A DNA stretch of 40,799 nucleotides from Thauera phenolivorans (GTDB lineage Bacteria; Pseudomonadota; Gammaproteobacteria; Burkholderiales; Rhodocyclaceae): positions 435,620 through 476,418 of the forward strand of contig NZ_MBFM01000004.1 of NCBI RefSeq assembly GCF_001696715.1, in the 5' to 3' direction. Shown here piece by piece: positions 1 to 40,799 of this stretch (the stretch's first letter is position 1; each line of letters begins with the position of its first letter). A program made the translations under genes and the position numbers. Under the pieces are notes generated by a model. That model was not told the DNA's origin. It did no database searches and saw nothing but the letters and a program-made list of their open reading frames with translations.

Positions 1-124
1 TGAGGCGCTCGAAGGCGCGGTTGACGAACAGATAGCGACCGTCGACGTCCTTCGCGAACACCACCGCCGCGACCTCCTCGAACACCGCCGCCATGCGTAC
101 GGCCGTTTCGGTGCAGCGCCTCAT
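1..124 (-). CDS. PAS-domain sensor protein, probably histidine kinase (N-terminal fragment)
   Basis: Only the first 41 codons lie in the window; the gene continues beyond base 1. The visible residues run from MRRCTETAVRMAAVFEE into VFAKDVDGRYLFVNRAFERL, which has the look of the start of a PAS domain. The ATG at 124 is preceded by a good ribosome binding site (GGAG, 7 nt spacing) that lies just after the stop codon of the response regulator gene at 152, so the two are almost certainly co-transcribed. Because its neighbour is an OmpR-type regulator, a histidine kinase is the most likely identity, but no kinase domain is visible and another PAS-containing output is possible. There is no N-terminal membrane segment in the visible part. 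Confidence 0.6.
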   Translation of the reverse strand, partial: MRRCTETAVRMAAVFEEVAAVVFAKDVDGRYLFVNRAFERL

Positions 125-151
125 CCGCCTTCTCCTCGCGCAGCCCGACGC

Positions 152-874
152 TCAGCCGGCGTCGGGCACGAACATGTAGCCCGCGCCGCGCACCGTGCGC
201 AGCGTGCGCGGGTGGGCGGGATCGGGCTCGATCTTGCGTCGCAGGCGGGCGATGCGGATATCGATCGAGCGGTCGAAGGGCTCCCACTCGCGATTGCGGG
301 TCAGCGTCAGCAGCTGGTCGCGGCTGAGGACCCGGTTCGGATGCTCGATGAAGGCCGCGAGCAGGTCGAACTCCATCGCGGTCAGCTCGATCTCGGCGCC
401 GGCCGCGTCGAAAAGGCGGCGGGCGCCGGGATCGAGCCGGCAGGGGCCGACACGCCGCAGCCCGGCGGCCGTGACCGTTGATGCCGGCGCCGCGTCGGCC
501 GCGGCCCGGAGCCGGCGCATCAGGCTCTTGATGCGGGCGAGCAGCTCGCGCGGGTCGAAGGGCTTGGCGACATAGTCGTCGGCGCCGAGCTCGAGTCCGA
601 CCACCCGGTCCACCACGTCGCCCGAGGCGGTCACCATGATGATGCCGAGCCGGTGGCGCTCGCGCAGCTGGCGCGCCAGCGCGAGGCCGTCCTCGCCCGG
701 CAGGCGCAGGTCGAGCAGCACGATGTCGACCTGCGCCGCCGCCAGCGCGGCGCGCATCGCCTCGCCGCCATCGGCCTCGACCACCGCGTAGCCGTGGCTC
801 CCCAGGTAGTCGGCGAGCATCGCGCGCACGCCGGCGTCGTCATCGACGATCAGGATCCGGCCGAGTGCATCCAT
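152..874 (-). CDS. OmpR/PhoB-family response regulator
   Basis: 240 residues. An N-terminal receiver domain (about residues 6-120) shows the acidic triad DDD at 11-13, the phospho-acceptor D55 in LLDLRLPG and the conserved lysine K104 in YVAKPFD. A C-terminal winged helix of the OmpR type follows (about 140-236), ending in the typical RGAGYMF motif. The start at 874 is chosen because GGAGGAG stands just upstream and the receiver begins directly after it; the open frame extends further upstream without a start of similar quality. The gene is followed after 27 nt by the PAS protein that is probably its kinase. The signal it answers to cannot be read from the sequence. It is divergent from the di-iron protein at 1028, which could be a target. 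Confidence 0.88.
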   Translation of the reverse strand: MDALGRILIVDDDAGVRAMLADYLGSHGYAVVEADGGEAMRAALAAAQVDIVLLDLRLPGEDGLALARQLRERHRLGIIMVTASGDVVDRVVGLELGADDYVAKPFDPRELLARIKSLMRRLRAAADAAPASTVTAAGLRRVGPCRLDPGARRLFDAAGAEIELTAMEFDLLAAFIEHPNRVLSRDQLLTLTRNREWEPFDRSIDIRIARLRRKIEPDPAHPRTLRTVRGAGYMFVPDAG

Positions 875-913
875 CGCTCCTCCTCTGTCCCGCGCGATAC
901 AAACCGGCAACAA

Positions 914-959
914 AGCGTGTGCGCGCTGAAATCGACGCATTACCACCGGCGCGCACGCT
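914..959. other. Inverted repeat in a divergent promoter region
   Basis: An 11-bp arm GCGCGCACGCT (949-959) is complementary to AGCGTG..CGCGC (914-926) if two bases bulge out of the left arm. It lies in the 153-nt gap between the response regulator (leftward) and the di-iron protein (rightward). It could be a regulator site or a leader hairpin. No convincing -10/-35 pair was recognised in this gap. Confidence 0.3.
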
Positions 960-1027
960 GGGAACCGTGCCGGACGACGGCGCAGGCCCGCAAGGCCACG
1001 TTCCAATTCAAGACGAAGGAGACGAAG

Positions 1028-2017
1028 ATGCAAACCACCATCCAGCCCGCCACCCGCTCCGCCCTCACCGACAGCGCACGCTACGCGCGCTGTGTCGAGG
1101 TCTCGCGCCGCATCCGCTGGGACATCGAGCGCGACGTGATCCGCGGCCGGCAGTTCGACTTCGGCCGCAAGTTCCTGCCCGACGGTCTCTCCCTGGTGGG
1201 CGAGCTGCACTTCCTCACGCCGGCCTCGCAACGCCTCTACAGCCAGGTCCAGGGCCGCAGCTACGCCAACATCTTCGGCCTCGCCGAGCGCTTCATCGGC
1301 GCCAAGATCATCGAGGTCAGCCGCGATCACTGGCTCGGCGACCAGACCGCGCTCGAGGCGCTGGTGCGCTTCACCGACGAGGAGCTCAAGCACCAGGCGC
1401 TGTTCCGCCGCATCGAGGCGATGGCAGGCGCCGGGCTGCCGGCGGGCTACCGCTTCCTGCCCCAGCCCAACGAGGTCGCCGGCGCGGTGCTCGGCGCCTC
1501 CACCTGGGCGGTGCTCGGCCTGACCTGCCACATCGAGCTGTTCACCCAGGTGCACTACCGCGAGAGCATCGAGGCCGACCCCGCGCTGTCCGAGCTGTTC
1601 AAGGACGTGTTCCTCTACCACTGGCGCGAGGAGTCGCAGCACGCGGTGCTCGACGAGCTCGAATGGGCGCGCGAGGACCGCCGCCTCGACAGCGCGGCGC
1701 AGGATCGCGCGGTGGACGATCTGATCGGGCCGGTCGGCGCGCTCGACGCCATCCTGCAGACCCAGGCCGCCGCCGCCGCCGACTACTTCATCGCGATCGC
1801 GCCCCAGGCCCTCGACGCGACCGAGCAGCGGGCGATCCGCGCCACGATGCTGAAGGCTTACCGCTGGCAGTACATCGTGTCCGGGGTGCAGGTGCCGCAC
1901 TTCCAGGCGGTACTCGGCAGCCTCGTCAGCGAGGCGCAGATGGCGCGCATCGGCGGCGCGCTGGCGCCGCTGATGTACGCGGCCGAGCGCGACGTCGACG
2001 GCGCGCTCGCGGCCTGA
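1028..2017 (+). CDS. AurF-like di-iron (ferritin-like) protein
   Basis: 329 residues, helical. The sequence carries the full set of ligands expected of the AurF-type di-iron oxygenase fold: E87, the ExxH pair E119/H122 (EELKH), E170 in HIELFTQVHY, and H198-x3-E202-x2-H205 (HWREESQH). The H-x3-E-x2-H spacing matches the p-aminobenzoate N-oxygenase AurF pattern known for that family. The substrate is unknown; homologues include amine N-oxygenases and uncharacterised di-iron proteins, so N-oxygenation is only a possibility. A strong ribosome binding site (AAGGAG) precedes the ATG. The stop lies 6 nt from the stop of the convergent ABC transporter gene, so it is a single-gene unit facing the two-component system at 152. 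Confidence 0.72.
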   Translation: MQTTIQPATRSALTDSARYARCVEVSRRIRWDIERDVIRGRQFDFGRKFLPDGLSLVGELHFLTPASQRLYSQVQGRSYANIFGLAERFIGAKIIEVSRDHWLGDQTALEALVRFTDEELKHQALFRRIEAMAGAGLPAGYRFLPQPNEVAGAVLGASTWAVLGLTCHIELFTQVHYRESIEADPALSELFKDVFLYHWREESQHAVLDELEWAREDRRLDSAAQDRAVDDLIGPVGALDAILQTQAAAAADYFIAIAPQALDATEQRAIRATMLKAYRWQYIVSGVQVPHFQAVLGSLVSEAQMARIGGALAPLMYAAERDVDGALAA

Positions 2018-2023
2018 GGTCGC

Positions 2024-3913
2024 TCAGGCCACCAGGGCGTCGTCGTCCTCCGCCTCCTCGCCGAGGAAGCCGCCGCTCTGGTGCGCCCACAGGCGGGCGT
2101 ACAGCCCGCCCGCGGCGAGCAGGCTGCGGTGGTCCCCCTCCTCCACCACGCGACCCTTGTCGAGCACGACGAGGCGGTCCATCGCGGCGATGGTCGACAG
2201 CCGGTGGGCGATCGCGACCACCGTCTTGCCCTCCATCAGGCGGTAAAGGCTGGCCTGGATCGCCGCCTCGACCTCGGAGTCGAGCGCGCTGGTGGCCTCG
2301 TCGAGCAGCAGGATCGGCGCGTCCTTGAGCATCACGCGCGCGATCGCGACGCGCTGGCGCTGGCCGCCGGAGAGTTTGACGCCGCGCTCGCCGACATGGG
2401 CGTCGTAGCCGGTGCGGCCGTGCGGGTCGGACAGGGTCTGGATGAATTCGTGCGCCTCGGCACGCCGCGCGGCGGCGATCATCGCCTCGTCGCCGGCGTC
2501 CGGCCGGCCGTAGAGGATGTTGTCGCGCACCGAGCGGTGCAGCAGCGAGGTGTCCTGGGTGACCATGCCGATCTGCGCGCGCAGGCTGTCCTGCGTCACC
2601 CCGGCGATGTCCTGGCCGTCGATCAGGATGCGGCCCTGCTCGAGGTCGTAGAAGCGCAGCAGCAGGTTGACGATGGTCGACTTGCCCGCGCCGGAGCGGC
2701 CGACGAGGCCGATCTTCTCGCCGGGGCGGATGGTCAGGGTAAGGTCGTCGATGACGCGGCGCGCGTCCGGGCCGGTGGCGCCGTAGGCGAAACCGAGCCG
2801 CTCGAAGCGGATCTCGCCGCGGCTCACCACCAGCGGCTTCGCATCCGGCCGGTCGACCACCTGGTGCGGCCGCGACAGGGTGTTGATGCCGTCCTGCACC
2901 GTGCCAACCTGCTCGAACAGCGAGGCCATCTCCCACATCACCCAGTGCGACATGCCGTTCAGGCGCAGCGCCATCGCGGTCGCTGCCGCCACCGCGCCGA
3001 CGCCGACCTCGCCGTGCGACCACAGCCACAGCGCCACCCCGCCGGTGGCGAGGATGAGCAGCATCGACAAGGTGTGATTGACGATCTCGATGCCGCTCAC
3101 CAGGCGCATCTGCGCATGCACCGTCTGCATGAACTCCTTCATCGCGGCGCGCGCATAGCCCGCCTCGCGGCCGGCGTGCGAGAACAGCTTCACCGTGGCG
3201 ATGTTGGTGTAGGCGTCGGTGATGCGGCCGGTCATCAGCGAGCGGGCGTCGGCCTGGGCGCGCGACACCTTGGACAGGCGCGGCACGAAGCAGCGCAGGG
3301 CGAGGCCGTAGAGGACCAGCCAGCCGAGGAAGGGCAGCAGCAGCCAGCGGTCGAAGCTGCCCACCACCGCGGCGATGGTGACGAAGTAGATGACGACGAA
3401 GACGAGGATGTCGGTCAGGATCAGGCAGGTGTCGCGCACCGCGAGCGCGGTCTGCATGACCTTCGCCGACACCCGGCCGGCGAACTCGTCCTGATAGAAG
3501 CTCATGCTCTGGCCGAGCATCAGGCGGTGGAAGTTCCAGCGCAGCCGCATCGGGAAGTTGCCCGCCAGCGCCTGGTGCTTGAGCATGGTCTGCAGCGACA
3601 CCAGCACGATGCTGCCGAGGATGATCGCCGCGAGCAGCAGCAGCTTGTCGCCTTCGCTGTCCCACAGGCGCGCGGGCTCCACCACCGCCAGCCAGTCGAC
3701 CACCCGGCCGAGCATCGCGAACAGCAGGGCCTCGAAGGCACCGATGGTGGCGGTGAGCAGCGTCATCGCGCCGATGAAGGGCCGCAGGCCGGCGGTGCCC
3801 GCCCACAGGAAGGCGAAAAAGCCCCGCGGCGCGGGCGCCGGCGCCGTTTCGGGATAGGGATCGACGCGGTTTTCGAACCAGCGGAAGAGCACGGCAGTTT
3901 CTCGGGAGGTCAT
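2024..3913 (-). CDS. ABC exporter, fused membrane and ATPase domains (MsbA-like half transporter)
   Basis: 629 residues. A six-helix exporter membrane domain (about residues 35-340) is followed by a nucleotide-binding domain with Walker A GRSGAGKS (405-412), the signature LSGGQRQRVAIAR and Walker B ILLLDEATSALDSE. This is the type IV half-transporter architecture (lipid A/drug/peptide exporters), which works as a homodimer or heterodimer in the inner membrane and pumps outward. The opening residues RWFENRVDPYP are typical of a bacterial subgroup annotated only as ABC transporter permease/ATP-binding protein. The start at 3913 is chosen because it begins just before these residues, although its ribosome binding site is weak. 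A terminator-like hairpin at 3951-3976 separates it from ahpF, so it probably has its own promoter. Substrate unknown. Confidence 0.88.
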   Translation of the reverse strand: MTSRETAVLFRWFENRVDPYPETAPAPAPRGFFAFLWAGTAGLRPFIGAMTLLTATIGAFEALLFAMLGRVVDWLAVVEPARLWDSEGDKLLLLAAIILGSIVLVSLQTMLKHQALAGNFPMRLRWNFHRLMLGQSMSFYQDEFAGRVSAKVMQTALAVRDTCLILTDILVFVVIYFVTIAAVVGSFDRWLLLPFLGWLVLYGLALRCFVPRLSKVSRAQADARSLMTGRITDAYTNIATVKLFSHAGREAGYARAAMKEFMQTVHAQMRLVSGIEIVNHTLSMLLILATGGVALWLWSHGEVGVGAVAAATAMALRLNGMSHWVMWEMASLFEQVGTVQDGINTLSRPHQVVDRPDAKPLVVSRGEIRFERLGFAYGATGPDARRVIDDLTLTIRPGEKIGLVGRSGAGKSTIVNLLLRFYDLEQGRILIDGQDIAGVTQDSLRAQIGMVTQDTSLLHRSVRDNILYGRPDAGDEAMIAAARRAEAHEFIQTLSDPHGRTGYDAHVGERGVKLSGGQRQRVAIARVMLKDAPILLLDEATSALDSEVEAAIQASLYRLMEGKTVVAIAHRLSTIAAMDRLVVLDKGRVVEEGDHRSLLAAGGLYARLWAHQSGGFLGEEAEDDDALVA

Positions 3914-3950
3914 CCGGACGCGACGGGCCAAGTGTGCCCTGCGCGTCGTC

Positions 3951-3976
3951 GAAAGCAAAACGCCCCGCGCGGGGCG
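3951..3976 (-). terminator. Intrinsic terminator after ahpF
   Basis: Read leftward, the perfect palindrome CGCCCCGCGCGGGGCG (3976-3961) is followed by TTTTGCTTTC (3960-3951). This is a GC-rich stem with a U-rich tail, placed after the ahpF stop at 4052 and before the ABC transporter start at 3913. A second perfect 9-bp hairpin at 4008-4037 has no T-tract. Confidence 0.65.
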
Positions 3977-4051
3977 GGGCAGGGCGAGCGATGGCTGCGA
4001 AGCGCCCGCCGCCCGCAAGGTGCGGTCCGCGGGCGGCTCGCGCGGCCGCGA

Positions 4052-5617
4052 TCAGGCCGGTGCGCTGGTCCGGATCAGGTGATCGAAGGCCGACAGCGAT
4101 GCCTTGGCACCCTCGCCCATGGCGATGATGATCTGCTTGTAGGGCACGGTGGTGCAGTCGCCCGCGGCGAACACGCCCGGCACCGAGGTGTGGCCCTTGG
4201 CATCGACGACGATCTCGCCGAAGCGGCTGAGCTCGATCGTGCCCTTCAGGAAGTCGGTGTTGGGCAGCAGGCCGATCTGCACGAAGATGCCCTCGAGATC
4301 GAGCCAGTGCGTCTCGCCCGACACGCGATCCTTGTACATCATGCCGTTGACCTTGTCGGTACCGGTGACCTCGGTGGTCTGCGCGCTCTTGATCACGGTG
4401 ACGTTGGGCAGGCTGTAGAGCTTCTTCTGCAGCACCGCGTCGGCACGCAGGTCCTCGGCGAACTCGAGCAGGGTCACATGGGCGACGATGCCGGCGAGGT
4501 CGATCGCCGCCTCGACGCCCGAGTTGCCGCCGCCGATCACCGCCACGCGCTTGCCCTTGAACAGCGGGCCGTCGCAGTGCGGGCAGTAGGCCACGCCCTT
4601 GCCGCGGAATTCCTGCTCGCCGGGCACGTTCATCTCGCGCCAGCGCGCACCGGTGGCCACGATCACGGTCTTCGCCTTCAGCGCGGCGCCGTTCTCGAGC
4701 TGCACTTCGGCGAGCACGCTGCCGTCCTCGCTGCCCGGCACGAGCTTGGCCGCGCGCTGCAGGTTCATGACGTCGACCTCGTACTGCTTGACGTGCTCCT
4801 CGAGCGCCATCACCAGCTTCGGCCCTTCGGTTTCCTTCACCGACACGAAGTTCTCGATCGCCAGCGTGTCCATCACCTGGCCGCCGAAGCGCTCGGAGAC
4901 GATGCCGGTGCGGATGCCCTTGCGAGCGGCATAGATCGCGGCCGCTGCGCCGGCCGGGCCGCCGCCGACGATGAGCACGTCGAACGGATCCTTGGCGGAG
5001 AGCTTCTTGGCGTCGCGCGCCGCGGCGCCGGTGTCCACCTTGGCGAGGATCTCGCCGAGCTCCATGCGGCCCTGGCCGAATTCCTTGCCGTTCAGGTACA
5101 CCGTCGGCACCGCCATGATCTGGCGCTTCTCGACCTCGTCCTGGAACAGCGCGCCATCGATCATGGTGTGGCGGATGTTGGGGTTGAGGATCGCCATCAG
5201 GTTCAGCGCCTGCACCACGTCCGGGCAGTTGTGGCAGGAAAGCGAGATGTAGGTCTCGAAGTTGAACTCGCCCTCGAGGCTCTTGATCTGCTCGATCACG
5301 TCGGCCTCGACCTTCGGCGGGTAGCCCGCGGACTGCAGCAGGGCGAGGATCAGCGAGGTGAATTCGTGGCCCATCGGCAGGCCGGCGAAGCGCACGCGGG
5401 CGTCGCCGCCCTGCGGGCCGACCGAGAACGAGGGCTTGCGCACGTCGTTGCCGTTGTGGGTCAGGGTGATCAGGCCGGATTGCTCGGCGACGTCGTCGAG
5501 CAGCGCCTTCATTTCCTGGGACTTCGGACCATCGTCCAGCGACGCCACGATCTCGATCGGCTGCGTCACCCGCTCCAGGTAGGCTTTCAGTTGAGTCTTG
5601 ATGTTGGCGTCAAGCAT
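4052..5617 (-). CDS. ahpF: Alkyl hydroperoxide reductase subunit F
   Basis: 521 residues, the same length as the Escherichia coli protein. It is the NADH-dependent flavoprotein that reduces AhpC. The N-terminal double thioredoxin-like domain carries the redox pair C128-HN-C131, and the thioredoxin-reductase-like part shows the FAD motif VGGGPAG near residue 215 and the active dithiol CPHC in VAYCPHCDG. Electrons flow NADH to FAD to CPHC to the N-terminal pair to AhpC. The ATG at 5617 follows GAGGAAG. It lies 128 nt downstream of ahpC on the same strand; three hairpins in the gap may lower its expression relative to ahpC. Confidence 0.97.
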
Positions 5618-5646
5618 GATGGCTTCTTCCTCGATGAGTTGGCCCG

Positions 5647-5729
5647 CCGCCGTTTTCGGCGGTCCTGATACGACGCAGCCGGCACGTGGCCGGCTGCGGA
5701 GCTTGCGGCCCGGGCCGATCAGGCCCGGG
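5647..5729 (-). other. Three hairpins between ahpC and ahpF
   Basis: Reading leftward from the ahpC stop: CCCGGGCC with a 5-nt loop (5729-5709, perfect 8 bp), CGCAGCCGGC with a 5-nt loop (5698-5674, perfect 10 bp), and CCGCCG with an AAAA loop (5662-5647, perfect 6 bp). None is followed by a T-tract, so they are not classic terminators. They could stabilise the 3' end of ahpC mRNA or reduce read-through into ahpF; this role is an inference. Confidence 0.5.
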
Positions 5730-5745
5730 GACGTGCAGCGAACGC

Positions 5746-6309
5746 TTAGATCTTGCCGACCAGGTCGATCGACGGCGCGAGGGTCTTCTCGCCTTCCTTC
5801 CACTTCGCCGGGCAGACTTCGTTCGGGTGGGCGGCGACGTACTGGGCCGCCTTCAGCTTGCGAACGGTCTCGGTGACGTCACGGGCGATGGCGTTGTCGT
5901 GCACTTCCATCGTCTTGATGACACCGTCCGGATTGACGATGAAGGTGCCGCGCAGGGCCAGGCCTTCCTCTTCGATATGCACGTCGAAGTTGTGGGTGAG
6001 CTGGTGGGTCGGGTCGCCGACGAGCGCGAACTGGGCCTTGCCGACGGCGGCCGAGGTCTCGTGCCACACCTTGTGCGAGAAGTGGGTGTCGGTGGTGACG
6101 ATGTACACTTCGGCGCCGGCCTTCTGGAACTCGCCGTAGTGATCGGCCGCGTCCTCGATCTCGGTCGGGCAGTTGAAGGTGAAGGCGGCCGGCATGAAGA
6201 TCAGCACGGACCACTTGCCCTTCAGGTCGGCTTCGGTAACTTCGATGAACTTGCCATTCTTGTAGGCCTGGGCTTTGAACGGCTTGACTTCGGTATTGAT
6301 CAGCGACAT
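5746..6309 (-). CDS. ahpC: Alkyl hydroperoxide reductase subunit C (typical 2-Cys peroxiredoxin)
   Basis: 187 residues, exactly the usual AhpC length. The peroxidatic cysteine is C47 in FTFNCPTE and the resolving cysteine C166 in EVCPAKW. It reduces hydrogen peroxide, organic hydroperoxides and peroxynitrite in the cytoplasm and is recycled by AhpF encoded next to it. The ATG follows GGAGG with 6 nt spacing. The family motif is usually FTFVCPTE; the N in place of V next to the catalytic cysteine is a mild difference. The upstream gap contains a possible OxyR site, which fits a peroxide-induced gene. Confidence 0.97.
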
Positions 6310-6393
6310 GTAGAACCTCCAGAAGGGTTGCAGGACGTGGGGTGAAACTCGATGGAATGAAGTCTAGCGCCCGACGAAGAATTGCTCCAATTG

Positions 6394-6428
6394 ATTATGA
6401 AGATCCCTTCGATTGTCCAACGCTATCG
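6394..6428 (-). promoter_or_regulatory. Candidate ahpC promoter with OxyR-like site
   Basis: An imperfect palindrome CGATTG-N7-CTATCG (6410-6428) matches the outer blocks of the OxyR half-operator ATAG-N7-CTAT. On the leftward strand it overlaps a possible -35 (TTGGAC, 6420-6415), and a good -10 (CATAAT, 6399-6394) stands 15 nt further on, giving a start near 6387 and a leader of about 78 nt. The adjacent second OxyR half-site is poor, so the call rests on position and one half-site. Confidence 0.45.
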
Positions 6429-6502
6429 AAGAACAGGCGCCTTCGTCTGCCATCGCAATGACTATATATGGGGATGCATGGCGAAAGTTCAAGCACGCCC
6501 GT

Positions 6503-7399
6503 TCAGCCTCCAGCCAGATGCCGCCGCACCGAGATCGCCGCACCCAGCCAGCCGAGGAAGGCGGCGAAGGCGAGCACCGCGAGCGATTCCTGCGGCCCCG
6601 GCCCGGTGATCGCGAACACCGCCCCGTAGCTCTCCGCCAACGCCGCCACGGGTTGCGCGAGCGCGCGCACCCCGAGCCATACGGTGCCGAGCGCGACGCC
6701 GCCGCCGAGCAGGCCCTGCAGCCCGCCGAACCAGTAGAACGGGCGGCGGATGAAGCGGTCGGTGGCGCCCAGCAGACGGCTCACCTCGATTTCCTGGCGC
6801 TGGGTCAGGATCTGCAGCCGGATCGTGTTGAAGGTGACGATCACCAGCGCGAGCCCGAGCAGGCCGGCGAGCATCAGCACCGCCGAGCGGCCGAGCTCGA
6901 GCAGCGCGTGCAGCCGCTTCACCCAGGCCGAATCGAGCTGCACGTGGGCGACCCGCGGCCAGGTCTGCATCTCGGCCGCGAGCCGCTCGAACATCGCGGG
7001 ATCCTCGCTCGCCGGCGTGGCGACGAAGGCATGGGGCAGCGGATTGCCGGTGAGTCCACCCAGTACGTCGCCGAGGCCGCTGCGCTCGAGCTGGGCGAGC
7101 GCTTCGTCGCGCGGAACGAAGCGGTAGCTGGCGAGCGCAGCCTCGTCCTTCAGGCGACGCTCGATCGCCGCGACCTCGGCCTCACCGGCGTCGAGCTCGA
7201 GGAAGAGGCTGATTTCAGGGGTGCCCGACAGGCCGCGCGCCATGCCCGCAACGTTGTCCAGCAGGAGCAGGCCGCCGGCCGGCAGCGACAGCGCGATGCC
7301 GACCACCAGCGCAGACAGCAGGGTACCGAGCGGCTGGCCGGCGAGCCGGCGCACCGCGTGCGCGATCGCACGCAGGTGAAGGTAGAGCCAGTGCGTCAT
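6503..7399 (-). CDS. ftsX: Cell division protein FtsX
   Basis: 298 residues. One membrane helix near residues 25-50, a periplasmic domain of about 120 residues, then three further helices in the C-terminal half give the four-helix FtsX layout. With FtsE it forms the inner-membrane complex that activates periplasmic murein hydrolases through EnvC-like partners during septation. It overlaps ftsE by 4 nt (ATGA), which implies translational coupling. The gene order ftsY-ftsE-ftsX is the classical one. The C-terminal tail SVRRHLAGG is short and cytoplasmic. Confidence 0.95.
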   Translation of the reverse strand: MTHWLYLHLRAIAHAVRRLAGQPLGTLLSALVVGIALSLPAGGLLLLDNVAGMARGLSGTPEISLFLELDAGEAEVAAIERRLKDEAALASYRFVPRDEALAQLERSGLGDVLGGLTGNPLPHAFVATPASEDPAMFERLAAEMQTWPRVAHVQLDSAWVKRLHALLELGRSAVLMLAGLLGLALVIVTFNTIRLQILTQRQEIEVSRLLGATDRFIRRPFYWFGGLQGLLGGGVALGTVWLGVRALAQPVAALAESYGAVFAITGPGPQESLAVLAFAAFLGWLGAAISVRRHLAGG

Positions 7400-8076
7400 G
7401 CCGCCACCTCCTGCACCACGCCGCCCTCGATCAGCTGGCCCTTGCGCAGCACCAGCCGGCGCGGGCGATCGGCAGCGAACAGCGCCTCGTCGTGAGTCGA
7501 CACCAGCACCGTGACGCCTGCCTCGCGGAAGGAGGCGAACAGCGCGGCGATCTCGCGTGCGTAATCGGTGTCGAGGTGGGCGGTCGGCTCGTCGGCGATC
7601 AGGATCGAGGGTTTGTTGACGATCGCGCGCGCGATCGCCACCCGCTGCTGCTCGCCGCCCGACAGGCCGGCCGGCATTTCGCGATCGCGCCCCCTGAGGC
7701 CGACGTGCTCGAGCGCCGCGGCCGCCCGCCGCGCCGCGTCGCGCGGCGGATGCCCGGTGATCACCAGCGGCAGCATCACGTTGTCGAACACGTTGCGGTC
7801 GAACAGCAGACGGCTCTCCTGCATGATCAGGCCGAGGTTGCGCCGCAGATAGGGAATCGCCCGCTTCGGCAGGCTGGACACGTCCTGGCCGCCGATCCGC
7901 ACCACCCCGCTGGTCGGCCGCTCGAGCACCGGGATCAGCTTGAGCAGGGTGCTCTTGCCCGCCCCCGAGTGCCCCGACAGCACCACCAGCTCGCCGCGCT
8001 CGATCTCGAAACCGACGCCGGCGAGCGCGGTGTAGCCGCCCTCGTAGCGCTTTGAAACCTGGTCGAAGACGATCAT
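7396..8076 (-). CDS. ftsE: Cell division ATP-binding protein FtsE
   Basis: 226 residues, a stand-alone ABC ATPase. Walker A GHSGAGKS spans 35-42, the signature LSGGEQQRVAIAR and Walker B ILIADEPTAHLD follow. It pairs with FtsX. The open frame extends upstream into ftsY but the start at 8076 gives the standard MIVFDQVSKRY N-terminus and overlaps the ftsY stop by 4 nt, so the three genes are translationally coupled. Confidence 0.96.
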   Translation of the reverse strand: MIVFDQVSKRYEGGYTALAGVGFEIERGELVVLSGHSGAGKSTLLKLIPVLERPTSGVVRIGGQDVSSLPKRAIPYLRRNLGLIMQESRLLFDRNVFDNVMLPLVITGHPPRDAARRAAAALEHVGLRGRDREMPAGLSGGEQQRVAIARAIVNKPSILIADEPTAHLDTDYAREIAALFASFREAGVTVLVSTHDEALFAADRPRRLVLRKGQLIEGGVVQEVAA

Positions 8077-9404
8077 GCGCGTCCGCCGTTGCCGCCCCTG
8101 GCGCCCGCCACCGGCTCGAACAGCGCGTCGACGAACTCGCGCGCGCGGAACGGCTGCAGGTCGTCGATGCCCTCGCCGACGCCGATGAAGCGCAGCGGTT
8201 TCGGGCACTGGCGGGCGATCGCCGCCAGCACCCCGCCCTTTGCGGTGCCGTCGAGCTTGGTCACCACCAGCCCGGTGACGCCGATCGCGGCGTCGAAGGC
8301 CTTCACCTGGGCGAGCGCGTTCTGGCCGACGTTGGCGTCGAGCACCAGCAGCACCTCGTGCGGGCCGCTCGGCTCCGCCTTCGCGATCACGCGGCGCACC
8401 TTGGCGATCTCCTCCATCAGATGGAGCTGGGTCGGCAGGCGGCCGGCGGTATCGGCGAGCACGATGTCGATCTTGCGCGCACGGGCGGCGTTGATCGCGT
8501 CGTAGATCACCGCCGCGGCGTCGCCGGTCTCCTGCGCCACCACGGTGACGTCGTTGCGTGCACCCCAGGTCATCAGCTGCTCGCGCGCGGCGGCGCGGAA
8601 GGTGTCGCCGGCGGCGAGCAGCACGCTCTTGCCCTGTGCCTGGAAGTACTTCGCCAGCTTGCCGATCGAGGTCGTCTTTCCGGCCCCGTTCACCCCGGCG
8701 ATCATGATGATGTAGGGCTTGTGCGCGGAGAGCTCGAGCGGCTCCTCGAGCGGTGCGATGATCTTCAGCAGCCCTTCGGCGAGCGCCTGCTGCAGCTGGT
8801 CGGCGGTCTCGAGCCGATCGCGCTTCCAGCGCCGGCGCAACTCGTCGATCAGGTGCTGGGTCGCGTCTACCCCGCAGTCGGCCATCAGCAGCGTGGATTC
8901 GAGTTCCTCGAGCAGGTCCTCGTCGATCTTGCGACGGCCGAACAGGCTGGCGAAACCGCCGCCGATCTGCTGCCGGGTGCGGGCCAGGCCGGCCTTGAGG
9001 CGCTCGCCCCAGGACGGGCGGCGGGCGGGCTCGGGCGCGGCGACCAAGGCAGCCGGCGCCGCCTCGAGCTCCTCGGCCTCGAGCTCCTCGGCTTCGATTG
9101 CTTCGGATTCGATTGCTTCGGATTCGATTGCTTCGGGTTCGGTCGCTTCGGGTTGGAGCTCCGGCACCGTTTCGGCTGCGGGTGCGGGTTCCAGCTGTGC
9201 GGGGGTGGCCGCGGCCGCCGCTTCCGGCACGGACTCGGCGGGCGCCTCCGCGACCGCTTCCGTCGTTTCTGTGGCCGGCGCGGACGCCGGCGGCTCGACT
9301 GCCGCGCCGGACTCCTCCGGCGGCAGCTCGCGCCCTTCCTCGCCCTCGGCGGGCGAGGTTTCGCTCGGCTTGGACTTGCCGAACTTCTTCAGGAAACCAA
9401 ACAT
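8073..9404 (-). CDS. ftsY: Signal recognition particle receptor FtsY
   Basis: 443 residues. A long acidic, Glu/Ala/Pro-rich A domain (about 10-125) is followed by the helical N domain and the GTPase G domain with G1 GVNGAGKTT (237-245), DTAGR and TKLDG motifs. It docks SRP-ribosome complexes at the inner membrane for co-translational insertion. The A domain contains in-frame tandem repeats EAIES and EAEEL encoded by 15-nt DNA repeats (see 9061-9152). First gene of ftsY-ftsE-ftsX and divergent from the M16 peptidases. Confidence 0.97.
   Translation of the reverse strand: MFGFLKKFGKSKPSETSPAEGEEGRELPPEESGAAVEPPASAPATETTEAVAEAPAESVPEAAAAATPAQLEPAPAAETVPELQPEATEPEAIESEAIESEAIEAEELEAEELEAAPAALVAAPEPARRPSWGERLKAGLARTRQQIGGGFASLFGRRKIDEDLLEELESTLLMADCGVDATQHLIDELRRRWKRDRLETADQLQQALAEGLLKIIAPLEEPLELSAHKPYIIMIAGVNGAGKTTSIGKLAKYFQAQGKSVLLAAGDTFRAAAREQLMTWGARNDVTVVAQETGDAAAVIYDAINAARARKIDIVLADTAGRLPTQLHLMEEIAKVRRVIAKAEPSGPHEVLLVLDANVGQNALAQVKAFDAAIGVTGLVVTKLDGTAKGGVLAAIARQCPKPLRFIGVGEGIDDLQPFRAREFVDALFEPVAGARGGNGGRA
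9061..9152 (-). repeat. Two adjacent 15-nt tandem repeats inside ftsY
   Basis: Bases 9061-9075 and 9076-9090 are identical 15-mers (encoding EAEEL twice). From 9093 a second 15-nt unit, TTCGATTGCTTCGGA on the plus strand, occurs at 9093 and 9108 exactly, at 9123 with one change and at 9138 with three. The period is a multiple of three, so copy-number change would lengthen or shorten the acidic A domain without a frameshift. Confidence 0.9.
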
Positions 9405-9570
9405 TCGGGGCTCGGGTCAGAAAGATTCGTTTTGCGGATCGCGCGGCGGCAGTGTCGTCGTGGGCGAGCGCATCACGATCACGTTAAGATGCGCCGCCTG
9501 ACGGTCGCCGGCACGGCGCTGCCGACCGCAGCGGAATGACCGCGGATTCTATCAGATGCAGGACCTGCCA

Positions 9571-10950
9571 ATGCTTCGCTCCTCCCTCCGTCGCACCCTC
9601 CGCAACGCACTCCTGGGCGGCGCCGCCACGATCGCGCTCGCCACCGGTGCGCACGCCAATCCCTACGAGACCACCCTCGCCAACGGCATGAAGGTGATCG
9701 TCAAGGAAGACCGCCGTGCGCCCTCGGCGGTGCACATGGTGTGGTACCGCAGCGGCGCGATGGACGAGCCCGATGGCGTGTCCGGCGTGGCCCACGTACT
9801 CGAGCACATGATGTTCAAGGGCACCGCCGAGGTCGGCCCGGGCGAGTTCAACCGCCGCGTCGCCGCGGTGGGCGGGCGCGACAACGCCTTCACCAGCCGC
9901 GACTACACCGCTTACTTCCAGCAGGTGCCGCCCGCGCGGCTCGGCGAGATGATGGCGCTCGAGGCCGACCGCATGAAGAACCTGGTCATCACCGACGAGG
10001 AGTTCGCGCGCGAGCTCGAGGTGGTCAAGGAGGAGCGCCGCCTGCGCACCGACGACAAGCCGCGCGCCCTGGTCTACGAGCAGCTGATGGCCACCGCCTT
10101 CCAGTCCCACCCCTACCGCCGCCCGGTGATCGGCTGGATGCCCGACCTCGAGGGCATGCGCAGCGAGGATGCACGCACCTGGTACCGACGCTGGTACGCG
10201 CCCAACAATGCCTACCTGGTGGTGGTCGGCGATGTCGACCACGAGGCGGTGTTCCGCGACGCCGCCCGCCACTACGGCACGCTCGAGGCCGCCGACCTGC
10301 CGGCGCGGCGGATTCCCGCCGAGCCGCAGCAGCGCGGTCCGCGCCACACCGTGGTGAAGGGCCCGGCCGAGCTGCCCTACCTGGCGATGGCCTGGCAGGT
10401 GCCCGCCCTGCGCGAGCCGGTGGGCGACCGCGACGCCTACGCGCTGCAGGTGCTCGCCGCCATCCTCGACGGCTACGACGGCGCCCGCCTCACGCGCCGC
10501 CTGGTGCGCGACAGCCGCATCGCGGTGTCCGCCGGTGCCGGCTACGACGACACGGGGCGCGGCCCCTCGCTGTTCTACCTCGACGGCGTGCCCGCCCCCG
10601 GGCAGACCGTCGAAGCCCTGCAGCAGGCGCTGCGCGGCGAGCTGCAGCGCATCGCCGACGAAGGCGTGAGCGAGGTCGAACTCGCCCGGGTCAAGACCCA
10701 GGCGGTCGCGAGCCAGGTTTACAAGCGCGACTCCCTGATGGGCCAGGCGATGGAGATCGGCCGCCTCGAGGCGGCCGGCCTGTCCTGGCGCGACGAGGAC
10801 ACCCTGCTCGCCGGCCTGCGCGCGGTCAGTGCAGCCGAAGTGCAGGCGGTCGCGCAGCGCTACTTCGGCGACGACGACCTCACCGTCGCCCGCCTCGACC
10901 CCCAGTCGCTGCCGCCGCAACGCAGCGCCGCCCGCGCTCTGCCGCACTGA
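9571..10950 (+). CDS. M16 family zinc peptidase, active subunit
   Basis: 459 residues from the chosen start. A signal peptide (MLRSSLRR, hydrophobic core, cleavage near GAHA-NP) precedes a pitrilysin-like fold with the inverted zinc motif HVLEH (H75, E78, H79) and the downstream acidic ligand in VVKEER (E153/E154). Family members degrade peptides in the periplasm. An in-frame ATG at 9556 would add five residues; 9571 is preferred because GGA lies 7 nt upstream and the signal peptide then begins with Met-Leu-Arg. The next gene encodes a related protein without the zinc motif, so the two probably form a heterodimer of active and inactive subunits, as known for small M16B peptidases. Confidence 0.88.
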   Translation: MLRSSLRRTLRNALLGGAATIALATGAHANPYETTLANGMKVIVKEDRRAPSAVHMVWYRSGAMDEPDGVSGVAHVLEHMMFKGTAEVGPGEFNRRVAAVGGRDNAFTSRDYTAYFQQVPPARLGEMMALEADRMKNLVITDEEFARELEVVKEERRLRTDDKPRALVYEQLMATAFQSHPYRRPVIGWMPDLEGMRSEDARTWYRRWYAPNNAYLVVVGDVDHEAVFRDAARHYGTLEAADLPARRIPAEPQQRGPRHTVVKGPAELPYLAMAWQVPALREPVGDRDAYALQVLAAILDGYDGARLTRRLVRDSRIAVSAGAGYDDTGRGPSLFYLDGVPAPGQTVEALQQALRGELQRIADEGVSEVELARVKTQAVASQVYKRDSLMGQAMEIGRLEAAGLSWRDEDTLLAGLRAVSAAEVQAVAQRYFGDDDLTVARLDPQSLPPQRSAARALPH

Positions 10951-10985
10951 ATGCGGCTTCGCCCGCCACTCCAGCCGAGATCCCG

Positions 10986-13707
<2,722 letters not shown>

Positions 13708-13718
13708 CGTGGCCGATG

Positions 13719-13745
13719 AGACGGCACGGCGTTGCCGTGCCGTCT
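13719..13745 (+). terminator. Hairpin after the ferredoxin gene
   Basis: A perfect 12-bp inverted repeat (AGACGGCACGGC, 3-nt loop, complement) begins 11 nt after the ferredoxin stop. There is no T-tract, so it is either a weak terminator or an mRNA 3'-end stabiliser. Confidence 0.5.
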
Positions 13746-13754
13746 GCGCGAAAG

Positions 13755-13788
13755 ACGAGGGGGCGGGCCGCACGGCGCGCCCCCTCGT
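13755..13788 (-). terminator. Hairpin between convergent ferredoxin and mutM genes
   Basis: A perfect 11-bp stem ACGAGGGGGCG / CGCCCCCTCGT with a 12-nt loop. Read leftward after mutM it is followed by CTTTCG, a poor U-tract. With the hairpin at 13719 it probably insulates the two convergent units. Confidence 0.5.
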
Positions 13789-13814
13789 GCTTTGTGGCCC
13801 CGTCCACCGCGACC

Positions 13815-14651
13815 TCAGACCGCCGGCCGCGCGCCACGCCGGCGCTGGCAGTGCGGGCAGAAATAGGTCGCGCGCTGGGCGCTGACGATGCGCCGGATCG
13901 GCCCGCCGCACACGCGGCAGGACGCCCCGTCGCGCCCGTAGACGTAGTACTGCTGCTGGAAATAGCCCGGCTTGCCGTCGCCGCCGACGAAGTCGCGCAG
14001 CGTGCTGCCGCCGGCCTCGATCGCGGCGGCGAGGGTCTCGCGCACCGCGTTCACGAGCCGGGCGCAACGCGCCGGACCGAGCGTGCCGGCGGCCTCGAGC
14101 GGATGAATGCGCGCCCGGAACAGGCTCTCCGACGCGTAGATGTTGCCCACGCCGACCACGCGCGCGCTGTCCATCAGCACGTGCTTGATCGGGGCGCGCG
14201 AGCCGCGGCTGACGCGGTGCAGCCAGCCGGCGTCGAAAGCCGCTTCGAGCGGCTCGGGTCCGAGCCGCGCGAGCAGCGGATGGACGTCCGCCGCCCCCGT
14301 CTGCCACAGCACGAGGCCGAAGCGGCGCGGGTCGCGCAGGCGCAGCGCCTGCTCGCCGAAGACGAAATCCACGTGGTCGTGAGTCCCTGGCGGCTCGGTC
14401 GCCGGCACCACCCGCAGGCTGCCCGACATGCCGAGATGCACGATCACCGACCCCTCACCGAAGTCGAGCAGCAGGTACTTCGCCCGCCGCCACACGCGGA
14501 CGAGCCGGTGCCCCTCGATGCGCGCTGCCAGGTCCGCCGGCACAGGCTGGCGCAGGCGGGGATTGCGCACCACCAGCCGGGTCAGGATGCGGCCCTCGGC
14601 GTGCGGCTGCACGCCGCGGCGGGTGGTCTCGACTTCGGGCAGTTCGGGCAT
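13815..14651 (-). CDS. mutM: Formamidopyrimidine-DNA glycosylase
   Basis: 278 residues. The catalytic N-terminus PELPEVET exposes P2 and E3 after Met removal, K58 lies in RRAKYLLLDF, and the C-terminal zinc finger is C245-x2-C248...C265-x2-C268 with the DNA-contacting R260. It excises 8-oxoguanine and formamidopyrimidines and nicks the abasic site (bifunctional glycosylase/lyase). It is divergent from the TPR-protein gene, with 197 nt between the starts that contain no clear promoter hexamers. Confidence 0.97.
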   Translation of the reverse strand: MPELPEVETTRRGVQPHAEGRILTRLVVRNPRLRQPVPADLAARIEGHRLVRVWRRAKYLLLDFGEGSVIVHLGMSGSLRVVPATEPPGTHDHVDFVFGEQALRLRDPRRFGLVLWQTGAADVHPLLARLGPEPLEAAFDAGWLHRVSRGSRAPIKHVLMDSARVVGVGNIYASESLFRARIHPLEAAGTLGPARCARLVNAVRETLAAAIEAGGSTLRDFVGGDGKPGYFQQQYYVYGRDGASCRVCGGPIRRIVSAQRATYFCPHCQRRRGARPAV

Positions 14652-14848
14652 CGCGATCCTTCCATTGGGACAAGCATTCGTACAGCGTCATGGCAGGACG
14701 GGCGGCTCGCTTGCTCATGCCCGGCCAATCTGCATACCATGAGGCGAACCGAATTCTAGATCAGCCCTCCAACACGGACAGCGCACGCCGGGCTCGCCCG
14801 CCGGCAGCAGCCACTTCCGCAGCGCGGACTCCGCCGGACCCCTCGACG

Positions 14849-16555
14849 ATGATGACCTCTCTCGCACGCTTCGCCCGCCGCGCCAGCTTCGCCGCCGCGC
14901 TCTGCCTCGGTGCCGGCCTCGCCGGCGCCGCCAATTCCGACGCGACGGAGGCGCTGCCAGGCCAGGAGTTGAGCGGACGCACGCTCTACCAGTTCCTGCT
15001 CGCCGAGATCGCCGGCGCGCGCGGCGAGGTCGCCCTGTCGGCCCAGCTCTATCTCGAGCTGGCGCGCAGCACCCGCGACCCGCGCATCGCGCGGCGTGCC
15101 GCGGAAATCGCGCTCTATTCACGCAACATCGACGTCGCGGTGGCGGCCGCGCGGCTATGGGTCGAGGTCGAGCCCGACTCGGACGACGCCCGTCGACTGC
15201 TCGCGAGCATGACCGAAGACCGCGCCGGCCGGCTCGACGAGATCCAGATGCAGCTCGCGCGCGCCCTCGCCCAGAACCCGGGCCGGCTGGCGCAAAACCT
15301 GATGGGCCTCAATCGCACGCTGGCCCGCATCGAGGACAGGCAGGTGGTGAACGCGGTGATCATGCGCCTGACCGAACCCTATCTCGACCTGCCCGAGGCG
15401 CACTTCGCCCGCGCCCAGGCCGCGATCATGGCGCAGGAGGCGATGGAGTCGATGGCCTCGCTCGAGAAGGCGCTCGAGTTGCGTCCCGGCTGGGAGCCGG
15501 CGGTGCTGCTCAAGGCCCAGGTGCTGCAGCACGCCGGCGCCGGCGAGGAAGCGGTGAAGCTGCTGGAAACCGAGGCCGCGGCGCACCCGGACAACCGTGT
15601 GCTGCAACAGGCCTATGGTCGCGCCCTGATCGGTGCCAAGCGCCTCGAAGACGCCCGCATCGTGTTTCGCGGCCTGCTCGAGACGGGCCCGGAGGACGCC
15701 GACCTGCTGTATGTGAATGCCCTGCTGTCGATGCAGCTCGACGAGCCCGAAGCCGCCGAGCCGATGTTCGAGCGCGCGCTCGCCGCCGGCCATCCCGAGG
15801 CGGACGCGATCCGGCTGCAGCTCGGCCAGCTCGCCGACACCCGCCGCGAAGGCGAGAAGGCGCGCCGCTGGTACGCCCAGGTCGGCGACGGGCCGCGCCG
15901 CGCGGAGGCGGTGATCCGCACCGCGCAGAGCCTCGCCGCGGAGAACCGCCTCGCCGACGCGCGCAGCCTGCTGCAGAGCGAGGCCGGCGACGAGGCCGAG
16001 CTGCGACGCTACACGCTCGCCGAGGTGCAGCTGCTGCGCGAGGCCAACGACACCGCCGAAGCCCTGCGCGTGGTCGAGAAAGCCCTGCGTGCGGCGCCCG
16101 ACGATGTGAACTTCCTCTACGAATCGGCAATGCTCGCCGAGCGCCTGGACCGCCTCGACACCATGGAGGAGCGTCTGCGCCGGGTCATCGAACTCGACCC
16201 CGAGCATGCCCACGCCTACAACGCCCTCGGCTACTCGCTCGCCGACCGCGGCCTGCGTCTCGAGGAGGCCCAGGCGCTGATCGAGCAGGCGATCGAGCTC
16301 TCGCCCGACGATCCCTTCATCCTCGACAGCCTCGGCTGGGTGCGCTTCCGCCGCGGCGACGCGGCAGGCGCGCTCGCCGACCTGGAGCGCGCCTACGACA
16401 TCCGCCCCGACGCCGAGATCGCCGCCCACCTCGGCGAGGTGCTGTGGGCGCTCGGGCGCCGCGACGACGCCGACCGCATCTTCAATGCCGCGCTCGCCCG
16501 CACTGCCGACAACGACCTGCTCAACCGGACCATAACGAGGCTGCGCGGACGATGA
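14849..16555 (+). CDS. TPR-repeat protein, exported
   Basis: 568 residues. The first 28 residues ([29 protein letters not shown], given here as a basic start, a hydrophobic core and AGA cleavage) look like a signal peptide, placing the protein in the periplasm or at the outer membrane. Most of the rest is tetratricopeptide repeats, clearest between about 200-330 and 390-560 (for example [19 protein letters not shown] and [18 protein letters not shown]). Such proteins are scaffolds; no partner is evident. It overlaps lolB by 4 nt, a conserved pairing in betaproteobacteria that suggests an envelope role. The ATG at 14849 is one codon before a second ATG; the open frame upstream is not typical coding sequence. 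Confidence 0.85.
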
Positions 16556-17148
16556 AGCCGCGCCCCCCCCGCCGCGGGCGGCACATCCTGCTCGCCGCCG
16601 GTGCGCTCGCCATGCTGCTGGCCGGCTGTGCGCCGCTGACGCGGGCGCCCATGCTCGCCCCCGCGTCGCGCAGCGCGGCGAGCGCCTTCCTGCTCGAGGG
16701 CCGCATCTCCGCCACCGACGGCACCCGCGCCGCCAGCGGCAGGATCGAATGGCGGCACGCGCCCGGGGGCGACCGCTGGACCGCCTACAGCCCCCTCGGC
16801 CAGATCGCCGCGCGCCTGGAGAGCGACGCCGATGGCGCGCGGCTGCTGTCGGCCGACGGCAGCGTGCTCGAGGCCGACAGTGCCCAGACCCTGCTGCCCC
16901 AGGTGATCGGCGTCGAGGTCCCGGTCGACAGGCTCGCGCTTTGGGTGCAGGCGGTACCCGCCGACGGCGCCGAAGTGCGCCATACCGACGCCCGAGGCCG
17001 GCCCGGCCTGGTGATCGACCAGGGCTGGCGCATCGACTACCACGCCTATGCCGGCCCCGACGGCGACGCCGCGCCCGCCCGCCTCGACGTCTCCCGCGGC
17101 GACGCCCGCATCCGCCTCGTGATCGACCAATGGACCCCCGCCCCCTGA
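16552..17148 (+). CDS. lolB: Outer-membrane lipoprotein insertase LolB
   Basis: 198 residues. A basic start and hydrophobic core lead to the lipobox LLAGC (C26, the lipidated residue). The mature part has the LolB pattern [12 protein letters not shown], then GRIEWRH and [10 protein letters not shown]. It accepts lipoproteins from LolA and inserts them in the outer membrane. It is translationally coupled to the TPR gene upstream and overlaps ispE by 19 nt; lolB-ispE is a classical gene pair. A run of eight C falls in codons 4-7. Confidence 0.92.
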
Positions 17149-18002
17149 GCGCCGACGAAGGCCTGCGCCGGCTCGGCGCCTGCCCCGCCCCGGCCAAGCT
17201 GAACCTCTTCCTGCACGTCGTCGGCCGCCGTGCCGATGGCTACCACCTGCTGCAGACCGCGTTCCGCCTGCTCGACTGGGGCGACACGCTCGACTTCGCC
17301 CTGCGCGAGGACGGTCGCATCGTGCGCACCAGCGAGCTGGCCGGCGTGCCCGCCGACAGCGACCTCGTGGTGCGCGCGGCGCGCCTGCTGCAGGAGACCG
17401 GCGGCAGCCGGTTCGGCGCCGACATCGCGGTGCACAAGGTGTTGCCGATGGGCGGCGGTATCGGCGGCGGCAGTTCCGACGCCGCCACCACCCTGATCGC
17501 GCTCAACCACCTGTGGCGCACCGGGCTGTCGCGCATCGAGCTGCAGACGCTCGCGCTGCGGCTCGGCGCCGACGTGCCGGTGTTCGTGTTCGGCCGCGAC
17601 GCCTTCGCCGAGGGCGTCGGCGAACGCCTGCAGCCGCTCGATTTGCCACCGGCCTGGTACGTGGTGGTCGCGCCCGGGGTCAGCATCCCGACTGCGGAAA
17701 TTTTTTCGGCACCGGACTTGACAAGGAACAGCCCGCTCATCAAAATGCCGGACTTCGCAGCAAGCACTACCCGGAATGACTTGCAGGCGGTCGCCTGCAA
17801 ACGCTACCCGGAAGTGGCACAAGCGATCGATTGGCTGGGTCAGCACGCACCGGCCAGGATGACCGGGACAGGAAGTTGCGTGTTCGCGGAGTTCGCCTCC
17901 AGGGACGAAGCCGAACGCATCGCGGCACGATGTCCGGCAGACTGGAAAGCCTGGAGCGCAGCAAGTCTGCCTCGCCATCCGCTGCACGATTGGCTACAAT
18001 AG
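17130..18002 (+). CDS. ispE: 4-diphosphocytidyl-2-C-methyl-D-erythritol kinase
   Basis: 290 residues, GHMP kinase family. K23 in [10 protein letters not shown], the ATP-binding loop [14 protein letters not shown] (107-119) and the catalytic aspartate D148 in LGADVPVFV are present. It phosphorylates CDP-methylerythritol in the non-mevalonate (MEP) isoprenoid pathway. The ATG at 17130 lies inside the end of lolB. The stop TAG overlaps a possible -10 box for the following tRNA gene. Confidence 0.96.
17995..18000 (+). promoter_or_regulatory. Possible -10 box for tRNA-Gln
   Basis: TACAAT at the very end of ispE is followed by a GC-rich stretch (AGCGGCC), as in discriminators of stringently controlled stable-RNA promoters, and the predicted start is about 47 nt before the tRNA. 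No good -35 is visible. Confidence 0.35.
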
Positions 18003-18054
18003 CGGCCGATCGCAGCAATCGAACCCGCACCGCTTGCTGGCGATAAAGGTTTCT

Positions 18055-18131
18055 TGGGGAGTCGCCAAGTTGGTCAAGGCACCGGATTTTGATTCCGGCA
18101 TTCGAAGGTTCGAATCCTTCCTCCTCAGCCA
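18055..18131 (+). tRNA. tRNA-Gln (anticodon TTG)
   Basis: 77 nt fold into a complete cloverleaf: acceptor TGGGGAG / CTCCTCA with one G-U pair, D arm GCC...GGC, anticodon stem CCGGA/TCCGG with loop TTTTGAT (anticodon TTG, reading CAA), T arm GAAGG-TTCGAAT-CCTTC, discriminator G and an encoded CCA. It stands between ispE and prs, a location conserved in betaproteobacteria. Confidence 0.97.
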
Positions 18132-18140
18132 TACAACGAA

Positions 18141-18173
18141 GGGCAGGCCGCCGCGCCTGCCCTCGTCGTTTTT
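18141..18173 (+). terminator. Intrinsic terminator between tRNA-Gln and prs
   Basis: GGGCAGGC (18141-18148) pairs with GCCTGCCC (18155-18162) around a 6-nt loop, with TTTTT at 18169-18173. It should end the tRNA transcript, so prs either depends on read-through or on a promoter not recognised here. Confidence 0.8.
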
Positions 18174-18208
18174 GCAGCGATAACTCCCTAGGCATCGGAG
18201 ATTCGGTC

Positions 18209-19159
18209 ATGCCCCACGGCAGCCTGATGGTCTTCACCGGCAACGCCAACCCCAAGCTCGGCGCCGACGTCGCGCGCCGTCTCGGCATTTCCCTCGGCTC
18301 CGCGACCGTAGGCCGCTTCTCCGACGGGGAAGTGAACGTCGAGCTGCTCGAGAACGTTCGCGGCAAGGACGTCTTCGTGCTGCAGCCCACCTGCTCGCCG
18401 ACCAACGAGAACCTGATGGAGCTGCTGATCATGGTCGACGCGCTCAAGCGCGCCTCGGCCGGTCGCATCACCGCAGCCATGCCCTACTTCGGCTACGCGC
18501 GCCAGGACCGCCGTCCGCGCTCGGCGCGCGTGCCGATCACCGCGAAGGTCGTCGCCAACATGCTCCAGGCCGCGGGCGTCCAGCGCCTGCTGACGATGGA
18601 CCTGCACGCCGACCAGATCCAGGGCTTCTTCGACATTCCGGTCGACAACGTGTATGCCGCCCCGGTCCTGCTCGCCGACCTCGACAAGCAGAAATACCCC
18701 GACTTGCTGGTGGTGTCACCCGACGTCGGCGGCGTGGTGCGCGCACGCGCCTTCGCCAAGCGCATGGAGTGCGACCTGGCGATCATCGACAAGCGCCGCC
18801 CGAAGGCCAACGTCTCCGAGGTGATGAACATCATCGGCGAGGTCGAGGGCCGCACCTGCGTGATCATGGACGACATCGTCGACACCGCCGGCACCCTGTG
18901 CAAGGCGGCCAGTGCGCTGAAGGCCAACGGCGCCAAGCGCGTGCTGTCCTACTGCACCCACCCGGTGCTGTCGGGCGCCGCGGTCGCGCGCCTGAACGAC
19001 TCCGAGCTCGACGAGCTGGTCGTCACCGACACGATCCCGTTGCGCGACGACGCCAAAGCCTGCGGTCGCATCCGCCAGGTGTCGGTGTCCTCGCTGCTGG
19101 CCGACACCATCCTCCGCATCAGCAACGAGGAGTCGGTGTCCTCGCTGTTCATGGAATGA
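18209..19159 (+). CDS. prs: Ribose-phosphate pyrophosphokinase
   Basis: 316 residues, the usual length. The family features are FSDGEVNVE near residue 35, the flexible loop [20 protein letters not shown] and the PRPP-binding loop [13 protein letters not shown]. It makes PRPP from ribose 5-phosphate and ATP for nucleotide, His, Trp and NAD synthesis. The ATG at 18209 is preceded by GGAG; an in-frame ATG at 18227 is possible but would cut conserved residues. Confidence 0.97.
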
Positions 19160-19238
19160 GTTTTCGCCCGCGGCCTGCCGCGGGCTCTTTCAGCTTCGCC
19201 TGGTCGCGGGCGGAGCGTCTTCAACTGGAGCAACACAA

Positions 19239-19853
19239 ATGCAAATCGAATTCAAGGCCACGAAGCGCGATGAACAGGGAACGAGTGCGAGCCGCCGCCT
19301 GCGTCGTGCCGGCCGTCTGCCGGGCGTGATCTACGGTGGCGGCAAGGACGCCATCGCCATCACCATGGACCACAACGACCTGTACCACGCGCTGCAGAAG
19401 GAAAGCTTCCACGCTTCCGTGCTGACCGCCGACGTCGATGGCGCGAAAGAAACCGTGGTCGTGCGCGACGCCCAGTGGCACCCGTACAAGCAGCAGGTGC
19501 TGCACATCGACTTCCTGCGCGTCGACGCCGCCCACGAGATCACCCTCAAGGTGCCGCTGCACTTCCTGAACGGCGAAACCAGCCCGGCGGTCAAGCTCGG
19601 CGGCTGCATGATCTCGCACACGGTCAATGAAATCGAAGTGAAGTGCCTGCCGGGCAACCTGCCCGAGTTCCTCGAGGTGAACCTCGCCGACCTCGAGTCG
19701 GGCCAGTCGGTGCACGTCTCCGAGATCCCGCTGCCGTTCGGCGTGAGCCTGGTGACGCATGGCGAAGGCGACCAGGTCATCGCCACCGCGCTGCTGACCA
19801 AGGCCGGCACCGTCGAGGAAGGCGAGGGCGAGGGCGAAGGCGAGACCGCCTGA
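19239..19853 (+). CDS. rplY: Ribosomal protein L25 (general stress protein Ctc type)
   Basis: 204 residues, the long form. The N-terminal 5S rRNA-binding L25 domain (about 1-92, with [20 protein letters not shown], shown here in part) is followed by the Ctc C-terminal beta domain and an acidic Gly-Glu tail of four GE repeats. It binds 5S rRNA at the central protuberance. The ATG follows GGAG, and prs-rplY-pth is a standard gene order. Confidence 0.96.
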
Positions 19854-19896
19854 GCGCCCGCTCCCGATACGCCCGGATGACAAGGACCGACCCGCG

Positions 19897-20541
19897 ATGA
19901 GCGCCGCCAGCACGCGCCCGCCTCGTCTCGTGGTCGGCCTCGGCAACCCGGGCGCCGAATACTCCGAAACCCGGCACAACGCCGGGTTTTGGTTTTGCGA
20001 GCGGCTCGCCGACGCCCTCGGCGCGCGCTTCTCGCACGAATCGCGCTTTCACGGCCTGGTCGCCAACGCGCGCGAGGCCGGGGTCTGGCTGCTGATGCCG
20101 CAGACCTACATGAACCGCTCCGGCCAAGCGGTGGGCGCCCTGGCGCGCTTCTACCGCATCGAACCATCGGAGATCCTCGTCGTCCATGACGAGCTCGACA
20201 TCCCGCCCGGCCAGCTCCGGCTGAAGTTCGGTGGCGGCCTCGGCGGCCACAACGGCCTCAAGGACACCTCCGCCCACCTCGGCACCAACGACTACTGGCG
20301 CCTGCGCATCGGCATCGGCCATCCCGGCGACCGCAACGAGGTGGTCAACTACGTGCTCAAGCCCGCCCGCCGCGAAGAGCAGTCGCTGATCGACGAAGCG
20401 ATCGACAAGGCGCTCGCGATCTGGCCCCAGCTCAAGCGCGGCGAGCTCAATGCCGCCGCCACCCGGCTCAATGCGCGCCCCGCGCCGCCGAAGCCGCCGC
20501 GCGCGCCGAAGCCCGCGCCGGACGGAGAACCGCGGGCCTGA
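19897..20541 (+). CDS. pth: Peptidyl-tRNA hydrolase
   Basis: 214 residues. The family motifs are VVGLGNPG with N17, the catalytic H27 in TRHNAGF, TYMNRSG and the [10 protein letters not shown] aspartate. It recycles tRNA from drop-off peptidyl-tRNAs. A Pro/Lys/Arg-rich tail of about 20 residues extends beyond the usual end. The stop is only 13 nt from the stop of the convergent Ap4A phosphorylase-like gene. Confidence 0.97.
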
Positions 20542-20554
20542 TCCGCCCGCCGGC

Positions 20555-21469
20555 TCAGCAGCCTACTGCCGCCAGCGCGCGCAAGGGCCCCACCCGCCGG
20601 ATCGCTTCGATCTGCTCGCGCTGACGGGTGTACAGTGTGCCGCCGAAGCACACCGCGCTCATCGAGATCCCCTCAAAGTGCTCCTGGCTGCGTGGCAGCA
20701 TCAGCAGCCAGCCCTCACCCGCAAGCAGGTTGAACGGCGGCAGCAGCCCGTCCGCGCCCGGCCGCAGTTGCAACGCCTCACAGCCGCGCAGGAAGCCGCC
20801 GTGCAGGCTGTCGGCCGCCGCGTCGACCGCCACCCCCGGTCCGCACTGCACGCGCACGAAGCAGTGCGCCATCGGCAGCGCCGGGTGCCGGGCGGTGCCG
20901 TGCTCGGACAGGTCGGCAGGCAGCCCGGGGTCGAACAGTCGAAGGCTGGCGTTGCCCTCTGTCTCGGGCATCCACTGCACATGCTTGTGGCGCTGGCTCG
21001 CGCCCGCCGCCGTGCCCCCGTTGTACAGGCCGATGCCGCCCGCCTCCGCCATGATGGCGGCGAGCGCGGCGAAATCGCTGCGCGCCAGCGGCAGCAGTTG
21101 CTCCTCGAACTCGCGCCGCGCCAGCACCAGATGCCGATCGCACAGCGGAAACTTGTTAAGGATCGCGACATGGGTGTCGCCTAGCGGTCCCACGGTGAGT
21201 TCGGGGTCGGGATTGAGGAAGGGGTTGAAATTCGGGTCGCGCGGCCCGCCCGGGATCGCCACCGTCTTGTCGTCCTTCGGCTTCCCGCCATCGGCCGCGC
21301 CGCCTGCCTTGCTCGCATCCTTGGCTGCCAGCGAGGACACCCAGCGCACGATGAAGCGCATTCCGGCGTCCTCCATCTCGACCTGCTCGGCGTGCACCGG
21401 CACCAGCGCCCCCGAAGCCAGCGCCGCCTGGCTGCGGGCATCGATCGCCTCGATCCAGTTCATGCTCAT
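20555..21469 (-). CDS. ATP adenylyltransferase / Ap4A phosphorylase-like HIT-superfamily protein
   Basis: 304 residues. The central motif GGTAAGASQRHKHVQW contains H161-K-H163-V-Q165, the HxHxQ form of the HIT motif that marks the APA1/APA2 (Ap4A phosphorylase II) family, and N150 precedes it as expected. These enzymes split Ap4A with phosphate to ADP and ATP, or run in reverse. A Lys/Gly/Asp-rich loop lies around 50-72. The start at 21469 is chosen because GGAG stands 6 nt upstream; a second ATG two codons on (21463) is possible. Confidence 0.85.
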   Translation of the reverse strand: MSMNWIEAIDARSQAALASGALVPVHAEQVEMEDAGMRFIVRWVSSLAAKDASKAGGAADGGKPKDDKTVAIPGGPRDPNFNPFLNPDPELTVGPLGDTHVAILNKFPLCDRHLVLARREFEEQLLPLARSDFAALAAIMAEAGGIGLYNGGTAAGASQRHKHVQWMPETEGNASLRLFDPGLPADLSEHGTARHPALPMAHCFVRVQCGPGVAVDAAADSLHGGFLRGCEALQLRPGADGLLPPFNLLAGEGWLLMLPRSQEHFEGISMSAVCFGGTLYTRQREQIEAIRRVGPLRALAAVGC

Positions 21470-21639
21470 CCCCGTCTCCTCCGATGTGTTATTGGACGAA
21501 TGCAGAATGAACGATTGTAGGCCGCAAATGCAGGCGCCGGGCACCGCCGCGGCCACGGGGCCGGATCGGAAGCGAGGACCCCACGCGACCGCACGCTACG
21601 TCTTCACTGCAGCCCCCCACAGCCACCCCCACGCCCACT

Positions 21640-21669
21640 TTGGAGCCGCACCCCGCGACACGGTACAAT
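21640..21669 (+). promoter_or_regulatory. Candidate sigma70 promoter for ychF
   Basis: TTGGAG (21640-21645) and TACAAT (21664-21669) are separated by 18 nt, about 70 nt before the ychF start. The -10 is good, the -35 only half matches. Confidence 0.45.
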
Positions 21670-21741
21670 CCCCGGTTTTACACACCGGATCAACGCCGTA
21701 GCCCGCCCGCGCGGCAGCCACCGGAACGATCAAGGATTCAC

Positions 21742-22833
<1,092 letters not shown>

Positions 22834-22893
22834 GCCGGGCACGCCGCTTTCCGGGGCCGCTTCGGAAGGCGAACGGACCCCGAATTTGCCTCG

Positions 22894-22918
22894 AGCCCTC
22901 CGTCATGGAGGGCTTTTT
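22894..22918 (+). terminator. Intrinsic terminator after ychF
   Basis: AGCCCTCC (22894-22901), loop GTCAT, GGAGGGCT (22907-22914) followed by TTTT. A textbook terminator 60 nt after the stop. Confidence 0.9.
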
Positions 22919-22963
22919 CGTTGGCGCAGGGCGGCGCTGGGCTCTCCGCCTTGACGACAGCGC

Positions 22964-23010
22964 TTGCGGCTTCGGCAAGACGGACTAAGATAGTAAGTAC
23001 TCACTCACTA
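22964..23010 (+). promoter_or_regulatory. Promoter and TetR-type operator of the efflux operon
   Basis: TTGCGG (22964-22969) and TAAGAT (22986-22991) lie 16 nt apart. The 20-bp imperfect palindrome TAGTAAGTAC/TCACTCACTA (22991-23010, 7 of 10 pairs matching) starts at the end of the -10, so a bound repressor would block transcription. Its AGT-N-AGT / ACT-N-ACT pattern resembles operators of TetR/AcrR repressors. Confidence 0.6.
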
Positions 23011-23022
23011 TTGCGGGACGAC

Positions 23023-23631
23023 ATGGAGCGCCATCCGAAACATCTGCCCGCCGACGAGCGCAGGCTCGCCACCGTCGAGTCGGTGATCGAACTCGCAGCA
23101 GCGCAGAATCCGAGCGAGATCACCACCGCCGCGATCGCCAGCCACATGCGCGTCACCCAGGGCGCCTTGTTCCGGCATTTCCTCAACAAGGAGGCGATCT
23201 GGCAGGCGGCCATGGAATGGGTGGCCGAACGCCTCCTCGCCCGCGTCGACCGCGCTGCCGCGGGCATCGAGTCGCCGCTCGCCGCACTGGAGGCGATGTT
23301 CATGAGCCATGTCGAATTCGTCGTCGAACACCCCGGGGTACCGCGGATGATGTTCGGCGAGCTGCAACGCGCCGAACCCACGCCCGCCAAGCGGATGGTT
23401 CAGACGCTGATCCAGCGTTACGGCGTGCGACTGCATCGCCTGCTCGAGCAGGGCAAGGCCTGCGGCGAGCTCTCCTCGGGGCTCGACGTCGAGGCCGCGG
23501 CGACGCTCTTCGTCGGGACGATCCAGGGCCTGGTGATGCAGTCGATGCTGGCGGGCGAGGTCGGGCGCATCCGCCGCGACGCCCCGCGGGTGTTCGCGAT
23601 CTACGAGCGCGGCCTGCGGAGCACGCAATGA
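23023..23631 (+). CDS. TetR-family transcriptional regulator
   Basis: 202 residues. The N-terminal helix-turn-helix (about 15-60) reads ITTAAIASHMRVTQGALFRHF, shown in part: ITTAAIA, then VTQGALFRHF, the usual TetR recognition pattern. The C-terminal ligand domain is helical. The start at 23023 places the operator just upstream; an earlier in-frame start would lie within the promoter. It is the first gene of a four-gene efflux operon, so it is likely autoregulatory and derepressed by a pump substrate. It overlaps the HlyD gene by 4 nt. Confidence 0.9.
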   Translation: MERHPKHLPADERRLATVESVIELAAAQNPSEITTAAIASHMRVTQGALFRHFLNKEAIWQAAMEWVAERLLARVDRAAAGIESPLAALEAMFMSHVEFVVEHPGVPRMMFGELQRAEPTPAKRMVQTLIQRYGVRLHRLLEQGKACGELSSGLDVEAAATLFVGTIQGLVMQSMLAGEVGRIRRDAPRVFAIYERGLRSTQ

Positions 23632-24779
23632 AGAAGCTGCCCTTGCGAAACCGCAGCCTGGCGCTGCTGGCGGTCATCCTGCCCCTGCTGGCGCTCTTCA
23701 TCTACGTCGCGCTGCGCTCGGGGCCGCTCGCGCCGGTCGCGGTGACGCTCGAGACCGTGGAAGCGCAGGAACTCAGGCCGGCGCTGTTCGGCATCGGCAC
23801 GGTGGAGGCGCGCCACACGTACCGGATCGGCCCCACCGTCGCCGGACGACTCGCCCGCCTGGACGTCCATGTGGGCGACCTGGTGACGGCCGGTCAGGTG
23901 CTCGGCGAGATGGATCCGGTCGATCTCGACGACCGCCTGCGCGCCCAGGAGTCGGTCCTGAGGGGCGCGCAGGCTTCCCTGCGTGAAGCCGAGGCACGGC
24001 GCACCCATGCCCGGACCCAGGCCCGCCGTTATGAGCAACTGTTCGCGGTGCGCTCCAGCAGCGAGGAGCTCATGACGACCAAGCGGCAGGAACTGGAAAT
24101 CGCCGAGGCGGGCCTGGCCTCGGCAAGGGAAGCGCTCGAAGGCGCACGCTCCAGCCTTGAAGGGCTCGTCGCGCAACGCACGGATCTCCGCCTGATCGCA
24201 CCGGCCGACGGCCTGGTCGCGGCGCGGGACGTCGAGCCGGGCACGAGCCTTGCCGGCGGGTCGACTGTGCTCGAGATCATCGATCCCGCGAGCCTGTGGA
24301 TCGACGTCCGGTTCGACCAGATCGGCGCGGCGGGCCTCGCGGCGGGGCTGCCTGCCCGCATCGTGCTGCGTTCCCGCGACGGCCGGAGCTCGAGCGGGCG
24401 GGTGCTCCGGGTGGAGCCGAAGGCCGATGCGGTGACCGAGGAACTGCTCGCCAAGGTGCGCTTCGACGCGATCCCGCAACCGCTGCCGCCGGTGGGGGAA
24501 CTGGCCGAGGTGACGATCGAGCTGCCGCCACTGCCGGAGGCGCCCGTCATCTCCAACGCCGCGTTGCGGCGCGAGGGTGACCGGATCGGCGTGTGGCAGG
24601 TGGTCGATGGCGGGCTGCGCTTCACGCCGCTCGTACTCGGCGCGTCGGACCTGGAAGGTCGGATGCAGGTGCGTGAAGGCCTCGAGGCTGGCGACCGGGT
24701 GGTCGCCTACAGTGAGAAACCTTTGGGTGCGAAGACCCGCATCCAGGTGGTCGACCGGATTCCGGGCGGACCGCGATGA
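23628..24779 (+). CDS. HlyD-family periplasmic adaptor of an ABC exporter
   Basis: 383 residues. One N-terminal membrane helix (about 10-28) anchors a periplasmic adaptor: a lipoyl-like half motif around residues 60-105 (GPTVAGRLARLDVHVGD), a helical hairpin about 105-180, the second lipoyl half (LIAPADGLVAARDVEPG) and beta-barrel domains. It would bridge the permease encoded next to a TolC-like outer membrane channel, which is not encoded in this window. Together with the next two genes it matches the DevB-DevC-DevA type arrangement of adaptor, permease and ATPase. Confidence 0.88.
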   Translation: MKKLPLRNRSLALLAVILPLLALFIYVALRSGPLAPVAVTLETVEAQELRPALFGIGTVEARHTYRIGPTVAGRLARLDVHVGDLVTAGQVLGEMDPVDLDDRLRAQESVLRGAQASLREAEARRTHARTQARRYEQLFAVRSSSEELMTTKRQELEIAEAGLASAREALEGARSSLEGLVAQRTDLRLIAPADGLVAARDVEPGTSLAGGSTVLEIIDPASLWIDVRFDQIGAAGLAAGLPARIVLRSRDGRSSSGRVLRVEPKADAVTEELLAKVRFDAIPQPLPPVGELAEVTIELPPLPEAPVISNAALRREGDRIGVWQVVDGGLRFTPLVLGASDLEGRMQVREGLEAGDRVVAYSEKPLGAKTRIQVVDRIPGGPR

Positions 24780-25981
24780 TCAGCCTCGCCGGCCGCGACA
24801 TCCTTCACGCCTGGGGAAAGTTCGTCTTCACCGGCCTCGGCCTCGGCCTGCTGATCGGGGTCACTCTGGTCATGGCGGGCGTCTATCGGGGCATGGTGGA
24901 CGACGGCAAGGCCTTGCTCGACAACAGTGGCGCGGATCTCTGGGTGGTACAGAAAGACACCCTCGGCCCGTACGCCGAATCGTCCAGCCTCAACGACGAC
25001 GTCTATCGCAGCATCCGCGCCATGCCGGGCGTCGCCCGGGCGGCCAACGCGACCTATCTCACGATGCAGGTCCGCAAGGGCGATGGCGATGTACGCGCGA
25101 TGGTGGTCGGGATCGCCCCCGGCCAGCCGGCGAGTACGCCGGGCTGGCCTCCCTACCTCGTCGCGGGCCGCCAGATCACCCGCGCGCACTACGAGGCGGT
25201 GGCCGATGTCGCCTCCGGCTTCGCGCTCGGCGACCGCATCGCCATCCGCCGCAATCACTACACCGTGGTCGGCTTGACCCGCCGCATGGTGTCTTCCAGC
25301 GGCGACCCGATGATCTTCATTCCCCTCAAGGACGCCCAGGAAGCCCAGTTCCTCAAGGACAACGACGCGATCCGGCAGAGCCGGCGACGTACGGCGGCCA
25401 ATCCCGTGTTCAGCCGGCCCGGACAGCCGGGCGTGCTCGAGGCGGTGATCGCGTCGCAGAGCACCAACGCCTTCGTCAACACCGTGCTGGTAAGGCTCGA
25501 GCCCGGCCACGCGGCCGACGCGGTCGCCGACGCCATCCGGCGCTGGAAGCGCCTGACGGTGTATACCCGACCTCAGATGGAGGACATCCTGGTCGGCAAG
25601 CTGATCGCCACCTCGGCCCGGCAGATCGGCATGTTCCTGGCGATCCTGGCCGTGGTCAGCGCGGCGATCGTCGCCTTCATCATCTACTCGCTGACGATGG
25701 ACAAGATCCGCGAAATCGCGGTGCTGAAACTCATCGGCACGCGCAACCGCACCATCGCGGCGATGATCATGCAGCAGGCGCTCGCGCTCGGCGTGCTCGG
25801 CTTCGTGGTGGGCAAGATCAGTGCGAGCCTGGCCGCACCGTACTTTCCGAAGTACGTGCTGCTGGTGCCACTCGACTCGATCGCGGGCTTCTTCGCGGTG
25901 CTCGTGATCTGTGTGCTCGCCAGTCTCGTGGCGATCCGGATCGCGCTCGCGGTCGATCCCGCGGAAGCGATTGGAGGCTGA
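24776..25981 (+). CDS. ABC transporter permease (MacB/DevC-like)
   Basis: 401 residues. One helix near the N-terminus (about 15-38), a large periplasmic domain of about 230 residues, then three helices (about 285-310, 325-345, 365-390) give the type VII (MacB/FtsX/LolC) topology. The C-terminus ends in the coupling helix motif VDPAEAIGG. This class works by mechanotransmission: it drives substrate out of the periplasm through the adaptor and an outer-membrane channel rather than across the inner membrane. It overlaps the adaptor gene by 4 nt. Confidence 0.88.
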   Translation: MISLAGRDILHAWGKFVFTGLGLGLLIGVTLVMAGVYRGMVDDGKALLDNSGADLWVVQKDTLGPYAESSSLNDDVYRSIRAMPGVARAANATYLTMQVRKGDGDVRAMVVGIAPGQPASTPGWPPYLVAGRQITRAHYEAVADVASGFALGDRIAIRRNHYTVVGLTRRMVSSSGDPMIFIPLKDAQEAQFLKDNDAIRQSRRRTAANPVFSRPGQPGVLEAVIASQSTNAFVNTVLVRLEPGHAADAVADAIRRWKRLTVYTRPQMEDILVGKLIATSARQIGMFLAILAVVSAAIVAFIIYSLTMDKIREIAVLKLIGTRNRTIAAMIMQQALALGVLGFVVGKISASLAAPYFPKYVLLVPLDSIAGFFAVLVICVLASLVAIRIALAVDPAEAIGG

Positions 25982-25985
25982 GACG

Positions 25986-26696
25986 ATGAGCGCCAGGGGG
26001 ATCCGCATCGAGGGCCTGCGCAAGCGCTACGGCGAGGGCGACACCGCGGTCGAGGCCCTGAAGGGGGTGGACATGCAGGTCGCCCCCGGCGAGGTGGTGG
26101 GCCTGATCGGCCCCTCGGGCTCGGGCAAGAGCACCCTGCTCAAGTGCCTCGGCGCGGTGATCGACCCCACCGCCGGCCGCATGACCCTGGGCGACGAGGT
26201 GATCTACGACGACGGCTGGAAGGTGCGCGATCTGCGCGCGCTGAGGCGCGACAAGATCGGCTTCGTGTTCCAGGCGCCCTACCTGATTCCTTTCCTCGAC
26301 GTCACCGACAACGTGGCCCTGCTGCCGATGCTCGCCGGCCTCGGCAATGCTGAGGCGCGTGCGACGGCCCTGGCGTTGCTCACCGCGCTCGACGTGCAGC
26401 ACCGCGCCCGCGCCATGCCGTCGCAGCTCTCCGGCGGGGAGCAGCAGCGCGTCGCGATCGCGCGCGGCCTCGTCAATCGCCCACCGGTGATTCTCGCCGA
26501 CGAGCCCACCGCCCCGCTCGACTCCACGCGCGCGATGGCGGTGATCCGCATCCTCAACGACATGGCCCGCAAGTACCAGACGGCGATCATCGTCGTCACC
26601 CACGACGAGAAGATCATCCCCACCTTCCGGCGGATCTTTCACATCCGCGACGGCGTGACCACCGAGGAGCCCGGCGAGGGCCGGGGATTCGACTGA
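25986..26696 (+). CDS. ABC transporter ATP-binding protein (MacB/DevA-like)
   Basis: 236 residues. Walker A GPSGSGKS, the signature LSGGEQQRVAIAR and Walker B VILADEPTAPLDS are present, with H-loop histidine in VVTHDE. It energises the permease encoded 4 nt upstream. The D-loop has PTAPLD instead of the common PTANLD, a minor change. Last gene of the TetR-controlled operon; its stop is 3 nt from the stop of the convergent orphan gene. Confidence 0.92.
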   Translation: MSARGIRIEGLRKRYGEGDTAVEALKGVDMQVAPGEVVGLIGPSGSGKSTLLKCLGAVIDPTAGRMTLGDEVIYDDGWKVRDLRALRRDKIGFVFQAPYLIPFLDVTDNVALLPMLAGLGNAEARATALALLTALDVQHRARAMPSQLSGGEQQRVAIARGLVNRPPVILADEPTAPLDSTRAMAVIRILNDMARKYQTAIIVVTHDEKIIPTFRRIFHIRDGVTTEEPGEGRGFD

Positions 26697-26699
26697 AGC

Positions 26700-27152
26700 T
26701 CAGCGCTTGGCGTCGGCACCGCTGCCGAGGGCGCGCTCGAGGAAGGAAGCCGTGCGCTTGCCGTCCGTAGGCCCGACGAGGCGGCCGAGCAGCTCCGAGC
26801 CGATGCGCACCATCGCCGCGGGGATCGGTGCCGCCGAACGATAGACGCGGCCGTCGGCGTCGACCAGGCGGTCGGCACGCGCGGTGGCGATCGAGAGGTC
26901 GGCGAACATCGCGAACTGCTCAAGAAACTCCACCGCCGGCTCGACCTGCATGCCGCAACTGCGCGCAAAAACGGCGCGCTCACCGTCCCCGACCCGGGTC
27001 AGCGCCCAGCCCGGCGGGAGCGCCACGCCGATCGTGGCCGGACGGAGCTCGATCAGCCGCTCCACCACCTCGCCGGTGGTCCATAAGCGACCGCTACGGG
27101 CCGATAGCCATTCGGCCGCATGGCCGACCGAAGTCCAGTTCGAATGTCGCAT
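26700..27152 (-). CDS. Protein of unknown function
   Basis: 150 residues, not recognised. There is no signal peptide, membrane helix or cysteine motif (a single Cys, in SCGMQVE). The N-terminal third has RSGRLWTTGEVVERLIELRP, a possible helix-turn-helix-like stretch, followed by IGVALPPGWALTRVGDGERAVFA, shown here only as landmarks. The central and C-terminal parts are helical with acidic and basic faces. It is convergent with the efflux operon and followed by the DMT transporter on the same strand reading away, so context gives no function. GC-rich codon use like its neighbours supports it being a real gene. Confidence 0.65.
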   Translation of the reverse strand: MRHSNWTSVGHAAEWLSARSGRLWTTGEVVERLIELRPATIGVALPPGWALTRVGDGERAVFARSCGMQVEPAVEFLEQFAMFADLSIATARADRLVDADGRVYRSAAPIPAAMVRIGSELLGRLVGPTDGKRTASFLERALGSGADAKR

Positions 27153-27245
27153 GGGGTGTCCTGATGTCGAGCGCGCGGGGCCTGCACGCTCAGGTCGCGG
27201 CGAAAGGAGCCGAGTCTAGTCGATTCGCCCGCCCCGCGCACCCGC

Positions 27246-28130
27246 TCAGAAGGCCGCGCGCAGCAGGGCGCGGATCCAGTTCCAGCGGCTCAGGACGAGC
27301 GCGCAGAAGATCAGCCCGCAGCCGGCGAACTGAGTCGCGCTCATCGTCTCGCCGAACCACCAGGCGGCAACCAGCGCGGTCCACACCGGCTCGAGCATCA
27401 GGATGATCGCCGCATGGCTCGGGGTGGTCAGGCTCTGGCCCTCGAGCTGCAGCAGGAAGCGCAGGGTGGTGGCGATCAGCGCGCTCGCCAGCAGCCAGCC
27501 CAGCGTCGCCGCGTCGGGCGCACCCGGCCAGGGCTCGACCAACAGCGCCAGCGGCAGCACGAGCACGCCGACCAGCAGCACCTGCACCGCGCTCAGCGCC
27601 AGCACCGGCAGGTCGCGCACCACGCGCGAGTTGAGGTTGAACAGGAGGGCGAACACCAGCGCCGCGCCGAGGAAGAACCACTGCCCGGGTTCGACGCGGA
27701 AGCCGTGCTCGAGCGAGAGCAGGCCGAAGCCGGCGAGCGCCACCGGCAGCGCCGCCCAGGTCAGCACGGGGGGTCGTTCGCCGAAGAACAGGCGGCCGAA
27801 CACCGGCACCAGCACCACGCCGAGGCTGGCGATGAAGGCGCCCTCGCCGAGGTGCCGCGAATGCGCCAGGCCGAGGATCCACAGCCCCATCGCCGCCGCG
27901 AACAGCGCGCCGACCACGCCCGCGCGCAGCAGCGCGTAGCGGTCGAAGCGGCGCAGCTGGCCGCGGGCGAACCACGCCAGCACCGCACCGGCGATCAGGA
28001 AGCGCAGCGCGACGAACTGCAGCGGCGCGATGCCCGCGATCGCCTCCTTGGAGAAGATCCAGCCGGCGGCGGCGATCAGCGTGGTCGCCAGCAGCAGCAG
28101 GTCGGCCTTCAGGGGATGGGCGGGGATCAT
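27246..28130 (-). CDS. DMT-superfamily (EamA) transporter
   Basis: 294 residues with about ten hydrophobic helices in two EamA repeats (roughly 8-135 and 150-290). The second repeat carries the typical LEPVWTALVAAWWFGE segment. Family members export amino acids or other small metabolites across the inner membrane; the substrate cannot be deduced. It lies 62 nt downstream of regA on the same strand with a hairpin (28170-28190, one mismatch) between them. Confidence 0.9.
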   Translation of the reverse strand: MIPAHPLKADLLLLATTLIAAAGWIFSKEAIAGIAPLQFVALRFLIAGAVLAWFARGQLRRFDRYALLRAGVVGALFAAAMGLWILGLAHSRHLGEGAFIASLGVVLVPVFGRLFFGERPPVLTWAALPVALAGFGLLSLEHGFRVEPGQWFFLGAALVFALLFNLNSRVVRDLPVLALSAVQVLLVGVLVLPLALLVEPWPGAPDAATLGWLLASALIATTLRFLLQLEGQSLTTPSHAAIILMLEPVWTALVAAWWFGETMSATQFAGCGLIFCALVLSRWNWIRALLRAAF

Positions 28131-28192
28131 CGGCGAGCGTTCGGCGGAAAACCCGCGATCTTAACGCGCGGCGCGCCGGTCCGGCACGCCGC

Positions 28193-28735
28193 TCACCCCC
28201 CGTGCGGCGGCCGCGCCAGCTTGCGCTGCAGGGTGCGGCGGTGCATCTGCAGGGCGCGCGCGGTGGCCGAGATGTTGCCGCCATGCTCCGCCAGGACGCG
28301 CTGGATGTGCTCCCACTCGAGCCGGTCGACCGACATCGGCGCCTCGGGCACCGCATCGTCGATGACGACCTCCTCCGCCTGCAACGCCTTGATGATCGCG
28401 TCCACATCGGCGGGCTTGGCGAGATACTGCACCGCGCCGAGCTTCACCGCGTCGACCGCGGTGGCGATGCTCGCATAGCCGGTGAGCACCAGAACACGCG
28501 CATCGGGATTGACCTCGAGCAGGGGCTGGATCAGGCGCAGGCCCGATTCGCCGCCGATGTTGAGGTCGAGGACGACGAACTCCGGCTCCTCCTGCTGTGC
28601 CAGACGCAGCGCCGCGGCCGAATCGTGCGCGCCGAGCGCCCGGAAGCCGCGATGCTCGAGCGCGCGCACCAGGATGCGGTTGAAGGCGGGGTCGTCGTCG
28701 ACCACCAGCAGCGATGGGCGGTTGTCGGTGTTCAT
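28193..28735 (-). CDS. regA: RegA/PrrA/ActR-type redox response regulator
   Basis: 180 residues. A receiver domain (about 8-120) with D57 as phospho-acceptor (VLDLN) and K107 (YLAKPAD) is joined to a Fis-type helix-turn-helix at 140-175 (EWEHIQRVLAEHGGNISATA, then MHRRTLQRKL). This short two-domain form without an AAA+ domain is the RegA family, global regulators of respiration, denitrification and carbon or nitrogen fixation in response to redox state. It overlaps its kinase gene by 4 nt. Its position beside nosZ suggests, but does not show, a role in N2O reduction. Confidence 0.92.
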   Translation of the reverse strand: MNTDNRPSLLVVDDDPAFNRILVRALEHRGFRALGAHDSAAALRLAQQEEPEFVVLDLNIGGESGLRLIQPLLEVNPDARVLVLTGYASIATAVDAVKLGAVQYLAKPADVDAIIKALQAEEVVIDDAVPEAPMSVDRLEWEHIQRVLAEHGGNISATARALQMHRRTLQRKLARPPHGG

Positions 28736-29985
28736 CGGGTCGTGTCCTGCGCGGGAAGGTCGATGCGCACTATCGTGCCACCGCCGGGCCGGGGCAGGAA
28801 CTCCATCCGCCCGCGGTGGTGCTCGATGGCGTCATGGGCGAGAAAGAGCCCTACCCCCATGCCGGACGACTTGCCCGCCCGCGCGCCGCTGATCGCGGCC
28901 GCGCTGAGCGCGGGCTCGATGCCGGGACCGCGGTCGGCCACCTCGAGCACCAGGCGCCCGTCGCGCAGTGCGGCACCGACCTCGACGCTGCCGGTGCTGG
29001 CATTGGCGGCATTGTCGATCACGTTGTGGAGCGCCTCGCCGAGGCTGTCGTCGACCACCAGCACGGCGTCGGCCGCCGCCGCGCTGCAGTCGAGCTCGGC
29101 CTTGCGCAACGGGCGCAGGTCTTGCCAGCGCGCCACCACGCCCGCCAGCCAGTCGCCCGCGCGAACCGGCCCGCCGCCTTCGGCGCGCTGCTGCCCGGCC
29201 TCGACGGTGAGGCCGTGCAGGATCGACTTGCAGTTGTCGATCTGAGTGCGCATCAGTGCCAGGTCCTCGCGCGTGTCGGGCGCGAGATCGGGGCGCTCGG
29301 CGAGCTCGTCGGCGAGCAGACGAAGGGTGCCGAGCGGCGTGCCGAGCCGATGCGCGGCGCCGGCGGCGAGCTTGCCGAGCGCCACCATGTAGGCGTCGCG
29401 CGCCCGCGCGGCGCGGGTGTCGGCGAGCTCGCGCTCGCGCTGCGAAAGCGCAGCGGTGAGCCGGGCGACGAACCACACCACGGTCGCCGCCGCCAGCGCG
29501 AAGCTCAGCCACATGCCGGCGAGGTGCCAGCGCATCGCCAGCTCGCGGTCGTCGATCGCCACCGGCAGGTGAAACTCCCACAGCAGGGAGTAGATCACCA
29601 CCGCCAGCAGCACCAGCAGCCAGGCCCGACGTGCGGGCAGGATCGTCGCCCCCACCGCGATCAGCGGCAGCAGCAGCGAGATCGCGGGATTGGTGGGTCC
29701 GCCGCTGAAATAGAGGAAGACGCCCCAGGCGAGGAGGTCGAGCGCCAGCTGCAAGAAGGCGCCGCGCACCCCGCCGAGCCAGCGGCCGGCGCCGGCCAGC
29801 AGGGCGAGATTGAGCCCCGCCAGCATGAGTACGACCGCAAGCAGCGGCGCCAGCGGCTGGGAGGGCGCGATCAGCGGCAGGGCGAACAGCCCGATGGCGA
29901 CCATGGCGACGACCGACAGCCAGCGCAGTTCGAACAGGCGAAATGTGTCGGCGACCGGCGAGTGGAGCGGCGTGGCTGCTTGCAT
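28732..29985 (-). CDS. regB: RegB/PrrB-type redox-sensing histidine kinase
   Basis: 417 residues. Six membrane helices (about 22-175) contain the quinone-linked motif SGGPTNP at 94-100 known from RegB. The H-box [15 protein letters not shown] holds H212, the N-box HNVIDNAANAS and the G-box DRGPGIEP lie at 320-358. C252 in DNCKSIL occupies the position of the redox-active cysteine of RegB. Unusually, the residue after H212 is R, while RegB proteins have E (HELGTP) as general base for phosphotransfer. The gene reads away from nosZ with 231 nt between the starts. Confidence 0.92.
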   Translation of the reverse strand: MQAATPLHSPVADTFRLFELRWLSVVAMVAIGLFALPLIAPSQPLAPLLAVVLMLAGLNLALLAGAGRWLGGVRGAFLQLALDLLAWGVFLYFSGGPTNPAISLLLPLIAVGATILPARRAWLLVLLAVVIYSLLWEFHLPVAIDDRELAMRWHLAGMWLSFALAAATVVWFVARLTAALSQRERELADTRAARARDAYMVALGKLAAGAAHRLGTPLGTLRLLADELAERPDLAPDTREDLALMRTQIDNCKSILHGLTVEAGQQRAEGGGPVRAGDWLAGVVARWQDLRPLRKAELDCSAAAADAVLVVDDSLGEALHNVIDNAANASTGSVEVGAALRDGRLVLEVADRGPGIEPALSAAAISGARAGKSSGMGVGLFLAHDAIEHHRGRMEFLPRPGGGTIVRIDLPAQDTTR

Positions 29986-30038
29986 CTATCGAAAATTCCC
30001 GAAAAACCCTGCATCCGCCACGGTATCGACGCCGACCT

Positions 30039-30080
30039 TTGCTTTACATCAAGGTTGGCCGCCCTCCCCGTTCCTAGAAT
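30039..30080 (+). promoter_or_regulatory. FNR/DNR-activated promoter of nosZ
   Basis: The box TTGCT-TTAC-ATCAA (30039-30052) matches the FNR/DNR consensus TTGAT-N4-ATCAA at 9 of 10 positions. A -10 TAGAAT begins at 30075, 29.5 nt from the box centre, which is exactly the class II (-41.5) geometry. The predicted start is near 30087, leaving a leader of about 130 nt. Confidence 0.8.
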
Positions 30081-30089
30081 GCAGGTGCG

Positions 30090-30119
30090 ACAAAACGTCA
30101 CAGGACAAATTGTCACAGG
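30090..30119 (+). repeat. 15-nt tandem repeat in the nosZ leader
   Basis: ACAAAACGTCACAGG (30090-30104) and ACAAATTGTCACAGG (30105-30119) are adjacent and 13 of 15 identical. The second copy together with the preceding G forms the perfect palindrome GACAA-A-TTGTC (30104-30114). The repeat starts about 3 nt after the predicted transcription start, a place where a repressor or an RNA-binding protein could act. Confidence 0.75.
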
Positions 30120-30216
30120 GCAGTCGAGCGCGAACGAGCCCTGCACGCGCCGAGCGTACCACCGGCGAGCCAGACTGAATTACAGCGCAGTGCGCTGACA
30201 CGGGAGCCAAGCGATC

Positions 30217-32172
30217 ATGAACGAAGCCAGAATGAACCCGGTCGAGGAGATGCCCGACCCGAGCCGCCGCAAGTTCCTCAACACCGCCGCGCTCGCCGGT
30301 CTGGCCGGCGCCGGGCTGTCGGTGGGTCTGTCGGCCTGCAACAAGGAATCGGCACCCGCGCCTGCCGCCTCGGGCGGCGCACCCGCCGCCCCCGCCGCGG
30401 CCCATGCCGCGAGCGACATCAAGCTGCACATGGCGCCGGGCGAGCTCGACACCTATTACGGCGTGTGGTCGGGCGGCCACTCCGGCGAATGCCGTATCCT
30501 CGGCCTGCCCTCGGGACGCGAGATCAAGCGCATCCCGACCTTCAACATCGACCCGATGAGTGGCTGGGGCATCACCAACGAGTCGAAGAAGGTGATCGGC
30601 ACCCGTCCCGACGGCCAGCTCAAGTACAAGACCGGCGACACTCACCACATCCACGGCTCGTACACCGACGGCACCTACGACGGCAAGTACTTCTGGGTCA
30701 ACGACAAGATCCATGGCCGCGTCGCGCGCATCCGCGGCGACCGCTTCGAATGCGATGCGATCACCGAGATCCCGAACATCCAGGGTTTCCACGGCATCTT
30801 CTCGGACAAGCGCGACCCGGTCGATCCGGCGATCAACTACACCACCCGCGTGTTCTGCGGTAACGAGTTCCACATTCCGCAGCCGAACGACGGCCGCGAC
30901 CTCGACGATCCGACCAAGTACTACTGCCTGTTCACCTGCGTCGATGCCGAGACCATGGAAGTGCGCTGGCAGTGCAAGGTCGACGGCAACATGGACCTCG
31001 TCGCCAGCTCCTACGACGGACGCTTCGCCTGCTCCAACCAGTACAACACCGAGGGCGGCGCGCGCTACGAAGACATGATGTCGGCCGAGATGGACGCCTG
31101 CGTGTTCTTCGACATCGCCCGCATCGAGCAGGCGATCAAGGACGGCAAGTCCTTCACCGTCGGCGACTCCAACGTGCCCGTGGTCGACGGCACCAAGGCC
31201 GCCAACGCCGATCCGAAGACCGCGCTCACCGCCTACGTGCCCGTGCCGAAGAACCCGCACGGCGTCAATGCCAGCCCCGACGGCAAGTACATGATCTGTT
31301 CGGGCAAGCTGTCGCCCACCTGCACGGTGATCGAGGTGTCCAAGGTCGCCGACTTCCTCGACGGCAATCTCGACGACGTCCGCAAGTCGGTGGTCGCAGA
31401 GGTCGAAGTCGGCCTCGGCCCCCTGCACACCACCTACGACGGCCGCGGCAACGCCTTCACCACGCTCTTCCTCGACAGCCAGATCGTCAAGTGGAACATC
31501 GACGCCGCGATCAAGTTCCATGACGGCGACAAGTCGGTGCAGTACGTGGTCGACCGCATCGACGTGCATTACCAGCCGGGCCACATCAGCTCCGACATGG
31601 GCGAGACGAAGGAAGCCAGCGGCCAGTTCCTCGCGGTGGGCTGCAAGTTCTCCAAGGACCGCTTCCTGCCGGTCGGCCCGATGCACCCGGAAAACGAGCA
31701 GCTGATCGACATCCGCGGCGAGAAGATGGTGCTGCTCGCCGACCACCCGGTCCACCCCGAGCCGCACGACTTCGTCATCGTCCGCCGCGACATCATCAAG
31801 ACCTTCCAAGTGGCCGAACTCGACTGGCACCCGCTGGCGCTCAGGGACGCGAAGGAATCCGGCGTGTTCCGCGAGGGCAACAAGGTGACGGTGAAGATCG
31901 CCTCGCAGGCGCCAGCCTACAGTCTGCGCGAGTTCACCATCAAGCAGGGCGACGAGGTGACGATCATCCTCACCAACCTCGACAAGGTGGAAGACCTCAC
32001 CCACGGCTGGGCGATGCCGAAGTACGACATCAACTTCACGGTCAACCCGCAGGAGACCAAGTCGGTGACCTTCACCGCCGACAAGCCGGGCGTGTTCTGG
32101 TGCTACTGCACCCACTTCTGCCATGCGCTGCACCTCGAGATGCGCACGCGCATGATCGTCGAGCCCGCCTGA
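30217..32172 (+). CDS. nosZ: Nitrous-oxide reductase, clade I (Tat-exported)
   Basis: 651 residues. A Tat signal SRRKFL (16-21) with a hydrophobic stretch marks clade I. It reduces N2O to N2 in the periplasm. The seven CuZ histidines are visible: H143, H144 (DTHHIHG), H192 (GFHG), H348 (NPHG), H404 (PLHTT), H456 (QPGH) and H517 (EPHD). The C-terminal CuA domain supplies H596, C631, C635, H639 and M642 in CTHFCHALHLEM. Two differences from the well-studied Pseudomonas enzyme: the tryptophan that gives a backbone ligand is H633, and an extra cysteine C629 lies two residues before the CuA motif. The gene has its own FNR-type promoter and terminator. Confidence 0.98.
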   Translation: MNEARMNPVEEMPDPSRRKFLNTAALAGLAGAGLSVGLSACNKESAPAPAASGGAPAAPAAAHAASDIKLHMAPGELDTYYGVWSGGHSGECRILGLPSGREIKRIPTFNIDPMSGWGITNESKKVIGTRPDGQLKYKTGDTHHIHGSYTDGTYDGKYFWVNDKIHGRVARIRGDRFECDAITEIPNIQGFHGIFSDKRDPVDPAINYTTRVFCGNEFHIPQPNDGRDLDDPTKYYCLFTCVDAETMEVRWQCKVDGNMDLVASSYDGRFACSNQYNTEGGARYEDMMSAEMDACVFFDIARIEQAIKDGKSFTVGDSNVPVVDGTKAANADPKTALTAYVPVPKNPHGVNASPDGKYMICSGKLSPTCTVIEVSKVADFLDGNLDDVRKSVVAEVEVGLGPLHTTYDGRGNAFTTLFLDSQIVKWNIDAAIKFHDGDKSVQYVVDRIDVHYQPGHISSDMGETKEASGQFLAVGCKFSKDRFLPVGPMHPENEQLIDIRGEKMVLLADHPVHPEPHDFVIVRRDIIKTFQVAELDWHPLALRDAKESGVFREGNKVTVKIASQAPAYSLREFTIKQGDEVTIILTNLDKVEDLTHGWAMPKYDINFTVNPQETKSVTFTADKPGVFWCYCTHFCHALHLEMRTRMIVEPA

Positions 32173-32196
32173 TCCGGCGCGCCCGAGCAACACAGG

Positions 32197-32225
32197 ACAA
32201 GGGGCGAAAGCCCCTTGTTTCTTTT
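32197..32225 (+). terminator. Intrinsic terminator after nosZ
   Basis: ACAAGGGGC (32197-32205), GAAA tetraloop, GCCCCTTGT (32210-32218), then TTTCTTTT. It makes nosZ a largely monocistronic unit. Confidence 0.88.
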
Positions 32226-32261
32226 GGCACCAACGAAGTCCGCCCCCGCGTTCATCAGGAA

Positions 32262-32303
32262 TTGATGATCGGCAATTACACCTGCCGCGCCACCTCCTAG
32301 ACT
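32262..32303 (+). promoter_or_regulatory. FNR/DNR-type promoter of nosR
   Basis: TTGAT-GATC-GGCAA (32262-32275) keeps the left half-site and three bases of the right; the wider sequence is the symmetric AATTG-N8-CAATT. A weak -10, TAGACT, begins at 32298, again 29.5 nt from the box centre. Predicted start near 32310, 21 nt before the nosR ATG. Confidence 0.6.
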
Positions 32304-32330
32304 CCCGGGCATCTTCCAGCGGAGTGCATC

Positions 32331-34514
32331 ATGAAGTCCTTGTCCACCCTGCGCAGCCTCATCGCCGGGACCTTCCTCGCTGTCGCAGGCCTGCTGTCCC
32401 CCCTCCCCGCCGCGGCGCAGAGCGCCTATGAGGCCCCGCTGCCGGCCGACATCAACACCAACCCCGACCTGTGCGCCAGCCTGCCCTGCCAGGAGGTGCT
32501 GCCGGGCGCCGACAGCTTCTCGGAGCGGATGGGCAAGCCGAGCTACGTCGAAGCCTATCGCACCGACAACGGCGACAAGCAGCTGGTCGGCTACGTGTTC
32601 CTGTCCACCGACATCGTCGACATCCCGGCCTACTCCGGCAAGCCGGTGATCACCCTGATCGGCATGGACACCCAGGGCATCATCACGGGCACCAAGATCC
32701 TGCGCCACAGCGAGCCGATCCTGCTGCTTGGCATCCCCGAGAGCGTGCTGACGAAGTTCGTCAACCAGTACCTCGGCAAGTATGTCGGTGACAAGATCGA
32801 GATCGGCAAGGGGCGCGACGAGGAAGGCTACATCGGCCTCGACGCGATCACCGGCGCCACCGTCACGGTCATCGCGCAAAACCAGGTCGTGATGCGCTCG
32901 GGCGTGGCGATCGCGCGCCAGGTGGGCATCCTGAAGATCGAGCCGAAGCCGGCGATCCGCTTTTCGGCGCTGGACGAGAAGCTCGGCTGGGACCAGCTGG
33001 TCAAGGAAGGCAGCGTGCAGCGGCTCACGGTGAAGCCGGAGCAACTCGGTATGCCGCGCGACGACCAGCCCTATGTCGACATGTACTTCGGCTACCTGAA
33101 CACGCCCTCGGTCGGCAAGAGCGTGCTCGGCGACGGCGGCTACCGCAACCTGATGTCGCGCCTCGGACCCGACGACCATGCGATCTTCATCGTCTCCAAC
33201 GGCAGCGACACCTTCAAGGGCTCGGGCTTCGTGCGCGGCGGCATTTTCGACCGCGTGCAGGTGGCGCAGGACATGGACGCCTATACCTTCCGCGACCTCG
33301 ACTACCTCAACCTGTGGGGCCTGGAGGCAGCGGGCGCACCGTCCTACAAGGAATCGGCGATCTTCATCATCCGCGGACAGGGCTTCTCCGCCGCCTATCC
33401 ATGGAAGCTGGTCTTCCTCGCCAACAAGCTCGACCGCGAGACCGGTCACCGCGACTTCGTCAGCTTCGACCGCGAGTACTGGGTGCTCGACAAATACCAG
33501 GAAGCGGGCCGCCCCACGGTGGTCAAGCCGGATGCGCCCTGGGTGCGGGTGTGGAAGATGCGCGCCGTGGAGATCGGCCTGTTCACCGCGCTGCTGGTGG
33601 CGGTAGCGGTGGTCTACGCGAGCCGGGACGCGCTCACGCGACGCTCGACGCGCAAGAACAAGTGGCCTGTGAATGCCTTCAAGTACACCTTCTGGGTGAT
33701 CAGCATCGGTTTCGTCGGCTTCGGCCTGCTCGCCCAGCCCTCGATCACCCAGGTGCTCACCTGGTTCCATTCGCTGCTGTTCAAGTGGCAGTGGGAGCTC
33801 TTCCTCACCGACCCCTTCATCTTCCTGTTCTGGATCTTCATCATCCTCACCACCTTCGTGTGGGGTCGCGGCCTGTTCTGCGGCTGGATGTGCCCCTTCG
33901 GCTCGCTGTCGGAGCTGATCTACAAGGTGGCCGGCGCCATCGGCCTGAAGCGCTTCCAGTTCGCGCTGCCGATGAAGTGGCACAACCGCCTGAAGTGGAT
34001 CAAGTACGGCGTGTTCTTCGTGCTGCTCGCGGTGTCGGTGTTCTCGATGGGTCTGGCCGAGAAGCTCGCCGAGGTGGAGCCGTTCAAGACCACCTTCCTG
34101 GTCGGCATGTTCAACCGTGCCTGGCCCTACACCCTGTTCGTCGCGGTACTGCTCGGCCTGTCGATCTTCATCGAACGGCCGTTCTGCAAGTACCTGTGCC
34201 CGCTCGGTGCCTCGCTCGCGATGCCCTCGACCTTCCGCTGGTTCGGCCTCAAGCGCAAGCAGGAATGCAGCAGCTGCAAGGCCTGCGCGGTGGGCTGCGG
34301 CTCGCTCGCGATCGACGAGCACGGACGCATCGACCATCGCGAGTGCATGCACTGCCTCGACTGCATGATCCTGTACACCGACGAGCACGCCTGCCCGCCG
34401 CTGTCGCAGGAGCGCAAGCGCCGCACCAAGGCGGGCCTGCCGCTGACGCCGATCGGCAAGGACGGCTACTACATCCCGATCAAGCCGGTGCCGGCAGCCG
34501 CGCCCAGGGCCTGA
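32331..34514 (+). CDS. nosR: NosR, membrane flavo-iron-sulfur protein for N2O reduction
   Basis: 727 residues. A signal peptide (cleavage near AAAQS) leads to a periplasmic FMN-binding domain whose covalent flavin threonine is T177 in DAITGAT. After about residue 400 come membrane helices, the two CxxxCP motifs CGWMCPFG (C517, C521) and CKYLCPLG (C619, C623), and a cytoplasmic ferredoxin-like end with cysteine clusters from C646 (CSSCKACAVGC) and CMHCLDC. NosR passes quinol electrons towards NosZ and is needed for its maturation. ATG follows GGAG with 6 nt spacing. A small membrane protein gene follows after 28 nt. Confidence 0.97.
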   Translation: MKSLSTLRSLIAGTFLAVAGLLSPLPAAAQSAYEAPLPADINTNPDLCASLPCQEVLPGADSFSERMGKPSYVEAYRTDNGDKQLVGYVFLSTDIVDIPAYSGKPVITLIGMDTQGIITGTKILRHSEPILLLGIPESVLTKFVNQYLGKYVGDKIEIGKGRDEEGYIGLDAITGATVTVIAQNQVVMRSGVAIARQVGILKIEPKPAIRFSALDEKLGWDQLVKEGSVQRLTVKPEQLGMPRDDQPYVDMYFGYLNTPSVGKSVLGDGGYRNLMSRLGPDDHAIFIVSNGSDTFKGSGFVRGGIFDRVQVAQDMDAYTFRDLDYLNLWGLEAAGAPSYKESAIFIIRGQGFSAAYPWKLVFLANKLDRETGHRDFVSFDREYWVLDKYQEAGRPTVVKPDAPWVRVWKMRAVEIGLFTALLVAVAVVYASRDALTRRSTRKNKWPVNAFKYTFWVISIGFVGFGLLAQPSITQVLTWFHSLLFKWQWELFLTDPFIFLFWIFIILTTFVWGRGLFCGWMCPFGSLSELIYKVAGAIGLKRFQFALPMKWHNRLKWIKYGVFFVLLAVSVFSMGLAEKLAEVEPFKTTFLVGMFNRAWPYTLFVAVLLGLSIFIERPFCKYLCPLGASLAMPSTFRWFGLKRKQECSSCKACAVGCGSLAIDEHGRIDHRECMHCLDCMILYTDEHACPPLSQERKRRTKAGLPLTPIGKDGYYIPIKPVPAAAPRA

Positions 34515-34542
34515 GCCCCGACACTCTGACGAGGACAGAATC

Positions 34543-34968
34543 ATGATCGACCCCCGCAGCATGACCGAACCGGTGACGCCGCCCTATGCCGAAGGCGGCG
34601 CCCTGGGGCGCATCGGCGCCGAAATCTGGGACCACCTGTGGCCTTGGAGCCGAAGCGGCTTCCAGCGCCAGCGCGCGATCCAGGCGGCCGGCCTGGCGCT
34701 CGCGCTCGCCGCCACCCTCGTCTGGGTGCTGGCCGCGATGGGCGAACTCACCCCCGCCGCGATCATCGGCTGGTGGTTCGGCTGGAGCGCCTTCGAGGTC
34801 ATCGTCCGCCTCGGCTCCAAGCCCTACGTCAAGGAAGGGCCGTGGTGGGGCCAGCGCTACCGCAAGGCGAGCGTGATGGACATGGTCTGCTATGTGGGCT
34901 TCAAGAACCTGCTGATCGGCGCAACGCTGTTCATCGGCCTCAAGAGCCTCGGCCTGCTGGTGATCTGA
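34543..34968 (+). CDS. Small membrane protein of unknown function in the nos cluster
   Basis: 141 residues, not assigned to a named Nos family. Hydrophobic stretches near 46-66 and 68-88 and a third near 118-140 suggest three membrane helices; the first 40 residues (with AEIWDHLWPWSRSGFQRQRA as a landmark) are likely cytoplasmic. Between helices lies GSKPYVKEGPWWGQRYRKAS, rich in aromatic and basic residues. It starts 28 nt after nosR behind GAGGA, so it belongs to the nosR unit and could be a partner of NosR; this is inferred from position only. An ATG at 34561 is an alternative start. Confidence 0.8.
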   Translation: MIDPRSMTEPVTPPYAEGGALGRIGAEIWDHLWPWSRSGFQRQRAIQAAGLALALAATLVWVLAAMGELTPAAIIGWWFGWSAFEVIVRLGSKPYVKEGPWWGQRYRKASVMDMVCYVGFKNLLIGATLFIGLKSLGLLVI

Positions 34969-35036
34969 ACCCGCCTACCCTGCCCCGAATGAGGGCGGGA
35001 CGCGGCGGCCGACGCCGCTGACGGGCGCGCACCAGC

Positions 35037-35078
35037 TTCGCCCAGATCAAGGCAGACTGCGACATTGCGTCGCATAAT
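35037..35078 (+). promoter_or_regulatory. FNR/DNR-type promoter of the nosD operon
   Basis: TTCGC-CCAG-ATCAA (35037-35050) keeps a perfect right half-site and two bases of the left. A good -10, CATAAT, begins at 35073, 29.5 nt from the box centre, as at nosZ and nosR. Predicted start near 35085, 22 nt before the nosD ATG. Confidence 0.6.
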
Positions 35079-35106
35079 CGCCCCACGCTCAGCACCCGAC
35101 GAACCG

Positions 35107-36393
35107 ATGCCCCTGCCCTCCCGTCTCTTCCGCCTCGTCGCGGCCATGGCCCTTGCGGCCACGCTCGCCCTGCCGGCCGCCGCCGCGGTGTGGCGGGTGC
35201 AGCCGGGCGAATCGGTGCAGGCCGCGATCGACGCCGCCGCCCCCGGCGACACCGTCGAGATCGCGCGCGGCCGCTACCCCGGCCATCTGCTGGTGGCCAA
35301 GCCGCTCACCCTGCGCGGCATCGAGCGCCCGACGATCGACGGCGAGCTGAAGGAAAACACCATCAGCGTGAAGGCCGAGGACGTCACCATCGAAGGCCTC
35401 ATCGTCGCCAACTCGGGCGGCGACACCCTCTACCAGCACGCTGGCATCTATATCTACCCGGGCTCGCACCGCGCCGTGGTGCGCAACTGCGACTTTTCCT
35501 ACACGCTGTTCGGGCTGTGGATCGAGAAGGCCGACGACGTCCTCATCGAGAACAACCTGATCACCGGCAAGCGCGACTTCGACTCGCCCAAGCGCGGCAA
35601 TGGCATCCAGCTCTACAACACCCAGCGCGCACGCATCATCGGCAACAACGTCAGCTTCGTGCGCGACGCGATCTATGTGGACGTCTCGCACGACGCGATC
35701 TTCCGTGGCAACAAGCTGCACCACAGCCGCTACGGCACCCACTACATGACCTCCTACCGCAACATCTGGGAGGACAACGAGACCTGGTACAACCGCGGTG
35801 GCCTGGCGCTGATGGAGGTGCGCGACCAGATCGTGCGCAACAACCGCGCCTGGGGCAATTCCGACCATGGCATCATGCTGCGCACGATCCAGGACGCGGT
35901 GATCGAGAACAACGTGGTCGCCGGCAACCAGCGCGGATTCTTCATCTACGACGCCGAATACAACGAGATCCGCGGCAATTCGGTGATCGACAACGTGGTC
36001 GGCATTCACCTGTGGGCGGGCTCGAAGAACAACCAGGTGGAAGGCAACGACTTCATCGCCAACCGCGAGCAGATCCGCTACGTCGCCGCGCGCGACATGG
36101 TGTGGGGCGAAAAGCTCGGCAACCACTGGAGCAACTACCTCGGCTGGGACCGCAACGGCGACGGCATCGGCGACGTCCGTTACGAAGCCAACGACATGGT
36201 CGACCGCCTGTCCTGGCGCCATCCGATGATGAAGCTGCTGCTGGCCAGCCCGGCGGTGCAGACCCTGCGCCTGGTGGGCCAGCAGTTCCCGCTGCTGCGC
36301 GCGCCGAGCATCGTCGACCCCAATCCGCGGATGACGCCGCACAACCCTGAATGGAGCCAATGGCGTGGCCGATATTTCCCCCGCTCCGACTGA
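35107..36393 (+). CDS. nosD: NosD, periplasmic copper-site maturation protein
   Basis: 428 residues. A signal peptide (cleavage near PAAAA-VW) is followed by a right-handed beta-helix made of short repeats of the CASH type, seen as recurrent N-x-[IV]-x-x-N stretches such as IENNLITG, IIGNNVSF, IVRNNRAWGN and IENNVVAGN between about 90 and 330. NosD works in the periplasm with the NosFY ABC transporter to build the sulfide-bridged CuZ centre of NosZ. The start at 35107 is chosen because an earlier in-frame ATG at 35065 lies upstream of the predicted transcription start. The end overlaps nosF by 29 nt. Confidence 0.95.
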   Translation: MPLPSRLFRLVAAMALAATLALPAAAAVWRVQPGESVQAAIDAAAPGDTVEIARGRYPGHLLVAKPLTLRGIERPTIDGELKENTISVKAEDVTIEGLIVANSGGDTLYQHAGIYIYPGSHRAVVRNCDFSYTLFGLWIEKADDVLIENNLITGKRDFDSPKRGNGIQLYNTQRARIIGNNVSFVRDAIYVDVSHDAIFRGNKLHHSRYGTHYMTSYRNIWEDNETWYNRGGLALMEVRDQIVRNNRAWGNSDHGIMLRTIQDAVIENNVVAGNQRGFFIYDAEYNEIRGNSVIDNVVGIHLWAGSKNNQVEGNDFIANREQIRYVAARDMVWGEKLGNHWSNYLGWDRNGDGIGDVRYEANDMVDRLSWRHPMMKLLLASPAVQTLRLVGQQFPLLRAPSIVDPNPRMTPHNPEWSQWRGRYFPRSD

Positions 36394-37306
36394 AGCCGGC
36401 AACCCGGTGATCTTCGCCCGCGGGGTGCACAAGCACTACGGGGCGATCCACGCGGTCGATGGCGTCGACCTCGACATCCGCGCCGGCGAGCTGTTCGGCC
36501 TGATCGGCCACAACGGCGCGGGCAAGAGCACGATGTTCAAGATGATGCTCGGCCTGATCCCGCTCACCGCCGGCGAGATCCGCATCGACGGCGCCAGCGT
36601 CGTCGGCGGCGACTTCCGCGCGGTGCGGCGCAAGGTCGGCTACCTGCCCGAGAACATCGTGCTCTACGACAACCTCAACGGGCTCGAGACCCTGCAGTTC
36701 TTCGCCCGCCTGAAGGGCGTCTCGAGCGCCGACAACCCCCGCCTGCTCGAACGCGTGGGGCTCGCCCATGCGGCCAAGCGGCGCGTCCGCGAGTATTCCA
36801 AGGGCATGCGGCAGCGACTCGGTTTCGCCCAGGCGCTGCTCGGCCGGCCGCGCATCCTGTTCCTTGACGAGCCCACCACCGGCCTCGACCCGGAGGCGAT
36901 CCGCGGCTTCTACGCGATCCTGCGCGAGCTGCGCGATGAGGGCGTGACGATGGTGATCACCTCGCACATCCTCGCCGAGATCCAGGAGCGGGTGGACCGG
37001 CTGTCGATCATGGCCGCAGGCAAGGTGCAGGCGACCGGCACGGTGCAGGCGCTGCGCGAGCGCATGAACCTGCCGCTGCGCTTCGAACTGCAGCTGGCGC
37101 CGGGCGCATTCGATACCGTGCGCGCCACCCTCGCCGACCTGCCGGTGAGCGCGATCGAGGCGCGCGACGGGGGTCTCGCCCTGCGCTGCGGGCGGGAGGC
37201 CAAGATGAAGGTGCTCGCCGCACTGTCCTCGCTCGGCGATCTGGTGCGCGACCTCACGGTGCGCGAGCCCTCGCTCGAGGACGTGTTCTTCGGCTTTTCG
37301 GATTAA
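36365..37306 (+). CDS. nosF: NosF, ATPase of the NosDFY copper-site assembly transporter
   Basis: 313 residues. Walker A GHNGAGKS (48-55), signature YSKGMRQRLGFAQ and Walker B ILFLDEPTTGLD are present, and a C-terminal extension of about 90 residues follows the ATPase core as in NosF. It energises NosY. The start is a GTG at 36365, supported by GGAG 8 nt upstream; the ATG five bases before it is out of frame. Overlap with nosD implies coupled translation. Confidence 0.95.
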   Translation: MADISPAPTEAGNPVIFARGVHKHYGAIHAVDGVDLDIRAGELFGLIGHNGAGKSTMFKMMLGLIPLTAGEIRIDGASVVGGDFRAVRRKVGYLPENIVLYDNLNGLETLQFFARLKGVSSADNPRLLERVGLAHAAKRRVREYSKGMRQRLGFAQALLGRPRILFLDEPTTGLDPEAIRGFYAILRELRDEGVTMVITSHILAEIQERVDRLSIMAAGKVQATGTVQALRERMNLPLRFELQLAPGAFDTVRATLADLPVSAIEARDGGLALRCGREAKMKVLAALSSLGDLVRDLTVREPSLEDVFFGFSD

Positions 37307-37315
37307 GGGGGAAGC

Positions 37316-38131
37316 ATGGAGTTCTCGCAGATCGCCACCATCGCCGGCAAGGAATTCTGGGACCGCATCCGCAACCGCTGGGTGCTCGCGGTGGCGCTGG
37401 TGTTTACCGCGTTCGCACTGTCGATCGCGTATTTCGGCGCCGCCCAGCAGGGCACGGTCGGCTTCCGCTCGATCGAGGTCACGATCGCCAGCCTGGTCAG
37501 CCTGGTCATCTACCTGATCCCGCTGATCGCGCTGCTGCTCGGCTTCGACGCGATCGTCGGCGAGCGCGAACGCGGCTCGCTCGACCTGTTGCTGTCGATG
37601 CCGATCACCCGCGGCGAGCTGCTGCTCGGCAAGTACCTCGGCCTGGCGGGCGCGCTCGCCTTCTCCACCATCGCCGGCTTCGGCCTCGTCGGCATCGTGC
37701 TGTCGGCCCAGCTCGACCTCAACGCGCTGTTCCACTACTTCGGTTTCATGCTCAGCTCGGTGCTGCTCGGCTGCGCCTTCCTCAGCCTGGCGGTGATGCT
37801 GTCGGTGTTCGCCTCCGACCGTACCCGCGCCTCCGGCATGGCGATCGCGATGTGGTTCTTCTTCGTGCTGGTGTTCGACCTTTTGCTGCTCGGGGTGCTG
37901 GTGGTGACCGCCGGCCAGTGGGGCGGGGAGGCCCTGCCCTACATGCTCCTGCTGAACCCGGCCGACGTGTTCCGCATCCTCAACATCTTCTCGCTGGAAG
38001 ACGTCCGCACCCTGTACGGGCTGTCCACCGTGTTCCCGCCGAGCCTCGCCCGGCCCTGGCTGCTGGGCCTGGTGATGCTCGCCTGGATCGCCGCTCCGCT
38101 GGCGATCGCGAGCTGGCGCTTCCGGCGCTGA
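37316..38131 (+). CDS. nosY: NosY, ABC-2 type permease
   Basis: 271 residues with six predicted membrane helices, beginning after FWDRIRNRWV and including a conserved DAIVGERERGSLDLLLSMPI segment (landmark: ERERGSLDLLLS) after the second helix, typical of ABC-2 permeases. With NosF and NosD it forms the complex needed for the CuZ site, thought to pass a sulfur species to the periplasm. The ATG follows GGGGAA, 9 nt after nosF. Confidence 0.95.
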   Translation: MEFSQIATIAGKEFWDRIRNRWVLAVALVFTAFALSIAYFGAAQQGTVGFRSIEVTIASLVSLVIYLIPLIALLLGFDAIVGERERGSLDLLLSMPITRGELLLGKYLGLAGALAFSTIAGFGLVGIVLSAQLDLNALFHYFGFMLSSVLLGCAFLSLAVMLSVFASDRTRASGMAIAMWFFFVLVFDLLLLGVLVVTAGQWGGEALPYMLLLNPADVFRILNIFSLEDVRTLYGLSTVFPPSLARPWLLGLVMLAWIAAPLAIASWRFRR

Positions 38132-38163
38132 GCCCAACCCAACGCACCGACGGAGACCGAACC

Positions 38164-38706
38164 ATGTGCCAACATCACGGCTGCCTCAGCCGCCGCCGCT
38201 TCCTGATCGCCGCCGGCGCCGCCGGCCTGCTCGCCGCCTGTGGTAGCGGCGATGGCGGCGCCGGCGGCACGGTCGTGCCGCTCGAGATCGAGCGCGGCAC
38301 CAGCTGCGCACTCGACGGCATGCTGCTCGCCGACTACCCCGGCCCCAAGGTGCAGATGCACTACAGCGGCCTCGCCCAGCCCGACTGGTTCTGCGACACG
38401 ATCGAGATGTTCAACGTGTACCTGAACCCGGAGCAGGCCCGTCTGGTGACCGCGATCTACGTGCAGGACATGGCCAGGGCCGACTGGAACCACCCGGAGG
38501 GCAACTGGATCGACGCGCGCAGCGCGTGGTACGTGTTCGGCTCGAAGCGGCTTGGCGCGATGGGACCGACCGCCGCCTCCTTCGCCGCCGAGGCCGACGC
38601 CCGCGCCTTCGCCGCCGAGCACGGCGGCCAGGTGCTCCGCTTCGACGAGGTCAAGTCCGACATGGTCATCCTCGACGGTGGCGCGCTGCACGACCAATCG
38701 ATGTGA
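38164..38706 (+). CDS. nosL: NosL copper chaperone lipoprotein
   Basis: 180 residues. The lipobox LAAC ends at C26 and the copper-binding region is CALDGMLLADYPGPK (C48, M53), the classical NosL motif. It delivers Cu(I) to the NosDFY/NosZ assembly in the periplasm. The signal region also contains LSRRRFL, a twin-arginine motif, and begins with the Cys/His-rich MCQHHGC, which is unusual; export of a folded or metal-loaded lipoprotein by Tat is a possibility. It follows nosY after 32 nt. Confidence 0.94.
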   Translation: MCQHHGCLSRRRFLIAAGAAGLLAACGSGDGGAGGTVVPLEIERGTSCALDGMLLADYPGPKVQMHYSGLAQPDWFCDTIEMFNVYLNPEQARLVTAIYVQDMARADWNHPEGNWIDARSAWYVFGSKRLGAMGPTAASFAAEADARAFAAEHGGQVLRFDEVKSDMVILDGGALHDQSM

Positions 38707-38728
38707 GCGACCAGCCCCGGAGAATGCG

Positions 38729-39004
38729 ATGAACAACCCGATCTATGACACCCTCTCGCCGCAGGACGCGCTCGAGCTCGAGCAGGTCGCGCGCCTGATC
38801 TACGAGAGCCGCGAGAACCGGCGCCGGGTCCTCGCCGCCGCCGGCGCCGAGGACGAGCAGGCACTGCTTTCGCGCATTACCGACGGCAGCGTCGACGAGC
38901 ACCCCGCCTACGAGCACTACCTCGCGGCCCGCATCCTCGCCGACACTCACGAGGCGGCCCGCACAATGGTCGGCGCGCGGCTTGCGGAGGTGAACCGCCG
39001 ATGA
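38729..39004 (+). CDS. Small acidic-basic helical protein of unknown function in the nos operon
   Basis: 91 residues, not recognised. No signal peptide, no cysteine and no membrane helix; it looks cytoplasmic and fully helical, with a charged segment ARLIYESRENRRRVLAAAGA near 21-40 and HPAYEHYLAARILADTHEAA near 58-77. A good ribosome binding site (GGAGA, 5 nt spacing) precedes the ATG at 38729, 22 nt after nosL, and the end overlaps the next gene by 4 nt. Two small overlapping genes of this size resemble a toxin-antitoxin layout, with this one in the antitoxin place, but no DNA-binding motif is evident. Confidence 0.72.
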   Translation: MNNPIYDTLSPQDALELEQVARLIYESRENRRRVLAAAGAEDEQALLSRITDGSVDEHPAYEHYLAARILADTHEAARTMVGARLAEVNRR

Positions 39005-39366
39005 GCCTGCATGCTGAACTGGCCGCCTTCGCCGAGCACGAGCTCGGCGACGTCCTCGCCGCCCCGCCGCTGTCGACTCAGGACGCACTCGAATTCGACC
39101 TCGCCAACGGCGTGCGCGTAGTCGTCCGCTATGCTGCGGCCGACGCTTACTCGCTGCGCTGGCGCGTGGGCGACGCCGAACTCGGCATCGATACTGCGCC
39201 GACCCACCCGGCGCTCGCGACCCGGCCCAACCACCTGCACCGCGCCGACGGCACCATCGTCGCCGATCCGCTCACCCGCACCGACGCCAGCCCCACAGCC
39301 AACCTCGCGGCCGTGCTGCGCGCGCTCGCCGCCGATCCCGGGCTTGCCGACGGCGCCGCATCATGA
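39001..39366 (+). CDS. Small protein of unknown function, weakly TumE/DUF6516-like
   Basis: 121 residues, no signal peptide or cysteine. The centre, VVRYAAADAYSLRWRVGD followed by APTHPALATRPNHLHRADG, has an arginine-rich strand and then a His-Pro-x(n)-Pro-x-His-x-His pattern that recalls TumE-like (DUF6516) toxins; this is from memory of the pattern and is weak. It overlaps both the 91-residue gene upstream and the second nosL downstream by 4 nt, so it is translated as part of the nos operon. A copper-binding or NosL-helper role through its histidines is an alternative. Confidence 0.7.
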   Translation: MSLHAELAAFAEHELGDVLAAPPLSTQDALEFDLANGVRVVVRYAAADAYSLRWRVGDAELGIDTAPTHPALATRPNHLHRADGTIVADPLTRTDASPTANLAAVLRALAADPGLADGAAS

Positions 39367-39995
39367 GTGTCGACACCCGGCGCCGCCTGCTGCTGACCGG
39401 CTCCTTCGCCTGCGCAGCCGCAGCCGGAGCGCTGTTCTGGCACTACGCCGCCAACGGACCCGCCCTCGCCTTCGAGCCCCCGGCCGAGGACATCTGCATC
39501 GTGCCGCCGACGCGCACGATTGCCGCCATCCCGTATGACCCGGACTCCGGTCTGACCATGCTGGCGCCGCGCGCGGTACCCGCCGGGGCACGCTGCCCGG
39601 TATGCGGCATGTACCCCTCGCGCTTCGCGCGCTGGGCGGCGCAGGTCATCTTCGCCGACGGCGCCGCGCATTTCTTCGACTCGCCGGTGGACGTTTTCCT
39701 CTTCCTCGCCGAGCCCGCACGCTACGACGAGGATTACAAGGCCGGGGACGTGCGCGCGATCCACGTCGCCGACTTCGGCGGCAAGGGCTGGAGCGAGGCG
39801 CGCGACGCGCACTACGTGATCGGTTCGGCGGCGCGCGGGCCGATGCGCAGCCCCGACCTTCCGGCGTTCGCCGACGCCGCCGACGCCGCCGCCCACGTGG
39901 CCGAGCACGGCGGCCGGGTGCTCCGCTTCGCCGAGATCGACAGCGCGCTGCTCGACGGCCTGCGTCAGAGCACGCACGCCGGCCACGGTCACTGA
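39363..39995 (+). CDS. Second NosL-family protein
   Basis: 210 residues. A twin-arginine-like start (TRRRLLLTGSF) and hydrophobic segment are followed by the NosL signature RCPVCGMYPSRFARWAAQV (C78, C81, M83) and a C-terminal domain DAAAHVAEHGGRVLRFAEI that parallels the end of the first NosL. No clean lipobox is present, so it is probably membrane-anchored by its N-terminus or soluble in the periplasm. The C-terminus ends in HAGHGH, a possible metal site. With the first NosL it gives the cluster two copper-binding paralogues of different types. Last gene of the nosD operon. Confidence 0.9.
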   Translation: MSVDTRRRLLLTGSFACAAAAGALFWHYAANGPALAFEPPAEDICIVPPTRTIAAIPYDPDSGLTMLAPRAVPAGARCPVCGMYPSRFARWAAQVIFADGAAHFFDSPVDVFLFLAEPARYDEDYKAGDVRAIHVADFGGKGWSEARDAHYVIGSAARGPMRSPDLPAFADAADAAAHVAEHGGRVLRFAEIDSALLDGLRQSTHAGHGH

Positions 39996-40031
39996 GCCCG
40001 CCTCGCGCAAAGCCCGCGTCCGAAACCCGGT

Positions 40032-40060
40032 TTGTCATCGACGGCGCGAGCCGGTATACT
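40032..40060 (+). promoter_or_regulatory. Strong sigma70-type promoter of the ectoine operon
   Basis: TTGTCA (40032-40037) and TATACT (40055-40060) are separated by 17 nt, each matching consensus at 5 of 6 positions. Predicted start near 40067. Confidence 0.75.
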
Positions 40061-40085
40061 TTTGCACCAATTCAATTGATGCAAA
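40061..40085. repeat. Inverted repeat over the predicted ectA transcription start
   Basis: TTTGCA (40061-40066) and TGCAAA (40080-40085) are perfect complements 13 nt apart, with AATTCAATT in the AT-rich centre. Position directly after the -10 suggests an operator, for instance for a MarR-type EctR-like repressor; the sequence does not identify the regulator. Confidence 0.55.
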
Positions 40086-40447
40086 TGATCCTGCCCGAGC
40101 GCAGGGGCCGTTTGCCGACCGATGACAGAGACCGACACCTACAGCCAGACCACGACCGCCACTTTCCACGCTTTCCCTGCCGACGCCGGTCGCCGCGTTC
40201 CTGCGGCCTCCCTGCGGGCTTCCTTTGCCCGCCAGCCGGCGTCCTTCTCGTCGCAGCGCGCCGCGCACCGCCGGCACGACCTCCACGGTCGCCGCAGCGA
40301 CCAGCCGCTTCCTCCCTGAGCCTCTCCCCGCTGCGCCATCCGGGCGCGCCGCCCGCTGCGCGCGCCGGCTGACAGCGACCCGCTGTCGGCGCACCGCCGT
40401 CACCACCACGCCGTGACCCGCACTGCCATGCCCATGGAGGCCAACTC
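40086..40447 (+). other. Long leader before ectA, no convincing gene
   Basis: About 380 nt separate the predicted transcription start from ectA. The stretch is rich in C and holds perfect hairpins at 40214-40232 (GCGGGC, 7-nt loop) and 40371-40387 (GACAGC, 5-nt loop). An ATG frame of 65 codons (40122-40319) is open but has no usable ribosome binding site, less G/C in third positions than the neighbours and no recognisable domain, so it is doubtful. A regulatory leader is possible. Confidence 0.45.
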
Positions 40448-40799
40448 TTGCACGCAACCGATACCAACGTCATTGCCACGACCACCTTCCGCGCCGCCCG
40501 CCACGGCGACGGCGCCGCGTTGTGGGAGCTGGTCGGCCGCGCCGGCACGCTGGAACAGAATTCCGCCTACTTCTATCTGCTCTTCGCCGCCGACTTCGGC
40601 GACACCTGCCTGATCGCCGAGCAGGACGGCGAGACGGTCGGCGCGGTGATCGGCTACCGTCCGCCGCGCGACCCGCAGGCCGCCTTCGTGTGGCAGATCG
40701 GCATCGACGGCCGCCATCAGGGCCAGGGACTGGGGGCGCGCCTGCTCGAGCGCTGGCTCGCGCTGCCGGCCAATGCCGACGCGCGCTGGCTGACCGCCA
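40448..40799 (+). CDS. ectA: L-2,4-diaminobutyrate acetyltransferase (N-terminal part)
   Basis: 117 codons are visible; the gene runs off the end. GNAT-family fold: the substrate region AYFYLLFAADFGDTCLIAEQ, then VGAVIGYRPP and VWQIGIDGRHQGQGLGARLL (landmark: RHQGQGLG, the acetyl-CoA motif) match EctA. It acetylates diaminobutyrate in the first dedicated step of ectoine synthesis; ectB and ectC probably follow outside the window. The start is a TTG at 40448: GGAGG stands 7 nt before it, and the nearby ATGs (40428, 40434) are out of frame. Confidence 0.9.
   Translation, partial: MHATDTNVIATTTFRAARHGDGAALWELVGRAGTLEQNSAYFYLLFAADFGDTCLIAEQDGETVGAVIGYRPPRDPQAAFVWQIGIDGRHQGQGLGARLLERWLALPANADARWLTA

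Follow-up and report, generated by a model that had tools for sequence, protein, structure and literature searches.

Wastewater plants commonly harbor denitrifiers of the Thauera type, and nitrous oxide is a potent greenhouse gas. The nos cluster of Thauera phenolivorans raises the question of whether its promoters answer to one regulator, as the initial annotation of this locus had proposed, or whether a second input acts on some of them. The window, meaning the whole stretch of DNA that was analyzed, comprises 40,799 nt (GCF_001696715.1, contig NZ_MBFM01000004.1, positions 435,620-476,418). On its forward strand lie nosZ (30217..32172), encoding a clade I (TAT-dependent) N2O reductase that scored 1025 bits against the TIGR04244 cut-off of 625; nosR (32331..34514), whose top model, NosR NF046105, gave 616 bits, under its cut-off of 1000 bits; orf141 (34543..34968), a conserved frame between nosR and nosD for which Pfam and NCBIfam profile searches returned no match; nosD (35107..36393; TIGR04247); and nosF and nosY (36365..38131; ABC_tran and ABC2_membrane_2), which were named by position rather than by a Nos-specific model, and whose order downstream of nosD is retained in relatives. 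Divergent from nosZ, on the reverse strand, are a regB-like sensor histidine kinase gene (28732..29985; HisKA and HATPase_c domains) and a regA-like response regulator gene (28193..28735; receiver and Fis-type HTH, with Pfam Response_reg and HTH_8 on 28202-28735). The order nosZ-nosR-orf141-nosD, with regBA-like genes adjoining nosZ, is unlike that of Pseudomonas stutzeri.

Each of the three promoters, all on the forward strand, carries an FNR/DNR-type two-fold box whose center lies 29.5 nt from a -10 hexamer. At nosZ the box is TTGCT-TTAC-ATCAA (30039..30052, center 30045.5) and the hexamer TAGAAT (30075..30080); at nosR they are TTGAT-GATC-GGCAA (32262..32275, center 32268.5) and TAGACT (32298..32303); and at nosD, TTCGC-CCAG-ATCAA (35037..35050, center 35043.5) and CATAAT (35073..35078). 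Matches to TTGAT-N4-ATCAA number 9/10, 8/10 and 7/10, respectively. With predicted start sites near 30087 (nosZ), 32310 (nosR) and 35085 (nosD), the box centers fall near -41.5 at all three, the geometry of class II activation. Rereading and recomputation thus bore out the identical spacing that had been claimed. A scan of both strands of the window (box at least 7/10; -10 at least 4/6 with A2 and T6) returned no 29.5-nt pairs other than these three, and every other spacing from 21.5 to 38.5 nt gave 0 to 3 pairs. When the three intergenic regions were simulated with a first-order Markov model, such a pair arose in 0.25%, 0.15% and 0% of 4000 trials, figures that favor the finding because the thresholds were picked after the sites were seen.

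Conservation in relatives, where the distance was left free between 19.5 and 40.5 nt, is less exposed to such post hoc choice. Among loci with regBA adjoining nosZ, window included, the 29.5-nt spacing occurs at nosZ in 18/21, at nosR in 21/21 and at nosD in 8/18, and among loci lacking adjacent regBA, in 22/60, 10/55 and 0/47. No other spacing comes close to it in frequency at nosZ or nosR, nor at nosD within the regBA-adjacent loci, indicating that the nosR and nosD promoters, like that of nosZ, are conserved in close relatives. Of the ten nosD loci without the pair, three (L007, L009, L026) have the box and a CACACT hexamer one match under threshold, and in L034 the spacing is off by one base; no 29.5-nt nosD promoter was found in L016, L021, L022, L023, L033 and L035, where orf141-nosD gaps are 8-46 nt. 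The conserved feature is the identity of the degenerate half, promoter by promoter: the promoter-proximal ATCAA half is retained at nosZ in all 20 loci with a site and at nosD in 12/12, and nosR retains the distal half TTGAY in 21/21, the window counted.

The transcription units follow in part from these promoters. A terminator-like hairpin lies after nosZ (32200..32216, forward strand), and one is found between nosZ and nosR in 15/21 loci, the window among them. Between orf141 and nosD such a hairpin occurs in 12/18 loci, of which the window is not one, and those of L016, L021 and L022 may be partly coding, because the gaps there are just 14-46 nt. Judging from these features, transcription likely initiates at three points, at nosZ, nosR and nosD, and read-through from nosR-orf141 into nosD may occur in the window. 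The earlier view of three co-regulated units rather than one operon therefore holds for the conserved class II-type geometry, and is qualified by the possible read-through. The genome encodes an FNR (L081), two proteins (L082 and L086) for which DNR is the closest relative of solved structure, and a weaker candidate of this type (L084), for which DNR ranks third. Each is a candidate activator of the three promoters, FNR and DNR not being distinguishable in that role. Three FNR/DNR-type nos units are already known elsewhere: in P. stutzeri, according to PMC5582078, nosR, nosZ and nosDFYLtatE are NO-induced through DnrD, and transcription of nosZ and nosD also depends on NosR itself. The likeness to the window lies in the three units and the DNR-type control; the difference from that account lies in the regBA-like genes beside nosZ and in RegA-type palindromes within two of the promoters.

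These palindromes, of the form TGCGAC-N5-GTCRCA, stand 3' of the nosZ -10 and across the nosD -10; they are more conserved than the FNR/DNR boxes and were missed by the initial annotation. The nosZ copy, TGCGAC-N5-GTCACA (30086..30102, forward strand), runs from one base before the predicted start to +16, and is followed 15 nt 3' by a weaker, partly conserved tandem copy with a GAC-N5-GTC core (30101..30117, forward strand). The nosD copy, TGCGAC-ATTGC-GTCGCA (35058..35074, forward strand), spans -27 to -11, overlaps the -10 and is conserved in relatives. Both contain exact matches (30087-30101 on the reverse strand at nosZ; 35059-35073 at nosD) to GNGRCRTTNNGNCGC, the consensus for RegR, of the RegA/PrrA family, as quoted in PMC5506826 and independent of the present data, making them candidate RegA/PrrA/RegR operators. 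They are the only two exact matches in the window, where 0.55 are expected and 7/100 shuffles reach two. Exact matches total 36 across the window and 80 relatives: 30 fall in the 250 nt preceding nosZ (22) or nosD (8), none upstream of nosR and six elsewhere, compared with about 1.4 expected over the three upstream sets combined. The nosZ pattern TGCGRC-N5-GYCRCR is present in 21/21 regBA-adjacent loci, and an exact RegR match in all 23 scored nosZ regions of the genus, the window counted; of the 15 nosD promoters in the genus that have a class II box, two carry a decayed palindrome. The nosR promoter has no conserved RegA-type palindrome in the window or its relatives.

Genome-wide, the loose 15-mer RegR consensus was at control level (20 versus 18). 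A stricter motif, TGYGRCRTTNNGYCGC, defined after the sites were seen, gave 58 matches in 24 genus genomes with regA, 33 of them assigned by manual reading of positions to nosZ (23) or nosD (10). The other 25 equal the count of a reversed-pattern control (25), and a broad RegA regulon based on this motif was rejected.

The neighboring gene products are called RegBA-like because both fall under the NCBIfam equivalog cut-offs. The best model for the response regulator is ActR/PrrA/RegA NF033791 (192.8 bits; cut-off 250) and for the kinase ActS/PrrB/RegB NF033792 (182.2 bits; cut-off 350). The former has the RegA architecture, a receiver joined to a Fis-type HTH, and this HTH aligns to PrrA (1umq) with the recognition stretch MHRRTLQR identical. 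A cysteine in a Q-x3-C-x2-I motif, a candidate for the redox-active cytosolic cysteine of RegB, is found in 19/21 loci, the exceptions being L020 (a partial gene) and L033. The RegB quinone motif, quoted in PMC8191878 as GGXXNPF, reads GGPTNPA in the window, lacking the Phe, and across the 21 loci it reads GGXXNPA in 19 and GGXXNPL in two.

Of 29 genus genomes, 24 have regA, and these are exactly the ones in which a clade I nos match was found; the remaining five showed neither (Fisher 8e-6). Only two of those five are near complete (G008, 100%; G013, 99%), the others being at 89% (G011), 77% (G016) and 68% (G012); without the two under 80% the value is 3e-4. This co-occurrence is partly expected, because adjacent genes are gained and lost together, the relatives are not independent, and the two genome collections share species. 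No RegBA-like pair was found in genus members with only a clade II-like NosZ.

These observations incline us, by a modest degree, toward a model in which an FNR/DNR-type protein activates three units and a nos-dedicated RegA-like protein acts as a brake on two of them. The units nosZ, nosR-orf141 and nosDFY would each be transcribed from their own FNR/DNR-type class II promoter, with the activator centered at about -41.5, so that low oxygen and/or NO would induce all three. At nosZ and nosD, though not at nosR, the RegBA-like pair would supply a further input, RegA binding a 17-bp core-promoter palindrome that covers about +1 to +16 at nosZ (a weaker second site extending to +31) and -27 to -11 at nosD. 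Its effect is most likely negative, because a dimer in the core promoter would clash with RNA polymerase. A redox-set brake of this kind would delay N2O reductase and the maturation genes pending the appropriate signal from the respiratory chain, and NosR could be produced earlier than the reductase. In this scheme we infer the identity of the activator, RegA binding, its sign and the signal.

Could RegA instead bind the same palindromes and assist the FNR/DNR-type protein in activating nosZ and nosD, for instance through a bend in the core promoter or a second start site? This is possible but doubtful. RegR activates nos in Bradyrhizobium japonicum (PMC4064962) and RegA is reported to exert strong positive control over nosZ in Burkholderia pseudomallei (PMC8191878), both opposite in sign to the brake, and norC of B. 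japonicum is described as having a RegR-modulated second start site, P2. However, the palindromes here overlap +1 at nosZ and the -10 at nosD, the nosD copy lies just 32 nt from the ATG, and no conserved -10 was found 3' of the nosZ palindromes in relatives, for which reason a second promoter there was rejected.

It is rather improbable that the palindrome is the operator of another regulator resembling the RegR consensus, or an RNA element of the nosZ leader. The looseness of that consensus, uninformative genome-wide, would accommodate another protein, and the palindrome is present in 12/60 loci without adjacent regBA, including Zoogloea, Thiobacillus and gammaproteobacterial loci. RegA is nevertheless encoded elsewhere in 9 of 10 such palindrome-bearing genomes tested, the exception being a Thiobacillus MAG in which none was found, versus 4 of 11 palindrome-free genomes (45-50% identity; p 0.024), a modest link away from adjacency, weaker than that of regA with the cluster. 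At E<1e-44 the counts become 9/10 and 0/11, with a cut set post hoc inside a narrow gap (1.4e-45 versus 3.5e-42). Neither palindrome nor full-length RegA was found in Azoarcus indigens and the three Aromatoleum/Azoarcus genomes tested, as expected of a RegA operator, and the nosD copy would be absent from the RNA because it lies upstream of the predicted start. Control by one FNR/DNR-type regulator alone, graded by box quality with nosZ most sensitive, as first proposed, is very unlikely. A box of this type does stand at all three promoters, and that of nosZ is the best in the window. However, the median score in relatives is 8/10 at each promoter, and over 20 loci, the window counted, the nosZ box scores above that of nosR in 6, equals it in 9 and falls below it in 5, so the grading was abandoned; moreover, a second conserved site, of RegA-family type, occurs at nosZ and nosD only. 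That spacing and palindromes are meaningless coincidences is hardly credible: thresholds and strict motif were indeed fixed after the sites were seen, but the window scan and the conservation of the 29.5-nt spacing and of the palindromes in relatives led us to reject chance.

The brake has a precedent in Rhodobacter capsulatus, where RegA represses the same genes, nosXLYFDZ and nosR, aerobically; there RegA is a global regulator, and the account does not place its operators inside nos core promoters (PMC5359404). The nosR promoter of Bradyrhizobium diazoefficiens is similar in having an FNR-family box, the FixK2-like TTGATCCAGCGCAA, with a degenerate right half near class II distance (starts at 40.5 and 67.5) and a RegR-family input, RegR binding the fragment; it differs in driving a single polycistronic nosRZDFYLX unit under RegSR, a global activator, and the RegR boxes proposed there, both of them imperfect, are placed at -73 and -39 relative to the start codon. 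In the betaproteobacterial DNR regulon, CTTGATnnnnATCAAG is placed upstream of nirS, nirK, norB and nosZ; the DNR-type box before nosZ is shared, but the account in PMC1274295 mentions no RegA site or -10 spacing, and its main text does not name Thauera. In 'Ca. Accumulibacter', likewise a betaproteobacterium, an FNR-type motif precedes nos, as it does nar, nir and cbb3, and RegAB is encoded; PMC6446978 states that a RegAB binding site had not been identified there, whereas the window has candidate sites in two nos promoters. Among titles and abstract openings in the open-access literature, none described RegBA-like genes next to nosZ in Thauera.

We give not quite an even chance to the further proposal that, in Thauera and near relatives, the RegBA-like pair, in other bacteria a global redox regulator, has turned into a switch reserved for the clade I nos cluster, one that travels with it, has its sole conserved operators seen in the genus in the nosZ and nosD core promoters, and gates the FNR/DNR-driven expression of N2O reductase while leaving that of NosR ungated. 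Such a switch would neatly exemplify the narrowing of a global two-component family to one gene cluster. Escape of N2O is decided by the timing of nosZ expression relative to the N2O-producing steps, and a redox gate on nosZ and nosD, and not on nosR, would if true provide a direct, testable reason for that timing, with two small palindromes as targets for mutation. A lead only is offered by the third strict match in the T. phenolivorans genome: it has a perfect FNR box next to it and is flanked by coxB and a Na/Pi-transporter-like gene, but at the 11 other off-nos sites that could be checked (those of the 25 with assigned loci) coxB was never the neighbor.

Recomputation from the sequence placed the boxes and -10 hexamers upstream of nosZ (TTGCT-N4-ATCAA, TAGAAT), nosR (TTGAT-N4-GGCAA, TAGACT) and nosD (TTCGC-N4-ATCAA, CATAAT) where the initial annotation had put them, with the same box to -10 distance, 29.5 nt, in each pair. 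At a common threshold there were no other pairs at this distance on either strand of the 40.8-kb window, and such a pair hardly ever arose in Markov-1 sequences modelled on the intergenic regions. The box and -10 thresholds were chosen post hoc, so that conservation is the stronger test. We kept 80 of 244 NosZ relatives from named genomes and let the spacing vary between 19.5 and 40.5 nt. Where regBA is adjacent to nosZ (21 loci, window included), the 29.5-nt distance occurred at nosZ in 18 of 21, at nosR in 21 of 21 and at nosD in 8 of 18, upholding the shared spacing; the remaining loci, with no adjacent regBA, had it in 22/60, 10/55 and 0/47, respectively. The nosZ exceptions among the adjacent loci are L021 and L022, each with a one-base shift, and L033, without a site. 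Ten nosD promoters departed from the spacing: in three the box is present and the -10 falls one match short of the threshold, one has a one-base shift, and in the other six, with orf141-nosD gaps of 8–46 nt, no such promoter was found. Given the spacing figures and these short-gap misses, the nosD promoter is therefore a trait of some lineages, where the orf141-nosD gap is longer. A terminator-like hairpin lies 3' of nosZ (32200-32216), and 15 of the 21 loci, the window among them, have a comparable hairpin in the nosZ-nosR gap; orf141-nosD hairpins occur in 12 of 18 loci, the window not among them, and 3 of the 12 lie in gaps of only 14–46 nt.

The boxes had also been read as graded, with nosZ the most sensitive, and this was not borne out: of 20 loci, the nosZ box outscored that of nosR in 6, tied with it in 9 and fell short of it in 5, and the median score was 8/10 at all three promoters (20, 21 and 12 loci with a site at nosZ, nosR and nosD, window included). 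One half-site is kept intact, namely promoter-proximal ATCAA at nosZ (20/20) and nosD (12/12) and promoter-distal TTGAY at nosR (21/21), where the opposite half is RACAA in 20/21 loci; the window, with GGCAA, is the sole exception. These results argue against a simple affinity ranking and suggest a conserved asymmetry particular to each promoter. The genome encodes an FNR (L081, whose best solved relatives are FNR regulators), and DNR is the best match for two proteins, L082 (nearest NCBIfam model FtrB, under cut-off) and L086, and only the third match for L084. A further box, TTGATCTTGGTTAA, with a -10 TAAAGT at 29.5 nt, occurs at 8044 of L121, a stretch of contig C7 with cytochrome d1-like genes.

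Alignment of the nosZ leaders revealed a block, TGCGACAAAACGNCACAGG, immediately 3' of the -10, whose conservation exceeds that of the box; a weaker copy comes next, and conservation ends after it. Anchoring the alignment on TGCGACA biased it towards the first letters, but all 43 sequences (29 distinct) contained this heptamer. At nosD, a similarly built palindrome, TGCGAC-N5-GTCGCA, overlaps the -10. Both palindromes (nosZ 30086-30102, nosD 35058-35074) are exact matches to the Bradyrhizobium RegR consensus GNGRCRTTNNGNCGC, which was published earlier and is quoted in PMC5506826. These are the two exact matches in the window; shuffles predict 0.55, and two are reached in 7 of 100 of them. Across 1.38 Mb (window and relatives) there were 36 exact matches, of which 22 lie at most 250 nt upstream of nosZ, 8 upstream of nosD, none upstream of nosR and 6 elsewhere, with about 1.4 expected in the three upstream sets combined. 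Within the genus, 23 regB-nosZ regions could be scored (window included; L177 not scorable); each contains an exact match, and 21 have a class II box. The 24 scored nosD upstream regions (two others lacked a start) contain 11 exact and 2 one-mismatch sites, all 13 among the 15 regions with a class II box and a -10 of at least 3/6; the relatives and genus sets share species, and their counts are not independent.

The loose 15-mer of the RegR consensus was at background in this genome (20 vs 18 in the reversed control). A stricter form, devised after the nosZ and nosD sites were seen, occurs in three places: nosZ, nosD, and, as the only one outside nos, between coxB and a transporter gene (L118 4918-5164; contig C9 about 355917-356163). 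In this region, where coxB is divergent from a Na/Pi-transporter-like gene, a perfect FNR box, TTGATGAAAATCAA, stands beside the palindrome. The 24 RegA-bearing genus genomes contain 58 strict places, 33 of them at nos (23 nosZ, 10 nosD, judged by place), and the 25 off-nos places equal the control (25), so nosZ and nosD are the only conserved targets that the strict motif detects; the five RegA-less genomes had 1 vs 4 in the control. Extra nosZ-nosD copies exist in some Thauera (L004, L006, G003 C98, G023 C15; L006 and L034 are one strain). L004 and L006 keep the box and -10 at 29.5 nt and have no palindrome, and regBA and nosR were not seen in the locus DNA examined, making them a natural comparison that lacks the RegA-type site.

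The genes run regA-like, regB-like (both on the minus strand), nosZ, nosR, orf141, nosD, nosF and nosY, with nosL further along; the encoded NosZ belongs to the TAT-dependent clade I. By its best NCBIfam models (ActS/PrrB/RegB and ActR/PrrA/RegA, both under cut-off) the divergent pair is RegBA-like, and the RegA-like protein shares MHRRTLQR with PrrA (1umq) in its DNA-binding domain. The kinase (28732-29985) is not classed as a RegB equivalog because it has GGPTNPA in place of the quinone motif GGXXNPF (quoted in PMC8191878); GGXXNPA or GGXXNPL occurs in all 21 nos-linked loci examined and GGXXNPF in none, and signal sensing may differ from that of classical RegB. Among 29 genus genomes, RegA (at least 76% identity) was found in 24 and RegB (at least 55%) in 23. 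The five RegA-less genomes yielded no close NosD, and their NosZ matches, if any, did not exceed about 40% identity: G008, G011 and G013 (100%, 89% and 99% complete) have one NosZ each at 39–40%, clade II-like by identity alone, and G012 and G016 (68% and 77%) gave no NosZ match. RegA was thus not found in the three genomes with solely clade II-like NosZ; NosZ of about 40% identity is also present in G003, G006 and G023. G022 has regBA and nosZ with only a weak NosD match (E 3.9e-5), and G021, a 77% complete assembly, has NosD and RegA, but neither RegB nor NosZ was matched there. Sixty nosZ loci lack adjacent regBA; the palindrome is present in 12 of these and absent from 48. We searched for RegA in the genomes of 10 palindrome-bearing and 11 palindrome-free loci of this set; it was recovered for both positive controls, two regBA-adjacent loci, and detected in 9/10 (49–75% identity) vs 4/11 (45–50%; p 0.024); with a cut of E<1e-44, chosen post hoc in a narrow gap (1.4e-45 vs 3.5e-42), the result was 9/10 vs 0/11 (p 3e-5). 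Azoarcus indigens and the three Aromatoleum/Azoarcus genomes searched retain the FNR-type box and have no palindrome, and their RegA matches are receiver-domain only.

DNR-type control of three nos units, and FNR/DNR boxes 5' of nosZ, are already known (PMC5582078, PMC1274295), as is RegA-family control of nos. The sign of that control varies: in R. capsulatus, RegA acts as an aerobic repressor of nosXLYFDZ and nosR (PMC5359404), whereas an activating role, opposite to repression, would follow B. japonicum RegR, a nos activator that binds a nosR promoter fragment (PMC4064962), and B. pseudomallei RegA, which controls nosZ positively (PMC8191878). If transcription starts 41.5 nt downstream of the box centres, at 30087 and 35085, the nosZ palindrome would run from the base before +1 through +16, with the second copy to +31, and the nosD palindrome from -27 to -11. 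RegA on either would collide with RNA polymerase, and this anatomy favours a brake on nosZ and nosD ahead of activation, the sign of the effect being the weakest step. 'Ca. Accumulibacter' encodes RegAB and has an FNR motif 5' of nos, but the authors of that study had identified no RegAB site (PMC6446978). Searches of open-access papers listed no report of a nos-linked RegBA-like pair with nosZ/nosD core-promoter operators; here such a pair is apparently dedicated to nos, with predicted operators inside both core promoters.

By protein identity, the cluster (30217-36393) appears to be a mosaic. Compared with Thauera L001 it shows 92% in NosZ and 76% in NosR, and compared with L007/L009 it shows 86% in NosR and 84/83% in NosZ. 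No Pfam or NCBIfam model matched orf141 (34543-34968) at E 0.001; many of the 80 loci from relatives have this gene between nosR and nosD. The nosR box of the window is close to that of L028, and its nosD promoter is close to that of L058.
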